A stretch of 64,000 bases of DNA, from the NCBI GenBank assembly GCA_024655885.1, contig JANLFN010000006.1, positions 124,001 through 188,000 of the forward strand, given 5' to 3'. Each line of letters opens with the position of its first letter. The first letter of the stretch is position 1. The position numbers were made by a program, and so were the translations under genes. The notes under the pieces were generated by a model that did no database searches, had not been told where the DNA came from, and worked only from the letters and a program-made list of their open reading frames with translations. The stretch comes from Eubacteriales bacterium (GTDB lineage: Bacteria; Bacillota; Clostridia; Acetivibrionales; JANLFN01). Of the stretch, positions 1-64,000 are shown piece by piece.

Positions 1-413
1 GTTGCAATAGCCAGGTAATCCCCCTTAAGCCTCAATGTGGGGGCACCTATGATGTAGGCCGCCAATGCCGCCAAAACACCGCCTGCTATTAAAGCCGCAG
101 GGAAGGGCAGAGTGATTGCATCCAGAGGCTTAATGAGCGGAGCCATATAGAATATTTGCTTTTTCACAGCCGGAGACATGGTCAAGAGTGCCGTGGTATA
201 TGCCCCAACCGCCATAAATCCCGCATGGCCCAGGGAAAACAAGCCCGTAAAGCCGTTGACCAGGTTCAGGCTCAGGCCCAGTATGGTATAGATGGCGCAA
301 ACATTCAATATTCTAACTACATATATGTCAAGGAAATTATTTGCGTATACCAGAAATAAAGCCAGCAATAGTATAGAAATTATTGTAAGAATCGCGTTTC
401 TTTTTTTATTCAT
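1..413 (-). CDS. livM: branched-chain amino-acid ABC transporter permease LivM (partial, N-terminal part)
   Basis: This is the N-terminal ~137 residues of the second membrane permease of a LIV-type importer; the gene continues past the left edge. The reverse strand from an ATG at 413-411 reads without stops. It contains hydrophobic segments and the family signatures LNLVNGFTGLFSLGHAGF and LRLKGDYLAIAT, which are typical of LivM. It begins 3 bases after the livH stop, so the two are translationally coupled in a livJ-livH-livM order on the minus strand. The family moves Leu/Ile/Val or related substrates inward with LivG/LivF ATPases, which must lie outside the window. Substrate is inferred from family only. 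Confidence 0.9.
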   Translation of the reverse strand, partial: MNKKRNAILTIISILLLALFLVYANNFLDIYVVRILNVCAIYTILGLSLNLVNGFTGLFSLGHAGFMAVGAYTTALLTMSPAVKKQIFYMAPLIKPLDAITLPFPAALIAGGVLAALAAYIIGAPTLRLKGDYLAIA

Positions 414-416
414 AGG

Positions 417-1352
417 TCACACCTTCTCCGCTATTTTTTCGCCGACGATTCCCGTTGGTTTGCATAACAGTATTACTATAAGCAAAACAAAGGCGAAGGC
501 ATCTCTATAGCCGGTTAAATTGGGGAGGAACGCGACCAGCATTATTTCACCGATCCCCAGGATAAACCCTCCCAGCACCGCACCTTTTATGTCTCCTATG
601 CCGCCTATGACCGCTGCAATAAAGCATTTCAGTCCGGGTATGACTCCCATGAGAGGCGCAATCTGGGGATACTTCATCCCCCACATGATCCCGCCGACAG
701 CGGCCAGCATTGATCCGATCCCGAATGTCAGGGAAATGGTCCTGTTGACGTTGATGCCCATAACCTTTGCCGTCTCATGATCCTTTGAAACAGCTCTCAT
801 GGCCATGCCGGTTTTTGTCTTGTTGATCAGGTATAAAAGTGCAACCAGGAAAACCAGGGTAACGGCAGGAATATAAAATATCAGCTTTTGAACCATTAAT
901 CCGTTTCCCAGTGTGACGACGCCCGTAAAAATTTCCGGGGTGGGAAAGGGTCTCGGCACTCCCCCGAATATCACAGTTGCAAGATTTTCCAGTAAAAAGG
1001 AAGCGCCTATGGAGGAGATTAGAATAGATATTTTAGGCGCATCCCTGAGAGGCCTGTAGGCGGCAGCCTCCACCAGCATACCCAGCAAACCCGTCATTAC
1101 CAGTACAATGGGAAATGCCACATACCACGGCATACCGAAGGTAACGACACCGAAGAATGCAAAATAGGTAGCTGTCATGAATATGTCTCCATGGGCAAAG
1201 TTAATCAGCCGCAGTATGCCGTAGACCATGGTATAGCCTATGGCTATCAGGGCATACAGGCTTCCCAGGGAGATCCCGTTCAAAAGATGCTGTAAAAACA
1301 TATTGAGAGTCATGCCGTTGAAAAGATGTTGTAATAACCAATCGAGAGTCAT
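417..1352 (-). CDS. livH: branched-chain amino-acid ABC transporter permease LivH
   Basis: This 311-residue polytopic membrane protein is a LivH permease. It carries the family block SLYALIAIGYTMVYGILRLI followed by NFAHGDIFM near residues 29-60, and a C-terminal GGIGDIKGAVLGG loop (ABC-ATPase contact). The start has a GGTGGTG ribosome site. Residues 1-13 and 14-26 are near copies of each other (M-T-L-x-x-x-L-Q-H-L-x-N-G), encoded by a ~39-bp tandem duplication. A normal LivH would start at the second copy, so the first copy is a recent N-terminal extension. The gene sits between livJ and livM. Alternative start: the second ATG at 1313. Confidence 0.92.
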   Translation of the reverse strand: MTLDWLLQHLFNGMTLNMFLQHLLNGISLGSLYALIAIGYTMVYGILRLINFAHGDIFMTATYFAFFGVVTFGMPWYVAFPIVLVMTGLLGMLVEAAAYRPLRDAPKISILISSIGASFLLENLATVIFGGVPRPFPTPEIFTGVVTLGNGLMVQKLIFYIPAVTLVFLVALLYLINKTKTGMAMRAVSKDHETAKVMGINVNRTISLTFGIGSMLAAVGGIMWGMKYPQIAPLMGVIPGLKCFIAAVIGGIGDIKGAVLGGFILGIGEIMLVAFLPNLTGYRDAFAFVLLIVILLCKPTGIVGEKIAEKV

Positions 1353-1559
1353 AAATACACCACCAATATTTTATTAAAACAAAGCTATCATGCCCTATGG
1401 CAGCAAGGCTACAATGAACCATGGGCGCCATTTATCCGCATATTGCAGAATCCTATTCCTTGATTCATGTGCCGCACAATAATCCCGTGTAAATTCTTTT
1501 GTGCAGCATAAAAGCCTAATCAATAAAATTCTATATCAGGAAAAATTATAACATTTTTG

Positions 1560-1612
1560 AATTACCAAAAATACGCTCCCTTCTTTTCGCAAAAAGGAAG
1601 CGTATTCATTGC
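1560..1612 (-). terminator. stem-loop between livJ and livH
   Basis: On the minus strand the arm AATACGCTTCC pairs with GGGAGCGTATT and is followed by TTTTT. It lies just after the livJ stop and ~210 bases before livH. This is a common arrangement that lowers permease expression relative to the binding protein, so it may act as a leaky terminator or RNA stabiliser. Confidence 0.7.
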
Positions 1613-1623
1613 GGATTTTGTTT

Positions 1624-2811
1624 TTATTTGGGTTGAATGGTATCAAGGTACACAAACTTGCCGCCCTTTACCTGTTTAATGACTGCGGACTTTACCGCAT
1701 TCCTGTTCTCATCCAGTGTAATGACTCCGGCAGCGCCTTCAAAGTCCTTTGTTTTAGCCAACTCATCCCTTACCTTTACGGTATCGGTTGTTCCGGCCCT
1801 CTTTATCGCATCCAGTATGAGGATGTATGCGTCATATCCAAGTGCCGTCACAGCGGCAGGGTCTTTTCCCCCGTTTTCATCCCTGTAAGCCTTTAAGAAC
1901 TTCTCCGATTCCTTGGTTATAGGTTTCTCGGTAGCGAAGAAGGTGGAGAATGCCGCCCCCTCTACAGCGTCCTTGCCGATATCCAGGAATTGCTGAACCT
2001 CCCAGGTGTCGCCGCCGATAATGGGGCAGGTGATTCCCAGCTTCCTGGCCTGGCTTATAACCAGTGCGGATTCTGTGAAGTTGCCGGGAGCAAAAATAAC
2101 ATCCGGATTCTTGGATTTGATATTGGTCAATTGCGCCGAGAAGTCCTGGTCACCGGTATTGTAGTTTGAAACTGCCACTATGGCATTCTGGTCTCCGGTC
2201 AGTTTTTTAAAGTTTTCGGTAAAGTAGTTTGCAAGACCTACGGCGTAGTCGTTTGAAACTTCCTGAATAATAGCCGCCTTCTTGGCTTTCAACTTGTCAA
2301 AGGCGTAATTCGCCATAACCGTTCCCTGGAACGGATCTATGAAGCAGACTCTGAAATAGTATTCATTTCCCTGTGTTACGAGAGGATTGGTACACGATGC
2401 GCCCACAGCCGGAACCTTCGCCTGTTTTACTATGTCCCCCGCTGCCATGGAAAGGGAGCTTCCCCAGCTTCCGATAATGGCCGTAACCTTGTCTTTTTCC
2501 ACAAGCCTTGCCGCCGCTGTGGCCGCTTCAACCTTGTCCGACTTGTTGTCGGCCATGACCAGTTCAACCTTTTTGCCTAACACCTCAGGATACAGCTTGT
2601 TGGCAAGCTTTATTCCGTCCACCTCCAATTGTCCCCCCGCCGCATTGGCACCGGTCATGGGCTCAAACACGCCGATCTTAATCACATCACTTCCGCTTTG
2701 GGTGGTGCCGGCACTGTTATCGCTTGCTGCCGGTTTTGAAGAACATCCTGTAAATGCAAAAGATGTCAACAACATTATTGCCACTAGTAAAATTGCAATC
2801 TTTTTCATCAT
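1624..2811 (-). CDS. livJ: branched-chain amino-acid ABC transporter substrate-binding lipoprotein (LivJ/LivK type)
   Basis: This 395-residue type I periplasmic-binding protein delivers substrate to LivHM. Residues 1-23 form a lipoprotein signal with lipobox FTGC, so Cys23 is probably lipidated and the protein anchored outside the membrane. The mature part shows family landmarks: IKIGVFEPMTGANAAGG near the N terminus, a GSWGSSLSMA ligand-loop segment and LGYDAYILILDAI near the C terminus. The length is normal for the family. It is the first gene of the liv operon, with a consensus promoter ~75 bases upstream. Ligand could be Leu/Ile/Val, another amino acid or an amide; the sequence does not decide. 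Confidence 0.92.
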   Translation of the reverse strand: MMKKIAILLVAIMLLTSFAFTGCSSKPAASDNSAGTTQSGSDVIKIGVFEPMTGANAAGGQLEVDGIKLANKLYPEVLGKKVELVMADNKSDKVEAATAAARLVEKDKVTAIIGSWGSSLSMAAGDIVKQAKVPAVGASCTNPLVTQGNEYYFRVCFIDPFQGTVMANYAFDKLKAKKAAIIQEVSNDYAVGLANYFTENFKKLTGDQNAIVAVSNYNTGDQDFSAQLTNIKSKNPDVIFAPGNFTESALVISQARKLGITCPIIGGDTWEVQQFLDIGKDAVEGAAFSTFFATEKPITKESEKFLKAYRDENGGKDPAAVTALGYDAYILILDAIKRAGTTDTVKVRDELAKTKDFEGAAGVITLDENRNAVKSAVIKQVKGGKFVYLDTIQPK

Positions 2812-2883
2812 TTTTCCCCCTTGTTTCTTATTTGATCTGTAATTTGCAGATTTACAAATTACTTCTTTCAGAGTACACTACTG

Positions 2884-2912
2884 ATTATACTATACGAGGT
2901 TTTCATTAACAA
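2884..2912 (-). promoter_or_regulatory. sigma-A-type promoter for livJ
   Basis: The minus strand reads TTGTTA (2912-2907), a 17-base spacer, then TATAAT (2889-2884), about 75 bases before the livJ start. This is a near-consensus housekeeping promoter in the correct place and orientation. Confidence 0.8.
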
Positions 2913-3422
2913 TAATTATTTTTAATATGAACCAACAAAATTCATGCGAAAAGGGGCTGTGAAAAGATGATACCCATAGTGCCGGGCAAAATAAATTTAA
3001 CAAATTTGAATTAAACACCGGGCCATAATGCATTTTCCGGCTATATTTCCCATGCCGGGCGGAAGCCTGATGCCTCCGCGCATTTTGTGCGCTGCAAGGT
3101 TCAATAGCAAAGCGGATTGTTTATAGGGTATAAATTATATGCGCACAAAAAAAAGCAATTTTTTGTAGAAAAATTATATAAAATTTAGTAATATATAGTT
3201 GGTAGTGTTCATTAAAAAATACGGACGACACTTCCCAAATACCGGGTGAGGCGCCCCAAAAACCGGATTTGATAATAACGTTCCTAAAATGCAATTATTT
3301 CATCTGCTAATGTTAATCTCTTTATTTAATGCTTTTTAATTGCTTTTACCGTATTGTCCGCGCTGACATTGTCAACCTTTCAATACGGCAGTTGAAAAAA
3401 TTTTTATCTACAGGAGATTAAT
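2913..3422. other. intergenic region between divergent genes, no gene seen
   Basis: About 510 bases separate the livJ promoter from the next gene on the plus strand. It is AT-rich at both ends with a GC-richer centre (about 3020-3110) holding short GCGC-rich inverted repeats. No open frame with a ribosome site or recognisable RNA was found. A copy of GGGGCTGTGAAAA at 2954-2966 recurs, inverted, at about 5994-6005 after the following gene. Confidence 0.5.
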
Positions 3423-5918
3423 ATGAATACAAATTTATACCAAAACGGCAATTTTTCGGTCAATAACGGCAGTTCAATCTTTGTGGAAGGTCAAAGCGTA
3501 CAGTCCTTCAATATTCTTTTGCAGGGTCAAATCGACGTCTATTTGTCGGTTCTTGACAGCTGCGACGGAATAAGTGAAGAGGATATCCTAAAAAAGAGCT
3601 GTAAAATTTATACCCTGGACCAAAATACCTTCTGGGGGGCCAGCGATTTCTTCCTGGCAAAGAAACATTCGGTGAGCTATGTAGCGGCGGAGCACTGCAA
3701 TGTGTATGCCTTCCCGGTCCATACCCTCGACCAGGCAAAAGCCCTGTTTGAATCCCAAAAGGACTACGGCGCCTATATAGTCTCTTCAATTTCCAGTGAA
3801 ATAAACAGTTCTTATTCGGCTTTAGCCGAAATCCAGCGCCATTCCAGGTCATTATGTGCATCGACCGGCAGGCTGGGTTTGTTCTTCTGGGCGCTTAAGG
3901 AAAAATATGGTTTTTCCGTCTCCCCTTCCGGGGAATTCTTTAAAAAAAGCCTGAAATCTTACCAGAAATTAAAAGAAAACCATATCCTTTTGCCGGACGG
4001 CTTTAACCCGGATTTTTTTGAGAACCCCTCTCCGGATGTGGAGGAGCAGGCATGGAACCCATCCTGTGAAATAGACCCGGTAAAAATAGATTACTACAAG
4101 CACATCTTAGACCTGTCCATGGATCTGCGCAAGAATTTTTTCGGTGCGGATGCGTTTATAACCCACTACCACTGCCAGGAGGCTTCCAAATGTTTATGCG
4201 ACCTCCATTCCGCTTTAAAAGAGGCCTTTAAAAAAATGGATGAAGGCTTAAACAGGCTGTACAGCGAAAGCGGGGAAAGCATCTTTTCCGAGTTTTACAG
4301 AGCGGCTGTTGAAATGAAGGAAAACGGCCAGGATACTTCGGTGATTTCTCAACTGCTGGACTATATGGTTCATAAGCTAAAGGAACTGCATGCCCTGTAT
4401 GAAAATGAATACGGCCGCAAGGTCGAAATAGATATAGCTCCGCTTATAGATGCCTGTAAACAGGTGGAATCCACGCCGGCATCCTCCCGCAATGAAGGGG
4501 AAGCCTGGGCGTCCGGTATTGAGGTTGGAGAAGGGTCGGATTATATCCCCGAGGAGTTGAGGAACAGTGTGGAAAAGATACTGAACTACTCAGGCATTTC
4601 CAAAGATCGCGCGGATTTTTTCCGGTCCGGCCTGCAGGCTTTTAAAGACCGGAAAGACGAAGCATCCTTCGATAAAGAGTTCACAGCCATAAAAAACCAG
4701 GTGGCCACCACTTTCTTTGAAATATATGAGGCCGTATTTAAGAGGGCTACGGCGGAAGGAAACAAATCACGGCTCTATCATATGTTTCTTATATACGGCT
4801 ACATGGATGAAGAGCTTCTAAGCGCCAGGCATATACATACACTCTACAGGAATGCGGATAAATCCGAAACCGGCACTCTTGCCCCCGTCCACAATATGAG
4901 AGAATGGCTTCTCAAAATATACAACAAAGAAAAAGATCCGTCGGTCAATGAGTTCGGACAGGATTACTTCGATACCTTCAGAGAAATGAAAAGACGTGGA
5001 GAGGTTACGGACAAGGACAAGGTCAATTATGACAACAACCTGGAAGCAAGGCTTCACTACGAAATCAGCAACATGCTGAAAGTGGGCCAGAAGCTCTGCT
5101 ATGGTCAAATGAGCACCTATTTCCCCATTCTCCACAACGGTATGGTGTCAAAGGACCTTTCCAGGGCCATGGTAACGCCCCAATTGGTAAATGAAAGCGT
5201 CAAAAAGGTTTTAGATGCTGATTTTTCCGCCTTTCACAGGGAGGTATTCTACCGCAATCCGGAGAAAGGGATTGAAAAGGAGTTTATCATGAAAGCGTTC
5301 CCGCCTGATTTTATTTTAATCCCTACCTTCGGTTCCCGCTCTTTGATGTGGCAGGAGCTCACCGGCAGGAACAGAAGCACTCCCGGGCGCTTGATACTGC
5401 CCGTTTTTACGGCTGAAAACCTGGACGACGTCATTATCCGTCTTATCGGCAATTTCCGGTGGGAATTGTGCAGGACCATGATGGGGACATACTGGAACGA
5501 CATATCCCAGAAGTCCCTGACATCGGAATATACCGACTATATCCAGTTCTATAAGAAAAACAAGGATTTGTCCGAGGAAGCAAAGGAAAAAATCAAGATG
5601 CAAATACAAAAATACAACTACAGGATGCGCGACATATTCACATCCGACTATGAGACATGGATCAACCATGAGTCCAAAGGGATCATCCGGCTTAACAAAG
5701 TGGCAAGAAGGATTTTATACCGTTACTGCCCCTTCCCGAAGGCCAAAAGGGAGCTTTTGGAAAAGCAGCCCCTGTTCAGCGACATAGCGGTACATTTCAA
5801 CAATATTATGGCAAAGCAGGCAAGGCAAATAGAAAACCACTACTATAAACTGACGAAAGCAGGTATTTCCCTGGATCCCGACATGGAGGAAAACCTCAGG
5901 TTCTATAAGGAGATGTGA
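3423..5918 (+). CDS. large protein with N-terminal cyclic-nucleotide-binding-like domain, function unknown
   Basis: This 831-residue soluble protein has no signal peptide or membrane segment. Residues ~15-125 look like a Crp-type cNMP-binding fold: an early VEGQSVQSFNILLQGQIDVY block matches the beta-roll pattern, followed by a TFWGASDFF segment resembling the phosphate-binding cassette. The canonical Arg of true cAMP sites is not evident, so ligand binding is unproven. The remaining ~700 residues are mostly helical and match no family I recognise. No DNA-binding helix-turn-helix was seen. AGGAG precedes the ATG by 7 bases. It stands alone between a divergent liv operon and a terminator. A signalling or scaffold role is a guess. 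Confidence 0.75.
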   Translation: MNTNLYQNGNFSVNNGSSIFVEGQSVQSFNILLQGQIDVYLSVLDSCDGISEEDILKKSCKIYTLDQNTFWGASDFFLAKKHSVSYVAAEHCNVYAFPVHTLDQAKALFESQKDYGAYIVSSISSEINSSYSALAEIQRHSRSLCASTGRLGLFFWALKEKYGFSVSPSGEFFKKSLKSYQKLKENHILLPDGFNPDFFENPSPDVEEQAWNPSCEIDPVKIDYYKHILDLSMDLRKNFFGADAFITHYHCQEASKCLCDLHSALKEAFKKMDEGLNRLYSESGESIFSEFYRAAVEMKENGQDTSVISQLLDYMVHKLKELHALYENEYGRKVEIDIAPLIDACKQVESTPASSRNEGEAWASGIEVGEGSDYIPEELRNSVEKILNYSGISKDRADFFRSGLQAFKDRKDEASFDKEFTAIKNQVATTFFEIYEAVFKRATAEGNKSRLYHMFLIYGYMDEELLSARHIHTLYRNADKSETGTLAPVHNMREWLLKIYNKEKDPSVNEFGQDYFDTFREMKRRGEVTDKDKVNYDNNLEARLHYEISNMLKVGQKLCYGQMSTYFPILHNGMVSKDLSRAMVTPQLVNESVKKVLDADFSAFHREVFYRNPEKGIEKEFIMKAFPPDFILIPTFGSRSLMWQELTGRNRSTPGRLILPVFTAENLDDVIIRLIGNFRWELCRTMMGTYWNDISQKSLTSEYTDYIQFYKKNKDLSEEAKEKIKMQIQKYNYRMRDIFTSDYETWINHESKGIIRLNKVARRILYRYCPFPKAKRELLEKQPLFSDIAVHFNNIMAKQARQIENHYYKLTKAGISLDPDMEENLRFYKEM

Positions 5919-5925
5919 AAAACAT

Positions 5926-5997
5926 AGAGGTTTTTTTTGCAGGCTGCTTGTAGTCACACTACACGCAGCGTAGCAAAACCTATAGAACCTCTTTTTT
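5926..5997 (+). terminator. terminator after the cNMP-like gene
   Basis: AGAGGTT at 5926-5932 pairs with AACCTCT at 5986-5992, followed by a T run. An inner TTTTGC/GCAAAA pairing strengthens the stem. It starts 8 bases after the stop codon of the plus-strand gene. Confidence 0.65.
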
Positions 5998-6053
5998 CAC
6001 AGCCCCCTATACAGAAATGTAGAAGGGACATTCCGCTTAAAATGCGGGGCAAG

Positions 6054-6623
6054 CTAAATTGTCCCGCTTATCCCTGCTGCTGAAACCTTTGCCCGATTGA
6101 AGCTGTACTCACACAGCTTCCCTTCATAAATGGGAACAATGTGCGGGATGAAGCAAAAATCGTTGGGGGTCACCAGCGCAGGGTCCTTTTCGAATTCAAA
6201 AATACCGCTCTCAAGGAGTATGGTGGCAACAAACTGTGAGCAGAAGTAATAATTCTCCCTTTTAAAGGGCCTGTTCAACATAAGTCCTAAAAGGCCGGGC
6301 AGGTTATACTTGTATGTATCGGCATTGGTTTTGTACTTTTTAATGGATTTCCTCAATTTCCGATACTGCTCATTCCGTATTTCCATTTCATAGATTCTGC
6401 AGGTGGTGTTTTTAAAAATTTTGTACATTCCTTCATTTATTTTTTCAATGACAAAACCTCCTATCAAGGGGAACCATATTACCTTTCTCCCAAAGCTGTA
6501 AAATTCATCCATATTATAGTCGAGGCAAATGGAAATGTGATTATAGGTTGTCCCGGTAAATACTTTAAGAACTTTTGAAACCAGTGACCCCGTATCCGTC
6601 AATATTAAATAGATTTTCTTCAA
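6054..6623 (-). CDS. permuted papain-like amidase (YiiX/YebB-like, NlpC/P60 superfamily)
   Basis: This 189-residue protein has the order of motifs expected for a circularly permuted NlpC/P60-like enzyme. An early TTYNHISICLD supplies the catalytic-type His near residue 29, and a later NYYFCSQFVA supplies the Cys near residue 131. Members of this superfamily hydrolyse amide or thioester bonds in lipids, peptides or cell-wall material; the substrate here is not predictable. No signal peptide was seen, so it is probably cytoplasmic. The start is TTG, preceded by AAGGGGG at 8 bases. It lies downstream of the YcdB/SLH gene on the same strand. Confidence 0.75.
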   Translation of the reverse strand: MKKIYLILTDTGSLVSKVLKVFTGTTYNHISICLDYNMDEFYSFGRKVIWFPLIGGFVIEKINEGMYKIFKNTTCRIYEMEIRNEQYRKLRKSIKKYKTNADTYKYNLPGLLGLMLNRPFKRENYYFCSQFVATILLESGIFEFEKDPALVTPNDFCFIPHIVPIYEGKLCEYSFNRAKVSAAGISGTI

Positions 6624-6696
6624 TTTGTAGTCCCCCTTGGCTTGATGTGATGCCCAAACAGGTCCTCTGTAACCTCTTCCCTGTTATTAAGTAATA

Positions 6697-8967
6697 TCAT
6701 CTTTTTAAATAATTATATATCATCTTTGCAGCTTCTGCACGTGTAAGCCCGGCCTTGGGCATAAAGCTGTCCCCTTCTACAATCTTCAATGCTTTGGCAA
6801 TGGCTGCATATCCCACAAGTTTGGGATTTATTTCGCTTCGATCCGCAAAATCGCAGTTGAACAATCCTTCAAGCTCCGCAAACTTTTTGTAGCCTGCGGC
6901 CCTGAGCAGGTATTTGACCCCCTCCTCCCGGGTGACCTCTCCATCGGGATTTTTCTCCTCTTCATCCATCACGTCGTCATTGATCATTGTCCTGTACATC
7001 CCGTCCAGCTCCTTCCGGCTCAATTCCGGACTTGTACCGTACACCGCCAGGTTTCCTTTCATTTTTCCCAGCAAGTACAGAAGGTCCTTTTGCACAATGA
7101 CCTCCTCCGGTCTAAAGCTGTCGCCGTTAAATGCCACGCCTATTTCCGCAAGAGCGGTTATCTGTTCTCTCGCGCTGTGGCTCTCTATGTCCTTATACCG
7201 CAGCTCCCGGCCCCCGGTGAAAGGCTCTCCTGAATAGTCGATGACAGTACCCTTCTGCGCATCGATACACGCAGGTTTTTTGACGACGGTATCATAAACC
7301 AGTCTTATCTTTCCCGCTGCGGAATCCGGAGCCTTTTCAGCCGTTGTCCCCGACGATATAAACTTCAGCTCCAGTCCGATGTCCCTGAACAATATTTCAT
7401 ATGCCCTTTCCTGTCCCAGGACGTGATCCGCGGGGATAAAATCCATATCATCCCAGTTCTCGCTGTAATGCAGCAGTTTTCCCGTTCCGGAGTCAAAATT
7501 GACTATCAGCCTGTTGTCCTCAAAAGGGATTCCGTTGATTTGCCTCAGATAAATAAAGCTGTCGGAGGGCCTGGAAGTCCACACACCATACTTTTCCATA
7601 TATTTGGTTGTCTGATTCCCGCCGTCTAACAACCTGACTTGAGAAAATTTCTCTGCCTTGTATTTCCCCAGAAATTCCTCGGTGAGCTTTTTTACATCCG
7701 CTTTGTCAGGCCCGGACTTTTCCCCGCCGGTGTCATATTTATAGGTATTGAAAGAAATCAGCTCCAGGGTTTTGGCATTCAAGGTCACACTGAAGGTCTG
7801 GGTTTCTTTATCCATCATCGCCCTAAGCTTTTCCTCCGGGATATCGCCGCCCCAGTCGTCCTTTGACGGGGGTCTTATGAAATCCAGTCTCAGGGCGTAT
7901 GCTCCGCTGTCTTCATAGCGGCTGTAGCCGTAACTGCCCAATAGGCAGGTATCGTCGATGCCAAACTCAGGAATGCTCCGGGCGAGCTTTTCGGCACGTT
8001 CAACAGATACCAGGCCCTCCGACTGCAGGATGCGGTTTAGCTGCTGCTCGGGCACAGGGGTCTCCCTCTTTGTCCGCACCAGATCTCCCCTATAGGAATC
8101 GCTTCCATAGCCCATATCCAGATAGGGACTATATCCGCCGTTATTGAAAACTTTCTCGCCGGTAAGTGCGTCAATGCACATGTTCGTCTGGAGTATTCCC
8201 GGCGAATACTGGAGATAGGTCCGGTCCCTGTCCCTTCCATAAGTCCTTCCGTAATTCAGCGACAGCCCTATTTTCTCTTTATAGGCGGTTTTGGCCGCCT
8301 CCATTCCTATGGCTCCGGCGGGATCGGGAAATATCAGGCCCTTGGTCCAGGAGCGGTTAAAGTAGACAATCTCTCCCGTATTCCCATTGACCAGCACCGA
8401 CACCCCGTTTTCATAAAAAGGGACGCCCCGGTACTGCCTGTAAAAATAAAACCTGTAACTGCCGTCGTAGTCAATGGAATAGTTTCCTCCTCCCGCGTCT
8501 ATAGCCACCTGCTCCACTATATCCGGGCACATCTGGTATATAAATTTCCTGGAAACATCCAGGGCTTTCCCTTTTGTTATCTTAGGCAGCCTCCTTTGAT
8601 AGCTGTATTCCCCGCCGTATCTGTAGTTGTTATATTCAATAATATTTCCATAGCCGTCCACAGCAACTTCCAGCCGTCCTCCGCTCTTTCCGGCATACAG
8701 GGTACTGCTGGACCACTGCAGCCTGTACAGGGTATCCTTGCCCTCCCCGTTCACGCTGCTGGTAAATTCTTCGTATTCCGCCGGGACATCCACCTTCAGC
8801 TTTACCAGCTCTATAATCCTCTCCAGTTCCTGGCCGTTTTTAGAGGATTCCTCCGCTTTTATATTCCCTGCCGATGCAGGTGTACCGCCGGTCTGTGCAA
8901 ACACCCCGGTGCCGAATACGCCCACAACCCAGATCACGGTCATGAATACCGCCAGTTTCCGTTTCAT
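6697..8967 (-). CDS. exported YcdB/YcdC-repeat protein with C-terminal SLH-type repeats
   Basis: This 756-residue secreted protein begins with a Sec signal (hydrophobic LAVFMTVIWVVGVFGTGVFA, cleavage after AQ). The body has two PepSY-like YcdB/YcdC units (about residues 30-280 and 310-580), recognisable from pieces such as FYRQYRGVPFYENGVSVLVN and YLRQINGIPFEDNRLIVNFD. The last ~150 residues contain two or three SLH-like motifs, ending in GDSFMPKAGLTRAEAAKMIY, which would tether it to the cell wall. PepSY-like domains are often protease-inhibitor or folding modules, so a role in envelope protein quality control is an inference. GGAGG precedes the ATG by 9 bases. The partner upstream is another exported protein on the same strand. 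Confidence 0.85.
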   Translation of the reverse strand: MKRKLAVFMTVIWVVGVFGTGVFAQTGGTPASAGNIKAEESSKNGQELERIIELVKLKVDVPAEYEEFTSSVNGEGKDTLYRLQWSSSTLYAGKSGGRLEVAVDGYGNIIEYNNYRYGGEYSYQRRLPKITKGKALDVSRKFIYQMCPDIVEQVAIDAGGGNYSIDYDGSYRFYFYRQYRGVPFYENGVSVLVNGNTGEIVYFNRSWTKGLIFPDPAGAIGMEAAKTAYKEKIGLSLNYGRTYGRDRDRTYLQYSPGILQTNMCIDALTGEKVFNNGGYSPYLDMGYGSDSYRGDLVRTKRETPVPEQQLNRILQSEGLVSVERAEKLARSIPEFGIDDTCLLGSYGYSRYEDSGAYALRLDFIRPPSKDDWGGDIPEEKLRAMMDKETQTFSVTLNAKTLELISFNTYKYDTGGEKSGPDKADVKKLTEEFLGKYKAEKFSQVRLLDGGNQTTKYMEKYGVWTSRPSDSFIYLRQINGIPFEDNRLIVNFDSGTGKLLHYSENWDDMDFIPADHVLGQERAYEILFRDIGLELKFISSGTTAEKAPDSAAGKIRLVYDTVVKKPACIDAQKGTVIDYSGEPFTGGRELRYKDIESHSAREQITALAEIGVAFNGDSFRPEEVIVQKDLLYLLGKMKGNLAVYGTSPELSRKELDGMYRTMINDDVMDEEEKNPDGEVTREEGVKYLLRAAGYKKFAELEGLFNCDFADRSEINPKLVGYAAIAKALKIVEGDSFMPKAGLTRAEAAKMIYNYLKR

Positions 8968-9015
8968 GCCGAAAAACCTCCAGTCATCCCATTTTTTATT
9001 CCGGATAAAATACCT

Positions 9016-10896
9016 CTATTTTACAGACACCAGGCCCGCTCTGTCCACAACCGCCTGGCCTTCTTCTCCCAGCAGCCATTCCAGCAGTTTACGGGCATTA
9101 CTGTCCCGGGGTTCATCCTGCCTGACCACGGCATAATAGCTCACGGTATAAGGATAGGTCCCGTCCTTTATGGTCTGCTTATCCGGCTGTACACCGTTGA
9201 TTTCCAGGAACTTTACATCCCTGTTTCCATACATCTGGGTAGCATAATAATATACCGAATACCCCAATGCATTTTTAGCGTTGGAGTAGTCTGCCACCCG
9301 GTCGATCAATTCCCCCATCCCCACGATGATTTCCTCTTTAGGCGGCTGCATGAGCTTGAGGCCTTTCATTACCGTATTTTCCATAATGGTCTGACTTCCC
9401 GAATTTTCTTCCCTCTGGTAGGCAATAATGGGGCTGTCCTCTCCGCCTAATTCCTTCCAATTCTTAATTTTTCCCTGGTAGATGTCCTGTACCTCCTCTG
9501 TTGTCAGTCCTGTTACGGTATTCTTTCTGTTTACCAAAAAAACGAAGCCCTCCTTGCATATGGGGACCACTTCAAGCTCTATTCCCTTCTCCCTTGCCAG
9601 TTCATATTCCTCGGGAGAAGGCTGTGTGACAAAAATGATATCCGCACTGCCGTTCACCAAATTGACATAGGCGCTATGGGTGGTATGGTGGGTTATAAAC
9701 CCCTTGGCTCCTGTTTCGTCCAGCCCCAGAAGCTCTTTACCTATTTCAATGGACAGGGGATATGTAGCTGTTGAACCGTCAATGCGGGGAAAATCCGATT
9801 TTGCAAAAAGTGCGTTAAAGTACTGGACCAGCCTGTCCGTAAGCACCTTATCCCTATCCCCGTCAAATTCCTCCTCGCCCAGAATGACCAAACCCCTTTC
9901 ATCCCAAAAGGCTTTCTTCCCGAAAGCCTGGGACAGCTCCCCCACAGGCAGCAGGATCCTGTTGCAGACCAGTTGTGCAGGCACCTCCAGCGGAGTCTTC
10001 TTTCCGTCTATCCACATATATTCACTGCCTATTTTCATTTCCACGGCATGCACACCCTCTCGAATCTCCACCGTTGATGTCCTTTCATCCCAGTCCGTCC
10101 TGGCTCCGAGCCTCTCCGCAATAAACCGCAGGGGCACCAACACCGTACTGCCGGCAGCCCTGGGGGTAACTGCGCTGTTGGAGTCAATTTTTACTACTTC
10201 CCCTCCGGCATAGGCCACAGGCTTGCCTACAAAAAATACCAGGGCATTGCCCATATTCATATCTTTGATCATGTTTCCCAGTTTGGCTATTCTTTTGTTC
10301 AACTGATTTTCACTTTCGGTCAGAAATTTGTTTTTGGCCTCTTCCATGGAAATCTGGTTTTCAAGGAAATACCTGCCCAGTGTTTTCTTGATGCCGTCGG
10401 GGTCGCTGTAGTCGTCTTTTAGAATCAGCCAACGGTCCTCATTCTTTTCAAGCATGATGCTGTGAACCGTATTCCACTGGTTTTTCACAGTGGGCGCACA
10501 GTTAAAATAGAATTCGCAGCTTTCATCCAGGACTGCCCAGGCCTTATCGCCGGACACTTCAACACCGGAATAGGTCAGATCATATTTGTACCTGCTGAAG
10601 CCGAGGTCGTTGACCTGGGATTTCCTGTACCTGATGATGGTATCCAGCACATCCCACTCTCCCACCGCCTCTTTGGAGTTTAAAATATAGGGTACAAAAA
10701 ATTTTTTTATGCCGTCGTCATAAGTCAGTGTGGAAAGCGACCGGTAGCGCAAGTCAAAATATGCCTTCACAATCCGCTTTATCTCCTCTTCCTGCTGCGC
10801 TTCCGACGCCAAAACCGATAGAGGCGCAGCAAGCAGTGTAAAAATTATTAAAAGCGAAACAGCTTTCCTCATGTGCCATAACACCCCTTCCTTCAC
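9016..10896 (-). CDS. exported PstS-like (phosphate-binding-type) protein with copper-amine-oxidase-like stalk domain
   Basis: This 626-residue protein has a signal peptide (VSLLIIFTLLAAPLSVLA), an N-terminal region of ~200 residues without clear family, and a copper-amine-oxidase N-terminal-like domain (about residues 225-345, with VPLRFIAERLGARTDWDE). A C-terminal PstS-like type II binding domain (about 360-626) follows, with the ligand-loop pattern DGSTATYPL, then YQREENSGSQTI. These resemble the phosphate-contact loops of PstS. No pst permease genes are nearby, so it may sense or sequester phosphate rather than import it. The first possible codon is GTG at 10896; the ATG nine codons in (10872) fits the signal peptide better. 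Confidence 0.82.
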   Translation of the reverse strand: MKEGVLWHMRKAVSLLIIFTLLAAPLSVLASEAQQEEEIKRIVKAYFDLRYRSLSTLTYDDGIKKFFVPYILNSKEAVGEWDVLDTIIRYRKSQVNDLGFSRYKYDLTYSGVEVSGDKAWAVLDESCEFYFNCAPTVKNQWNTVHSIMLEKNEDRWLILKDDYSDPDGIKKTLGRYFLENQISMEEAKNKFLTESENQLNKRIAKLGNMIKDMNMGNALVFFVGKPVAYAGGEVVKIDSNSAVTPRAAGSTVLVPLRFIAERLGARTDWDERTSTVEIREGVHAVEMKIGSEYMWIDGKKTPLEVPAQLVCNRILLPVGELSQAFGKKAFWDERGLVILGEEEFDGDRDKVLTDRLVQYFNALFAKSDFPRIDGSTATYPLSIEIGKELLGLDETGAKGFITHHTTHSAYVNLVNGSADIIFVTQPSPEEYELAREKGIELEVVPICKEGFVFLVNRKNTVTGLTTEEVQDIYQGKIKNWKELGGEDSPIIAYQREENSGSQTIMENTVMKGLKLMQPPKEEIIVGMGELIDRVADYSNAKNALGYSVYYYATQMYGNRDVKFLEINGVQPDKQTIKDGTYPYTVSYYAVVRQDEPRDSNARKLLEWLLGEEGQAVVDRAGLVSVK

Positions 10897-11329
10897 ATCC
10901 TCCTTTAAATACGATAAAAACCATAAAAAAGTTTCATGGATTCAAGTTAATTTCCCATATTTCCAATGGATTTGAGCAAATAAAAATCCATTCCCCATTA
11001 AGTTTGATACCTTTTTCATCCGGCTTTTGGAATGCAAATTTTGTATGGGAAATTTACTTCATCCTATATCGATGAAGAAGCAAAAACGATGAAAATACCC
11101 TGACCAAAAATGTCAGGGCATTCTCATTGTTTTTGCTATTTTTGGGGAAGTAATCTCATGAAGAAGCTAACTGTCTGTCGCTGCACCCACTTAAATGCAG
11201 ATTCGTCCCATTTGCCTCACGTATAAACCCTGCTTGGAGCGATCATGGGCCATAGGAATGATCATTGTTCATTGATGAACCAGCATACGATTGCAGGTTT
11301 TTCTTATGTCCACGCTCATCCCTTTCGTG
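10897..11329. other. intergenic region with a long terminator hairpin, no other gene seen
   Basis: About 430 bases lie between the PstS-like gene and a 41-codon gene. The only clear structure is the long hairpin at 11079-11138. AT-rich sequence near 10905-11060 may hold the promoter of the PstS-like gene, but no consensus pair stood out. Confidence 0.5.
11079..11138. terminator. long bidirectional terminator hairpin
   Basis: The core is CCCTGAC/GTCAGGG around a 7-base loop (11098-11118). The stem is extended by AGCAAAAAC/GTTTTTGCT arms. On the minus strand it follows the 41-codon gene, and both directions have A/T tracts. Confidence 0.75.
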
Positions 11330-11455
11330 TTATTTGGGATCAAACCCGCCGAAGCAGCCGGGTCTCCTGCATCCCCAGAAGAGAATCAGGAACACAAGGA
11401 TAAAAAACAATATTGTTGCATTATCTTCGAAAAAATCATTGGATAAAATTCCCAT
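11330..11455 (-). CDS. 41-residue single-pass membrane protein
   Basis: An ATG at 11455-11453 is preceded by AGGAGG at the ideal 6-7 base distance. It opens a 41-codon frame that starts MGILSNDFFEDNATILFFI and continues through a hydrophobic helix (LVFLILFW) into a Cys/Gly-rich tail GCRRPGCFGGFDPK. The layout (short acidic head, one membrane helix, Gly/Cys/Arg tail) matches small membrane proteins seen repeatedly in Clostridia and often linked to sporulation, though I cannot name a family. It is followed by a strong terminator. The overlapping plus-strand frame has no comparable ribosome site. Confidence 0.75.
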   Translation of the reverse strand: MGILSNDFFEDNATILFFILVFLILFWGCRRPGCFGGFDPK

Positions 11456-11672
11456 AAAGAACCTCCTAAAAATAATTTTTTGCCTTGTTTTCTTCCTACT
11501 TTATGATATGCACACATTATGTAAATGTGTCATGTCCTTAAACAATGTTGTTAAATAAATTTAAAAGCAATTTTTTGAATTGAAGGATTTTGTCATTTTT
11601 AGTCGAATTTATTATATGTTAATGCCACACTTTAAACCTTAAAAGAAAGCATTCTATTTTTGCAGGAGGGTC

Positions 11673-13850
11673 ATGGTGGTGTTACTTGAGAATAAGCAGT
11701 GTGCGGACGTTGGTTACAGGGCGGTCATAGAAAGCATGGCCAACGGGTTCGCATACTGTAAAATTGTAACGGATGCGGAGGGCCGCCCCGTTGATATCAT
11801 ATTCCTTGATATGAATCCGGCATTTGAAAAACATATGGGATTAATAAAAAAAACAGTTTTGGGCAAAAGAATAACAGAAGTTATCCCGGGTTTTTTCGAA
11901 AGAAAAAACGATTTGCTCAATCTTGCCGCCAAGGCCGCCCTCACCGGAGAAAGCTCGGAATGGGAGTTCTATATGGACTCCTCAAACAAATGGTTTTCCA
12001 TGTCTTTAAGCGGCGTCCAGAAGGAATTTTTCAGTGCAATCCTGTACGATATCACCAACCTGCGCTTGAAATATGAAAACCTGAGAAAAATATTGGATAC
12101 GTCCCCGGACCTGATTGTAGTAACCGATCTTCAAGGCTCCATTACCGACTGCAACAACAAAGCGCTTGAGGTTTTCGGGGCAGGAAAAAAAGAGGACCTG
12201 ATGGGCACAGATGCCCTTGATTTATTTGTCTCCACCTGCAGGGACCAGGTACGGGACGATATGGCAAAAATCCTTTCTACGGGATCATCCGGCAATAGGA
12301 TATACAAGTTCCTGGGAGCAAACGGCCGTGAATTCACCGGGGAAATGTCGGTCAACCTGTTCCGTGACCATCGGGACAACTCTGTGGGCTACATAGGAAT
12401 TGCCAAGGACATCACCGTCCACATCAAAATGAAGGAGGCCTTAGAAGCTTCGGAAGCAAAGCTTAGAAGTATTATAAGCTCTTCGCCCGACTCCATTACC
12501 GTGTGTGATATGGATGGGGTTATCATGGATTGCAACCAGCAGACATTGAACTTGTTAGATTTTGCAAGCAAGGAGGACTTGATAGGCAAGAATTTTTTTG
12601 ACTTCGTCCTCTATCCGGACCGTTCAAAAGCATCGGAAAGCATGAAAAAACTGCTGGCCAGCGGAATTGTAAAGCATGTGGAATATGCCATCCGCACCCG
12701 GAAAAAGCGGGAGCTTATAGTGGACGCATCCTCCGGCCTCGTTTGCAAGCCTTCGGGTGAAATAGACTGCATCGTTACCATATTGAATGACATATCGGAG
12801 CGCAAAAAAGCGGAATCCGAAATCAAGTACCTGAGTTATCACGACAAACTCACGGGCCTATACAACCGGGCCTTTTTTGAAGAAGAGCTGGCCCGCCTTG
12901 ACTCGCAGAGGCAGCTTCCCGTTTCATTGATCATAGGGGACTTAAACGGTTTAAAGCTCACAAACGATGTATTCGGCCACAGCGAAGGAGACAGGCTTCT
13001 TGTGAAGGTAGCCGCCATCCTGAAGCGGTCATGCCGCACCAAGGACATTATAGCCCGCTGGGGTGGGGACGAGTTTGCCATTATTTTGCCGTCAACCTCA
13101 AATAAAACGGCTATGGACATATGCGACAGGATAACCCGCTTTTGCAGTGAAGCGGAGAAGTACCCTATCCAGCCCAGCATAGCCCTTGGATATGCGACCA
13201 AGGAAACCGCATCCCAGGATATAGACCAGGTCATAAAGGAGGCCGAAAACTGGATGTACCGCCATAAGCTTCTGGATAACAGGAGCGTGCGCAGTTCCGT
13301 AATTTCCTCCCTGCAAAAGACCCTGTTTGAGAGAAGCTATGAAACCGAAGAGCATGCTAAGAGAATGCAGCTGATTTCCATGAAGCTGGGTAAGGCTCTC
13401 GGGCTGTCCAATACGGAAATGGACGAATTGAGCCTGCTTTCCATTCTTCATGACATAGGCAAAATAGCCATACCCGACAGCATTTTAATCAAACCCGGCA
13501 AGCTGACCCATGAAGAATGGGCTGAAATGAAAAAGCATCCGGAAATAGGATACCGCATTGCCCAGTCGTCCCACGAACTGTCTTATATTTCGGAATATAT
13601 CCTGTATCATCACGAGCATTGGGACGGAACCGGCTATCCCCGCGGTTTAAGAGGAAATGCTATCCCCAGATTGGCGCGGATCATTGCTATTGTGGACGCC
13701 TACGATGTAATGACCCATGCGAGGCCTTATAAGGGTATCATGAACCGCAAGGAAGCGGTGGACGAAATAAAAAAGTGCTCAGGGACGCAATTTGACCCTG
13801 AAATTGCGCAAGTGTTTATCCGTTTAATCGAGGGCATGGATGAAGTATAA
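11673..13850 (+). CDS. c-di-GMP signalling protein: PAS repeats, GGDEF and HD-GYP domains
   Basis: This 725-residue protein combines three PAS-like sensor regions (about residues 10-130, 135-250 and 260-385), a GGDEF cyclase domain (about 390-545; intact motif RWGGDEFAIILP) and an HD-GYP phosphodiesterase domain (about 550-725; motifs LHDIGKIAIPD and HHEHWDGTGYP). GGDEF domains make c-di-GMP and HD-GYP domains degrade it. Both active sites look intact, so net activity depends on PAS input. There is no membrane segment, so it is cytoplasmic. AGGAGGG lies only 2-3 bases before the ATG, so the GTG one codon later is also possible. Its 3' end converges on the amidase gene 10 bases away. Confidence 0.93.
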   Translation: MVVLLENKQCADVGYRAVIESMANGFAYCKIVTDAEGRPVDIIFLDMNPAFEKHMGLIKKTVLGKRITEVIPGFFERKNDLLNLAAKAALTGESSEWEFYMDSSNKWFSMSLSGVQKEFFSAILYDITNLRLKYENLRKILDTSPDLIVVTDLQGSITDCNNKALEVFGAGKKEDLMGTDALDLFVSTCRDQVRDDMAKILSTGSSGNRIYKFLGANGREFTGEMSVNLFRDHRDNSVGYIGIAKDITVHIKMKEALEASEAKLRSIISSSPDSITVCDMDGVIMDCNQQTLNLLDFASKEDLIGKNFFDFVLYPDRSKASESMKKLLASGIVKHVEYAIRTRKKRELIVDASSGLVCKPSGEIDCIVTILNDISERKKAESEIKYLSYHDKLTGLYNRAFFEEELARLDSQRQLPVSLIIGDLNGLKLTNDVFGHSEGDRLLVKVAAILKRSCRTKDIIARWGGDEFAIILPSTSNKTAMDICDRITRFCSEAEKYPIQPSIALGYATKETASQDIDQVIKEAENWMYRHKLLDNRSVRSSVISSLQKTLFERSYETEEHAKRMQLISMKLGKALGLSNTEMDELSLLSILHDIGKIAIPDSILIKPGKLTHEEWAEMKKHPEIGYRIAQSSHELSYISEYILYHHEHWDGTGYPRGLRGNAIPRLARIIAIVDAYDVMTHARPYKGIMNRKEAVDEIKKCSGTQFDPEIAQVFIRLIEGMDEV

Positions 13851-13860
13851 ACGCTTCCGG

Positions 13861-16371
13861 CTATTTTTTCATCAGGCTTACTGTAGCCACACCCGTATAG
13901 CGCAGACAGCGCACCCAGATGTCATAATTGTCGTTTTTGATCTCGTCTTCCCAGAAAAAGGAATCCATATCTTTTTGCTGGGATAAAACATCCATAATGC
14001 TATTCACCGTTCCCTCGTCCAGCCGGCTCAGCAGCACCTGTCTGGCCTCTTCCCTCTGTTCGGCGAGGGTTGCCGTTTTTGCAACCTCCTTTGAATAATC
14101 CAGTTTAATTGTGAGGTCAAATATGGAAGGCTTGTAAGGGTTTCCGCCTTCATATTCGCACTTGCTCACATTTTCCGCGGGGATTTCAAACCCGTTGATA
14201 TTCCTTTTCTCCCCATTCTGGGAAGTGGGATTGGCTTTGGAAGTCTCCTGCACCGGCGGAGCGGCGGTATCCGGCGCAGCCGTGTCCTTTTGTGCTGCGG
14301 CCTCTTCCTTTAAAGCCCTGAGGATTGCGCTATAGAGGGCTTCCGCCGCCTTCTGGCGGAAGGAATCGTTCAAAAGGTTTTCCCTGTCCGTCTTATCCGA
14401 TATATAAGCGATTTCGGCAATGATGGCGGGCATTTTCGTGTTGTTGAGCACAGCCAGCTTTGGTCTTTTCCACAGGCCCAGGTTGGCTGTTCCCAGGTTC
14501 TTCTGCAGCTCCTCCAGCGCAATCTGGGCCAGCCTTTCCCCGGAAATGCCGTATTTTGCCTCCTGGTCCGCAGGATAGAACAGCGTCATGCTTCCGTGTT
14601 CGTTTCCGCCTCCCCAGTTGTTGTGCACGCTCACAAACAGAGACGCATCCAGCCTGTTGGCCAGGTCCGCCCTGTCATACAGGCCCACGGTGCTGTCGTC
14701 CTGGCGGGTCAGGTATGCGTTGATGCCTGCCTTTTTCAGCAGTTCATAGAGCCTCAAGGAGATGTCCAGGTTCAAGTCCTTTTCCGCTACCTGTACCGGG
14801 CCCGAAGCCGGATATACGGCTCCCGGCTCCGTTCCCCCGTGCCCGGGGTCAATCACCACGATTTTATCCTTTATGCTCTGGTTTCTATCCGCTTCCCCCC
14901 GGCTTGCAGTGGTTGTGCCGCGGTCGGGAAGCACGTTGACGGCTATGGCGTTGTTGTCCGCCACAGAACTGGCCACGTACTTAAAAGAGCTTTTTTTAGT
15001 GAAAATGATATCCGTTTTTAATGTGGCCATGTTTTTATTGATGTCTATATAGTCGATGAAGCTGTCGTAGATGAATATCCTTCCCGATAAATTCAGCATG
15101 CTCTGCGGTATGGACAAAACAAATCTGTCTTCTTCATCGCTGTACTTATAATTGAAATAATTTAAACCAATTCTTTCATTTTTCAGGGTAAGCCTGGGAT
15201 TACCCTCGCTACTGTAAGACAGGTTTTTATACCCCAGGGGTGAAAAGGTGAGCTTTATCCCCTTTTCGTCCGAAGCCATCTGGACGATACCCACCCCGGA
15301 GGTGCTTATGACCAGCCGGACGGTGGTGGGATCGTACTGCGTGCACTCCACCGACTTCACAAAATCGCCGTCAAAGGCCGTGCTCTTTCCTGCTTCGCCA
15401 ACCGAAGCCATGGGAATATCCACGGCGATTTTCCCTTTTTCACCGGTGGAAGCCAGCACCGGCTCCCTTTTATAGGGCATAGCCACGGTGATGCTGTCCT
15501 CTCCATTGGATTTTGTAAATTCTATGGTCCCGATGGGCAGAGGCTTGTTGTCAAAATCCATATACAGCTCTTTCCCGTCAGCCGACAGGGTGACCCTGTA
15601 GCCCACCTTTTCCTTCAAATCCGCCACTATGCGGGTTGTACCGGCCTCCACGCTGTTGGAAGCGGCGCGGATTCTATACACACAGCCGTCTTTTACCTCC
15701 TGCTCGCTGCTCTTCTGCTCCAGAACCGAATTTTTTATGTCCACCACAACCCTCGCAGGGCTGTCCAGCTCAAACACATTGTACTCTCCTATCTTCGAAT
15801 CGGCGCTGACTGTAATTCTCAGGGTGGAACCATCCAGGCTGCTCTGAATGCTCTTTATACAATTCATGCCATTCGTATTGTCCCCGCTATTATTGTTCGC
15901 AGCCGGAGCGTCTATTTTGACCACCCTGTCGGCCGCCACCCACTCCACCTTCATGCCCAGGGCTTCAGCCACAAAGCGCACAGGAATCATTGTTTTATCA
16001 TTTATAATCTTGGGTGGAACGGGCATTTGATATTTTTTACCGTTAATCAAGGCGTCGTTGCTGTTTATGGTAAGCAGGAGATTTGTAGTCCCCATCGTAA
16101 CGGCAACCTGTGATTTCTTACCGTCCCAGGCAACCCTGGCACCAAGCTTCTCAAACACTGTCCTTGCAGGCACCAGAGTAGAATTATTCAAAATAATCGG
16201 GGGCATTTCGCAGGGTATGTTCTCTCCTCCCACCTGGAGTGAAACAGGGGGAGCATTGTAATCACGCCATTTTCCGTCATAGAAATATTTCTCGGCCTCC
16301 GCCCGATGCACAGCGGCATTGGATGAAACAAAAACAACCATCAGGAACAGCAATACTTTAAGTTTTCTCAT
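13861..16371 (-). CDS. N-acetylmuramoyl-L-alanine amidase with stalk and AMIN-type domains
   Basis: This 836-residue exported cell-wall hydrolase cleaves the bond between MurNAc and L-Ala. It has a signal peptide (VLLFLMVVFVSSNAAVHRAEA), a copper-amine-oxidase-like stalk domain (about 35-150) and AMIN-like beta domains (about 165-450). The Amidase_3 catalytic domain (about 500-690) has zinc-site motifs VIDPGHGG, AEKDLNLD and SVHNN, and the catalytic Glu in IIAEIAYISD. A ~130-residue C-terminal tail follows an Ala/Pro/Gln-rich linker and has no clear family. Length is well above simple amidases because of the accessory domains, which are typical of Clostridia. GAGGT precedes the ATG. Confidence 0.92.
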   Translation of the reverse strand: MRKLKVLLFLMVVFVSSNAAVHRAEAEKYFYDGKWRDYNAPPVSLQVGGENIPCEMPPIILNNSTLVPARTVFEKLGARVAWDGKKSQVAVTMGTTNLLLTINSNDALINGKKYQMPVPPKIINDKTMIPVRFVAEALGMKVEWVAADRVVKIDAPAANNNSGDNTNGMNCIKSIQSSLDGSTLRITVSADSKIGEYNVFELDSPARVVVDIKNSVLEQKSSEQEVKDGCVYRIRAASNSVEAGTTRIVADLKEKVGYRVTLSADGKELYMDFDNKPLPIGTIEFTKSNGEDSITVAMPYKREPVLASTGEKGKIAVDIPMASVGEAGKSTAFDGDFVKSVECTQYDPTTVRLVISTSGVGIVQMASDEKGIKLTFSPLGYKNLSYSSEGNPRLTLKNERIGLNYFNYKYSDEEDRFVLSIPQSMLNLSGRIFIYDSFIDYIDINKNMATLKTDIIFTKKSSFKYVASSVADNNAIAVNVLPDRGTTTASRGEADRNQSIKDKIVVIDPGHGGTEPGAVYPASGPVQVAEKDLNLDISLRLYELLKKAGINAYLTRQDDSTVGLYDRADLANRLDASLFVSVHNNWGGGNEHGSMTLFYPADQEAKYGISGERLAQIALEELQKNLGTANLGLWKRPKLAVLNNTKMPAIIAEIAYISDKTDRENLLNDSFRQKAAEALYSAILRALKEEAAAQKDTAAPDTAAPPVQETSKANPTSQNGEKRNINGFEIPAENVSKCEYEGGNPYKPSIFDLTIKLDYSKEVAKTATLAEQREEARQVLLSRLDEGTVNSIMDVLSQQKDMDSFFWEDEIKNDNYDIWVRCLRYTGVATVSLMKK

Positions 16372-16493
16372 TTGTGTGACCTCGCTTACATGGATAAAAC
16401 ATTCGTTGCGTGAAATACTGCCAATATTTATATTTATTAGACATATTTTTTAGTTATAAGTTCCCTGTTTCAAAGGAAATGTTTTGGGGAAAA

Positions 16494-16552
16494 TAAAAAA
16501 ATCCTGCGGGGGCATGGAGGAATCCCACAAGGCCGTAACCCGGACAGGACTT
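16494..16552 (-). terminator. terminator of the first methyltransferase operon
   Basis: On the minus strand TCCTGTCCGGG pairs with CCCCCGCAGGA and is followed by TTTTTTTA. It lies ~55 bases after the stop of the UroD-family gene at 16605. Confidence 0.7.
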
Positions 16553-16604
16553 TAATTACATTAGGATCAGAGACAGCTTACTTTTTAAGCCTTATAACAA
16601 CCGG

Positions 16605-17735
16605 TCATTCACAGCCCCGCCCCGATAAGCTGTTGAAAAACGCTTCCACATTGCTGTGTTCCGCCTGGTATGGGAGAGCACAACCTGAGCCCAGGATAAA
16701 GCCGCCCTCTCTCCCTACTTCTTCCACCAGCCTGGCGCAGTATTGCGCCACCTTTTCACTTGTCCCCACGGTAAAAAGAGTGGCCGGCACATCTCCCAGC
16801 AGGCAGAAGCGGTCTCCGAACTCTCTTTTTACCATAAAAATATCGGTGCAGCCGTCCAGTTCCAACACTATTTTCTCCTTGGGCAATTCCGAGAAATAGG
16901 GCATATTTAAAGACCAGTCGCCGTCCAGATGTAGAAAAGGTGTTATGCCTTCATCTAAAAAAGCGTTAATATACCGTTTTAGAAAGGGCCAGACAAATCT
17001 TTCGAAAAAGGCCAGAGAAAAATACTGTCCGCACATCCGTGCGATGCCCACCATGACACGGGGAATGCCGGTCTGTTTGATGGTTTCCTTAACTTCGCGG
17101 ATATTAAAATCCGTGATGATGGAAACAGCCTCTTCCAGCACGTCGGGAATTTGCCTCACATCCCTGATAAACTCGCAATAAGACCGCATGAGAGAAATTC
17201 TGTCTGTAGCAAAGGTAAAGCCTCCCCCGTATAAAGCTACCTGTCCGCATCTTTTGGCATCTTCTATCTCTATTAACCGGATTTGGAGTCTCTCTTCTTT
17301 TGCCTGTTTAATCTCCTTTTTTGTTGCTCCGTGGACTCTTTTAAAAAATTCTGCCCCGTAGGCTTCAAACCCTTTTTTAATTAAAAGGGAGTAATCCCGC
17401 CGCTTCATAACTTCAGACTCAACAAACTGGTATTCATAATTTTCGGGAAGGTCTACGCCGGGGATTTTATTTTTTAATAACCCCGCTTTTTTTTGAAGGG
17501 GGCCATAGTATGAATCGTATAGCGACCGTCTCACATCCCACACAGGATAGGCATTCTTTAGCATCTCAAGGGCGTTGAAAGCTTTTGTGTAATCAAAATA
17601 ATACTCATAATTTGAAATGCCTGCATATCTTGCGGCATAGTTTTGAATTAAAGGGGCACACGGAATACGGTCCGCACGTTCAAGCCTCATGACGGCATTC
17701 AGCCGTTCTTCAGGCGTAAATTTTTTATTTTCCAT
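16605..17735 (-). CDS. UroD-family corrinoid methyltransferase-like protein
   Basis: This 376-residue protein belongs to the uroporphyrinogen-decarboxylase superfamily, in the branch used for methyl transfer to or from corrinoid proteins (MtaA/MtbA/CmuA relatives). It starts with the usual TPEERLNAVMRLERADRIPC segment and ends with a GSGCALPYQAEHSNVEAF motif. The zinc-site region reads FLHLDGDW: His is kept but the classic His-x-Cys is His-x-Asp, so the metal site may differ. It is the last gene of a GntR-corrinoid-UroD operon, 60 bases after the corrinoid gene, with AGGAAG before the ATG. Substrate unknown; porphyrin synthesis is unlikely in this context. Confidence 0.85.
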   Translation of the reverse strand: MENKKFTPEERLNAVMRLERADRIPCAPLIQNYAARYAGISNYEYYFDYTKAFNALEMLKNAYPVWDVRRSLYDSYYGPLQKKAGLLKNKIPGVDLPENYEYQFVESEVMKRRDYSLLIKKGFEAYGAEFFKRVHGATKKEIKQAKEERLQIRLIEIEDAKRCGQVALYGGGFTFATDRISLMRSYCEFIRDVRQIPDVLEEAVSIITDFNIREVKETIKQTGIPRVMVGIARMCGQYFSLAFFERFVWPFLKRYINAFLDEGITPFLHLDGDWSLNMPYFSELPKEKIVLELDGCTDIFMVKREFGDRFCLLGDVPATLFTVGTSEKVAQYCARLVEEVGREGGFILGSGCALPYQAEHSNVEAFFNSLSGRGCE

Positions 17736-17795
17736 GAGTAATCACTTCCTCATTAGAAATAAATCTATAAATAGAGTAATATACCGTGCTTTGGA

Positions 17796-18431
17796 TTAGT
17801 TTCCGTTAATCTCCCTGGCAATTTTTTCGCAGATTTCCAGTCCACGGGCACAATTGGGAGTCCAGTAGTCTGCACCTACATATTCTTTTATTTCTTCATT
17901 CACATTCCCGCCAATGATTACTTTTACCTGCTTATGGAGCTGTTTTTCCCTCAAAAGGTCCACTGTTTTTTTCATGGATTTGTAAGATGACGAGATAAGA
18001 CCCGAAAGGCATAGTATGGAAGCCTTTGTTTTTTCAATCTCCTCCACTATTTTAGTAACCGGCACATCCACGCCAAGATCGATAACATGAATGCCTCTCG
18101 ACCTGAAAAAGCTGATGGTAACATTTTTACCCACATCGTGAATATCTTCCTCAACAGTGGCAAATACCACCTTGATTCCCGCAAAAACAGACGTACTGTC
18201 CTCGGGGAAATTAACATGCTTCAAGACTTCATTGAAAATCAAGCCCGACATGATGAGGTCCGCAATAAAATACCTGCCTTCCTCATACAGCTCCCCCACC
18301 CTTTCCACACCGGTGCGGACCCGTTCCACAATAGACAGGGGGTCTTTTTTATTTTTAAGCTCTCTCTTTACCAGCTTTATCACTTTTTCTTCATTCAGTT
18401 CAACAACAGCAGAGACCAACGAATCTTCCAT
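17796..18431 (-). CDS. corrinoid (B12-binding) methyl-carrier protein
   Basis: This 211-residue two-domain protein carries a methyl group on its cobamide. Residues ~1-85 form the helical cap. The Rossmann B12 domain follows with the base-off motif DIHDVG (His is the lower cobalt ligand), then the LCLSGLISSS and VIIGGNVNEE loops. It is more divergent from the other corrinoid proteins in the window than those are from each other. AGGAGG precedes the ATG. It lies between a GntR regulator (24-base gap) and a UroD-family methyltransferase, its likely partner. The primary methyl donor is not indicated. Confidence 0.9.
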   Translation of the reverse strand: MEDSLVSAVVELNEEKVIKLVKRELKNKKDPLSIVERVRTGVERVGELYEEGRYFIADLIMSGLIFNEVLKHVNFPEDSTSVFAGIKVVFATVEEDIHDVGKNVTISFFRSRGIHVIDLGVDVPVTKIVEEIEKTKASILCLSGLISSSYKSMKKTVDLLREKQLHKQVKVIIGGNVNEEIKEYVGADYWTPNCARGLEICEKIAREINGN

Positions 18432-18454
18432 TATTTTCCTCCTAATTTATAAGG

Positions 18455-19180
18455 CTAAAACGTTCTTTTTATCCTGTCGTTAAAAGAAGAAACCGCATGA
18501 AGATGGCAATACTCTCCTCTAAAGTATATCTTTCCCCAGCCTACGGGCTTATTCCCATCGTCAAAAAGCTTTTGCTCTATGACCATCAAAGGGTGCCCCT
18601 CTTCTGTCTTTAAAAATTTTATTTCTTCCCCCTGGGCCTTCTTGACCCATATGGTAAGTTCATTTTTTACCGAGAACAGGGACATCCTGGCTGCCACGAT
18701 TTCGGGAAACGTGGCGTACTGGATTACTTCCTCCACAATGGGCTTCCCTTTATCGTAAGGCAAATACTTGATGTCGTAAGCAAAAGGTTCTCTCTGTGAA
18801 TAGGACAATCTGCGTATTACAACGGTTTTTTGTTTTCTCTTCAGCTGCAACTGCTTTATTAGTTCTTCTGTGGGCGATATAATATTGACTTCAAGAAGCT
18901 GCGTCCTGTCTGCATGTTCCTTGATAATGTCCATCTCGTTGAAATGAAGAATGTGCCTGTTATGGTCCGGCTCGCATACAAAGCTCCCCTTCCCGGGAAC
19001 AGAATAGATATACCCTCCTTCGGTCAGCAGCGCCAGTCCCTTTCGCACCGTCATCCTGGTAGTGTTATATTCCTTGCACAGGCTGCTCTCAGAGGGAATC
19101 ATTTCCCCAGGTTTAAGGATACCCTTATTGATTTTTGAACGAATATCTTCCACTACCTGCTCATATATTGTTGAAGCCAA
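18455..19180 (-). CDS. GntR/HutC-type (UTRA) transcriptional regulator
   Basis: This 241-residue repressor-type protein has an N-terminal winged helix (about 1-75; IPSESSLCKEYNTTRMTVRK) and a C-terminal UTRA ligand domain (about 90-235). The start is TTG with AAGGAG at 9 bases. As first gene of the operon it probably autoregulates and controls the corrinoid/UroD genes below it. The C-terminal ~150 codons are nearly base-for-base identical to the regulator at 23427-24059 whereas the N-terminal third differs at many positions, which indicates recent gene conversion or partial duplication. The effector may be the methylated substrate or its product. Confidence 0.92.
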   Translation of the reverse strand: MASTIYEQVVEDIRSKINKGILKPGEMIPSESSLCKEYNTTRMTVRKGLALLTEGGYIYSVPGKGSFVCEPDHNRHILHFNEMDIIKEHADRTQLLEVNIISPTEELIKQLQLKRKQKTVVIRRLSYSQREPFAYDIKYLPYDKGKPIVEEVIQYATFPEIVAARMSLFSVKNELTIWVKKAQGEEIKFLKTEEGHPLMVIEQKLFDDGNKPVGWGKIYFRGEYCHLHAVSSFNDRIKRTF

Positions 19181-19388
19181 AAACGAAATCTCCTTAAATG
19201 ATATTAATATACCACCTTAACTTAAAGTTTAACAAATTTCTCATCGTTTTTCAAACAAATTGTCAATAAATTTAGCTTCATTCTTTTGCCTATTCCAGAA
19301 ATTACGGTAAACGCCCAAATCAGCCTTTTAAAAGAATGTGCCGCTGCCTGGAGCAGATGCCCGGGATTTGAATCCTTTTAACGGCAGC

Positions 19389-19428
19389 ATGCAAATAAAC
19401 CGGCCTCCAAGGTCCGGTTTATTTGCAT
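19389..19428 (-). terminator. terminator of the second methyltransferase operon
   Basis: A 15-base perfect stem (ATGCAAATAAACCGG and its complement) encloses a 10-base loop, ~85 bases after the MFS stop. A second GC-rich hairpin (GCGCCTC/GAGGCGC) lies at 19478-19501. The remaining intergenic sequence at 19181-19388 is the regulator's AT-rich promoter region, including a palindromic ATATTAATAT near 19200-19212. Confidence 0.7.
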
Positions 19429-19512
19429 GAACGCCTTTTATTTTGTGCGGGCAATCTTTGAGCTCCAAATCATGTCCGCGCCTCCGCTAAAGCCGAGGCG
19501 CAGTAATTCCAC

Positions 19513-20892
19513 TCATACTCCTGCCACTTCTTTGGCTTTCCGTGCGGCAATTTCCTCCTGCATTTCCACAACTCTTTTATCATCTATTTTATATCCCAGG
19601 GAGAATATCCCCGCTGCCAAAAAGCAGGCGATGGCCGGCAGGACAGTCATTATGGTGCTGATGCCGCTGACCACACCGGGTGTCGGAGCCGCATTAGCCA
19701 CATAGCCGATGGCTACCAGACCCACTGACATAATAAAGCTTCTGATGAATACCCCGGCCTTGATGGGGAAAGTGAGCAAGCTCATGATAAAGCCTCTGGT
19801 ATTTTTCCCTGTTTTCCATTCACCGTAAACAACCGTGTCCGAGAATAGGGCCGTAATCACACAATAGGCTATTCTGGCCGTAAATTGTACCAGACATATC
19901 AAGACCGTAAACACAATCGTCGACGAACCTATGAATTTTGCCAGGACTAAAATACCGGCCGGTATTAACATGGACAGAATATAGGAATTGCGTTTGCCCA
20001 GGGATACCCCCACCTTTCCGCCGATAAGGGAGCCTAAAAATGCGGCGATGTTGATGGACAGTAAGAATATGGGCAGGAATGCTAAATTGTTGAGGACATA
20101 TTTGAAATAATAGAAGGCAAAGCCCATGATAATAAAACTATAGGTGTTTCTGAAAATATCCGCAAGAATCAGGAATAAAAGGGGAGGGTTTTTAAACACC
20201 TGTGCCAATATCTCTCCTATGGACTGCTTGGCTTCCTTATTTCCAACCACTACGGCTTCGTCATACGGGTCCTTGCCGGCGGTTATCCTATAATTGTACC
20301 AATGGGCGAGAATCATAACCACACCAAAAATGGCCACTGTATAAGTATAACCGGCTACAGGATTTGTGCGGGCGCCGATAAACGTAATGATAGGCATTGC
20401 AATATAGGAGAAGATCAGTCCCGCCGCAGCCGTATACTGTCCCCTGCTGGCAGAAAGGATGGTCCTCTCATCGGGCAGCTGGCTCAACCTGCCCACCATG
20501 GAAACATTGGCGGTATAAACCGTGTTCCACAACAAATGGCTGGCTACGAAGGCAAACATGACAATAAATGCCCCCATAGTGTCGCTGCCTATTTTTGTAA
20601 ACTGCAAAATGAATAAAACTGCTACCACAGGCGGGCCCACCAGGAGCCAGGAACGATATTTTCCACCGAACCTCAAAGTTACCTTTTGAAGTATAATACC
20701 GGCTAGAATGGCACATGCAATGTCAATAAAGCTTGTTGCCGTCAGGATTTGCCCTGCAACTCCAAGAGGGTATTTTGCGTAGTCGGTGAGGAATGCCGCA
20801 AAAAAATAGGTCTCCATGCTCACCATCAGGCTAAAACCCAAGTCGGCAACTCCAAAGGTGTAGAGAATTGATTTTTTCAGTCTCTCTGCCAT
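19513..20892 (-). CDS. MFS carrier of the glycoside-pentoside-hexuronide (GPH, MFS_2) type
   Basis: This 459-residue protein has about 12 membrane helices. The start, with LKKSILYTFGVADLGFSLMV, and the overall length are typical of GPH:cation symporters. These usually take up glycosides, but some members move other small organic compounds. It follows the UroD gene by ~170 bases on the same strand, so it is likely the uptake system for the methylated substrate of this module. A methoxylated glycoside or betaine-like compound would fit, but this is inference only. GGAGG precedes the ATG by 7 bases. Confidence 0.88.
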   Translation of the reverse strand: MAERLKKSILYTFGVADLGFSLMVSMETYFFAAFLTDYAKYPLGVAGQILTATSFIDIACAILAGIILQKVTLRFGGKYRSWLLVGPPVVAVLFILQFTKIGSDTMGAFIVMFAFVASHLLWNTVYTANVSMVGRLSQLPDERTILSASRGQYTAAAGLIFSYIAMPIITFIGARTNPVAGYTYTVAIFGVVMILAHWYNYRITAGKDPYDEAVVVGNKEAKQSIGEILAQVFKNPPLLFLILADIFRNTYSFIIMGFAFYYFKYVLNNLAFLPIFLLSINIAAFLGSLIGGKVGVSLGKRNSYILSMLIPAGILVLAKFIGSSTIVFTVLICLVQFTARIAYCVITALFSDTVVYGEWKTGKNTRGFIMSLLTFPIKAGVFIRSFIMSVGLVAIGYVANAAPTPGVVSGISTIMTVLPAIACFLAAGIFSLGYKIDDKRVVEMQEEIAARKAKEVAGV

Positions 20893-21060
20893 AAACGAAC
20901 CTCCATTTTCAGTAAGAATTTTATATTTAACACCAGCTAGGCCTCCGGATATATCCTGTCACAGCGTGTCCGCCGGCAAGGGAATTCCGCTGAAATGCGG
21001 GCACCGCGGCACAGCAGTGCCCGCATACCCAGGCTTTCACGCCTTCATCCCCTTTTCGCC

Positions 21061-22200
21061 TTACTTGCCTATGGTTGCCAAAATAACCGCTTCTACGTTT
21101 TTAAGCTTGGCATTGGGCGGTACGCTGCAGCCCGAGTTCATGATGAAGCCGGTGGGACCCATTTCCTCACACAGCTTCCTGGCGTAGTTGTAGCATTCTT
21201 CAGGCGTGCCGACGGAGGTGAGTGCCGGCGGAACGTTGCCCGTAATGCACATCTTTTCGCCAAGGATCTCTTTGATCTTGAAAATGTCGGTTAGGTGGTC
21301 GGGATCCCAGATGCACTGTCCCTTCGGGAATTCGGTGAAATAGGGCAGAAATGCCTCCCATGCGCCGTCATTGTGGAACCATGTCTTTACGTTGTTTTCC
21401 TGCATAGCCGGAACTACCTTTTGATAATATGGGAAATAGAATTTTTCAAAGACCTTTGCGGATATAAAGTCACAGCCTGCACGGGTACCGCCGATGAATC
21501 CGTACACACCCGGCACCGCTTTGATTGTCTTAACCGTGGCTTCCACTTCTTCCTGGTCCATGACATCCAATGCGGCTCTTACCTTGTCGGGCATGCGGCG
21601 CAGGTCCCTGAAGAACTGGGGCAATTTGCGGGCGCCGCTTAAGGTCTCAAAGGTGGGGAAAGGCAGCAGCCCGCCGGCCCTTGCCACGTTTGCTTTCCCA
21701 AGCTCGGCAACCCTTTTCTGGAGCTGGGCCACATATTCCATATCCGGCTTGGGCAAGCTTTCGGGATCATAGCCGATCCTTCCGAGAAGCTCCTGCTTCA
21801 GCACACTCCATCCCTTGTTTATAATGGTGTCATAATCCTCTTCGGTCATAGGTCCCTGCTCATCGATCTGCCACAGGGCGTCTTCCGCCAGCTCACGTCC
21901 CGGCAGCTTTATCTTTGCAAACCACATGGCTGCAAACCCCGCCAGGTAGCTGTCTTGCGGCATTCCGGTGGCCGAAGGGGCCGAATCCATTTCATCCAGC
22001 ACCGGCAGCTGGGCCGCCTTGATGAGATTTTCATCCACCAGCTTGGGCCTCCGGAAATAGTCCGCCACAACCATGGTAGGATCTATGAACTTGAAGTACA
22101 TCTGCCCGGAAAACATGATGGGAATCCTGTCCGGCTTTTCCAGGTTCAATGCGGCCAGCATTCTTTTATTGCGTATTTCAGTCATCTCTTGCGGTGTCAT
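21061..22200 (-). CDS. UroD-family corrinoid methyltransferase-like protein
   Basis: This 379-residue protein is a UroD-superfamily methyltransferase. Features are NLEKPDRIPIMFSGQMYF near the start, WFHNDGAW (zinc-type His, with Asn-Asp in place of x-Cys) around residue 270, and a conserved distal Cys in NSGCSVPPNAKLKNVEAV. It is a clear paralog of the proteins at 53995-55113 and the remnants at 56.2 and 53.8 kb, and a distant relative of 16605-17735. It starts 5 bases after the corrinoid gene stop, so the pair is co-translated; GGGGGTG serves as ribosome site. Likely it exchanges a methyl group with that corrinoid protein. Substrate unknown. Confidence 0.87.
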   Translation of the reverse strand: MTPQEMTEIRNKRMLAALNLEKPDRIPIMFSGQMYFKFIDPTMVVADYFRRPKLVDENLIKAAQLPVLDEMDSAPSATGMPQDSYLAGFAAMWFAKIKLPGRELAEDALWQIDEQGPMTEEDYDTIINKGWSVLKQELLGRIGYDPESLPKPDMEYVAQLQKRVAELGKANVARAGGLLPFPTFETLSGARKLPQFFRDLRRMPDKVRAALDVMDQEEVEATVKTIKAVPGVYGFIGGTRAGCDFISAKVFEKFYFPYYQKVVPAMQENNVKTWFHNDGAWEAFLPYFTEFPKGQCIWDPDHLTDIFKIKEILGEKMCITGNVPPALTSVGTPEECYNYARKLCEEMGPTGFIMNSGCSVPPNAKLKNVEAVILATIGK

Positions 22201-22205
22201 ACCAT

Positions 22206-22832
22206 TTACACCCCCATATATTTCTTTGAATATTCAACCGTTTCCTGTGCGTTCTTGCATACATGATCGGCGCCCACATATTTGCAGGTAGCCTCATCCA
22301 CAGGGCCTCCTCCGATGAGAACCTTAATGTCCTTACGCAAACCTTCCTTCTCCAGTGTCTGGATGCACTCCTTGATGTTGTCGAAGGCGGTGGTTAAAAG
22401 GCAGGAAATGCCGATGACCTTCGGCTTGTACTGCTTGATGGCCTCTACGTATTTCGCCGTAGGTACGTCCACCCCCAGGTCCACTACGTTGAAGCCGTTG
22501 CTGCTCATGACGGTGGTGACGATGTTCTTGCCGATGTCGTGGATGTCGTCATAGATGGTGCCCATGACAAAGGTGCCGTACTTGGATGCGGTCCCGGCAC
22601 CCCCCATGCCTCCAAGCAACTGGGAGGCTTCGTTGAATATTTCCGCCGACATGATGAGCTCGGACAGGAAGTATTCCTTTTCCTCGAACCTCTTTCCCAC
22701 GATGCCCATCCCCTCCTGCAGGGATGCGATGATGTCCAGGGCAGGCACGTTCTGGGCTTTCAGCGACTTTACCTCAGCCAATACTGCATCTTCATCCAGG
22801 TCCGCCATTGCTTCCACCAGTTTTTTGCTCAT
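22206..22832 (-). CDS. corrinoid methyl-carrier protein
   Basis: This 208-residue B12 protein has a helical cap (about 1-85) and a Rossmann domain with DDIHDIGKNIV, the cobalt-ligand His motif. It then has the IGISCLLTTAF and VLIGGGPVDEATCKYVGADH loops that hold the cobamide tail. It is very similar to the protein at 55118-55744. GGAGGAG precedes the ATG by 6-7 bases. It is the first coding gene after a ~440-base leader containing a structured RNA and a terminator-like hairpin. It is coupled to a UroD-type methyltransferase and an MFS carrier. Confidence 0.93.
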   Translation of the reverse strand: MSKKLVEAMADLDEDAVLAEVKSLKAQNVPALDIIASLQEGMGIVGKRFEEKEYFLSELIMSAEIFNEASQLLGGMGGAGTASKYGTFVMGTIYDDIHDIGKNIVTTVMSSNGFNVVDLGVDVPTAKYVEAIKQYKPKVIGISCLLTTAFDNIKECIQTLEKEGLRKDIKVLIGGGPVDEATCKYVGADHVCKNAQETVEYSKKYMGV

Positions 22833-22867
22833 GTCAATTCTCCTCCTCTTTTAGGTATACAATTAAT

Positions 22868-22881
22868 ATATACCTGTATAT
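22868..22881. promoter_or_regulatory. GTATAT palindrome, possible GntR operator
   Basis: ATATAC-CT-GTATAT is a perfect inverted repeat 36 bases before the corrinoid start. A second palindrome TGTATATACA lies just downstream of the strong promoter near 23267-23276. HutC-type GntR proteins often bind such AT-rich palindromes, and a GntR gene is adjacent. The link is inferred. Confidence 0.4.
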
Positions 22882-22935
22882 ATTTTTAGAAGTGTAATAT
22901 AACTGCCATAAAGTAAAAATTGTAGAAAAACGTGG

Positions 22936-23175
22936 GAAAAAGCCGCCATTGCTTTTATGGCACCTGCGGCAACCGGTTCCTGTAAATGCCGCATTTCAGA
23001 GTTGGGGTTTCCAGCCGTCTCAACGCCTCTAAGACCGGCGTTTTCGGGCTGGCTGTTTCAAGGCTTAAAGTGTGCTGTTTTTAACGGCCACACGTTCAAA
23101 GGAATAAAAGGCGCATGAGTCATATGCTATCCGGGAATAGAACCTTATCCCCGGTGCTAACGGCAAACCTGCCCT
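22936..23175 (-). ncRNA. candidate structured leader RNA or small RNA with terminator
   Basis: On the minus strand this stretch folds into consecutive paired elements. In RNA order they are GGCA/TGCC, CCGGGGATA/TATTCCCGG, GTGTG/CACAC, CCAGCC/GGCTGG enclosing AACGCC/GGCGTT, and TGCGGCA/TGCCGCA. The last is a terminator-like GCCAT/ATGGC hairpin followed by GGCTTTTT. TGCCGCA can also pair with the GCGGC of the terminator, giving two exclusive folds, as in attenuators. A perfect promoter lies ~100 bases upstream and the corrinoid gene ~100 bases downstream. The usual cobalamin-riboswitch motif is absent. I cannot assign a named class; comparison with Rfam, including raiA, is needed. Confidence 0.6.
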
Positions 23176-23277
23176 GCAATACCTTCAACAAGGCCGCTTG
23201 CTATTTTATGTACATTTGCAGATATGAGTCCATCTCCTCTGTGCTTATATTTACTTATACTTATCTGTATATACATG

Positions 23278-23306
23278 ATTATAGCGAGTAGCGGTTCAAA
23301 TGTCAA
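23278..23306 (-). promoter_or_regulatory. consensus sigma-A promoter before the structured RNA
   Basis: The minus strand reads TTGACA (23306-23301), exactly 17 bases, then TATAAT (23283-23278), a perfect consensus. Transcription would start near 23271 and run through the structured RNA toward the corrinoid operon. TGTATATACA overlaps the expected start site and may be an operator. Confidence 0.9.
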
Positions 23307-23426
23307 GCGTATGCCGAATATATTTTATTGACATTATAATAAATGATGCCCAATGATTTTCACGGCAATGATTTGTACAAAGAGTTGAAGAATGGAACGG
23401 GTGGTTCATGCATCGCCGGGCCGATG

Positions 23427-24059
23427 CTAAAGCGCCCTTTTAGTCCTGTCGCTAAAGGAAGAAACCGCATGAAGATGGCAATACTCTCCTCTAAAGTATA
23501 TCTTTCCCCAGCCTACGGGCTTATTCCCATCGTCAAAAAGCTTTTGCTCTATGACCATCAAAGGGTGCCCCTCTTCTGTCTTTAAAAATTTTATTTCTTC
23601 CCCCTGGGCCTTCTTGACCCATATGGTAAGTTCATTTTTTACCGAGAACAGGGACATCCTGGCTGCCACGATTTCGGGAAACGTGGCGTACTGGATTACT
23701 TCCTCCACAATGGGCTTCCCTTTATCGTAAGGCAAATACTTGATGTCGTAAGCAAAAGGTTCTCTCTGTGAATAGGACAATCTGCGTATTACAACGGTTT
23801 TTTGTTTTTCGTTGAAATGAAGAATATGCCTGTTGTGGTCGGGCTCGCAAACAAAGCTCCCCTTCCCGGAAACAGAATAGATATACCCTCCTTCGGTCAG
23901 CAGCGCCAGCGCCTTCCGCACCGTCATCCTGGTGGTGTTGTACTCCCTGCACAGGCTGCTCTCGGATGGGATCATCCCGCCGGGCTTGAGGGCCCCCCTG
24001 TTGATTTTAAAACGGATATCCTGCACTATTTGTTCATATATTGTGGAAGCCAAAAGCAA
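23427..24059 (-). CDS. GntR/UTRA regulator with internal 33-codon deletion
   Basis: This 210-residue paralog of the regulator at 18455-19180 keeps the winged helix (IPSESSLCREYNTTRMTVRK). It lacks 33 consecutive residues between HILHFNE and KQKTVVIRR, i.e. the linker and first strands of the UTRA domain. The frame is preserved. Downstream of the gap the DNA is essentially identical to the other copy; upstream it differs at many third positions. The equivalent TTG start is at 24053. It may bind DNA without normal effector response, or be a pseudogene. It lies upstream of the second corrinoid module on the same strand. Confidence 0.85.
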   Translation of the reverse strand: MLLASTIYEQIVQDIRFKINRGALKPGGMIPSESSLCREYNTTRMTVRKALALLTEGGYIYSVSGKGSFVCEPDHNRHILHFNEKQKTVVIRRLSYSQREPFAYDIKYLPYDKGKPIVEEVIQYATFPEIVAARMSLFSVKNELTIWVKKAQGEEIKFLKTEEGHPLMVIEQKLFDDGNKPVGWGKIYFRGEYCHLHAVSSFSDRTKRAL

Positions 24060-24078
24060 AATCTCCCTGCTATAAAGC

Positions 24079-24160
24079 TATATAGTTTACAATAGTATTA
24101 TTTTAAATTTAACAGATTTCTTTTAAATTTTCAAATATATAGTTTATAAGAGTATAATTT
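24079..24160. promoter_or_regulatory. two direct repeats upstream of the truncated GntR gene
   Basis: TATATAGTTTACAATAGTAT (from 24079) and TATATAGTTTATAAGAGTAT (from 24136) are near copies 57 bases apart, just before the GntR start. The spacing is not far from an integral number of helical turns. They look like paired regulator sites or a duplicated promoter. Confidence 0.45.
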
Positions 24161-24174
24161 GTTTCCGGGGTAAA

Positions 24175-24807
24175 TCAGGCAATTCCCATGCCGACAAGCG
24201 CCACCAGGGCCATATCGCTCACAAAGGCTTCCGGGCTGGGTATGCGGCTTTTGGAAACATCCTTAATGGCTATGGCATATACGTGGACACACCTTTGTAT
24301 CATGTCATTCAACACGCTGCTGACTTCCCCCAAAATTCTCCTTGTGATTTTTACGAACTTTGAATCCAAAAGTATAAACGAGCATCTCTTTAGCAGCTGG
24401 TCCGGAGCTCCCTTTGACACAATTCTCATCTTTCCGTTGATCAGATGGGTTGAAACCTTGAGGCTGTCGTCATATTCAAAGGTCAGCTCCGGTACTCTTG
24501 GGGCCACACTTTCAATCAGTCTTTTGTCAAAACCCTTTGAAAGGGTGTAGTTGAAGATGGCCTTCTCATAGTCATCTCCGATGATATGGAGCTGATTGCC
24601 GTTAACTTTCATAACCTCGGCACAGTTGCTTAAAATGAGGGAATGCATAAAAATTCCGTAGCTTTTCTCATCCTCATCAATAAGCTGGGCTTTCTTAAGC
24701 TTTCCGTCCAGGTAAATCTCATCAACTGCAAGCCTAAAACCTCTTTCCATTTTTGGAATGCCTGTTTTTACAGTCTGCATGGCTGTCTTTTGTAAAGCTG
24801 CATCCAT
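24175..24807 (-). CDS. stand-alone P-type ATPase nucleotide-binding (N) domain protein
   Basis: This ~210-residue protein matches only the cytoplasmic N domain of cation P-type ATPases: a GDDYEKAI segment (cf. GDPTE), FEYDDSLKVST (cf. FDSxRKRM) and the ATP-site motif SKGAPDQLLKRC. It ends at LVALVGMGIA, where full pumps continue with the hinge. It has no membrane helices, no DKTGT phosphorylation loop and no TGES, so it cannot pump. I chose the ATG at 24807 because AAAGGAG lies 8 bases before it; upstream codons belong to the riboswitch. It could be a regulatory ATP-binding remnant of a Mn2+/Ca2+ exporter. Confidence 0.7.
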   Translation of the reverse strand: MDAALQKTAMQTVKTGIPKMERGFRLAVDEIYLDGKLKKAQLIDEDEKSYGIFMHSLILSNCAEVMKVNGNQLHIIGDDYEKAIFNYTLSKGFDKRLIESVAPRVPELTFEYDDSLKVSTHLINGKMRIVSKGAPDQLLKRCSFILLDSKFVKITRRILGEVSSVLNDMIQRCVHVYAIAIKDVSKSRIPSPEAFVSDMALVALVGMGIA

Positions 24808-24838
24808 GTACAACGCTCCTTTCAGGGCAGTAAAATAT

Positions 24839-24970
24839 AAAACTCCGCACCTGTTCCCTTTAGGCAAGGTGCAGAGTCTCACGAATTGTCATGACAAAAC
24901 CGGGCTGAAAGCCGTACTGACGGTTTGTCCTCTGTAAAGCGACATTTACAGACCGTTACTCCCTCTGTGA
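24839..24970 (-). promoter_or_regulatory. probable yybP-ykoY (manganese) riboswitch with expression-platform terminator
   Basis: The minus-strand leader shows features of this class: an opening AGAGGGAGTAACGG, a middle hairpin region, and a TGTCATGACA/CGTGAGACTCTGCACC segment. These lead into a perfect hairpin CTCTGCACCT/AGGTGCGGAG (24876-24843) ending in TTTT. The class senses Mn2+ and commonly controls P-type ATPases, MntP and TerC exporters, which matches the downstream N-domain gene. Assignment is by eye, without a covariance search. Confidence 0.7.
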
Positions 24971-25185
24971 TTTTCATATGATTTCCATAGTGGCCAATAT
25001 CCTTAAGTTTTCCTGATTTTTCATCTGTTATAGCCAATGTGTATAACTTCACATATTCACTTTTAATATATTTAATATTAATATAAATAATATTAATGTG
25101 TCAATAAATAAATTGTAAAATAAGTGTGAATAAAAAAAGGCAGGCCAATAATATGTTCCTGGGTTCCCTTAGGGTACCTTCGGAA

Positions 25186-25398
25186 CTATACCGGTCCCCT
25201 TTTATTGTTCCTCTCTGCAAACTGACGCCTGTATTCCTGGATAAGCCTCTCCTTGCGTTGACTATCCGAAAGCTTTAACAGTAAAATAAACATTGTCACA
25301 AGGCACACCAGTATTAAGCAGCCTGGAATCATATTCTTTTCAAACCAGGTCATATAATTATGAATATCCGAAAACTCAAACAACATAATGCAACACAT
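25186..25398 (-). CDS. small single-pass membrane protein, function unknown
   Basis: This 70-codon frame encodes a short N-terminal part (FSDIHNYMTWFEKN), one strong membrane helix (CLILVCLVTMFILLLKL) and a basic C terminus rich in Arg, Lys and Gln. A good promoter (25535-25507) lies ~110 bases upstream. GGGAG directly abuts the first ATG, so the ATG four codons later (25386) is a likelier start. The family was not recognised. Confidence 0.55.
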   Translation of the reverse strand: MCCIMLFEFSDIHNYMTWFEKNMIPGCLILVCLVTMFILLLKLSDSQRKERLIQEYRRQFAERNNKRGPV

Positions 25399-25506
25399 CT
25401 CCCACCATTTCTTAATTGTGTATTATTGTCGCTGTCTTTTCCATCTTGTCGCATTTTGAAAGAATCGCACGAAATAACACATCTTAAATTTACAACATTA
25501 CCATAT

Positions 25507-25535
25507 ATTATAATATGGCTTTTATGCTAAATCAA
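25507..25535 (-). promoter_or_regulatory. sigma-A-type promoter for the 70-codon gene
   Basis: Minus strand: TTGATT (25535-25530), 17-base spacer, TATAAT (25512-25507). The position and orientation fit the small membrane-protein gene. Confidence 0.75.
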
Positions 25536-25812
25536 TGAAAATACGACACATTTTTTCAAAATAGTTTTTTAAGCCTAATAAAAAAGGTCAAATGTATTGT
25601 ATATGGCCTGCTATGTTTTACCCTATTATACCTTTTTTATTTTTTACTTACCGTTTGAACTATCGGAATGCCCATTTTAGCTGTCGAAAAGTGCCACAAA
25701 AATAAAAAATGTGGCTCCGCCAATTTAAGACCGGGGTATTCCTCTACGGCGAAAAGCCTTTTGGCAGACTTTTTTGATGCCTGCGGAAACCAACTTGCCT
25801 CATCATAAAAAA

Positions 25813-25834
25813 GCTCATGGGTTCAACCCTGAGC
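25813..25834 (-). terminator. rho-independent terminator
   Basis: Minus strand: GCTCAGGGTT, tiny loop, ACCCATGAGC, then TTTTTT. A clean intrinsic terminator for transcripts coming from the MFS gene side. Confidence 0.8.
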
Positions 25835-25961
25835 CTAATCCTTTATGTTATGCCGTTGTTATATAACTTTTAAAAATATTTGTAAATAAGAGTATATATT
25901 TCACATTTGAGGTTCATACTATAAATGACCTCACAAAATACATTTTGACCCCCTTTAAATA

Positions 25962-25988
25962 CCCCGGCCCAAGGCCGGGGCATTTTTT
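25962..25988. terminator. GC-rich hairpin after the efflux gene
   Basis: CCCCGGCC-CAA-GGCCGGGG followed by CATTTTTT on the plus strand. It lies ~80 bases past the stop of the minus-strand efflux gene and probably terminates that transcript; the T run faces the other way. Confidence 0.65.
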
Positions 25989-26061
25989 ATCTGCCGTGGA
26001 GTCCTCAGGAGCTCTTTTTTCCGGTTCCTCCTTATAATACACCCTTTTCACTTTTCCGCTG

Positions 26062-27513
26062 TTAATTGTTTTCGGGGCTTAAGCTGTTGCTTTCTCCCCA
26101 GACAGGCTGTTGTCCTCTCAAGTACGATATGAAGGCCGCCAGCAAACTGACCCCGAAAGATATGGTAAATGCCAGCCTCAGCCCGGAAACAAACTCTGCA
26201 ACAGCAATCCCTTGAGATCCGACCTGTGTCCCTGTCATCAGCCCATGTAGGGCCTGGGGAGTAATGCTGGAGGATATGGTTGCCATGGCAATCCCTATGC
26301 TTACAACATTGCCGGCATTGTTCATCATGGTGCGGACACCGGCTGCTATTCCCCTTCTTTCAACAGGAACCAAACTCATTATTGAAGAAGTATTAGGAGA
26401 GAAAAACATACCCGACCCCATGCCGGCTATAAACATCCACACCACCAGATGGGATATGGGCGTATCCGGTTTTATGACCATAAACCCGATCAGCCCGACG
26501 GCAGATATCAAAAGCCCCAAAGAACTCAGCCCCCTTGGGCCGTATTTGTCCGAAAGCATCCCGCTTATGGGGGATACGACCATCATGGGTACGGCAAAGG
26601 GAGCTAAAAGAATTCCGGCAATAATGGGGTCAATGCCTTTGATTCCCTGAAAATAAAATACCATCAGAAAGGTCACCGCTCCTCTTGCAATCCCGTTTAA
26701 AAGGTTGCTTATATAAGCGAAAGCAAGTATTCTGGTTTGAAACAGGCGCAAATCCAGCATCGGCTGTTCCGTCCTTTTTTCGATGCGGATGAACAGGAAA
26801 GCCAATAGGGCGGCCAGGCCGAGCAAGCCCATGGTAGTTACGCTGATCCAGCCGGCCATCCCGCCCAGGGATAAAGCCAGCAGAAAAGCCAGCATGCCTA
26901 CGGCAAAAGTAATTGTGCCTTTCCAGTCAAACACCTGATGCTCGGGGAGAATATCAAGCTCCCTCAACTGCAGCCCGGCCCATATGGTCCCGATAATCCC
27001 TATAGGCACATTGATGAAAAAGATGCTCCTCCATCCGTAGTGTATTAAAAATCCGCCCAAAATAGGACCGATAACGGATGCGACGCTGATAATCATACTG
27101 TTTATGCCCAGGGCTTTTCCCAGTTCGTTTTTAGGGAACGCATCCGTTATAATGGGTGCGCTGTTTGCCATGAGCAAAGCTCCGCCGACGGACTGTATAA
27201 TCCTGAAAAGCAGCAGTTCCACCCCTGAATTGGAAAAAGCGCATAACAGCGACGCTGCGGTAAAAATTACAAATCCCCACACATAAAGCTTCTTTCTGCC
27301 GATCATATCGGCCATCCTTCCAATGGTGGGGACCAGAACTGTAATTGAAAGCATATAGCTCATGATGGTCCACATGATTATGCCCATATCCGCATTTAAG
27401 TCCTTCATGATCACAGGCAGTGCAATGGTCAGCGTACTCCCGCTTAAAACCGAAAAAAGCGCTCCCAGCGAAGTACAGGAAAGTGCTATCCATTTGTAAT
27501 TGACGTTCTTCAT
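26062..27513 (-). CDS. MFS multidrug efflux transporter, DHA2 (EmrB/QacA) family
   Basis: This 483-residue protein has about 14 membrane helices. DHA2 hallmarks include ALPVIMKDLNADMGIIMW in helix 1-2, GRMADMIGRKKLYVWG (motif A) and GPILGGFLIHYGWRSIFFIN (motif C and the following segment). The family exports lipophilic drugs and dyes by proton antiport. It begins 3 bases after the MerR gene stop and is co-transcribed with it from the palindromic MerR-type promoter at 28.06 kb. No EmrA-like adaptor is present, as expected for a Gram-positive cell. The inducing drug is unknown. Confidence 0.93.
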   Translation of the reverse strand: MKNVNYKWIALSCTSLGALFSVLSGSTLTIALPVIMKDLNADMGIIMWTIMSYMLSITVLVPTIGRMADMIGRKKLYVWGFVIFTAASLLCAFSNSGVELLLFRIIQSVGGALLMANSAPIITDAFPKNELGKALGINSMIISVASVIGPILGGFLIHYGWRSIFFINVPIGIIGTIWAGLQLRELDILPEHQVFDWKGTITFAVGMLAFLLALSLGGMAGWISVTTMGLLGLAALLAFLFIRIEKRTEQPMLDLRLFQTRILAFAYISNLLNGIARGAVTFLMVFYFQGIKGIDPIIAGILLAPFAVPMMVVSPISGMLSDKYGPRGLSSLGLLISAVGLIGFMVIKPDTPISHLVVWMFIAGMGSGMFFSPNTSSIMSLVPVERRGIAAGVRTMMNNAGNVVSIGIAMATISSSITPQALHGLMTGTQVGSQGIAVAEFVSGLRLAFTISFGVSLLAAFISYLRGQQPVWGESNSLSPENN

Positions 27514-27515
27514 TC

Positions 27516-27932
27516 TTAACCACCCTCTTTATGTTTCACAGCTATTTCGGTTAACTTTGACAATATTTCCTTATACTTTGATTTTGCTCTTTCCATCTTT
27601 TTTTCTTTCTCTTCAATCATCTCAATTTGCTTTCTGGTCTGTTCAATAGCACTTCTAACCGAATCAGGGTCGTTTATTTTTTTGCATAAAATGTTCTGCA
27701 GTTTTTTATCCAGTTCCATGACTTCTTTGACCTCACTCAGAGAAAACCCCCGGACTTCTTTTATTTCAACGATTTTTTTTATCGTTTCAATATCGTCCTC
27801 CGAATAGAGCCTGTATCCCGCGTCGGTCCTGATAGGGCTCACCAGCTCCAGGTCCTCATAAAACCTTAAGGTCCTTTTGGTGAGACCCGTCCTGACGGAT
27901 ACCTCCTCGATCTTGTAGAACGGACCACTCAT
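27516..27932 (-). CDS. MerR-family transcriptional regulator
   Basis: This ~138-residue protein has a MerR winged helix (YKIEEVSVRTGLTKRTLRFY, then GYRLYSEDDIETI), a long dimerisation coiled coil and a short C-terminal tail without Cys metal ligands. That fits a drug- or stress-sensing member rather than a metal sensor. I chose the ATG at 27932 because AGGAGG lies 8 bases before it. It is the first gene of a two-gene operon with the efflux pump and probably activates both by untwisting the promoter. Confidence 0.9.
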   Translation of the reverse strand: MSGPFYKIEEVSVRTGLTKRTLRFYEDLELVSPIRTDAGYRLYSEDDIETIKKIVEIKEVRGFSLSEVKEVMELDKKLQNILCKKINDPDSVRSAIEQTRKQIEMIEEKEKKMERAKSKYKEILSKLTEIAVKHKEGG

Positions 27933-28056
27933 CCGCTTCACCTCCTAACGCATAAGTTTGCCGTACTAAAAAATAATTTTTAGTAAATGCAGGATTTATG
28001 CATCTCCAACGGCCACTATTTTTGCATTGTAAAATAGTGGTGCCACCAGTGATACT

Positions 28057-28092
28057 ATTATACACCACATTAACCTTTACGTAAAGGTTAAT
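28057..28092 (-). promoter_or_regulatory. MerR-type promoter with 24-base perfect palindrome
   Basis: ATTAACCTTTAC/GTAAAGGTTAAT (28069-28092) is a perfect palindrome overlapping the -35 region. TATAAT lies at 28062-28057. MerR proteins bind such dyad symmetry between or over promoter elements. The transcript leader also holds GGTGGCACC, a short hairpin. Confidence 0.75.
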
Positions 28093-28435
28093 GTTTAATC
28101 AATATTTTATGGATAGTCCTATAAACGAGCAAATTTAAATCCAAAAATGTCTATGGGCCTAAACCCGGTGGCTCATTGATCAAGGCAGGAAGAATTTGAT
28201 ATATTGAAAATCAAAAAGGTCCCTTTCTGCCAAAAATAAAACCACAATCTGCAATAAACAAATTGGGGTTTTACTGTTTGTATAATTTGAATTAAATTGA
28301 AGCAGTGTCAATATCCGCGTGTCTTTCCACAAATGTTTCCTCTTTCATTTAAGCCATCGCCGTCAAAACTCACCTCTTTTTTCTCAGGCAGAACGAAGCT
28401 GAAAACCGTATTGACAATTTCCGGCCAAGCTTTTT
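28093..28435. other. intergenic region between the MerR promoter and the decayed locus
   Basis: This ~340-base stretch contains the minus-strand terminator at 28236-28275 and otherwise AT-rich sequence with no convincing open frame. Confidence 0.55.
28236..28275 (-). terminator. terminator downstream of the nitrogenase-like remnant
   Basis: Minus strand: AAAACCCCAAT ... ATTGTGGTTTT followed by ATTTTT. Likely the ancestral end of the corrinoid/nitrogenase-like operon. Confidence 0.6.
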
Positions 28436-28990
28436 TCATCTTCCTGCAACTATAGCACTTAGTAAATCTTCTACCAATCTCAATCCACCGCGATAGCCTG
28501 TATATCCACGGTCAATTACAGCTCTGTTAGCTACCGGAAAGCTGACGGTGAGGTGTGGAGCCTCCATTGACAGGGCAAGCTCACGGTCTAATGAGCTCCC
28601 TACAACAAACCCCGGACTGAAGCCTTTTACATACTTGCCTGTGGCAGTTTTAGGATAAAGCTCATTCAAATGTCTGATAACTTCGCTTGTGTCGGTTTCA
28701 AACACCACTCTTGGTTTCAGCCCTGATTCCAGGTTTTCGGCTTTCTTCAGCAGTTTATTTTTCTGGTCGTCTCTCAGCTGGTCGGTAAAGACAACCAGCT
28801 GGGGCAGCCACCCTAAATCGTCGGATAAAAATCTTGTCAAAGCTGTTGCGTAGTTGGCATCGCCGATAACAACCGCATAGCGCTGCAAATCAAGGTCATT
28901 GTAGCATTCAATAAGAGGATCCAGATAGTGGTAATATTTTTTATTCTCGTCCTCAATGACTTTTTCCACCCCATTCAGGTCCAGGGACAA
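28436..28990 (-). pseudogene. nitrogenase-like component 1 subunit, C-terminal fragment
   Basis: The 184-residue frame resembles the C-terminal part of NifK/NifD-like proteins: KKYYHYLDPLIECYNDLDLQ, then RYAVVIGDANYATALTRFL, GFVVGSSLDRELA and a C-terminal DRGYTGYRGGLRLVEDLL. Intact subunits are ~400-500 residues, so at least half is missing, including the N-terminal Cys cluster ligands. The upstream sequence runs directly into the broken RACo-like gene without an intergenic gap, which marks a deletion junction near 28990-29030. Known nitrogenase-like families include true nitrogenases, CfbD and methylthio-alkane reductase; the subtype cannot be settled here. Probably non-functional. Confidence 0.75.
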
Positions 28991-29007
28991 CGCACGGGCC
29001 GTCCCTC

Positions 29008-29904
29008 TTAAAAATTTATCCGAAGCTGCAGGGCCGAAATTACCGGGGGAAGGTATATGATGCCGAATTTGGATATGCCCGGGTTGTGTTCCCCCGCTTT
29101 AAGGTGCACATCTCCGGTTATCTCGGAATGGTATGGGAACCTGCCCAGAGAATAAGGGTTTGTATTGGAAGCCAGGTGAAGCATGCAGGTATTTCCGCTG
29201 AACACAACCTCATAAATCCTTTCACGGCTGGTATTGTTCCTCTTCGTCAAATCAGCCATCATCCGGTTTATTTCTGCAATAAGTCCCGAATACATCAGCT
29301 TTAGCCCGCTCTCCTCAGACGCCAGCTTTATCCTGGACAGCACATCCTGGGCGTGAAGGGCCTGGGGATTTAAGGCGGATATGGAATCCAGCTCTTCTCC
29401 GCTGTTGAGGTCCACAAGGGAAGCCACCAGTGTAGTTGTCCCAATATCCACCACCGCTCCGAAGCTTTCAGATGCAGTGTCTCCATCTTCGCTTCCCAGA
29501 AGTTCTTCCCCGGCATACACATGGGTCAGGCCCTGAGCCGCATCATACCGCTTGCGGATAAAGGCATCCAGGAGGATGTCAAAGCTTTTTCCATGGTCCA
29601 ATATTTTCAAATACCTGTGCTTATGGCTTTCAGATGTTTTAACAGCAATATCTCCCTTTATTCTGGCTTCACAGGCCAGTACATACCCTTCAAGCTCCTC
29701 CTCCCTTGAAAGCCGGTGGCTATTCCCATGCAAAATATTTTCAACAGACCTGCCGTCAACCCTTACCCTGCATTTGCCGCAAACGCCCGCACCGTTGCAG
29801 GGGGACTCAACGGTTACGCCGGCCTGCCTTGCTGCTTCCAGGATAGTTGCTCCCTCATCAACCTGAACTGTAATATTTTCATTGCAAAATTCCACTTTTG
29901 CCAT
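29008..29904 (-). pseudogene. RACo/RamA-like corrinoid-protein reductive activator, C-terminally truncated
   Basis: About 298 residues remain of a normally ~550-650-residue iron-sulfur ASKHA protein that re-reduces inactive Co(II) corrinoids. Residues ~1-85 are a [2Fe-2S] ferredoxin domain with Cys ligands in PCNGAGVCGKCRV and VLACEARI. The ATPase-like domain begins at GAVVDIGTTTLVASLVDL and reaches IYLPPVIS, where the frame departs into unrelated sequence and stops. I chose the ATG at 29904 because AAAGGAG lies 8 bases upstream. The ferredoxin part could still be made, but the activator is broken. No intact homologue was seen elsewhere in the window. Confidence 0.8.
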
Positions 29905-29906
29905 CA

Positions 29907-30510
29907 CTATTGCTCCTTTACGGTATTGGCCATTGCCTGTATGTTTTCCGGACAAGAGGAGGTGCTCAAACCGCAGGCAGGGGATATGATATCAATTCCG
30001 CCTTTTATAAGCCTCCGGGTCCGTGCCGATACCCTGTCCGGAGTGCCGGATTCCGGCCAACAAGCGCTCAATTGCCCCATGAATCCGGTTTTTACAGAAA
30101 GCGGTGCAGCTTCTCCTGGTCGGGGGGGTACCCCACTTCCCTGACGGTATCAAGCATTGCCCTGATGTTTTCAAAAGGTGTTTCAGTGGGAAGGCGGTCA
30201 ATTTCCGAAACATCCCGGATTGCCGGACTTGAAAGAAAAGCGGTCTCATCCTCGGGATAATGGACCTTTGCCCCATTGCCTCGGCCTGGGTGTATAAATC
30301 GGTAAAAATCCGTATGATGTCATATTTAAAAAGCCGGTATGAGGCAATATGGGCCTTTGCCAGCAAAGCCCCGTTTCCGCGGAATTCGGATACTCTGGCG
30401 CCTATAATCCTTGCAGCCGTGTTGCCTATGATGGGTACGCAGGGAAGGCGGTCTACAGCCTGCCCCTTATTATATGCAGCCAGTCTTTCCATGGGCGTCA
30501 ACGTATCCAT
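29907..30510 (-). pseudogene. MtaA-like UroD-family methyltransferase, frameshifted and internally deleted
   Basis: The start (MDTLTPMERLAAYNKGQAVD) and ~85 residues match the methylcobamide methyltransferase family. Near 30267 the frame shifts: the continuation HYPEDETAFLSSPAIRDVSE is read in another frame. After GYPPDQEKLHRFL there is a stop. The true C terminus (GTPDRVSARTRRLIKGGIDI, then ISPACGLS) resumes near 30050 and ends at 29907. The middle ~150 residues, with the zinc site, are deleted. It lies between a broken corrinoid gene and the broken RACo-like gene, so the whole methyl-transfer operon has decayed. Confidence 0.82.
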
Positions 30511-30512
30511 AC

Positions 30513-30933
30513 TCAGGCCGCACCTCCAACAAGTTTCTTTGCCAGCCTCACCGCCTCGGCTGCATTGACGGAATAGCCATCCGCTCCGATTTTGTCGGCA
30601 AAGCTCTGGGAAATGGGCCCGCCGCCAATCATAACTTTAAAAAGATGCCTTGCGTTTTTCTCCCTGCTCATCTGCCTTCAAGTGGGGCTTCAGCACGTCA
30701 AGGCCTGCATACATTGCATCCGAACATATCAGAAGTTCAGGGACAAAATACTCTTCTTTCTCAAAGAGCTCCCCCGCTCTCTCCATTCCGTGGGCAAGCC
30801 CTCTGTCTATGGCCTCATAGGCGTCATATTTTTCAACAATCACTTCATTGGCGAGGATTACGGTTTCTTCCTCCTCCATGTTTAATACGGCATCGGACAA
30901 GCCTTTATACAATTCTTCTTTGCTTTTTGGCAT
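30513..30933 (-). pseudogene. corrinoid protein with central deletion
   Basis: The frame starts MPKSKEELYKGLSDAVLNME and encodes the helical cap of a corrinoid protein to about residue 85 (PHLKADEQGE). The DxHxxG cobalt-ligand region is absent. The C-terminal piece (FKVMIGGGPISQSFADKIGA, then DGYSVNAAEAV) appears in another frame near 30640-30515. The cobamide cannot be bound without the missing middle, so this is a pseudogene. It was the first or second gene of the decayed operon, 3 bases upstream of the MtaA-like remnant. Confidence 0.82.
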
Positions 30934-30954
30934 ATTAAGACCCTCCAGTCATTG

Positions 30955-31481
30955 CTATAGGTAATAGTTCAAAGGTTCATTCTCTTTGGCAAAATGAAGC
31001 TTTTCGAGAATCCGGGACCGAAGCCTGAAAAAGTCGGGGTGATTCCTGCTTCTCGGCCTCCCTATGGGAACGTCGATGATTTCCTGTATCTTTCCCGGCC
31101 TGGGAGTCATGATGGCAATCCTGTCGCTCAAATATACGGCTTCATCCACATCGTGGGTGACAAGTACCATTGTGGTTCCGCGTTCCCCCCAGATCCTCAG
31201 TATCTCGTCCTGCATCTGCATCCGGGTAAAAGCGTCCAGCGCGCCAAGAGGTTCATCCAGCAGCAGGACCTTGGGATGATTTACCAGGGCCCTTGCAAGT
31301 GCCACCCGCTGGGCCATGCCAGAGAGACGAACTCACCGGAATAAATATGTAAGTCAACGCTTTCAAGCGCCACAATTCCATTGCCATGGACGTCCTGAAA
31401 AACTCTCCTGACCTCCCTGGCGGTTATCGCTCCGCCGTATTTGCTCTCCGGGGAGGAGGCATTCATGTCGGTATTTACCAT
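30955..31481 (-). pseudogene. SsuB/TauB-type ABC ATPase with Walker A region deleted
   Basis: An N-terminal piece (31481 to ~31330) contains ESVDLHIYSGEFVSL, the lead-in to Walker A, and then loses homology. A C-terminal piece (about 31317-30955) resumes at AQRVALARALVNHPKVLLLDEPLGALD and includes Walker B, D-loop and the VTHDVDEAV switch. Walker A, Q-loop and the signature start (~110 residues) are gone and the two pieces are in different frames. Members import sulfonates, taurine, nitrate or similar. The adjacent permease gene is intact, but the transporter cannot work without another ATPase. Confidence 0.82.
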
Positions 31482-32503
31482 TTAATCAACCCCCTCTGCC
31501 ATATGAGCGCCCTGTCCCTGAGCCTGAAAAGAAGGGATATCAGCCCTGAAAAAATTACGGCGATTACAATGAGGCTGGCATAGACCTTGCTGTATTCGGC
31601 CCAGCCCTGGGCCCAGTTGATGTACCAGCCCAGGCCCGCTTTCACCCCGAGCATTTCCGAAACAATCAGCGTCAAAAAAGAGGATCCCAGGCCCATGAAT
31701 AAACCGATGAATATCATTGGAAAGGCAGCGGGGATTGCAACCCTGAAAACAAGGTACCGCTGGCTGGCCCCCAGTGTCTTTGCGACTTCAAAAAACGCGT
31801 TTCTCACATTTGCTATGCCTGAGCTGGTCATAACCGTCACCGGAAACCATACCGCCAGCACAATCAGGAATACGCTGGCCCAGAAGCTTGTGGGAAAAGC
31901 AGCCAGGGCAATGGGAATCCAGGCTGTGGCCGGTATGGGGCCTATGATTTTTAAAACAGGCATAATCCAGTAGTTGCATTTTTTATTCCATCCGATCAAA
32001 GCTCCCGTCACAAAGCCAAGGGTGATGCCAATGAAATAGCCGGTGAACAAAAGCCTCAGCGAATACAGGGTGCTTACGGCAAGAAGCTGCCCGTCGTTGG
32101 CCAAAGAGCCCAAAACCTTGCCAGGACCGGGAAAATAAGGGAGCGGAAGCAGCTTCAGCTTCAATGTAGCAATGTCCCAGACCTCTATGAGGATAAAGGC
32201 GGCTGTCAGCAGCGGCACCGAATGCCACATTTTTTCTCTGATTTTAGTAACTTTCACCGAAAGGACCAGAAAGGCGAGGTATAATACAATCAACGCTTCC
32301 AGCAAGAGGGGATAGGCGTTGGTTTTTGAAAAGCTCTGCTTATTCGGCAATGCCAGGTGCAGGGATATATCTATTATCAGAACAGCCAACGGCAGGATAA
32401 AAAACAAACTTTTCCGTAAGCCGCCCAGCCTGGGGCTGCCGGCCCTCTCTCCCGGCATCCCGCCTAAATTGTTTCTTTCAGCGTTTACGACCCCTGAAGA
32501 CAA
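31475..32503 (-). CDS. ABC transporter permease, SsuC/TauC (sulfonate/nitrate) type
   Basis: This 342-residue membrane protein has the BPD_transp_1 fold with the EAA-like cytoplasmic loop EVAKTLGASQRYLVFRVAIP and about 7-8 helices. The N-terminal ~90 residues add two extra helices compared with ordinary SsuC. The upstream flank (32504-32640) holds no binding-protein gene. The 3' end overlaps the start of the broken ATPase gene by 7 bases. The gene reads intact, but its ATPase partner is deleted, so import activity is doubtful. Substrate is inferred as an organosulfur compound from the neighbouring cysteine and methionine genes. Confidence 0.83.
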   Translation of the reverse strand: MSSGVVNAERNNLGGMPGERAGSPRLGGLRKSLFFILPLAVLIIDISLHLALPNKQSFSKTNAYPLLLEALIVLYLAFLVLSVKVTKIREKMWHSVPLLTAAFILIEVWDIATLKLKLLPLPYFPGPGKVLGSLANDGQLLAVSTLYSLRLLFTGYFIGITLGFVTGALIGWNKKCNYWIMPVLKIIGPIPATAWIPIALAAFPTSFWASVFLIVLAVWFPVTVMTSSGIANVRNAFFEVAKTLGASQRYLVFRVAIPAAFPMIFIGLFMGLGSSFLTLIVSEMLGVKAGLGWYINWAQGWAEYSKVYASLIVIAVIFSGLISLLFRLRDRALIWQRGLIKW

Positions 32504-32643
32504 ATTTGACCACCTCTTATATCACATATCATAGTATTTATATAGTTATAGTAGGTTTTAAGATATTAACAAAGGGGAAAATATCCCCTCTGTTAATATC
32601 TCGAACATTCCTGCGCAGAATATATGAATGGCTGTCAAGCTTT

Positions 32644-33579
32644 CTAAGCTTCCTGGAAGAGAACAGTGGACAGGTACCTCTCTCCCGTATCCGGAAGGAG
32701 GACAACGATGGTTTTGCCCTTGTTCTCAGGCCTTTTTGCAATCTGGGTGGCGGCAAAAGCGGCAGCGCCCGAAGATATGCCGACAAGCAGGCCCTCTGTC
32801 CTGGCAAGCTTCCTTGAAACCTCAAAGGCCTCCTCATTTTTCACCTTGTATATTTCATCAATAATGGAGGTGTTCAGGACGTCAGGCACAAACCCCGCCC
32901 CAATTCCTTGAATCTTATGGGGCCCCGGGTTTCCACCCGACAATACGGGAGAGTCGTTTGGCTCCACCGCTACAATCTTGACATCCGGCTTTCTCGCTTT
33001 CAGGACTTCTCCAACGCCTGTGATGGTGCCGCCTGTCCCCACGCCTCCCACAAATATGTCCACCTGACCGTCGGTATCCCTCCAGATTTCCTCTGCCGTA
33101 GTCCTGCGGTGTATCTCAGGATTTGCAGGGTTTTTAAACTGCTGGGGAATAAATGAATTGGGCGTTTGTGCCGCCAATTCTTCCGCTTTCCTGATAGCTC
33201 CCTTCATTCCCTCGGCGCCCGGAGTTAAGACCAGTTCGGCGCCCAGGGCCTTCAAAAGGTTCCTTCTCTCAATGCTCATGGTGTCCGGCATGGTCAATAC
33301 CAGCCTATAGCCCTTGGCGGCCGCAACAAAGGCCAGCGCAATGCCCGTATTGCCGCTGGTGGGTTCAATGATGACGGTATCCCCCTTTATCAGGCCTTTC
33401 TCCTCCGCATCCTTGATCATGGCATACCCGATTCTGTCCTTTACACTGGATGCCGGATTGAAATATTCCAGCTTTGCTACAACTTTGGCCTCCAGATTGT
33501 TTGCCCTGTTGTAATTTGACAGCTCCAGCAGCGGGGTGTTGCCGATGAGGTCGGTCAGATTCTTTGCAATTTTCGACAT
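32644..33579 (-). CDS. cysK: cysteine synthase A (O-acetylserine sulfhydrylase)
   Basis: This 311-residue PLP enzyme makes L-cysteine from O-acetylserine and sulfide. The PLP lysine lies in [11 protein letters not shown], the substrate loop is [17 protein letters not shown] and the phosphate loop is [16 protein letters not shown]; length and motifs are complete. I chose the ATG at 33579 because GGAGG lies 7 bases before it. It is transcribed alone from a consensus promoter with a CymR-like inverted repeat, consistent with induction by cysteine limitation. Confidence 0.95.
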
Positions 33580-33641
33580 AATATCGCCTCCAAAACGCAT
33601 TTTTATTCCGAGTATTCTTATATGTTTTATATATTATCTTC

Positions 33642-33715
33642 ATTTTAATATCCAAAGTGAAATATGTCAATAAGTTTTAAAAATATTTTTAATTTTCCTA
33701 TATGTTTAATAGGAA
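33642..33715 (-). promoter_or_regulatory. cysK promoter with CymR-like inverted repeat
   Basis: Minus strand: TTGACA (33670-33665), 17 bases, TAAAAT (33647-33642). Upstream of the -35, TTCCTAT-7 bases-ATAGGAA (33695-33715) is a perfect inverted repeat resembling the ATTCCTAT-type boxes of CymR, the Firmicute cysteine-metabolism repressor. The CymR assignment is by resemblance. Confidence 0.7.
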
Positions 33716-33909
33716 TTTGGCTCTAACAAAACCCTCATTCACTTTCCATCCATTCATGAGGGCTTGAATATTTTGTCAATAGCATGAAAATTTTGGGGGA
33801 AAAATTTTTGTATTTGCGCCATTCCCCGCTGTATCCCCTGGTCAAGAGGCTGTCGGCCACTCCTGTGATTTTCGCCTCCTGCCCATGGAATATGGCTCTT
33901 TGGCACATG

Positions 33910-35043
33910 CTACTTCAATGCCTGCTGGAAATCGTCAATCAGGTCGTCCACGTCTTCCAATCCCACCGAAACTCTCAACAAGCTGTCCGATATGCCCAGC
34001 CTCTCCCTTTCGGCCTTGGGCATGGCCGCATGGGACATTTGGGCGGGATAGGATACGATGGTTTCCACGCCGCCCAGGCTCACCGCAACTGCGGCCAGCT
34101 TGATTTTTTTCATAAAGCTTCTAGCCGTTTCCACGCTGTCGGTGGCAAAGGAAAGTACACACCCCGGCCCGTCGGCCTGGGAAAAATGGACCTCCCTGCC
34201 CCTATGCCCTTCCAGTCCCGGGTAGAATACCTCTCTGACCTTCGGGCACGACTCCAGCCATGCCGCAAGTTTTTGCGCGCCCTGCTGCTGGTAATCCATC
34301 CTCACCTTCAGCGTTTTCAAGCCCCGCAGCAGAAGCCAAGAATCCTGGGGGCCCAAAACAGCTCCAAAGCCGTTCTGTACCGCATAGATCCGCCGGGCCA
34401 GCTCTTCACCCCTGACAACGGCCAGGCCGCCGATGACATCGCTGTGTCCCCCGATAAACTTGGTGGCGCTGTGGATGACCACATCCGCCCCCAGGTCCAG
34501 AGGCCTCTGCAGGTAAGGGGACATGAAGGTGTTGTCTACGATGGTCAGGAGGCCGTGTTCCTTTGCCAGCCGTATGGCGCCTTTTAAATCGGTAATTTTG
34601 AGCAGGGGATTGGAGGGTGTTTCAAGAAAAAGGGCCCGGGTGTTGGGTTTGATTTTCCCCCTGACTGCCTCCAGGTCGCCGGCATCCACAAAATCCACCT
34701 CAAGGCCGAACCGGCTGAAGTAGCCTGTGGCAATCCGGTAGGTGCCCCCATACACATCCTCACACACAATCAAATGCTCACCGGCGGAGAAGATGGAAAG
34801 CACCGAAGAAGTGGCCGCCATGCCTGAAGCAAACGCAAAGCCCCGGCTTCCGTTTTCAAGCTTTGCGATGGTGTCTTCCAGCGCTTTCCGGGTTGGATTT
34901 CCCGACCTGGAGTAGTCATACTCCTGGGGCTTCTCCATATCCCCGTGGTGGTAGGTGGATACCTGATAAATGGGAATGCTCAGCGCTCCTGTCTGCGGAT
35001 CCATCTCATTCCCGTTGTGAATAAGCTTTGTACCGAAATTCAT
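33910..35043 (-). CDS. trans-sulfuration PLP enzyme (cystathionine gamma-lyase/synthase family)
   Basis: This 377-residue enzyme of the Cys/Met metabolism PLP family has the PLP lysine in HSATKFIGGHSDVIGG, the YDYSRSGNPTRKALE motif and a C-terminal GGVETIVSYPAQMSHAAMP. The family includes cystathionine gamma-synthase, gamma-lyase and homocysteine gamma-lyase; the Ser/Thr pattern around SLGGVET fits gamma-lyase (MccB) or synthase, and I cannot choose. It starts 6 bases after the stop of the second family member, so both are co-transcribed. Likely role: interconversion of methionine/homocysteine and cysteine. Confidence 0.9.
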   Translation of the reverse strand: MNFGTKLIHNGNEMDPQTGALSIPIYQVSTYHHGDMEKPQEYDYSRSGNPTRKALEDTIAKLENGSRGFAFASGMAATSSVLSIFSAGEHLIVCEDVYGGTYRIATGYFSRFGLEVDFVDAGDLEAVRGKIKPNTRALFLETPSNPLLKITDLKGAIRLAKEHGLLTIVDNTFMSPYLQRPLDLGADVVIHSATKFIGGHSDVIGGLAVVRGEELARRIYAVQNGFGAVLGPQDSWLLLRGLKTLKVRMDYQQQGAQKLAAWLESCPKVREVFYPGLEGHRGREVHFSQADGPGCVLSFATDSVETARSFMKKIKLAAVAVSLGGVETIVSYPAQMSHAAMPKAERERLGISDSLLRVSVGLEDVDDLIDDFQQALK

Positions 35044-35049
35044 TGTCCC

Positions 35050-36207
35050 TCACCTCAATGCCTGATCAAGATCGTCTATAATGTCATTGACATTTTCTAT
35101 TCCCACCGAGAGCCGCAGCAGTTTATGGTTTACCCCGAGCCGTTCCCGCATATCCGCCGGTATAGCCGAATGCGTCTGCACAATGGGGTAGGTTATAAGG
35201 CTTTCCACACCGCCCAGGCTCTCGGCAAAAATAATCACCCGCACCCTTTCAAGAACCTGCTCCACCAGCGCTGTGTCTCTTACCGAAAAAGAGATCATCG
35301 CTCCAAAACCGGATGCCTGCCTCTTGGAAATCTCATAGCCCTCATGGTCCCGAAGTCCTGCATAATACACCCGTTCCACCTTTTCATGCCTTCGCAGCCA
35401 TTGGGCCACAGCCAGTGCATTTTTCTCCTGCTTTTCCAGCCTTACTCCCAGCGTTTTAATTCCCCGGAGAATCAGCCAGCTGTCAAAGGGGGCCAGAACC
35501 GCTCCTTCGGATTTCTGTATTAGCTTGATCCTCTCGGCCAGGCTGTCGTCATTCACAAGGACAAAGCCCGCCAATGTATCATTGTGGCCCCCGAGGTACT
35601 TGGTGCCGCTGTGGACCACAATATCGGCCCCAAGCTCAAGAGGCCTCTGGAAGTAGGGAGTAAGAAAAGTATTGTCCACAATGGTCAACAGTCCCCTTGA
35701 CTTTGCAAGGGCGACCGTTGCCGCAATATCGGTAACCTTCATCATGGGATTGGAAGGCGTTTCAATGAAGATTGCGGCGGTAGTGCCTTTTAAGGACCGC
35801 TCCACTTCCCCGATGCGGCTGGTATCCGTGTAAGTGAATTCAATCCCGTACCTCCTGTAGACTTCTTCAAACAACCGGTATGTACCGCCATAAAGGTCGT
35901 CGGAAATTATAACATGCTGTCCGGGCATAATCAAAGAAAGCACGGTTGAAACAGCGGCCATCCCGCTGGAAAAGGCAAAGCCATACCTTCCGTTTTCAAG
36001 GCTTGCAATAGTATTCTCAAGCTCTTCCCTTGTTGGATTTTGAAGCCTGGAATAGTCATACCCCGTTGTTTGGTTGAGACCCGGGTGCCTGAAGGTGGCA
36101 CTCTGGTATATTGGAAAACTCACCGCACCGGTCTGCGGGTCACAGCCTTTACACCCATGCACCGCTTTCGTCTCAATACTTAATTGTTTCGCATTCCCAT
36201 AAAGCAT
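35050..36207 (-). CDS. trans-sulfuration PLP enzyme (cystathionine gamma-synthase family), second copy
   Basis: This ~385-residue paralog of the downstream gene shows YDYSRLQNPTREELE, the PLP lysine in HSGTKYLGGHNDTLAG and SLGGVESLITYPIVQTHSAIP. The Ser-Leu-Gly-Gly-Val-Glu-Ser variant resembles cystathionine gamma-synthases (metI/metB type). Start choice: AAGGAG lies 5 bases before the ATG at 36207 and 2 bases before another at 36210; upstream codons are probably untranslated. Its neighbours suggest a two-step trans-sulfuration route (one synthase, one lyase). It may be driven by the promoter at 36.6 kb. Confidence 0.9.
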   Translation of the reverse strand: MLYGNAKQLSIETKAVHGCKGCDPQTGAVSFPIYQSATFRHPGLNQTTGYDYSRLQNPTREELENTIASLENGRYGFAFSSGMAAVSTVLSLIMPGQHVIISDDLYGGTYRLFEEVYRRYGIEFTYTDTSRIGEVERSLKGTTAAIFIETPSNPMMKVTDIAATVALAKSRGLLTIVDNTFLTPYFQRPLELGADIVVHSGTKYLGGHNDTLAGFVLVNDDSLAERIKLIQKSEGAVLAPFDSWLILRGIKTLGVRLEKQEKNALAVAQWLRRHEKVERVYYAGLRDHEGYEISKRQASGFGAMISFSVRDTALVEQVLERVRVIIFAESLGGVESLITYPIVQTHSAIPADMRERLGVNHKLLRLSVGIENVNDIIDDLDQALR

Positions 36208-36293
36208 CATCACTCCTTTTTTATCTCTGTGGGACAGCTTCCATCTCCGGCCATACATCCTTTGGAAGCCGGCTGCCTCGGCGCATAGAGCCC

Positions 36294-36563
36294 TTATGCC
36301 TCCGCCGCCCTTTTCAGCGCCTGATCAAGGTCATAGATAAGATCCTCCGCATCCTCAATTCCGATGGAGAGCCTTATCTGGTCGGGCGTAACACCCGCAG
36401 CCCTCTGTTCTTCCTCAGACAACTGGGAGTGGGTTGTGGTTGCAGGATGAATTACGAGAGATTTGGCATCGGCCACATTTGCCAGAAGGGAGAATATTTC
36501 AAGGCTGTCAATGAATTTCTTCGCAGCATCAACTCCTTTTGCCCATAGTTTTATGGTTTTCCC
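36294..36563 (-). pseudogene. O-acetylhomoserine sulfhydrylase, C-terminal fragment
   Basis: About 90 residues remain, from [20 protein letters not shown] through [20 protein letters not shown] to the C terminus [12 protein letters not shown]. These are diagnostic of O-acetylhomoserine aminocarboxypropyltransferase (~430 residues). A G8 run at about 36561-36568 marks the junction, directly after a promoter-like sequence. The PLP lysine and the first ~340 residues are absent, so no activity is expected. Confidence 0.85.
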
Positions 36564-36596
36564 CCCCCAATAACCAAGTAATCCTATTTGTTTTAT

Positions 36597-36626
36597 ATAA
36601 TACAATGTAGGAATATATTTTGTCAA
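36597..36626 (-). promoter_or_regulatory. promoter of the deleted sulfhydrylase gene, with CymR-like half sites
   Basis: Minus strand: TTGACA (36626-36621), 18 bases, TATTAT (36602-36597). ATTCCTA lies inside the spacer and TAGGAT lies ~20 bases further down, like the cysK operator but with wider spacing. It now faces the truncated gene and possibly the trans-sulfuration pair. Confidence 0.55.
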
Positions 36627-36745
36627 TACGATAAACCAAATATTAAAAACGAAATGAGGGAGATTAACCGGTGACAGTGACCAGGGTCCCGGCAAAAGCA
36701 ACCCTTGCTCCCGGGAACTTGCTTTTATCCGGGATAATTGCAGGC

Positions 36746-38140
36746 TCAATTCACCTGTTTGGGCAGGGACACCATAACCTCGGTCCCCACGTTCAATTTG
36801 CTCCGCACCCATATTTTCCCTTTGTGTGCCTCCACTAAAGCCTTAGCAATCGTCAGCCCTATACCCGAACCTCCCGTGAGCCTGTTACGGGATTTATCCG
36901 CCCTGTAAAACCTTTCAAATATATACGGCAGGTCTTCCTCGGGTATCCCCTGCCCGTTATCTTTGACAACCATCTCAACCATTTCTTCCGTACCTTTGAC
37001 ATAGACTTCCACCCTGCCGCCTTCGGGAGTATATTTTAATGAATTGGATAGAAGATTTATTACCACCTGGCTTATTTTGTCCCTGTCTGCAAAAATCAAC
37101 TGTTCCTCTGCCTCTAATTTTATTTCAATGCCATTATTTCTGAAATCGTTTTCAAAGTTGTGAATAATACTTTGAATAAGCTCCGACAGTTCAAACCGTG
37201 TTTTGTTTAAATACAGATTTTCCCCCTCATACCTTGCCAATTTCTCCAGGTCGCCTACCAGCCTGCCGATACGCATTATCTCTTCATGGCAGCTTTTAAG
37301 CCGCTGCGCATCCGGCTTCCATATCCCGTCGACCATCGCCTCCATATGGCTCTGGAGGGTTGCAAGGGGTGTTCTTAGTTCATGTGCCACATCAGCGCTC
37401 ATGCGCTTTCTCAGAATCTCCTGTTTTTCCAGGGTGTCCGCCAGCTCATTGATGGTTGACGTTAATTGGCCGATTTCTTTGGTACTGGATTTTTCAGAAA
37501 TCCTCTCGCCATAGTAGCCTTTTGATATCATCTGTGCAGCTTTTATCACCCGTGAAATAGGATGGCTGATGCGTCTAGCCATTACAGTACCTAAAATAAG
37601 AGCAAAAAACAGTGAAAATACGCCGACGCCTATCAGCATTTTATTCAAGGTGTTTATAAATGCGAGGTCGCTGTCATTGAAATAATACGGCCCAAAATAA
37701 CCGATTTCAACACTCCCCACCTCTTCAAAATTGTATTTTACCGGATAGCTGGCTTCCACATAGCCACCCCTCCAGTTGGGGTAGCGGCTCATCATGTTTT
37801 GGGCCATATGAGAGAGCATTTGGGTGCATAACCCGTTGTTATGAACAGTCGCATCCCAGACTGTTTTACCCGAAGCATCCTTGACTTTTATGATAAGCCC
37901 CTGTTCAAGGGCATTGATTCCCACCTTCTCAATGGTATCCCCGTTCCATTTCCCGTCTCCTTTATACTGCTGAGTTATAAGGTTTACGGTATCCTTGCTT
38001 ATTTGCTCCTGCTTGTTTATAACATACTCCTTGAATTGCCTGTCCAGAAAGATATTGGCAAGAACACTCAAAAACAAAACACTCATCAGTGCAATAAATA
38101 TATAGGATATGGACAACTTTGCTCTCAAGCTGTATTTCAT
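36746..38140 (-). CDS. membrane sensor histidine kinase of the copper cluster
   Basis: This 464-residue kinase has helix 1 (about 8-30), an extracytoplasmic sensor region (about 31-165), helix 2 (about 166-188), a HAMP linker, HisKA with the phospho-acceptor His in [15 protein letters not shown], and HATPase_c ([51 protein letters not shown]). All catalytic boxes look intact. It begins 4 bases after the response regulator stop, so they form one unit. The sensor part has few Cys or Met, so copper binding is not obvious; location suggests metal or envelope stress sensing. Confidence 0.92.
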
Positions 38141-38143
38141 ATG

Positions 38144-38845
38144 TCACTCACCACCAAATCTGTAGCCGAAGCCGTGAACTGTCAGAATATACACCGGGTT
38201 TTTGCTGTCTGTCTCTATTTTCTGCCTCAAGTTTTTTATGTGGGAATCAATGGTCCTGTCATAGACATCAATATCTTCGCTTCCAATCACATTGATCAGC
38301 TCCTCGCGGGTGAACACTTTTGCGGGGTGCTTGGCCAGCGCCAGCAGTATTTTAAATTCGGTGGGAGTTAAATTCAATACCTTGCCCGCCTTTTTAACCT
38401 CATAGCTGGAACAGTCCACAACCAAATCACCGTTGTTGAATGAAACAGTGTCCGAAAGCGGCATATGATCACCGGAAACCCTTCTTAACAGCGCTCCAAC
38501 TCTTGCAACAAGCTGCCTTGGGCTGAAAGGTTTTGTAACATAGTCGTCCGCGCCTATATCCAGTCCCTTTAAAATGTCTTTCTCTTCCACCTTGGCAGTT
38601 AACATAATAATAGGAACGGCGGATTTCTCTCTTATCCTCCTGCATATCTCTTCCCCGGTAATGTCAGGCAGCATCAAATCCAGGATAATAAGGGACGGAC
38701 GGACCCTTTCAAACATCTCCAGAGCCTGCTTCCCGTCATAGGCCTCGCTCACCAGGTATCCGCCGCCTTCAAGGTAGGACTTCACTACCTCCACAATTTT
38801 AGCCTCATCGTCCACCACCAGAATTCTTTTTACCGCATCTCCCAT
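38144..38845 (-). CDS. OmpR-family response regulator
   Basis: This ~233-residue regulator has a receiver domain (LVVDDEAKIVEVV; phospho-Asp in SLIILDLMLPDITGEE; conserved Lys in DDYVTKPFSPRQL) and a C-terminal winged helix (LTPTEFKILLALA, VYDRTIDSHIKNLRQKIE). I chose the ATG at 38845 because GGAGG lies 5 bases upstream; an ATG at 38911 would overlap copZ and add 22 unrelated residues. It pairs with the kinase just downstream and probably controls the copper operon. Confidence 0.93.
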   Translation of the reverse strand: MGDAVKRILVVDDEAKIVEVVKSYLEGGGYLVSEAYDGKQALEMFERVRPSLIILDLMLPDITGEEICRRIREKSAVPIIMLTAKVEEKDILKGLDIGADDYVTKPFSPRQLVARVGALLRRVSGDHMPLSDTVSFNNGDLVVDCSSYEVKKAGKVLNLTPTEFKILLALAKHPAKVFTREELINVIGSEDIDVYDRTIDSHIKNLRQKIETDSKNPVYILTVHGFGYRFGGE

Positions 38846-38907
38846 AACAGCCTCCGTGATTGCTTTGAAAAAAGTTCCCATAAAAGGAGCTTTTTTCCGT
38901 ATTTCCG

Positions 38908-39120
38908 TCATTTAACTTCATAGCCCTGATCTTCAATGGTTTCCTTTATGGTTTCAAGGTTTACTCTTTCGGAATCATATCCTACCGTAACCTTTTTGCC
39001 TTTCAAATCCACAGTCACGCTGTCCACTCCGTTTAAAGCGCCTACTGACTTTTTTACCGCATTTTCACAGTGGCTGCAAGACATCCCTTCCACATTCAAT
39101 ATTTTTATTTCTTTTGCCAT
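38908..39120 (-). CDS. copZ: copper chaperone, CopZ-like HMA protein
   Basis: This 70-residue single-domain heavy-metal-associated protein has the metal motif GMSCSHC near residues 12-18 and the ferredoxin-like fold pattern (VDLKGKKVTVGYD, ETIKETIEDQGYEVK). CopZ proteins carry Cu(I) to CopA. It sits 42 bases after copA, with AGGAGG before the ATG, and its stop is followed closely by the regulator gene. Confidence 0.93.
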   Translation of the reverse strand: MAKEIKILNVEGMSCSHCENAVKKSVGALNGVDSVTVDLKGKKVTVGYDSERVNLETIKETIEDQGYEVK

Positions 39121-39162
39121 GGCCTAAAACCTCCTGTATTATGATATATATTTAAAGCTGTA

Positions 39163-42039
39163 TTACTGCGTAATACCGTCTTTTTCAGCGGCTGCATCAT
39201 CCCTGCCGATTACTTCATCAAGCTGTTCTTCATAGCTTCTCAATTTGTTCTGAATTTCTTTTTTTAATTGTATTGCATCCTGCCTGATATATTCCAACTT
39301 TTCCTTCTGAATAACCGCTTGCTGCTCTATTTTTTCTTTTTCCAGCAATGCATCTTTTTTAGCTTCTTCTAAAATATTTTCAGCCTGTTGCTGGGTTTTT
39401 ATTAGAATATCCGCTATTTTTAATTTAAGCTCATTGGTATCTTCTAATTTCCGGCTAAGAATATTCACCCTGTTTTTGAGCTCATTATTCTGCTTTTCAA
39501 GTTCCAGAAGCTTAGCATCCTGTTCTTTAACCCTCATTTCCAGCATGTTCGTATCTGCTTGCGCTTGTACAGCTGATCTGTTCTTTACGCTGACCTCTTT
39601 AGCGTCTTTGGCCCTTTTGTTGGAATTAAACCGCTTTAAGCTCAAAGAATTTGTCACAACCGATACAGAACTAAATGCCATTGCGCCCCCGGCAATCATC
39701 GGATTCAAGAATCCCAATGCCGCAAAGGGTATGCCGATCACATTGTAGAAAAACGCCCAGAACAGGTTTTGTTTTATTTTATTCATCGTCTTCCGTGAAA
39801 GGCGGATCGCCGTGGGTATGGTCCTTAAATCCCCCCGCATCAGGGTAATGTCCGCAGCTTCAATGGCCACATCCGTTCCTGTTCCTATGGCCATTCCGAT
39901 ATGGGCGGTGGCAAGGGCGGGCGCATCGTTGATGCCGTCCCCCACCATGGCCACCACCTTTCCTTCGGCTTTCAGCTTTTCAACCTCTTCCGCCTTGTTT
40001 TCCGGCAGGACTTCCGCCAAAACATGGGTAATCCCCACCTGCCTGGCAATGGCATTGGCAGTCCGGCGGTTGTCGCCTGTAATCATGTAAACCTCAATGC
40101 CCATCCGCTGCAAATCCTCAATGGCCTCTTTGGAGCTGTCCTTCAAGGTATCGGCAACTGCCACAACGGCTTGCATGGAATTGTCGACGGCCATGAGCAT
40201 GGCAGTTTTTCCTTCGTCTTCAAGCCTTGCGATGGTGGACTCAACGTTTCCCACATCAATACCTTTTTCGTTCATCAACTTTCTTGTGCCGATATAGACG
40301 ATGCTCCCGTCAATCTCTGCCATAACACCCCTGCCTGGAATTGCTTCAAACCTTTCAGGGTCCGGAATACTGCCAAGTGTCTTTTTGCCTTCTTCGTAAA
40401 TAGCCACCCCAAGAGGGTGTTCAGAATTTTTCTCGGCGGCGGCCGCCATTTTCAACAGCTCCGTTTTATTGAACCGACCCAAAGAAACTATATCCGTGAC
40501 TTCCGGCTGTCCCTTGGTGATTGTCCCTGTCTTATCCAATACAACCGCATTCAGCTTGTAGGCTGTTTCCAGATGTTCCCCGCCCTTTATGAGAATACCG
40601 TTTTCAGCGCCCTTGCCCGTACCCACCATAATGGCCGTGGGTGTGGCGAGTCCCAATGCGCAAGGGCATGCGATGACCAATACCGCAACCGCGCTGACCA
40701 TAGCCCTGGTCAAATCTCCGCTGTAGAAGTACCATACGGCAAATGTCAGCACCGCGATTCCTACAACAACGGGTACAAACACACCTGAAACCTTATCAGC
40801 GATTTTCTGTATGGGTGCCTTTGATCCCTGGGCATCCTCCACCATTTTGATGATCTGTGAAAGCACTGTATCTTTGCCTACTTTTGTCGCTTCAAATTTG
40901 AATGTCCCGTATTTGTTAATGGTAGCACCGATAACGGAATCTCCTGTTTTCTTCTCCACCGGCAGGCTCTCCCCGGTAAGCATTGCTTCATCTATAGAAG
41001 AATTTCCTTCGATAATTATTCCATCCACCGGAACCTTCTCGCCGGGTCTGACAATAACGACATCCCCTATTTCAACCTCTTCGATGGGAATATCCTCTTC
41101 CACCCCGTCACGTATTACCCTGGCAGTCTTTGCCTGCAGGCCCATAAGCTTTTTTATCGCCTCGGAGGTTTTCCCTTTTGCAACCGCCTCCAGGTACTTC
41201 CCTAAAAGGATCAGCGTAATAATAACTGCCGCAGCTTCAAAGTACAGGTCTTTCATCATACCTACCCCTCCGGTCAGGAAGAAAACATTATATAGGCTGT
41301 AGAAATACGCGGCTGATGTCCCCATCGAAATCAGTACATCCATGTTGGCGCTTCCGGCTCTTAAAGCATAAAATGCATGCTTGTAAAACCGGAACCCGAT
41401 GATGAATTGAATGGGAGTTGCAATGGCCAGTTGAAAATAAGGGTTGTGCAGTACAGCCAGCCATGGCACCTCCAGACGGGCGACGGTCAAAACCATTGCG
41501 AGCAGCAGAGGGGAGCTTAACAGAGCAGAGATTATAAGTGTTATCTTAAGACCACGTATCTCCTTTTTCCGGAGTTCCCTTTCCCTGTCCTTTGTCACAT
41601 CCTCTGCCTTTTCAGCATCGTACCCCAAAGACTGTACAGCTTTTATCATATCGGATACTTTTATCTCCGCCGGGTCAAACTCCACCGATGCTTTCTCCGT
41701 CGCAAGATTTACGGTTGCTTTAACAACCCCGCCCAGCTTGCTGAGTTTTTTCTCGATTTTTGCTGCACATGCGGCACAGGTCATACCCTTGATTCTTAAA
41801 TCCACCCTGCTTTCCCCGGCTGCCTTTTCTTCTATCACTTCATAGCCAAGTTTCTTTATACTGGACTCTAAGTCCTGCATGCTCACAAGCTTGTCATCAT
41901 ACTCGACCGTGGCTTTTTCCATTGCAAAGTTCACATTTGCCCAGCTGACTCCATCCAGTTTGCTTAATCCCTTCTCTATCCTTGCAGCACATGCAGCACA
42001 GCTCATACCTGATATCTTAAACGATTCCTTCCTGTTCAT
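39163..42039 (-). CDS. copA: copper-exporting P1B-type ATPase CopA with C-terminal coiled-coil extension
   Basis: This 958-residue protein is ~130 residues longer than usual CopA. It has two N-terminal HMA domains ([15 protein letters not shown] and [15 protein letters not shown]), about eight membrane helices, actuator motif LTGESLPV, metal-site CPC in [13 protein letters not shown], phosphorylation site [13 protein letters not shown]-domain SEHPLG and [10 protein letters not shown]. These show a complete Cu(I) exporter. After the last helix (~residue 815) comes a Lys/Glu/Gln-rich coiled coil of ~120 residues ([20 protein letters not shown] and neighbours) resembling the C-terminal half of DivIVA. 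The frame is continuous, so the tail is a real fusion. It might localise or oligomerise the pump; this is inference. Confidence 0.95.
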
Positions 42040-42107
42040 ATCTCTACTCCTTAAAAGTTAATTTTTACAAATTACAAGGTCTTCCTTTCTAATGCCGTTT
42101 CTGTTTA

Positions 42108-43970
42108 TTAGCTTCCGCAGCATCCTCCGCCGCCTGCTCCGGCGGGAGGTGTATAATTTTGGATCTCCTTTTTTATATCATTGAGATTCACTTTATTAAC
42201 ATCATCTACCACCTTAACATAACCATGAAGCATGTTCATACCGCATTGGAAAGTAAAATCCTGTGTTGGTGTCAACCACGGTGTTTCCTTCTGGCTTGAC
42301 AGGTCCAACTGGCCCTGGTATTCCGGGAAAACCACTATGCTATTACATGAATTCAACTGCTCACCGTTAAACTTTATTTTAGCCTTTACACCTTTTTGCA
42401 AAACCACCACTGCCGGCGTATATCCCTGGTTATTTACAGTTATGGTTACCTCCTGCTGTCCGTCTTTTACCTGCGCAACCTGGATATTATCCGTAGGTAT
42501 CTTCCCATTTGCGAACTGCGGCGGTATCGGGCCGCAGCATCCGCCCCCCAGAAGCCCTGAACTGCTTGAATTATCTGATTGAGCAACATCACTGCTTGAA
42601 ACATTCGTTATATCCGGTACAACTCTGATGTTGCTGCGGATCATTCCCATCCAGCAAGTATAAGGGATGTTGCCGTCTTCATCCGGAGTAAACTCAATCA
42701 TATTATCTCCTGCTACAAGCTTTTTTTGAATATTGTATTTTGGAATTACCAAAGTTTCATTGCATCCGTTTATATTTTTTGCATCCGCTTTCATATTCCA
42801 TTTCACAGGAATTCCTTTTTGGACCACAATAGGTGCATATTTGCCTGATTCCAGATTTGTTGTGACCACCTGCACATTGTCCTCAATTTTCGCTACGTTT
42901 CCTGCTCCTCCTGATGATGCATAGGCCATGCTAAACCCGGATAAGCTTAATCCCCGGTTTACCATGATGATGCCTAATACCATGACCAATACAGCACTGG
43001 CCTTCATCATCCTATGGGTAAATTTACCGCTTAAAAAGGAGCTGATTGCGCCAAAGCCAAACATTAAAGGCACGGTGCCAAGGCTGAACATGAGCATGGA
43101 CAATGCCCCGGCAAAGAAACTGCCTGTACCTAAAGCATAGATCTGCATGGCCTGAAGCGGGCCGCACGGCATCAATCCGTTTAATAATCCGACATAGAAT
43201 GGGCCGTGCTTTCCATTGCTGTTATGAATCTTGTTGCCGAATATCTTGGGCATCCGCGGATTAAGCTTTCTGAGCCACGGGAAGATATTTAACATATTCA
43301 GCCCCATGATAACCATAAAAACACCGGACAAAATAGCTACGATTCCTTTTGCCGCCCCGGAAAAACTGATTACAGAACCTAAAGCACCTGCAATACCCCC
43401 GATAATTGTATAAGAGATGACCCTTCCTGCATTATACATCAGGCTCGGTTTAAGCTTTGCCATCTTCGTTGTATCCTCTTCCCCATACCTGTATGAGACA
43501 CACTGCGACAGGTTTATTCCGCCGCACATGGCAATACAGTGAAGAGAGGTTATCAAACCGACCGCAAACAGTATTCCATATCCCATGTTTTGGTTGATTT
43601 GCGGAATAAAGTTGAAGCCTATCGTGTTCTTAATGATAATATAAATCGCAAACAGGATAATCCCTATACCTAACCATTGATTGACCGGCATCTTGTCACC
43701 GGATGCCTTTTTCTTGCCTTCTTTAGTTGCAACAGCCTGATTTCCGGGTTTATTTACGACCTTGTAATCAAGCCTTTCAATGGCTTCTATAATTGCGTCA
43801 AGCCCTATGGTATTGGCATCATAGGTCACATACACATTTGAACTGCTGTAAATGGCTTTGACCTCCACAATACCTTCCATCCCTTTGAGCTTGTTTTCAA
43901 TCCGCATTTCGCAGCTTGTACAAGTCATTCCTTCAATCTCAAGAATTTTGCGCACAAGTTTCTGTCCCAT
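42108..43970 (-). CDS. HMA - TauE/SafE-type membrane - double cupredoxin-like fusion protein
   Basis: This 620-residue protein begins with an HMA domain (residues ~5-72; metal motif GMTCTSC). A six-helix sulfite-exporter/DsbD-like membrane domain follows (about 98-355; SLHCIAMCGGINLSQC and LNGLMPCGPLQAMQIYALG). Two cupredoxin-like beta domains (about 370-470 and 500-600) have Cys-containing loops ending PYTCWMGMIRSN and FQCGMNMLHGY. The tail is GAGGGGCCGS. The combination suggests taking a metal from the cytoplasmic HMA side and binding it outside. It is the first gene of the copA-copZ-RR-HK group, with GGGAGG before the ATG. Copper is inferred from neighbours and Cys/Met motifs. Confidence 0.85.
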   Translation of the reverse strand: MGQKLVRKILEIEGMTCTSCEMRIENKLKGMEGIVEVKAIYSSSNVYVTYDANTIGLDAIIEAIERLDYKVVNKPGNQAVATKEGKKKASGDKMPVNQWLGIGIILFAIYIIIKNTIGFNFIPQINQNMGYGILFAVGLITSLHCIAMCGGINLSQCVSYRYGEEDTTKMAKLKPSLMYNAGRVISYTIIGGIAGALGSVISFSGAAKGIVAILSGVFMVIMGLNMLNIFPWLRKLNPRMPKIFGNKIHNSNGKHGPFYVGLLNGLMPCGPLQAMQIYALGTGSFFAGALSMLMFSLGTVPLMFGFGAISSFLSGKFTHRMMKASAVLVMVLGIIMVNRGLSLSGFSMAYASSGGAGNVAKIEDNVQVVTTNLESGKYAPIVVQKGIPVKWNMKADAKNINGCNETLVIPKYNIQKKLVAGDNMIEFTPDEDGNIPYTCWMGMIRSNIRVVPDITNVSSSDVAQSDNSSSSGLLGGGCCGPIPPQFANGKIPTDNIQVAQVKDGQQEVTITVNNQGYTPAVVVLQKGVKAKIKFNGEQLNSCNSIVVFPEYQGQLDLSSQKETPWLTPTQDFTFQCGMNMLHGYVKVVDDVNKVNLNDIKKEIQNYTPPAGAGGGGCCGS

Positions 43971-43978
43971 GGTATCCT

Positions 43979-44005
43979 CCCATAAACCCTCTTTTATTTT
44001 ATGGG
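43979..44005 (-). promoter_or_regulatory. inverted repeat covering the ribosome site of the copper operon
   Basis: In the mRNA CCCATAAA-11 bases-TTTATGGG can form a hairpin whose downstream arm merges with GGGAGG, the ribosome site 5 bases before the start codon. It could limit translation or be a regulator's DNA site. Confidence 0.45.
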
Positions 44006-44061
44006 CATATCATAGCAGCAAAATGTGGAGATATTATGGAGATTGCTTTTTAAATTATTAA

Positions 44062-45463
44062 CTAGACTTGTGCACTAATTTGTAACAAAATGTATTGGTA
44101 GTGCAGCCAATAACTGTATTGCCAATAAGTTGGCAAAATAAAAGCATAAGTAGACCAAATGTGGTAGTTTTAAATTTACTAGAGATAAAACATTCCACGG
44201 GGATCAAACTTATGCCTGAGATAATAATGATAGAGCAAAACCAGGATATAATCAACTATATAAATATGCTAAATTTACCTATTTCTCCTGCTTTGCGAAA
44301 CCATATGGTCAATATGATTTCAGGCATAGTAACAACCGAAGGGAACAAAACTATCTCTGCAATTTATGAAAAGCTTACATGCAACCGGGATAGAAGTAGC
44401 GGTTCAAGGTTTTTAGGAGAGTATAATTGGAGTAACGAGTATGTTGACCACAAAAGGATAACCCACTCCCTCAAAGAGATTCGTAAGAATGTGAAGGAAG
44501 GCACTGTAGGTTTTCTTATCATAGATGATTCTTTGAGTAAAAAAGATAAGTCTACCAAGAATATCGAGGGCCTTGAATATCACAATTCTTACAGCGATGG
44601 TAATAAGCCTATGTGGTCACACTGCGTAGTAACTTCCCATTATAAAATCTCCGACTACTCAATGCCGCTTAACTTTAAGCTTTACCTTAGAGAACAGTTC
44701 TTCGGCAAGAAAGCTAAGAAACTCTTTAAGAATAAGCAGCAGCTTGCAGTGCAACTCATTGATGAGTTTTTACCGGTTACAGAAGTAACGTACTTACTCA
44801 TAGATGCCTGGTATACATCCGGCAAGATGATGCTCCATGCTTTATCCAAGGGATATCACACGATTGGAAGAATTAAGCCCAATAGAGTGATATATCCGGC
44901 AGGTATCAAAACAAACGTCAAAGAGTTTTCCAAACTAGTTAGTAAGGAGGAAACCCGCCCGGTTACAGTGGGGGACCAAACCTACTATGTTTACAGGTAT
45001 GAAGGAAAAATCAATGACCTTGAAAATACCGTAATCCTGTTCAGTTGGAGCAAAAAGGACTTATCCGATGGCCCGGTATTCATAATAAGTACTGATGTAA
45101 GCCTTACCACCTCCAGAATTATCGAATACTACCTGAAACGCTGGGATATTGAAGTAAGTTACCGGTATCACAAGACCGGACTTGGTTTTGATGAGTACCA
45201 GGTTGAATCCTTAACCTCTATAAAGCGTTTCTGGAGCATGGTCTTTATGACCTATACTTTCTTGAAGCTTTTCAGGGCTTCAAACAAGAGAACCTTAAAG
45301 CTCGAAACTATTGGAGATACCATAGGGTATTTCCGCAAACAATACTTGGTTAGTATTGTTAAATTTGTATTTGCTTGTGCTGAAAATGGTATGGATATCG
45401 ATACCACATTTTCAAAGTTAGGTATCGCTGCATAAATATTTACATTTTACTGCACAAGTCTAG
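44062..45463 (+). mobile_element. IS701-like insertion sequence with CTAG target duplication
   Basis: The element proper is 44066-45459 (1394 bases). Its ends are imperfect inverted repeats beginning ACTTGTGCA (left ACTTGTGCACTAA, right ACTTGTGCAGTAA). It is flanked on both sides by CTAG, matching the 4-base YTAR target duplication of the IS701 family. It holds one transposase gene without frameshift. It is inserted in the last codons of a small minus-strand gene, and its right end now supplies that gene's stop codon. Confidence 0.9.
44212..45435 (+). CDS. IS701-family DDE transposase
   Basis: This ~407-residue transposase (start taken at the MPEIIMIEQNQDIINY methionine) contains an early Asp in GFLIIDDSLSKKDK, the second catalytic Asp in YLLIDAWYTSGKMM and a C-terminal Glu in YYLKRWDIEVSYRYHKTGLG, all in the usual DDE order. 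It appears intact. It is transcribed away from the copper operon, so read-through into that operon is not expected from the transposase promoter. Confidence 0.9.
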   Translation: MPEIIMIEQNQDIINYINMLNLPISPALRNHMVNMISGIVTTEGNKTISAIYEKLTCNRDRSSGSRFLGEYNWSNEYVDHKRITHSLKEIRKNVKEGTVGFLIIDDSLSKKDKSTKNIEGLEYHNSYSDGNKPMWSHCVVTSHYKISDYSMPLNFKLYLREQFFGKKAKKLFKNKQQLAVQLIDEFLPVTEVTYLLIDAWYTSGKMMLHALSKGYHTIGRIKPNRVIYPAGIKTNVKEFSKLVSKEETRPVTVGDQTYYVYRYEGKINDLENTVILFSWSKKDLSDGPVFIISTDVSLTTSRIIEYYLKRWDIEVSYRYHKTGLGFDEYQVESLTSIKRFWSMVFMTYTFLKLFRASNKRTLKLETIGDTIGYFRKQYLVSIVKFVFACAENGMDIDTTFSKLGIAA

Positions 45464-45644
45464 TTTGCGTATTATTTTGTTTCTGTGTATCCGGTGTCTG
45501 GTTATTTCCTGTATTCGGGGCATTCTGCGTGGTATTCCGTTCAACACCTTCATTTTCATTTTCTAAAAGCTCAAAACCATTTTCCTCATTTTTTGGTTCT
45601 TTATATATAAGCATGCTTCCTATCATTTTTAGTAATCCTGCCAT
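45447..45644 (-). CDS. small Asn/Thr-rich protein truncated at its last codons by the IS
   Basis: This 65-residue protein begins MAGLLKMIGSMLIYKEPKNE and continues into a low-complexity Asn/Gln/Thr/Pro region. The last four residues (RLVQ) are encoded by the IS right end. Removing the IS and one CTAG restores an ending of Thr-Ser-stop, so only the very end changed. AGGACGG precedes the ATG weakly. Family unknown. It was probably upstream of the copper operon before the insertion. Confidence 0.6.
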   Translation of the reverse strand: MAGLLKMIGSMLIYKEPKNEENGFELLENENEGVERNTTQNAPNTGNNQTPDTQKQNNTQTRLVQ

Positions 45645-46136
45645 CCCTTCACCGTCCTATGCAGAATAATCTATGGTATAAATTATTTGCTCACCTTATC
45701 AATGTTATGCAATCAGAATTTTCGGGCAATGATATAAATGGGAACAGCAATGGGAAATAAGGTATTAACATTTAACATAGATCTTAACAAGTAAGTAATT
45801 ATTAACTATTAAACCAAGTAAGCTTCATAACACCAATAAAAATGGGACTTTGGGAACCAATAAATAATACTATCAGATCATGTCCTGTTCTCCTTAATAT
45901 TTTATAATCAAATCAATGGAGGTGTAAAAATATGAAATTTTCCGAATTTAACAAATATTAATAAAATTACCCCAAATTCAACATAGCCTTTAACGAATAT
46001 TTATATCTGAGATTAGTGAAAACTCTGGCTTGTTAAAAGTAGTCACTATCATGTAGGTAATTTTAACTATATATGAACCATCAAAATGGTTTATATAACA
46101 AAATCATAATTCATAATTTAAAGGAGGATGATTTTC
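45645..46136. other. intergenic region upstream of the SLH gene, with a nine-codon frame
   Basis: About 490 AT-rich bases. At 45932-45961 a nine-codon frame (MKFSEFNKY) follows a GGAGGTG ribosome site; it could be a leader peptide or a gene remnant. Several ATATA-rich stretches at 45980-46110 may hold the promoter of the SLH gene. No other gene was seen. Confidence 0.45.
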
Positions 46137-47735
46137 ATGAGAAAGAGTATGAAAGTTTTATTAACTGTAATGGTTGTCCTAACACTGCTAACAACAAGCT
46201 TGTGTAGTGTTTATGCAAAACCTCGGGAGTCTGATGATGAGAGACAGTCAAGTAGATGGCAGCAACAACAGGGACAACATGGACAACAGGGACAATGGCA
46301 GCAGGGTGAAACGGACAATATAAATATATTTGAGGATGTAGATAAGGACTTTTGGGCGTATCAGGCAATATTAGACCTTACAAAACGTGGAATACTTAAT
46401 GGATATTCCGATAAGACGTTTAAGCCGAACGCCAACGTAACAAGATCTGAGTTTGCTAAAATGCTCACAAAGACGTTAAATTTAACATCAACCGGTAATA
46501 CACAGACATTCGCAGATGTCCCACCGTCAAGTTGGGAATATAATGCGGTTGAAGCTGCAAAGAACTATTTAACAGGGTACCAGACAAGCAATGGTACATT
46601 ATATTTCTATGGAAGTAGAAATGCAGTTCGTGAAGATATGGCGGTTGCATTGGTAAAAGCTCTCAATTTAACCGTAGAAAGCGATAATGGTCAGCTGCAG
46701 CAAATATATACAGATTATAATGCAATATCCCCCAATTTAAGGAATTATGTCTATACTGCTTATAAAGATGGCATAATGATAGGATCAAATGGAATGTTTG
46801 CTCCACAGGGTAATTTAACAAGGGCACAAGCAGCTACTCTACTGGAGAGGGCATTGCAAAAAACTGAAAAAGTAACTGTCGATGACAGTGATAGCCAAAA
46901 AGTAGTCGTTGGCAATTCAAATACAGGCAGTACACTGGATACAGATGCCACATTGAGTAATTTGACAGTCAACGGAACGACGGTTTCCGGTTTCGCTGCA
47001 AACATATTTACATATAATGTTGTATTGCCCGCAGGAACAACAGCAATTCCGACAGTTGCCGCTACTGTAAATGATACGGATAAGGCAGCTGCTACTATAG
47101 TTCAAGCTGCCGGTTTGCCTGGAACTGCAACAGTAATAGTAACAGCGCAGGATGGAATAACCCAAAAGATATACACTGTAAACTTCACTGTTTCAACAGT
47201 ATTGGACACTGATGCGACATTGAGCAATTTAACAGTCAATGGAACTACGGTAGCCGGTTTTAATCCAGCCACATTGGCTTATAATGTAGTGTTGCCAGCA
47301 GGTACAACAGTAGTCCCTACAGTAGTGGCAACAGTAAATGACACAGGTAAGGCAACCGCGGTAATAACTCCGGCAGCAAGCTTGCCTGGCACAACTATTA
47401 TACAAGTTACTGCACAAGACGGAACGACTAAAAAAATATATACCATTAACTTTACAGTTGCAGCATTAGATACGGATGCGACATTAAGCTCTTTGACAGT
47501 TAACGGAAGTATAATAGCCGGATTTAATGCAAATACGCTTACTTACAATGTAGTGTTGCCAATGGGGACAACTGCAGTCCCTACAGTGGCGGCTGCAGTA
47601 AATGACACCGGTAAAGCAACTGCTACTGTGATTCAGGCAACAGGTTTGCCTGGAACTGCAACAGTAGTCGTAACAGCACAAGATAGAACAACCCAAAAGG
47701 TGTACACAATAAATTTCACAGTTTCTGCATCATAG
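46137..47735 (+). CDS. S-layer-homology surface protein with three cadherin-like beta-sandwich repeats
   Basis: This ~532-residue secreted protein has a signal peptide (MKVLLTVMVVLTLLTTSLCS) and a Gln-rich linker. Three SLH motifs follow (about residues 55-245; DVDKDFWAYQAILDLTKRG and RAQAATLLERALQ as examples). Then come three ~87-residue repeats starting LDTDATLSNLTVNG, GVLP-type strands and ending KIYTVNFTVS, which match the cadherin-like beta-sandwich family. SLH motifs bind pyruvylated wall polymers; the repeats probably form a rod or adhesive stalk. I chose the ATG at 46137 because AAAGGAGG lies at a good distance; the earlier ATG touches it. The repeats are similar at the DNA level. 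It stands alone with its own terminator. Confidence 0.92.
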   Translation: MRKSMKVLLTVMVVLTLLTTSLCSVYAKPRESDDERQSSRWQQQQGQHGQQGQWQQGETDNINIFEDVDKDFWAYQAILDLTKRGILNGYSDKTFKPNANVTRSEFAKMLTKTLNLTSTGNTQTFADVPPSSWEYNAVEAAKNYLTGYQTSNGTLYFYGSRNAVREDMAVALVKALNLTVESDNGQLQQIYTDYNAISPNLRNYVYTAYKDGIMIGSNGMFAPQGNLTRAQAATLLERALQKTEKVTVDDSDSQKVVVGNSNTGSTLDTDATLSNLTVNGTTVSGFAANIFTYNVVLPAGTTAIPTVAATVNDTDKAAATIVQAAGLPGTATVIVTAQDGITQKIYTVNFTVSTVLDTDATLSNLTVNGTTVAGFNPATLAYNVVLPAGTTVVPTVVATVNDTGKATAVITPAASLPGTTIIQVTAQDGTTKKIYTINFTVAALDTDATLSSLTVNGSIIAGFNANTLTYNVVLPMGTTAVPTVAAAVNDTGKATATVIQATGLPGTATVVVTAQDRTTQKVYTINFTVSAS

Positions 47736-47790
47736 GAACTTACTTTGCTACATCAATTATAAAGCATGATTTCATATAGACCAAATAAGT

Positions 47791-47840
47791 AGAATAAGAG
47801 CCAGGAAGGCCGGTATTAGAGGCCTCTGGCTCTTATTCTT
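47791..47840 (+). terminator. terminator of the SLH gene
   Basis: AGAATAAGAGCCAG pairs with CTGGCTCTTATTCT, followed by TTTG. A 14-base perfect stem ~55 bases past the stop. Confidence 0.9.
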
Positions 47841-47952
47841 TTGTTCTAGTATTTTATTGGCAGTGTACATTATGGCTGCGATGCAATACCATTTTTACTT
47901 TTAAGTGCGCAACACTAAATATTAATGTTAAAATGAATTGTGAGGTTTAGCT

Positions 47953-48111
47953 ATGGAGTATATTAAGCTTAAGGTTCTATTAAAAGATTTATACAGACGT
48001 TTCTTCAGGGATGAAATCGTTTCCATGGGGGCAGAGATATCCTTTTGCTTTCTATTTTCACTTTCCCCGTTCCTGATTTTTTAATGACATTTATATGTTC
48101 CAATACTTCGG
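47953..48111 (+). pseudogene. YihY/BrkB-family membrane protein, N-terminal fragment with frameshift
   Basis: The frame starts MEYIKLKVLLKDLYRRFFRD and continues GAEISFCFLFSLSPFLIF, then stops. Adding one T in the T6 run near 48076 restores the family continuation LMTFI before another stop. Only ~50 of ~280 residues remain. Confidence 0.65.
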
Positions 48112-48188
48112 GATGAGAAGTATTTTCTGGAAAGCGTGGAATTATTGGCCTGCCCCCGTTTGTTGTACCAAGTTATAAGTTAGAGTCT

Positions 48189-48485
48189 TTGCCCCTTGGC
48201 TATCCCCTGAATTCGTCGTCGTACGAGGATATGAGCAACTACTCCGCCGTGATCAGGCTGACGTACAAGGACACTCTTTTCCTGCTGACCGGCGATGCCC
48301 AGGCTGCCAGCGAGCAGGAAATGCTAGCGGGTGGTGCCAACCTGAAGGCAGATGTGCTCAAGGTCGGCCTTCATGGATCACACACAAGTACCTATAATGC
48401 TTTTCTGATTGGCATCATGATTTATATAAAGAACCAGAAGCAGTTACTAAAAGAGGTAAAATCCGCGTCGTATACTAGCGAGTAA
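48189..48485 (+). pseudogene. ComEC-like MBL-fold hydrolase fragment
   Basis: Residues ~15-68 (SNYSAVIRLTYKDTLFLLTG, LLTGDAQAASEQEML and LKVGLHGSHTST) match the metallo-beta-lactamase part of ComEC/Rec2-type proteins, including GD and HGS metal-site motifs. After about codon 72 the frame runs into unrelated sequence. It is a short remnant without the N-terminal metal ligands. No intact com genes are nearby. Confidence 0.7.
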
Positions 48486-48797
48486 AATAGGGGTTCGACG
48501 ACTGATCAGGTCAAAACCCAATCTCTGTTGGTGGAGGTTCAATCTCACCGAACCCCTGAAAAGAGAAAAAGCCTTGAAATTCAGTTATATAAACTGTTCC
48601 AAGGCTTAAATTAGTTCCTAGTTGTCTTTAGTGAACAATATAGATGCATGATAAAATGAAGCCTATCAATAGCGCTGAAAGAGATTCAGTAATGTCTGGG
48701 AAATCCCTAATCATCTGGGGAAATAGACGAAAAGTCGAAAAATAATGAACTTTGTCAAAAAAACTTCTGTATTATAAGATTTCTGTATTATAAGATT
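48486..48797. other. intergenic region with two hairpins and a short tandem repeat
   Basis: AGGGGTTCG/CGAACCCCT (48489-48557) frames a tRNA-sized but anticodon-less element with a T-arm-like GGTTCAATC. AAGCCTTG/CAAGGCTT at 48569-48608 is a second hairpin. A 17-base unit TTCTGTATTATAAGATT is tandemly repeated at about 48764-48798. No gene seen. Confidence 0.5.
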
Positions 48798-48851
48798 AAA
48801 GAAGGAGTATCGAAGAACTGCAAACCAAGTAGTTTTCGATACCCCTTCTTT
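48798..48851. terminator. bidirectional terminator after the FAD reductase
   Basis: AAAGAAGGAGTATCGAA pairs with TTCGATACCCCTTCTTT (one G-T mismatch), about 30 bases after the minus-strand stop, with A/T runs on both flanks. Confidence 0.85.
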
Positions 48852-48878
48852 CAGATTTTTTCGGCTATACTTTGGATA

Positions 48879-50486
48879 CTATTTTCCTAAGGCATCGTCG
48901 GCTGCATAGGCTCCGCCAAGGCGTCCTGAAGTAAATGCATATCCGATGCCATCACCGTTACCGACGTAGGTATCACTGAATAATACACCTTCGGTATCTA
49001 TTCCGACTGCATACAATCCTTTAATCGGAAGTTTTTTGGAATTCAGAACCTGGAAGTTTTTATTGACGTTTAATCCGCCAACAGATGCTAAATTGTTGAT
49101 TTGAGCGTAAATAGCATAATACGGACCTGAACCATAGGGAACCAAGTATTTGGATGCTTTGCCGAAATCCGTATCTTTGCCGGTCTTGCAGGCCTGTTCA
49201 TAATTATTGAATGTTTGAGTAAAGGTGGCTTCATCCATTCCCGCATTTTTGGCTAATTCTGCAAGTGTGTTTCCTTTATATCCATCTCCGTTTGTGACCA
49301 TGGAATCTAACACTTTATCTGCGTCGGTCCAGGGGTGATCTAATTTGAATTTATCCTTCCAAGAAAGATAGAATTCAGGAGGCATTGCCGGCAGCGAGGT
49401 AACTTTGATTCCACTCATACCTTGCTTCATCAAGGCATCAATTTGAGATTTTGATACAATTACCAAGTGAAATGGACCTTGGTAAACACTCGTATTTGCA
49501 GATGCATCCGGCACCATGACCGCAGATTCATCTCTAAACCTTGCTCCGGAAGGACTTACATTCATTAAGGTAGGAAGATAAGTCAGCATTAAGGGGTAGC
49601 TGGCCTTGTCCGCACTATATTGGGCTTTTAGCTTATCCGTCGCTTTGGCTAGAGTCTGATGAAACATTTGGATACCAAAATTAATCGGTTTTTCAGCGCC
49701 GACAGCCCAAGCCATCTTCAAGCCTTCACCGACATTTTGGGGAAGACCTCCGAGTATCGGGTCAAACCCGGAAGCTTCTTTGACCATTTCCTTATCTCCT
49801 GCATAACCGCCTGTAGCAAGAATGACATTTTTTGCGGTGATATCGAGGATAGTGCCATCTTTCTTTTTCGCTTCGACACCGATAACAGCACCATTAGCAT
49901 CTGTCAGAAGTTTCGTGCCTGTGGTCTCGGTGAGGACTTGACCGCCGGTTTTTTCTACCGAATCAGCCAGCATTTTTTTCAAGTAGCCCTGGCGATCCCC
50001 ATAGGCGGGAAGCACATGCATCTGTTCACCTGCAAAGTTAAGAAATGTTGTTGGATACCCTTTGCTGGTTAACCAGTCATAGGTGTCTCCTGAATTTGTT
50101 ATATATTGTCTTAGATCTGCAGCATTCACCCGCCAGTGGTTCAGAACGATCCAGTCGGAAATAATTTTCTCTTCGTCAACCGTAACACCATTTTTAACAG
50201 CTACGCTGGAATTGATAAATTTACCGGCCCAGGATATATTGCTTGCTCCGCCGATGGTTGATGTTTTTTCAATAAGGATTACCTTTGCACCCTTGTCTGC
50301 AGCCGCAACTGCTGCTGATACGCCGGAAGCCCCTGCTCCGACTACCGCAACATCTGCTTGCAGTTTCTCAGTCTTGGCAGTGGTGCTTGGAGGTGCCTTT
50401 TGAGTACACCCGATTAACATTGCAGGTATCAACAATACTCCAAGTAATATCGAGAGTATCATTTTGAGATAGGACTTCTTTTTCAT
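48879..50486 (-). CDS. exported FAD-dependent reductase (fumarate reductase/urocanate reductase-like)
   Basis: This 535-residue lipoprotein (lipobox AMLIGC) carries an FAD_binding_2 domain: dinucleotide motif VAVVGAGASGVSAAVAAADK, ILIEKTSTIGGAS, NVILATGGYAGDKEMV and a C-terminal VGNGDGIGYAFTSGRLGG. The middle capping region (about 130-420) includes PSGARFRDESAVM, typical of flavocytochrome c and urocanate reductases. No haem CXXCH or FMN-binding domain is present, so the electron donor is a separate protein. Such enzymes reduce a C=C bond of an unsaturated acid outside the cell. TATAAT lies near 50546 upstream. Substrate unknown; a link to the next methyltransferase module is possible but unproven. 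Confidence 0.9.
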   Translation of the reverse strand: MKKKSYLKMILSILLGVLLIPAMLIGCTQKAPPSTTAKTEKLQADVAVVGAGASGVSAAVAAADKGAKVILIEKTSTIGGASNISWAGKFINSSVAVKNGVTVDEEKIISDWIVLNHWRVNAADLRQYITNSGDTYDWLTSKGYPTTFLNFAGEQMHVLPAYGDRQGYLKKMLADSVEKTGGQVLTETTGTKLLTDANGAVIGVEAKKKDGTILDITAKNVILATGGYAGDKEMVKEASGFDPILGGLPQNVGEGLKMAWAVGAEKPINFGIQMFHQTLAKATDKLKAQYSADKASYPLMLTYLPTLMNVSPSGARFRDESAVMVPDASANTSVYQGPFHLVIVSKSQIDALMKQGMSGIKVTSLPAMPPEFYLSWKDKFKLDHPWTDADKVLDSMVTNGDGYKGNTLAELAKNAGMDEATFTQTFNNYEQACKTGKDTDFGKASKYLVPYGSGPYYAIYAQINNLASVGGLNVNKNFQVLNSKKLPIKGLYAVGIDTEGVLFSDTYVGNGDGIGYAFTSGRLGGAYAADDALGK

Positions 50487-50738
50487 TTAACTTATCCCCC
50501 CATTTTTCTTTTATTATGTCCTTTTTTTTATTTTCTATCTATTATAATATAAAAACAAAAAAATAAAAAGTAGAAAAAAAGGCAGGCAAACCCTTTAAGA
50601 AAATAATAAACTTCGGTGTAGCACTAATAATTGTCATTGGGGACGGTTAGTGTGAAAACAAAATAAGCTGAGAAAAAGAAAAAATAAATAAGACCTGCTT
50701 GCCTTAGACAACAGGAAAGATTTAATATAGGGATTTCC

Positions 50739-51050
50739 ATGAAGAACTTTTCTGGATTTAACCTTTCCAGCACTTTCATCGACTTTTTAGAAGAGCTTGA
50801 AGAAACGGGTGAAACCCAGAAGCTGACCACCGACCCTGAAGCAAGGGTCATGCAGAGTAAGGAAGGGTATCACTGCAGCTACAATGTACAGACCGCAGTT
50901 GATAAAGGCAGCCATTTGATTGCAGAAACAGAAATGCATTAAAGCAGGTGTTCTTCCTAACGAAACGGCAGGGTACGACCAGATGCTTGAGGTTTCTGAA
51001 AAGTGGGACAAGAAATACCAGGCAGCTATGAAGATCTGGAAATCTAATTG
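50739..51050 (+). pseudogene. IS1182-type transposase remnant
   Basis: A frame from 50739 reads LTTDPEARVMQSKEGYHCSY, then NVQTAVDKGSHLIAETE, the DDE-domain block of IS1182-like transposases. At ~50938 it shifts frame and continues KAGVLPNETAGYDQMLEVSE in another frame before losing homology. Both ends of the gene are absent. Confidence 0.75.
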
Positions 51051-51067
51051 GGATGTTATTTGCCCAT

Positions 51068-51313
51068 TCAGTTTATTCTCCTTAATGCTATCCTGTTTCG
51101 GATCTTAAGGATGATGTTTTCTTTCGATGTATGGAAAACCAGCAGATTATCTTTTGATTTTAGCAGTTCCCTGGTTGCATCCTGCTCGCTTACAGGACCA
51201 ATTATTGCAATATCATCAACATATTCAGCATCATTTTCTATATGCGATTTGAGAACTTCAAGTTTTACAAACTGATTCGGGTAAAGATTTCTCGCTTCCT
51301 CCTCCCATTTCAT
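51068..51313 (-). CDS. small conserved-looking protein of unknown function
   Basis: This ~81-residue soluble protein (start at the second Met, MKWEEEARNLYPNQFVKLEV) has GGAG ~9 bases upstream of 51313; a longer start at 51328 is possible. The acidic middle and the ending ILKIRNRIALRRIN resemble small hypothetical proteins common in Clostridia. No catalytic motif was seen. The 3' end abuts the transposase remnant. Confidence 0.5.
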   Translation of the reverse strand: MKWEEEARNLYPNQFVKLEVLKSHIENDAEYVDDIAIIGPVSEQDATRELLKSKDNLLVFHTSKENIILKIRNRIALRRIN

Positions 51314-51428
51314 AACAAACAACTCCATTCAAAATCTTTGTTTTTATTATACCACTTTGTAAAGCATAAAAAATATATAAAAGAGTCGCCGTAGATGCAC
51401 CTAATTGGTTTTGTGGCTAATGGGAAAT

Positions 51429-52100
51429 TCAACTACCACAACATTTTTTGTACTTTTTACCGCTTCCGCAGGGACAAGGACCATTCCTTCCCATTTTAAT
51501 CTCTTTTCTTATTGCAAACTTACCTTCTCGCCATGCAATCTGGACACTTCCTAATTTTTCATGGTGTAACTGCTTCCAAATACTTATTGGTAAGTCTCCG
51601 TGTTCGAGTGTCGTTTCGCCGTCAATATTATAGTCCACAAAGCAAATAAATTTGTCATTATTAGGAAATAGTTCTTTATTACCTCTTGCGTCATTTCTAT
51701 ATACGTTTATATAAAGAGCATCTGCATCCATGGTTCCATATTTGCGTGGTAGAGTAGGCGAAGGTACGTTTCGTACGGTTTTTAACCAGTCTACGCCTCT
51801 GTGGATTATTTCCAATATCTTTTCTTTTTCTGAAATGTCTCCAATAAACAAGTGGGCTTTTAATCTTTTTCTATCGGGTATACTTGCATCCTCAACATGG
51901 TTTACTTTATATTCTTTCTCCGTATGGTTAGGAAAACGGTAATTTTTAATTTCTTGCATATCAATTGGCTCTGTTGAAGCATCAAAAATAATGCAATCTC
52001 CTCTTTCTATCACACCTTTCATTACATTATCGAAAGGTCTAACCATGTCAAAGTAATGGTGCCCGAGGACCGTCCCCGTGCACCACCATTTCAAAAGCAT
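51429..52100 (-). CDS. SEC-C motif protein, 5' end altered by a repeat
   Basis: This 223-codon frame ends with [20 protein letters not shown], a classic SEC-C zinc motif, often found at the end of SecA and of many uncharacterised proteins. Residues ~20-200 have no family I recognise. The first ~18 codons fall in a dispersed GGGGACGGT-type repeat (about 52059-52087), and no ribosome site precedes 52100. The original start may be lost; the Met at 52046 is another option. It could be a truncated gene. Confidence 0.65.
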
Positions 52101-52111
52101 AAGTCTTCCTT

Positions 52112-53296
52112 TTAAGCTGCCGGCGGGGGTACAGTCTTTGCGGGCCCCTTAAGTTTATATACACCCAATAGTACTGCTATAACGAAATAGCACACCATGG
52201 AGATAGTGATATGGAACCTTACGTCAGTATTGCCGGTTACCTGAATTAAAGCGCCTATATAGAATGTGGATATGAAACCACCTACATTGATGGCAACCAT
52301 CACAGCTGAAATAGCTTTTGCCGTGGCTGCAGGGGGAACCATAGCACCCACATCCATCATAAAGGCGGGCATGACAAGGCTGAAAGCAATTCCAATGATG
52401 ACTGCTCCTACGGTTAAAATCAGCAGGGTTTTAGCATAGATTACAACAATCAACCCCAGTACAGCTACTACCAATGAAACTGGAATGACGAGCTTTTTCA
52501 AAATCTTCACGATTGTACCGAAGACGGCCCCAGCGGCCATTCCTCCTACGGTCCACAGGGAGAGCACGGCTCCTGCAGCTGCCGCGTTGCCAAGGTTGCC
52601 GTCGACGATAATGGTGGACATGTTAAGCAGCAACGGGTACATAAGCATCATCAGCAAACCAAACACTGCGGATAAGCCATACACTCCAAGGGGCATTTTG
52701 ACTTTTTCACCGCCTTGCATCTGTTCTTCTTTTGGTGGCTCGGGGAGCCAAATAAGTACGATAAAGAAAGCGAGTGCGCCAAAGAGGAAGACAAAGAAAG
52801 TGAGAGCCCAGTTTATGGCGCAGAGAATACCTGCCACCATCTGCATCACGATACCGCCCACATTCATTATAACTGTTCCTAAACCCATCATGCCCGGAAC
52901 TTTCGGTCCATCAATAAGCTTGAAGATCAAAGCATTAGCAATAGGAGACGCTAAACCCATGGCTATGCCAAAACCGGCCCTGGCAACAAGGATGGCTGTA
53001 AAGTCCCGGAAGAAATAAGGCGCTATTCCAAATACGGTAAACAGCACCATGCTCATAAGAGTCATCATCCTGTATGAAACTTTTGTCCCCAGAAGAGCTC
53101 CGGATACGATAGTAGCCGGAATTATAAACAAAGAGGGAAGGGTGGTAACCAGTGCAATCGTAGTAAAAGGGATATTCGGGAAAGCCTTTGCGATATCTGC
53201 CAGGGCTGGAGTGACAGCACCAATACCCATTGACATAAAGAACAGTGTCATTATAGCAATTGCTGTGGTAGTCTTGTTACTCTTCATTATCATCAT
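52112..53296 (-). CDS. MFS carrier, 12-helix
   Basis: This 394-residue transporter has about 12 helices, beginning [20 protein letters not shown] and [20 protein letters not shown]. It has a motif-A-like loop after helix 2 and a long central loop ([15 protein letters not shown]). It resembles the CynX/NarK-like or sugar-efflux branch of the superfamily, but I cannot name a subfamily. The gene stands upstream (on the minus strand) of a possible reductase and downstream of the corrinoid/UroD pair, so it may carry that module's substrate, like the different MFS carrier at 19.5 kb. A palindrome and a UroD remnant lie between it and that pair. Confidence 0.85.
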
Positions 53297-53778
53297 CCTT
53301 TCAAATATTGAATTTTTGATTTATATGATTTGCGATAAACCTTTTACAATCTATTTTTGGGTGCCCCGTAACAGAATTCGGTTTTAGAAGCGGAGTACCA
53401 CAATTATTGCAGTGTTTTTCAACATTTTGAATACACTGGAATTTTGTTATGTTAAAAAGCACTAGCTATCGCAAATCATAAGCAGGGATTCCTATGTTGC
53501 GAAAAGTACCTATTCATCTGGACAAAAAAGAGGATTCAACTGTTTTTACTATGTAAATTCTTTTTCACAATATATCTACACAGAAAAACAATAAAGCCTG
53601 GGAATCGGCAAAATCATAACAATGATGAGAGCTTATGGTGTCCACTAAACCCATGAGTTTCAGAGTAGTTTACAAAGGGATCTTGATGTTTTCATACCTT
53701 CAATGGTGAATCCCAAAGCATCCAACAGCTGGAATTCAGTGATACGCTTGGGGTTTCTCCATGGTGTGTTTTAAATTT

Positions 53779-53836
53779 CTATTTTTCAATTATTCCCAAA
53801 ATAACTGCTTTGATATTCTCCAACTGGGCATTGGGT
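53779..53836 (-). pseudogene. C-terminal remnant of a UroD-family methyltransferase
   Basis: Minus strand: PNAQLENIKAVILGIIEK-stop, the same ending as the UroD genes at 21061 and 53995 (PPNAKLKNVEAVILATIGK). Only about 18 codons remain, next to the intact gene, which suggests an ancestral tandem copy. Confidence 0.65.
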
Positions 53837-53865
53837 AGAGCAGATGTAATAATTACATCTGCTCT
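53837..53865. repeat. 29-base perfect palindrome
   Basis: AGAGCAGATGTAAT and its exact reverse complement flank a single base. It abuts the UroD remnant. It may be a terminator without T run, a regulator site or a deletion scar. Confidence 0.6.
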
Positions 53866-53994
53866 TGGAATTTATGTTGGATAATTCGCTGTTACTTTGC
53901 TTTATTCAATTGTATTATGCTTATTGTCTTATACTTACTCGGTCCATCTTAGCAAATCAGAAATGCTGCCTGTTGAAACATCGTAAAATCTCTG

Positions 53995-55113
53995 CTATCT
54001 TCCTATGGTTGCGTCAACAATGACTTTGAGGTTTTCCGGTCTGGGATTCGGCGGTATTGAGCATCCCGTAGACATGATGAAGCCTGTAGGGCCGATTTCC
54101 TCGCACAGTCTCCGCACATATTTGTAAACCTCATCCGGCGTGCCCAGAGAGATCATTGCTGGCGGGACATCTCCGGTGATGCACATGTTATCGCCGAGGA
54201 TTTCCTTAATCTTGAAGATATTGGTCAGACTATCCGGGTCAAAAATGGTGGTAGCTTTGGGGAAGTCAAGGAAATAGGTCAACCTTTCATCCCAGTTCGC
54301 ATCAACATGGAAGAACACCTTTGCCCCTTCGCCTTCTTCAATAATGATGTCTGCAAGCCTCTTAAAGTATGGCCAATCAAATTTTTCAAACATCTTCTTC
54401 GATATGAAATCACCGCCGGCACGGGAGTTGCCGTGGAAATGTGTAAGGCCCGGTACAGCTTTCATTGCCTGTCTCAGGCTGTCCTCAGCTTCTTTCTCCA
54501 TGACATCCATCGCAGCCAGGACCTTATCCGGCATCCGGTGCAGATCCCTCATGAACTTACTGATGGAACGCGCTGCAGTGAGAGTCTCATATGGTGGGAT
54601 AACCATGCCCCCACCCTGGGTGTTTACAAGGCCTATCTCTTTAGCCTTATTTGCGGCATAGGTCATTTCTTCCATATTCGGCGCCAGTTGTTCCGGCGTA
54701 TAGCCGATCCTGTTGTATAATATGTCATTGGTGACATAAGCCCAACCTTTATCTACAATTGTGTCATAATCCTCTTCTGTCATATAGCCCACTTCCTCCA
54801 GCTGCCAGATGGCATCATCGGGAAGATCGATTCCGGGCTGCTTAACCTTGCAAAGCCAGAAGGCTCCAAAGAAAGCACCTCCATTTTGAACACTTCCACC
54901 GTCGATATCTGGAAGCTCCTGGTATGCCTTTGCTACCGTGTCTATTGCCCATAACGGCCTGCGGACAAAATCCGCCATGACTGCATTGGGGTCACCATAC
55001 TTGATCAATCCCGGGCCCAATAACACAATGGGAATCCTGTCCGGCTTCTCCATATTCATAGCTTTTTTGATTCTATCATAGCGTTCATTGTATAGTTCCT
55101 GAACTGTTTTCAT
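53995..55113 (-). CDS. UroD-family corrinoid methyltransferase-like protein
   Basis: This 372-residue paralog of 21061-22200 has MNMEKPDRIPIVLLGPGLIK, then FFHVDANW (His-x-Asp at the zinc position) and STGCSIPPNPRPENLKVIV near the C terminus. It begins 5 bases after the corrinoid gene stop. The order corrinoid-UroD is identical to the other modules. The segment 54440-54780 is nearly identical at DNA level to 56457-56797, so recombination between copies has occurred. Likely a methyltransferase partner of the corrinoid protein; substrate unknown. Confidence 0.87.
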   Translation of the reverse strand: MKTVQELYNERYDRIKKAMNMEKPDRIPIVLLGPGLIKYGDPNAVMADFVRRPLWAIDTVAKAYQELPDIDGGSVQNGGAFFGAFWLCKVKQPGIDLPDDAIWQLEEVGYMTEEDYDTIVDKGWAYVTNDILYNRIGYTPEQLAPNMEEMTYAANKAKEIGLVNTQGGGMVIPPYETLTAARSISKFMRDLHRMPDKVLAAMDVMEKEAEDSLRQAMKAVPGLTHFHGNSRAGGDFISKKMFEKFDWPYFKRLADIIIEEGEGAKVFFHVDANWDERLTYFLDFPKATTIFDPDSLTNIFKIKEILGDNMCITGDVPPAMISLGTPDEVYKYVRRLCEEIGPTGFIMSTGCSIPPNPRPENLKVIVDATIGR

Positions 55114-55117
55114 TCAA

Positions 55118-55744
55118 CTACACCCCCATATACTTTTTTGAATATTCTACAGTTTCCTGTGCATTCCTGCATACGTGGTCAGCGCCCACATACTTGCAGG
55201 TAGCCTCATCGACAGGGCCTCCGCCTATGAGCACTTTGATGTCCCTGCGCAGGCCTTCCTTCTCCAAGGTGGCAATACACTCCTTGATGTTGTCAAAGGC
55301 AGTGGTCAAAAGGCAGGAGATTCCTATAACCTTGGGCTTATACTGCTTTATAGCCTCAATGTACTTTGCTGTGGGCACGTCAACTCCCAGGTCGATCACG
55401 TTGAAGCCGTTGCTGCTCATTACCGTAGTAACGATGTTCTTGCCGATATCATGGATGTCGTCATAGATCGTTCCCATAACAAAAGTGCCGTACTTGGAAG
55501 CAGCTCCTGAACCTGCATCTCCTCCGATCAATTTGGAAGCTTCGTTGAATATTTCTGCGGACATAATCAGTTCGGACAAGAAATATTCCCTTTCCTCAAA
55601 TCTTTTACCGACAATCCCCATGCCTGCCTGAAGGTCTGCGATGATTTCCAGCGCCGGCACATTCTGCTCCTTTAAGGCCTTAACCTCTGCAATCACTTCA
55701 TCTTCATTGAGGTCGCCCATTACATCAACCAATTTCTTGCTCAT
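55118..55744 (-). CDS. corrinoid methyl-carrier protein
   Basis: This 208-residue B12 protein is closely related to 22206-22832. Cap domain about 1-85; cobalt-ligand motif in YDDIHDIGKNIV; cobamide-tail loops ISCLLTTAF and LIGGGPVDEATCKYVGAD. It is the first gene of a corrinoid-UroD pair. The start is preceded by AAGGAGA. An upstream inverted repeat (55832-55880), shared with the decayed fourth copy at 56.9 kb, is probably its operator. Confidence 0.93.
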   Translation of the reverse strand: MSKKLVDVMGDLNEDEVIAEVKALKEQNVPALEIIADLQAGMGIVGKRFEEREYFLSELIMSAEIFNEASKLIGGDAGSGAASKYGTFVMGTIYDDIHDIGKNIVTTVMSSNGFNVIDLGVDVPTAKYIEAIKQYKPKVIGISCLLTTAFDNIKECIATLEKEGLRRDIKVLIGGGPVDEATCKYVGADHVCRNAQETVEYSKKYMGV

Positions 55745-55831
55745 TTAGACATCTCCTTCTTATTTTTATGAATCTCCCTCTCATTTTTATGATTGTGATT
55801 TAGTAATTCTATCCTCAAATTATTCTGTCCT

Positions 55832-55880
55832 TCGTATAAAATATAAAATATCGATATGAAAATTGATGCATTTTATACGA
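55832..55880. promoter_or_regulatory. conserved inverted repeat before the corrinoid gene, copy 1
   Basis: TCGTATAAAA and TTTTATACGA form a perfect 10-base inverted repeat separated by 29 bases; another ATATGAAAAT-like half site lies between. The same arrangement with the same spacing occurs at 56917-56965. Confidence 0.65.
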
Positions 55881-56222
55881 TTGATAGTTAAGATGTCTTA
55901 TGATATAATTATATAGTTTTATATACATATATAGTTCATTCATAAATTGCATTTGAACCTATAACCGGTATAATGAGTACATTAACTTTATTTTCTTATC
56001 CATAAATTTAATTAGGCGATAGAAAACTCCAGGAGATTTTTGCATGCCTGAGGGGACAAACGAATTGCCCCCCTAGGTACATAGAGGTTTAGAGATTTGC
56101 TATATAATTACATTACAAAAGCACACCATTGAGACCAGGATAGGGAACCTTGGGGAAGTCTGGCCGGTCACCTGGCGATCCATGAATGTCATCGCAGCCT
56201 GTTGAAACATCGAAAAATAATT

Positions 56223-56849
56223 CTATCTTCCCATAGTTGCGTCAACAATAGCCTTGATGTTCTCCGGTTTGGCATTCGGCGGTATCGAGCATCCCTGAGC
56301 CATGATGAAGCCTGCAGGGCCGATTTCCTCGCACAGTCTCCGCACATATTTGTGAATATCATCCGGCGTACCCAGGGCGATCATTGCAGGCGGAACGTCT
56401 CCCGTGATACACATGGTATCGCCAAGGACCTCTTTAATCGGGAGTTTCCGTGGAAATGTGTAAGGCCCGGTACAGCTTTCATTGCCTGTCTTAAGTTTTC
56501 CTCGTACTCTTTTTCCATGACATCCATGGCAGCCAGGACCTTATCCGGCATCCGGTGCAGATCCCTCATGAACTTACTGATGGAACGCGCTGCAGTGAGA
56601 GTCTCATATGGTGGGATAACCATGCCCCCACCCTGGGTGTTTACAAGGCCTATCTCTTTAGCCTTATTTGCGGCATAGGTCATTTCTTCCATATTCGGCG
56701 CCAGTTGTTCCGGCGTATAGCCGATCCTGTTGTATAATATGTCATTGGTGACATAAGCCCAGCCCTTGTCTACAATTGTGTCATATAACCTCGGCAATCA
56801 CTTCTTCTTCATTGAGATCGGCCATCGCATCAACCAGTTTTTTGCTCAT
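56223..56849 (-). pseudogene. fused corrinoid/UroD scar (fourth methyltransferase module)
   Basis: The minus strand starts like a corrinoid protein (M-S-K-K-L-V-D-A-M-A-D-L, 56849) but after ~20 codons jumps into the middle of a UroD gene (LYDTIVDKGWAYVTNDILYN). It continues to FHGNSR and then jumps again to the UroD C terminus (DVPPAMIALGTPDDIHKYVR), ending at 56223. Two deletions have removed most of the corrinoid gene and the zinc-site half of the methyltransferase. The junctions share only one or two bases. The middle part is nearly identical to 54440-54780. It makes no functional protein. Confidence 0.85.
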
Positions 56850-56916
56850 TTAGACATCCTCCTCTTATTTTTTTTGATTGCGGTTCAGTAATTCTATCCT
56901 CAAATTATCCTGTCCT

Positions 56917-56965
56917 TCGTATAAAATATAAAATATCCATACGAAAATTGACGCATTTTATACGA
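56917..56965. promoter_or_regulatory. conserved inverted repeat before the fused scar, copy 2
   Basis: TCGTATAAAA/TTTTATACGA with a 29-base spacing, matching 55832-55880. It lies in the divergent region toward the first PucR-type gene, so it may regulate both directions. Confidence 0.65.
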
Positions 56966-57192
56966 TTGATAGTTAAAATGTCTTGCGATATAATCATGCA
57001 GTTGTATATATACGTTCAATTCATAAGTTGTATTTGAATCTGTAACTGATATAATGATTACGTTAACTTATATATTCTTACTTTTTATAATACTATCAGA
57101 GCTGTATGCTTTAACTATGAATATTTGGAGGAAAATCTACGATCAAGCGAGAAAATAGAAGATTTCCCAAGATTTATTAAGGAGGTATATTT

Positions 57193-58803
57193 ATGAGAAC
57201 CGACTTCAATTTCCTCGTCCAAATATTAAAACCACTCCAACCTGAATATATTCAGATAAATGAAGGGAATGTAATAATTAAAGCAGTAAAATTCATTAAT
57301 AAGGCGCAAACCGCCTTTGAGCCTGATATTCTTTATATTGATAGAGGCTTGATTCAGATTGATAATCTTCCCATGCAAAATGTTTTGAATATTCTGTGTA
57401 TGGACAGCATCCCGGTACAGGCTCATCATTTTGAAAATACAAGGCTAAACATGATTGTATTTAAAAAAGATGTGGATATCTACAATATTTTCAACAAAAT
57501 CCAGGAAGCCTTATTAAAGGAGCAGAATTTAGATTTCTGGTCAACAAAATTCATTTACTTGCTTACTAACAATTACAGTTTTCAGGATATTATCGATTTA
57601 GGGTGTGAAATGCTTGGAAACCCTGTGAGTATTACTGATATGAGAGGCAAATGCATTGGCATTACAAAAAATGTAGAAATAAGCGATGATGGTGTATGGA
57701 ATGAGCTTTCAACAATTGGATATATATCTTATAATTCATTTATGAATGATTTAAAGAGCAATTTGCACACGATGATCGGTAACAGTAAAGCTCCTTTTAT
57801 ATGGGCCGATTCAAACACTAAATATAGAAGAATCTTCAGTAAAATTGAAATTGGGAACATTCAAGCAGGGACCTTAGCAGTTGTTGAATATAAGAGACCC
57901 TTTAATGAGAATGATTTTAGTCTGGTATCGCTCTTGTGTGATGTTGTAACTGTTGAATTACAGAAAAATAAGTTTATTAATTATTCCAGCAGATCAATAG
58001 ATGAGAGCATTCTCGAAGAATTTATCTCAGGAAAAGTTATGAGAAATGAAGCAGAAATAATTGAAAACAAAAGAAAAATGCTGAAACTGGCATCAAATGC
58101 TATCCTGTGTTTAATCACCATTGATGTCAGCAAGGCAGTTGACGGATCTCAATTATCTTTGAACAGTATGAGCAGGATTATAGAAAATATGTTTAAAAAC
58201 AGCAGAACTATTGTATATAATGGATTTATTACCTTACTGTTAAACAGTAAGAAAAATAATTACTGTTTTGAAAACGAGCTCAAAATCTTGAAGGGATTCT
58301 TTGAAGGCAAGCAGATATACGCTGGTGTCAGCCGTTGTTTTTATTTATTGGAAGATATGCATGAACATTATATGCAGTCAATTAATGCGTTGAAACTGGG
58401 CAAGCTGATGAACGACGGAATATCAATTTACTTATATGAGGATTTTGCCATATATCATATTGCAGAAGCTTGTTCAGGGAACGGAGATCTTAAGAAATAT
58501 TGCCATCCTTCACTGCTGACGCTTATGGAGTATGACAAACATAATAATACCGAATTTACTCAAACGCTGTACACTTACATTGATTGTTCAAAAAGCATTA
58601 CAGTTACAGCTAATGCTCTTAATATACATCGCAATACCTTACTTTACCGTATTAAAAAAATACAGGAAATAATGAATGTAAATCTTGACAACAGCAATAT
58701 CCTGCTGCAGCTCCATCTTTCATTCAAAATGATTGAATATGAGAAATTAAATGCAAATGTTACGTCTTCTATGCCCTCGTATTTTATTAATAATTATCAT
58801 TGA
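57193..58803 (+). CDS. PucR/CdaR-type transcriptional regulator, paralog 1
   Basis: This 536-residue activator-type protein has an N-terminal domain (about 1-125), a GAF-like or linker middle (about 130-270) and a CdaR GGDEF-like region (about 280-440). A C-terminal PucR helix-turn-helix has TVTANALNIHRNTLLYRIKK and a following LQLHLSFKMIEYEK. The AAGGAGG ribosome site lies 8 bases before the ATG. It is divergent from the fused corrinoid scar, sharing ~340 bases with the inverted repeat. It probably regulates the 55-57 kb methyl modules. A near paralog follows downstream. Effector unknown. Confidence 0.88.
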   Translation: MRTDFNFLVQILKPLQPEYIQINEGNVIIKAVKFINKAQTAFEPDILYIDRGLIQIDNLPMQNVLNILCMDSIPVQAHHFENTRLNMIVFKKDVDIYNIFNKIQEALLKEQNLDFWSTKFIYLLTNNYSFQDIIDLGCEMLGNPVSITDMRGKCIGITKNVEISDDGVWNELSTIGYISYNSFMNDLKSNLHTMIGNSKAPFIWADSNTKYRRIFSKIEIGNIQAGTLAVVEYKRPFNENDFSLVSLLCDVVTVELQKNKFINYSSRSIDESILEEFISGKVMRNEAEIIENKRKMLKLASNAILCLITIDVSKAVDGSQLSLNSMSRIIENMFKNSRTIVYNGFITLLLNSKKNNYCFENELKILKGFFEGKQIYAGVSRCFYLLEDMHEHYMQSINALKLGKLMNDGISIYLYEDFAIYHIAEACSGNGDLKKYCHPSLLTLMEYDKHNNTEFTQTLYTYIDCSKSITVTANALNIHRNTLLYRIKKIQEIMNVNLDNSNILLQLHLSFKMIEYEKLNANVTSSMPSYFINNYH

Positions 58804-58989
58804 AATAATTGAAAATAAAGATATTTTGTGTGAAAATTTCAGCTCCAATACAAGTACACTTTTAATAATTTGTTTTAATTAATATCTGCTATAATAAATC
58901 TATATTCAGCTGCTTTGACTTTCATTTAAAATGCAGCAAGCAAGCAAATAAATGCATTCATTATTTATTGTCTTTAAAGGGAGGTCCTT

Positions 58990-60570
58990 ATGAAAACTGA
59001 CATGGGTTTCATCGTTCAAGTTTTAAATGCTTATCAAATTGAACATATTCAGATTAATGATAAGAACATAGTCATAAGAGCAATAAAATTTATAAATGAA
59101 ACGCAAACTGTATTTGAGCCGGAAATCCTTTATATTGGATACAGTTCAACAATTAACAATGTTCTGCCAATACAGGTTCTGCAAATACAGAATACTTTAA
59201 ATATAATTTGCATAGGAAATTTCCCCATAGAATATTTAGAAATGTCAAAATTAAATCTTATAGTCATCTCCGGAGGTGTGGATATTTTTTGCGTTTTTAA
59301 TGAAATTCAGGAGGCATTGCTAAAAGAAAATCCATTCAACCTATGGCCCTATGAATTAATCAAACAGTTAACATCCGAACACGGAATAAAAGGTATCATA
59401 AAAACCGGTTATGAAATGCTGGGAAATCCTATTTATATTGCCGATTTGAGCAGTGATACAGTTGCTATTATAAGTAAAAAAGAAATTAATGATGATACTG
59501 TATGGAATGAATTTTTAACTAAAGGATATTTATCTTATGATTCACATGTATTTTATTCGAATAATAATCTATTTATCATTGCTAAAAACAGAAATTCCTC
59601 TTATTATTGGCAGGATACCTATGCAAAATACCGAAGAATTATAGGCAAAATAACTGTTGAAAATAAACAAGTAGGCATAATGGCCGTTATTGAATATGAG
59701 AAAGCATTTTGTGATAATGATCTTAGACTTGTATCTCTCTTATGTGATGCAGTATCTATTGAGCTGCAAAAAAATAGTATTATACATTATTTAGATGGAA
59801 AAATGTATAAAAGCATACTTATAGATTTACTCTCAGGAAAAATAAGAAGCAAGGAAGCATTTGAAGAAAAGAGGAAGGTATTAAAAGTACCTCTTAAAAC
59901 TTATCTTTATGTAATGGCAATAGATATTAATGAATTTTCTGATAAGTCTCATGACTCGCTCCTTTCCTGGAGCAGGATAATTGAAACGTTGGTTAAAAAC
60001 AGCAAAACAGTCGTATATGACGGCTACGTCATCATACTCGTGAACTATGATAAAGCAAATGATTTTTTCAATGAGGACTTTAAGATTTTAAAAAAACTGC
60101 TTGAAGAAAAACGAATGAAATCAGGAGTCAGCCGTTGTTTTTACAGCCTTGAAGATTTGCGGGAGCATTATATTCAATCAGTCTACGCTTTAAAGCTCGG
60201 CAAGCTGTTGCATGATGAAAGGAATGTTTTTTTGTATGAGGATTATGCGATATTCCATGTCGTTGAAGCCTGTTCAGCTGCCGGTGATCTGAAGAAATAT
60301 TGTCATCCTTCACTGCTGAAACTGATAGAGTATGACAAACAAAATAATACCTCTTTTGTACAAACTCTAGCTAAGTATGTTTATAACTCAAAAAATGTCG
60401 CAGAGACAGCTAATGACCTTCATATTCATCGTAATACCATACTTTACCGTATAGAAAAAATCAGTGAAATCATGAATGTTGACTTGACCAACAGCAATAT
60501 TATACTTCAGTTACATTTTTCATTTAAAATTATTGAATATGAGAATAAATGCAAAATATATCATACATGA
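58990..60570 (+). CDS. PucR/CdaR-type transcriptional regulator, paralog 2
   Basis: This 526-residue protein has the same architecture as 57193-58803 and is similar along its length (KYCHPSLLKLIEYDKQNNTS; HTH VAETANDLHIHRNTILYRIE). A tandem duplication is the simplest origin, with clear divergence at both DNA and protein level. GGGAGG precedes the ATG. The 187-base gap has no clear terminator, so the two may be co-transcribed. It could respond to a different effector than its twin. Confidence 0.88.
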   Translation: MKTDMGFIVQVLNAYQIEHIQINDKNIVIRAIKFINETQTVFEPEILYIGYSSTINNVLPIQVLQIQNTLNIICIGNFPIEYLEMSKLNLIVISGGVDIFCVFNEIQEALLKENPFNLWPYELIKQLTSEHGIKGIIKTGYEMLGNPIYIADLSSDTVAIISKKEINDDTVWNEFLTKGYLSYDSHVFYSNNNLFIIAKNRNSSYYWQDTYAKYRRIIGKITVENKQVGIMAVIEYEKAFCDNDLRLVSLLCDAVSIELQKNSIIHYLDGKMYKSILIDLLSGKIRSKEAFEEKRKVLKVPLKTYLYVMAIDINEFSDKSHDSLLSWSRIIETLVKNSKTVVYDGYVIILVNYDKANDFFNEDFKILKKLLEEKRMKSGVSRCFYSLEDLREHYIQSVYALKLGKLLHDERNVFLYEDYAIFHVVEACSAAGDLKKYCHPSLLKLIEYDKQNNTSFVQTLAKYVYNSKNVAETANDLHIHRNTILYRIEKISEIMNVDLTNSNIILQLHFSFKIIEYENKCKIYHT

Positions 60571-60736
60571 TTCCAACAACAATAATTTTCGTCCCCTCCA
60601 AAGATGGTCACAGCCATTGTGAGCTGGAATATACTTCGCCAGATGCATTAGCTCACGGGACGGTTAATGTGCACCACTTTAAGAATCCTGCCGTCTGGCG
60701 CTGTGAAATCCACTCAATTGCCTTTATTCTCAATGT
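60571..60736. other. flank of the IS21-type element with a GGGACGGT repeat
   Basis: This stretch holds CACGGGACGGTTAATGTGCA (about 60656-60675), a variant of the GGGGACGGT repeat also seen at about 50640 and 52065, and no gene. GGTCACAGCCATTGTGAGC-type dyads suggest an old IS end. Confidence 0.45.
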
Positions 60737-60800
60737 CAAGCAGTTTTTTCACAGGTATGGTAAGCAGTTTTTTCAATGTACGGTAAGGAGTTTTTTCACG
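60737..60800. repeat. three short direct repeats at the IS21-type end
   Basis: CAAGCAGTTTTTTCA (60737), TAAGCAGTTTTTTCA (60761) and TAAGGAGTTTTTTCA (60784) recur every 23-24 bases. IS21-family ends carry such multiple transposase-binding repeats. They lie at or just past the istB 3' end. Confidence 0.75.
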
Positions 60801-61581
60801 TAAACAGTTCAGGATGCTTCAACCGGTAGGACTCACCCTTGAGGGAAAAACATTTAGCATGGTGCAGTATCCTGTCAAGCAACGCAGTGGTGAGGACCGG
60901 ATCTCCCATCATCTCAGCCCAGTCTGTGATTTCCTTGTTGGTAGTAAAGACGATGGATGAGGTCTCATATGTGTCACTAATAAAGGTAAAAAACCTATTA
61001 GCCTGGCTGCGTGATATCGGGGTATATCCAATCTCATCGATAATAATCATTTGAGCCTTTTTGATATTTTTAAGGCGGAATCCGGCAGTGCGCTCGGTTT
61101 CGGCAGTATCCAGTATCTTTATGAGGTTTACCATCTTCTCAAAGCATACGGTATATCCGCTGTTGATTGCTTCTAGTCCGAGGCCAACCGCTATCATAGT
61201 CTTGCCAAGGCCCGGAGGCCCGGCAAGGACGATATTACCACAGGTATCAAGCCATGTGAGTTCTTTCAGTTGCTTTATCTGGCTCTCGGTTATACCGGAT
61301 TCCAGCTCTGCCGGATTGAATTCCTCAAGTGGGTGTACATTTGGCGGGAAATGGGCCGCAGAATAGTTACGCTTCCTGCGGCGCTCGTTACGTCCCCGGA
61401 CTTCGGTCTCGAGGACATACAGGAGGAACTGCCTGTAGGAGGCGTCTTCGTTTTCAGCCTTTTCCAACAGGTCTGCAATCTGTTTGGAGGAATGTTTTAA
61501 TGCAAAGGTCTCCAGCAGTGCACATAACCGCTGTACAGGGATATGATTAGTATCAATGTTTCTTGCAATCTTCTTGTTCAT
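60796..61581 (-). CDS. istB: IS21-family helper ATPase IstB
   Basis: This ~261-residue AAA+ protein helps the IstA transposase choose targets. Walker A is LAGPPGLGKTMIAVGLG, Walker B is AQMIIIDEIGYTPIS, and sensor motifs include FTTNKEITDWAEMMGDPVLT. The start is the ATG at 61581, overlapping the istA stop by ATGA, which is characteristic of IS21. The protein reads intact. Confidence 0.93.
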   Translation of the reverse strand: MNKKIARNIDTNHIPVQRLCALLETFALKHSSKQIADLLEKAENEDASYRQFLLYVLETEVRGRNERRRKRNYSAAHFPPNVHPLEEFNPAELESGITESQIKQLKELTWLDTCGNIVLAGPPGLGKTMIAVGLGLEAINSGYTVCFEKMVNLIKILDTAETERTAGFRLKNIKKAQMIIIDEIGYTPISRSQANRFFTFISDTYETSSIVFTTNKEITDWAEMMGDPVLTTALLDRILHHAKCFSLKGESYRLKHPELFT

Positions 61582-62567
61582 GCAATCCCCCCCTGCTGTC
61601 CGCAACGTTCCTGGAAAGCCTTTTTATAGACTTCCATATCCTGACGCTGGACTTCATTGAATTCAAAGACGGATGTTGATATGTGTCCTGCCTTTTCAAG
61701 CTGATAAACCACTTTAAACTGTGAAAACCGGTAGCGGTAATTCCTGCAGCATTCATCCATGACCTGCGAGACGAGTTCACGTTCCGGCTTTTCAGCATCA
61801 AGGAAACGCTCAACCGCTGACAGTTGCTGATAGAGATGTCGAGGGTTCTCTTTTTTGAAACCGTTAATGAAGTGCTGGAAGGAATAACAGTTCCATTTGC
61901 GCCTCAGGCTTTCCATCACGGACACCCAATCACCGGATGGCTCCTTACGGTGTTCCTCCAATTGGTTGACACTGCCACGGCACTCACTTATTGTGTGGGT
62001 ACAGATATGTTTTCTGTCTTCATTGTAGATAAAAAGTTTACTGCCGACCGCTTTGTAATACACCGTTGTAAAACAGCATGAGCGTGGTACGGAATATTTG
62101 GATGATTTATACTGCACATACGGCACTGAATTCAATTCCACCGGTATGAAGCTGGACGGCGAGTTCTCATAGAAAGACGGTACAAGGGGTCTTAATGCCT
62201 CCTTCTCTATCGTATTGAAAACATCAACCGGTATCCGGAAGGTTGCCTTATGTATACGCCTATTTTTGCGCTCCACCCAGCCGGGAAGGGATTTCCATAC
62301 ATCATCAATGCATTTGATGTCCCTGGCACTGAAGAAGTTCTTCTTCACGAAGCCGACCACATTCTCTATCGGGCCTTTGCTTTCCGGATCGGCTTTATTG
62401 CAGACCCAGAGCTTCAGGTCCTGTTCCGTACAGAAGTCACCGAATGTCCTTGTCTCAATAACCTCGCCATAGGCCTCGCTGGCAACGAATACGGCATCTT
62501 GGTCAATGACAAGCTGTTTTGGACGTCCGCCAAGCTTGCAGAAGGCCCTGTAAACTGGAGTTTTCAC
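61578..62567 (-). pseudogene. istA: IS21-family transposase IstA, N-terminally truncated
   Basis: About 330 residues of a normally ~500-residue transposase remain. GGRPKQLVIDQDAVFVAS carries the second catalytic Asp, and ADPESKGPIENVVGFVKKNF the Glu (DDE). The C-terminal part is complete and overlaps istB. The N-terminal helix-turn-helix and first catalytic Asp are missing; upstream sequence (62568-62735) is unrelated AT-rich DNA. It is therefore inactive. Confidence 0.85.
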
Positions 62568-62735
62568 ATTGCTTCTGGAGCATCCATCGTATTGTTTTCT
62601 GCATTCTCTTATTTTGCTTCATATATTATAAAAAAAGTTATTACGGTAAAAACGATTTGCCTGTTTTTTATCCATTATAATACCCCTTTCAGTTTAACCG
62701 TTCTGGTTCGCTTATAGCGATTATGCTGTCTATTC

Positions 62736-63095
62736 TTAGTGTCCACCGCAGCTATCTGAGTGCTGATGCTCATGACATATACTATCGGTGGATTTCAAGC
62801 TGCCTTCAATAAATTTCTGAACAGCTTCATCAGCATCACCGGATGCCCCTGTTACAACCTGAATGCCTTTTTCATTGAATATTTCAACAGCTCCTTCGCC
62901 CATACCACCGGAAATAATCACTTGAACTCCAAGCCCGTTGAGAAAGTTAGGCAAAAATCCCGGCTTATGTCCAGGGTTTTCAATAAACTGCCTCATTACA
63001 ATTTTCCCATCCTTGGCTTCATAAATTGTAAACCTCTCACAGTGGCCAAAATGCTGCGCCACCATTCTTCCTTCACTTGCAACCGCAATTTTCAT
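62736..63095 (-). CDS. NifX/NafY-family (dinitrogenase FeMo-cofactor-type) protein
   Basis: This ~119-residue protein starts MKIAVASEGRMVAQHFGHCE, typical of the family, and has FLNGLGVQVIISGGMGEGAV and a His-rich tail (HEHQHSDSCGGH) that could bind metal. In nitrogen fixers NifX carries FeMo-co precursors; in many anaerobes small NifX-like proteins lie beside Mrp ATPases and are iron-sulfur-related with unknown function. I chose the ATG at 63095 because GAGGAG lies 10 bases before it. It is in a minus-strand group with a thioesterase and Mrp. Confidence 0.87.
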   Translation of the reverse strand: MKIAVASEGRMVAQHFGHCERFTIYEAKDGKIVMRQFIENPGHKPGFLPNFLNGLGVQVIISGGMGEGAVEIFNEKGIQVVTGASGDADEAVQKFIEGSLKSTDSICHEHQHSDSCGGH

Positions 63096-63154
63096 ACTTA
63101 TCAAACTCCTCTCTTTTTTACCAGTATCCATCAATCACTTTTTAAATATTCATA

Positions 63155-63288
63155 TCATTTTACTGTTCCAATAACCGATTCACCCGCTTTGACCCTGTCT
63201 CCGGGTTTTACATTTATTTCTGCACCATCAGGCATAATCATCCCTGTTCCTGAACCAAATTTAATCATACCGAAGCATTGACCTTTAT
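63155..63288 (-). pseudogene. phosphatidylserine decarboxylase, C-terminal fragment
   Basis: About 44 residues (LNKGQCFGMIKFGSGTGMIM, then PDGAEINVKPGDRVKAGESV, IGTVK-stop) match the end of Psd, including the KFGS-type segment that precedes the final strand and the GDRVKAGE loop. The 5' part is absent: it begins right after the thioesterase stop, so a deletion joined them. Confidence 0.75.
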
Positions 63289-63705
63289 TCAGATTAATAT
63301 CCTCTTTAATCCTTTATATAATTCTGGTAGTCTTTTCTCAAGATTAAGAGGCTTCAAATTTCTGTCCGTCCATGCATGAGCTGTTTCGCCGGTAGCTATC
63401 AGGCTTTTGTCAAGACTGTTATAAACCTCATAAGAAAATATTATCCTTACACACGTTAGCTCTACCATCTTGACCCTGATTTCAATTTCATCTTCATATC
63501 TGGCAGGGTTTTTAAAGCAGCACTTTATGTCTGTTAAAGGGAGTAAAATACCCTCACCTTCAATTTTTGAATATGGAAATCCGAGTTTCCTGAAAAAACC
63601 GGTTCTTGCAGCTTCAAACCAAACGGGATAATTAGAGTGATGCACGATTCCCATTTGATCCGTTTCAGCATATCTTACTGTAAATTTTGTCTCTGAAATA
63701 AACAA
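63289..63705 (-). CDS. acyl-CoA thioesterase, YbgC/4-hydroxybenzoyl-CoA thioesterase family (hotdog fold)
   Basis: This 138-residue hotdog protein has the active-site signature YAETDQMGIVHHSNYPVWFE with the catalytic Asp, followed by a normal hotdog core. It hydrolyses acyl-CoA thioesters, usually short-chain or aromatic. The start is TTG immediately after the TGA of the Mrp gene, so translation is coupled. Its own 3' end abuts the Psd remnant, so the last codons may be altered. Confidence 0.9.
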   Translation of the reverse strand: MFISETKFTVRYAETDQMGIVHHSNYPVWFEAARTGFFRKLGFPYSKIEGEGILLPLTDIKCCFKNPARYEDEIEIRVKMVELTCVRIIFSYEVYNSLDKSLIATGETAHAWTDRNLKPLNLEKRLPELYKGLKRILI

Positions 63706-64000
63706 TCAATCACCGCCCAACCTTTTTTCAAGCATTTCTATGCAGCCATCCACATAGTTCTTATCGAATGTTTCAATTTCCCCTTTATCACAAAGAGCTG
63801 CCAGGCCGGGGTCAACAGGCAGCCTGCCCAGAAACGGAATGTTCATTTCCTGTGCGACCTTTTCTGCCTTGCTTTCTCCAAATATGTTTATTCTCTTTCC
63901 ACACTCAGGACAAACTGCATAGCTCATGTTTTCAATGATTCCGAGAATAGGAACATTCATGGTCTTTGCCATATTATAAGCCTTCTTGACTATAAGAGAA
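63706..64000 (-). CDS. Mrp/NBP35-family P-loop iron-sulfur carrier ATPase (partial, C-terminal)
   Basis: This is the last ~97 residues of a ParA/Mrp-like protein, continuing past the right edge. It has VPILGIIENMSYAVCPECGK, with the conserved CxxC that bridges an Fe-S cluster between two monomers, then INIFGESKAEKVAQEMNIPF and GRLPVDPG, all diagnostic. Mrp proteins deliver Fe-S clusters. The Walker motifs lie outside the window. The adjacent NifX-like and Psd-remnant genes suggest an Fe-S/metal operon. Confidence 0.93.
   Translation of the reverse strand, partial: SLIVKKAYNMAKTMNVPILGIIENMSYAVCPECGKRINIFGESKAEKVAQEMNIPFLGRLPVDPGLAALCDKGEIETFDKNYVDGCIEMLEKRLGGD

Follow-up and report, generated by a model that had tools for sequence, protein, structure and literature searches.

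A stand-alone P-type ATPase N domain of 210 amino acids is encoded at 24175–24807 on the minus strand of the window (the whole 64,000-nucleotide stretch of DNA analysed here), behind a leader RNA that appears to be a divergent Mn2+ riboswitch. We consider it fairly probable, from sequence evidence, that this locus is a Mn2+-controlled gene for an ancient, domesticated and non-transporting pseudo-N-domain, which probably acts by binding rather than by catalysis.

The stand-alone N domain and its nucleotide contacts

The reading frame is open for 210 codons from an ATG at 24807, with an AAAGGAG ribosome site (ribosome-binding site GAAAGGAG, 24816–24823, minus strand, identified by sequence). The protein matches the Pfam family Cation_ATPase (PF13246) with 42.2 bits against a gathering cut-off of 21.7, which places it among the N domains, and the best solved-structure match of the family profile is the N domain of the Listeria Ca2+-ATPase LMCA1 (E 8e-9). 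When aligned with full pumps, it starts directly past the expected end of DKTGTLT and ends at LVGM, directly ahead of the expected DPPR; therefore, the protein is an N domain excised at the N/P hinge. The features of a functional pump (the DKTGT phosphorylation motif, A domain, P domain and membrane helices) are absent from the protein and its surroundings, and its hydropathy profile, with a highest 19-residue value of 1.49, reveals no clear membrane segment. Comparison of the sister pump with the window found no other pieces of it near the gene, the remaining matches being to an unrelated CopA at 39–42 kb. Thus, the initial annotation was correct in describing an N domain with no pump body.

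Flanking genes vary between carrier genomes, and no conserved operon partner adjoins the N-domain gene across the carriers' neighbourhoods. Elsewhere in the window, the CopA-type copper ATPase (39163–42039), the one further P-type ATPase seen there, has its own N domain, two N-terminal metal-binding repeats and a coiled-coil-like C-terminal tail of ~150 residues. Two GntR/UTRA regulator genes (18455–19180 and 23427–24059) are near copies of one another (98% identity over 383 bp, 86% over 258 bp), and the second carries an in-frame deletion of ~33 codons between its DNA-binding and UTRA parts.

Among 58 genomes of the order, 17 carry stand-alone N-domain genes, 18 in all; because several of these carriers are closed genomes, an assembly gap is excluded. 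None of the 18 proteins retains the equivalents of SERCA T441, R560 or L562, and Tyr invariably stands in the place of L562, whereas nine of nine pumps compared have kept all three. Tyr177, His55 and Asp34 of the solitary protein are invariant. The K492 equivalent is lost in 12 and that of F487 in eight (kept in 10), the E442 equivalent is kept in 15, and every one of the 18 has K or R at the K515 position (R in seven). In SERCA, Phe487 and Arg560 anchor the nucleotide (PMC3203174). Judged at these seven positions (T441, E442, F487, K492, K515, R560 and L562), the solitary proteins do not have the contacts of an ATP-binding N domain. A pump-like ATP site is therefore unlikely, and the loss of the key ATP-gripping residues suggests that the domain has probably been repurposed for a new job.

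The protein might instead work as a pump piece in trans, either supplying an N domain to a pump that has none or docking on a full-length P-type ATPase as a regulator. Isolated N domains of other P-type ATPases fold alone in solved structures, ~5 kb separates the gene from its sister pump in G023, and the window's genome does contain P-type ATPases. However, no pump without an N domain was found in that genome; because five of the five P-type ATPases found there carry their own N-domain-sized segment, the idea that the protein makes up for an N domain missing from another pump is not supported. The sister pump of the window's genome is, moreover, gutted. At G000:C14:46991-47750 (L144:692-1433), a canonical Mn riboswitch heads a P2A pump in which residues 1–36 are joined out of frame to residues 750–887, with everything between deleted. 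Thus, in this genome the solitary gene survives without an intact sister pump, and such a pump is not its partner. An N domain stripped of its ATP contacts could, we would expect, hardly phosphorylate a pump in trans, and we regard a trans-acting role as unlikely.

We consider it quite improbable that the domain has kept its binding of ATP or another nucleotide and serves, under Mn2+ control, as a readout of the energy or second-messenger state. Such a sensor would fit the fold, which is that of a nucleotide-binding domain, and the frequent retention of the E442, K515 and F487 equivalents, but it is at odds with the invariable replacement of the other three positions and the common loss of K492. 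The same three replacements count against the independent ATP-sensing protein proposed in the initial annotation. In the reading we prefer, the induced protein would bind a partner (a protein or a ligand) in the response to excess Mn2+, with no pump-style ATP hydrolysis or sensing; we think it most likely that binding is how the protein serves the cell under Mn2+ stress.

The leader RNA and its predicted switch

Models R1 and R3, folding and pair conservation place a putative divergent yybP-ykoY-type (Mn2+) riboswitch aptamer, with P1, P1.2, P2, P3, L1 and L3, at 24870–24970 on the minus strand. Folded without the terminator, the window RNA forms this aptamer, in which P1 (24967–24963 with 24876–24872) is accompanied by P1.2, P2 and P3; the stability of the aptamer fold alone lies within the range of shuffled sequences (z −0.74). 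The 5′ strand of the switch helix P1, CAGAG (24963–24967), is followed by the L1 motif GGAGUAAC. By sequence and fold, its 3′ strand, CUCUG (24872–24876), is common to the 5′ arm of an intrinsic terminator hairpin with a U-rich tail (24832–24880, minus strand), which confirms the terminator predicted earlier (−23.0 kcal/mol, z −6.16 versus shuffles). P1 and the terminator are mutually exclusive, as membership of the yybP-ykoY class demands. A further mark of the class, the invariant Mn-sensing adenosine of L3, has its counterpart in the UCA at 24920–24918, where A at 24918 occupies the place of A41 of Lactococcus lactis (UCA41AUUC) in a comparison with the L3 sequences described, together with the role of A41/A48, in PMC6754395. 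In solved riboswitches, specificity for Mn comes from this adenosine, and the ion stabilises P1.1 in its competition with the terminator (PMC6754395, PMC11087558).

From the UCA in the L3 loop, the P1 strand common to the terminator and the known Mn mechanism, we infer a Mn2+ ON switch. A rise in Mn2+ would lead L1 and L3 to dock around the ion and P1 to form; P1, once formed, would block the terminator and the N-domain gene would be transcribed, as in L. lactis. The N-domain gene is probably switched on by Mn2+ through this leader RNA.

The Rfam search proposed as a check of the riboswitch gave no match of RF00080 to the leader, either at the gathering score, which is an operational cut-off and not a biochemical feature, or at E ≤ 10. 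At its gathering cut-off, RF00080 found no match in any of 60 related genomes, despite clear Mn riboswitches there; plain Mn riboswitches before UPF0016, TerC, P2A pump and antiporter genes of the order score about 16–39 bits with it. RF00080 is insensitive in this order and misses the Mn riboswitches of the whole order, so its failure on the window leader is not decisive. Model R1 was built from 11 Mn riboswitches of relatives, with no leader of the solitary N-domain family included, and it matched the window at 24970–24870 (minus strand) at a score of 28.1 bits (E 5.6e-5 over the 64 kb), the only window match with E < 0.1. Thus, the yybP-ykoY call fails by RF00080 and stands by homology, through an independent clade-specific model. 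A weak R1 match on the plus strand (17378–17478; 15.3 bits, E 0.15), with GGGAGUAA and UCAACA, is probably due to chance.

Searched against the 58 genomes of the order, R1 returned 63 Mn riboswitch candidates in 34 genomes. Those inspected precede UPF0016, TerC, MntP, CaCA antiporter, DedA-type and P2A pump genes, a set largely as expected for Mn efflux, the gene names being assigned mostly by reading of the sequences. The model also detects leaders of orthologues of the N-domain gene, in G023 (39.4 bits), G013 (32.2 bits), G033 (45.9 bits, of canonical type), G024 and G045.

The divergent type of leader is not confined to solitary genes. The window leader's motifs CAGAGGGAGUAACGG..CUG, GUCA..ACGG, CCCGG.UU and UCGUGAGACUCUGCA recur in the leaders that immediately precede full-length P2A pumps in G017, G023 and G025. 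Over six leaders of this type, from solitary genes and pumps, 98.5% of structure/pair cells pair, compared with 23–46% in slid controls, and four pairs have two-sided changes. Model R3, built from the divergent type, scores the window leader at 98.5 bits, with the window sequence included in the model. It also finds three leaders left out of its building (G049, G051 and G040; E 6e-17 to 3e-16), all of them before TerC, whose genes in sister genomes have a canonical Mn riboswitch as leader. In Vibrio, the Mn exporters TerC and MneA (UPF0016) are controlled by yybP-ykoY (PMC13274385). This gene context of pumps and TerC is the best evidence that the divergent leader type may sense Mn2+. The R1 match and the covariation over solitary-gene and pump leaders establish likeness in both sequence and structure to the clade's Mn riboswitches, and they support the view that the leader is homologous to the Mn riboswitches that precede P2A pumps and TerC exporters. 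The pump loci G017:C42 and G023:C84 each have two Mn riboswitches in tandem on one strand: first a canonical one, which precedes a DedA/VTT gene in G017 and a Zn_peptidase_2 gene in G023, and then, immediately after that gene, the divergent riboswitch and the pump.

R1 or R3 finds the leader in eight of the 18 orthologues (the window, G013, G023, G033:C65, G024, G054, G045 and G056), of which four have intact-looking aptamers (the window, G013, G023 and G033). P1 and the terminator are kept and the L3 arm is lost in G024, G056 and G045; L3 is changed in G054; and in the leaders of the remaining 10 orthologues neither model recognised a riboswitch. Mn control is therefore not universal in the family, and the search for orthologues of the same length and with the same leader succeeded fully for length but for fewer than half in the leader. 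The three leaders without an L3 arm, and the low score of the window aptamer (28 bits), would suit a riboswitch-derived terminator/antiterminator in which Mn2+ sensing has been lost. We find this rather improbable for the window, since its leader and those of G013 and G023 retain L1, the UCA of L3, P2 and P3, and since the same leader type precedes TerC exporters.

Upstream of the Mn2+-responsive leader that we propose lies a promoter element, TTTACAATTTATTTATTGACA-N18-TAATAT with the initial transcribed region (25061–25119, minus strand), recognised by alignment and by the sequence-only model R2, its −35 and −10 also being found separately. Fourteen of the 18 solitary genes have this 60-bp element upstream, conserved at a mean column identity of 80%. 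R2, built from these same sequences, gives one strong match per carrier genome, that in the window's genome being G000:C41:149061-149119:- (E 1.5e-9). Some of its weaker matches elsewhere fall on promoters of genes with a Mn riboswitch (G000:C62, G029:C97, G017:C42 and G033:C49). In G037, a genome in which no N-domain gene was found, the element also lies ahead of several consecutive TerD-like genes (C10:149267-149320; E 1.1e-5); it bears an inverted repeat, ATTAACAATATT..AATATTGTTAAT, possibly an operator.

Conservation and descent of the family

The 18 solitary proteins, of 205–221 amino acids, form one clade with a support of 100/100. In the 58 genomes of the order, they score 291–354 bits with the family profile versus 176 for the best full-length pump, and dN/dS is 0.07–0.12 in close pairs of the solitary genes. 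Among about 760 sampled genomes of the phylum outside the order, the solitary family was not found: the class sample yielded no solitary N-domain protein at E ≤ 1e-35, and the phylum sample none at E ≤ 1e-30, where the matches were pumps of 885–898 amino acids only. On this comparative evidence, the solitary N-domain protein is a conserved single family under purifying selection, cut at the N/P hinge. A viral origin was rejected, no relative having been found in viral contigs.

That the gene is a pseudogene, whether a decayed Mn2+ exporter fragment or an assembly artefact, is extremely improbable and was rejected: the protein is by homology a pump fragment and the window's genome does hold a gutted riboswitch-controlled pump, but that pump is at a different locus and has no N domain, and where the initial annotation would have taken full-length orthologues and neutral dN/dS as the sign of a pseudogene, we found that 17 genomes contain intact solitary orthologues of matching length, which form one clade with low dN/dS and a conserved promoter.

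In the tree, the nearest N domains are those of the pumps of G023, G034 and G017, and the signature YLDGKL..SFGIFxHSLxLxN is common to the solitary family and these sister pumps. The best model for the G023 pump is TIGR01522 (PMR1-type Ca2+ ATPase), at 734 bits, below that model's curated 798. The leaders of the three nearest pumps are of the same divergent type in two (G017 and G023) and a canonical Mn riboswitch in the third. Because the nearest pumps carry Mn riboswitch leaders, the gene and its leader were most likely derived together from a Mn-riboswitch-controlled pump. These data support descent from a Mn-riboswitch-controlled exporter through an ancient event that gave rise to a conserved family. 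The earlier suggestion of a Mn2+ exporter reduced to its N domain thus holds for the descent, but not as a recent reduction in the window's genome.

Comparison with known systems

The Mn2+ riboswitch is known mainly as a switch for exporters. We found no paper in the open-access literature, where absence is not proof, on solitary P-type N domains or on an N-domain gene as a Mn riboswitch target. The family may represent a novel kind of effector under Mn2+ riboswitch control, although we give this somewhat less than an even chance: an N domain that left its pump to serve in the Mn2+ stress response as a soluble, ATP-independent protein that regulates or that binds metals or ligands, and that selection has kept in one order even where the parent pump has been lost. 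If true, a conserved target that arose from an exporter but does not itself transport would point to a further, unrecognised layer of Mn2+ homeostasis, and it would be a clear example of a catalytic domain leaving its pump to become a protein in its own right.

The closest known relatives are the PMR1-type P2A Ca2+/Mn2+ ATPases of G023, G017 and G034, whose homologous N domain is 35–37% identical to the solitary protein and which share with it the signature and a Mn riboswitch leader, those of G023 and G017 being of the window's type. The pumps differ in possessing membrane, A and P domains and DKTGT, all four absent from the solitary protein, and in having their ATP contacts intact where the solitary protein keeps only part of them. 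The N domains of LMCA1 (lmo0841) and SERCA belong to the same fold family by profile, with the E value to LMCA1 given above, but the equivalents of R491 (LMCA1) / R560 (SERCA), T441 and L562 are replaced in the solitary proteins. With the yybP-ykoY riboswitch (RF00080), the leader has in common the L1 sequence GGGAGUA, an L3 with the Mn-sensing adenosine, the P1/P1.2/P2/P3 architecture and a P1 3′ strand common to the terminator, and the same leader type is linked to P2A pumps and TerC; it differs in falling below the gathering cut-off and being missed even at E ≤ 10, and in controlling a gene that is not a transporter. Canonical members in the clade have UUAAAGG-like P1 strands, GUAAC after L1 and CGUGAGACUCUGC at the 3′ end, whereas P1 of the window leader is CAGAG/CUCUG.
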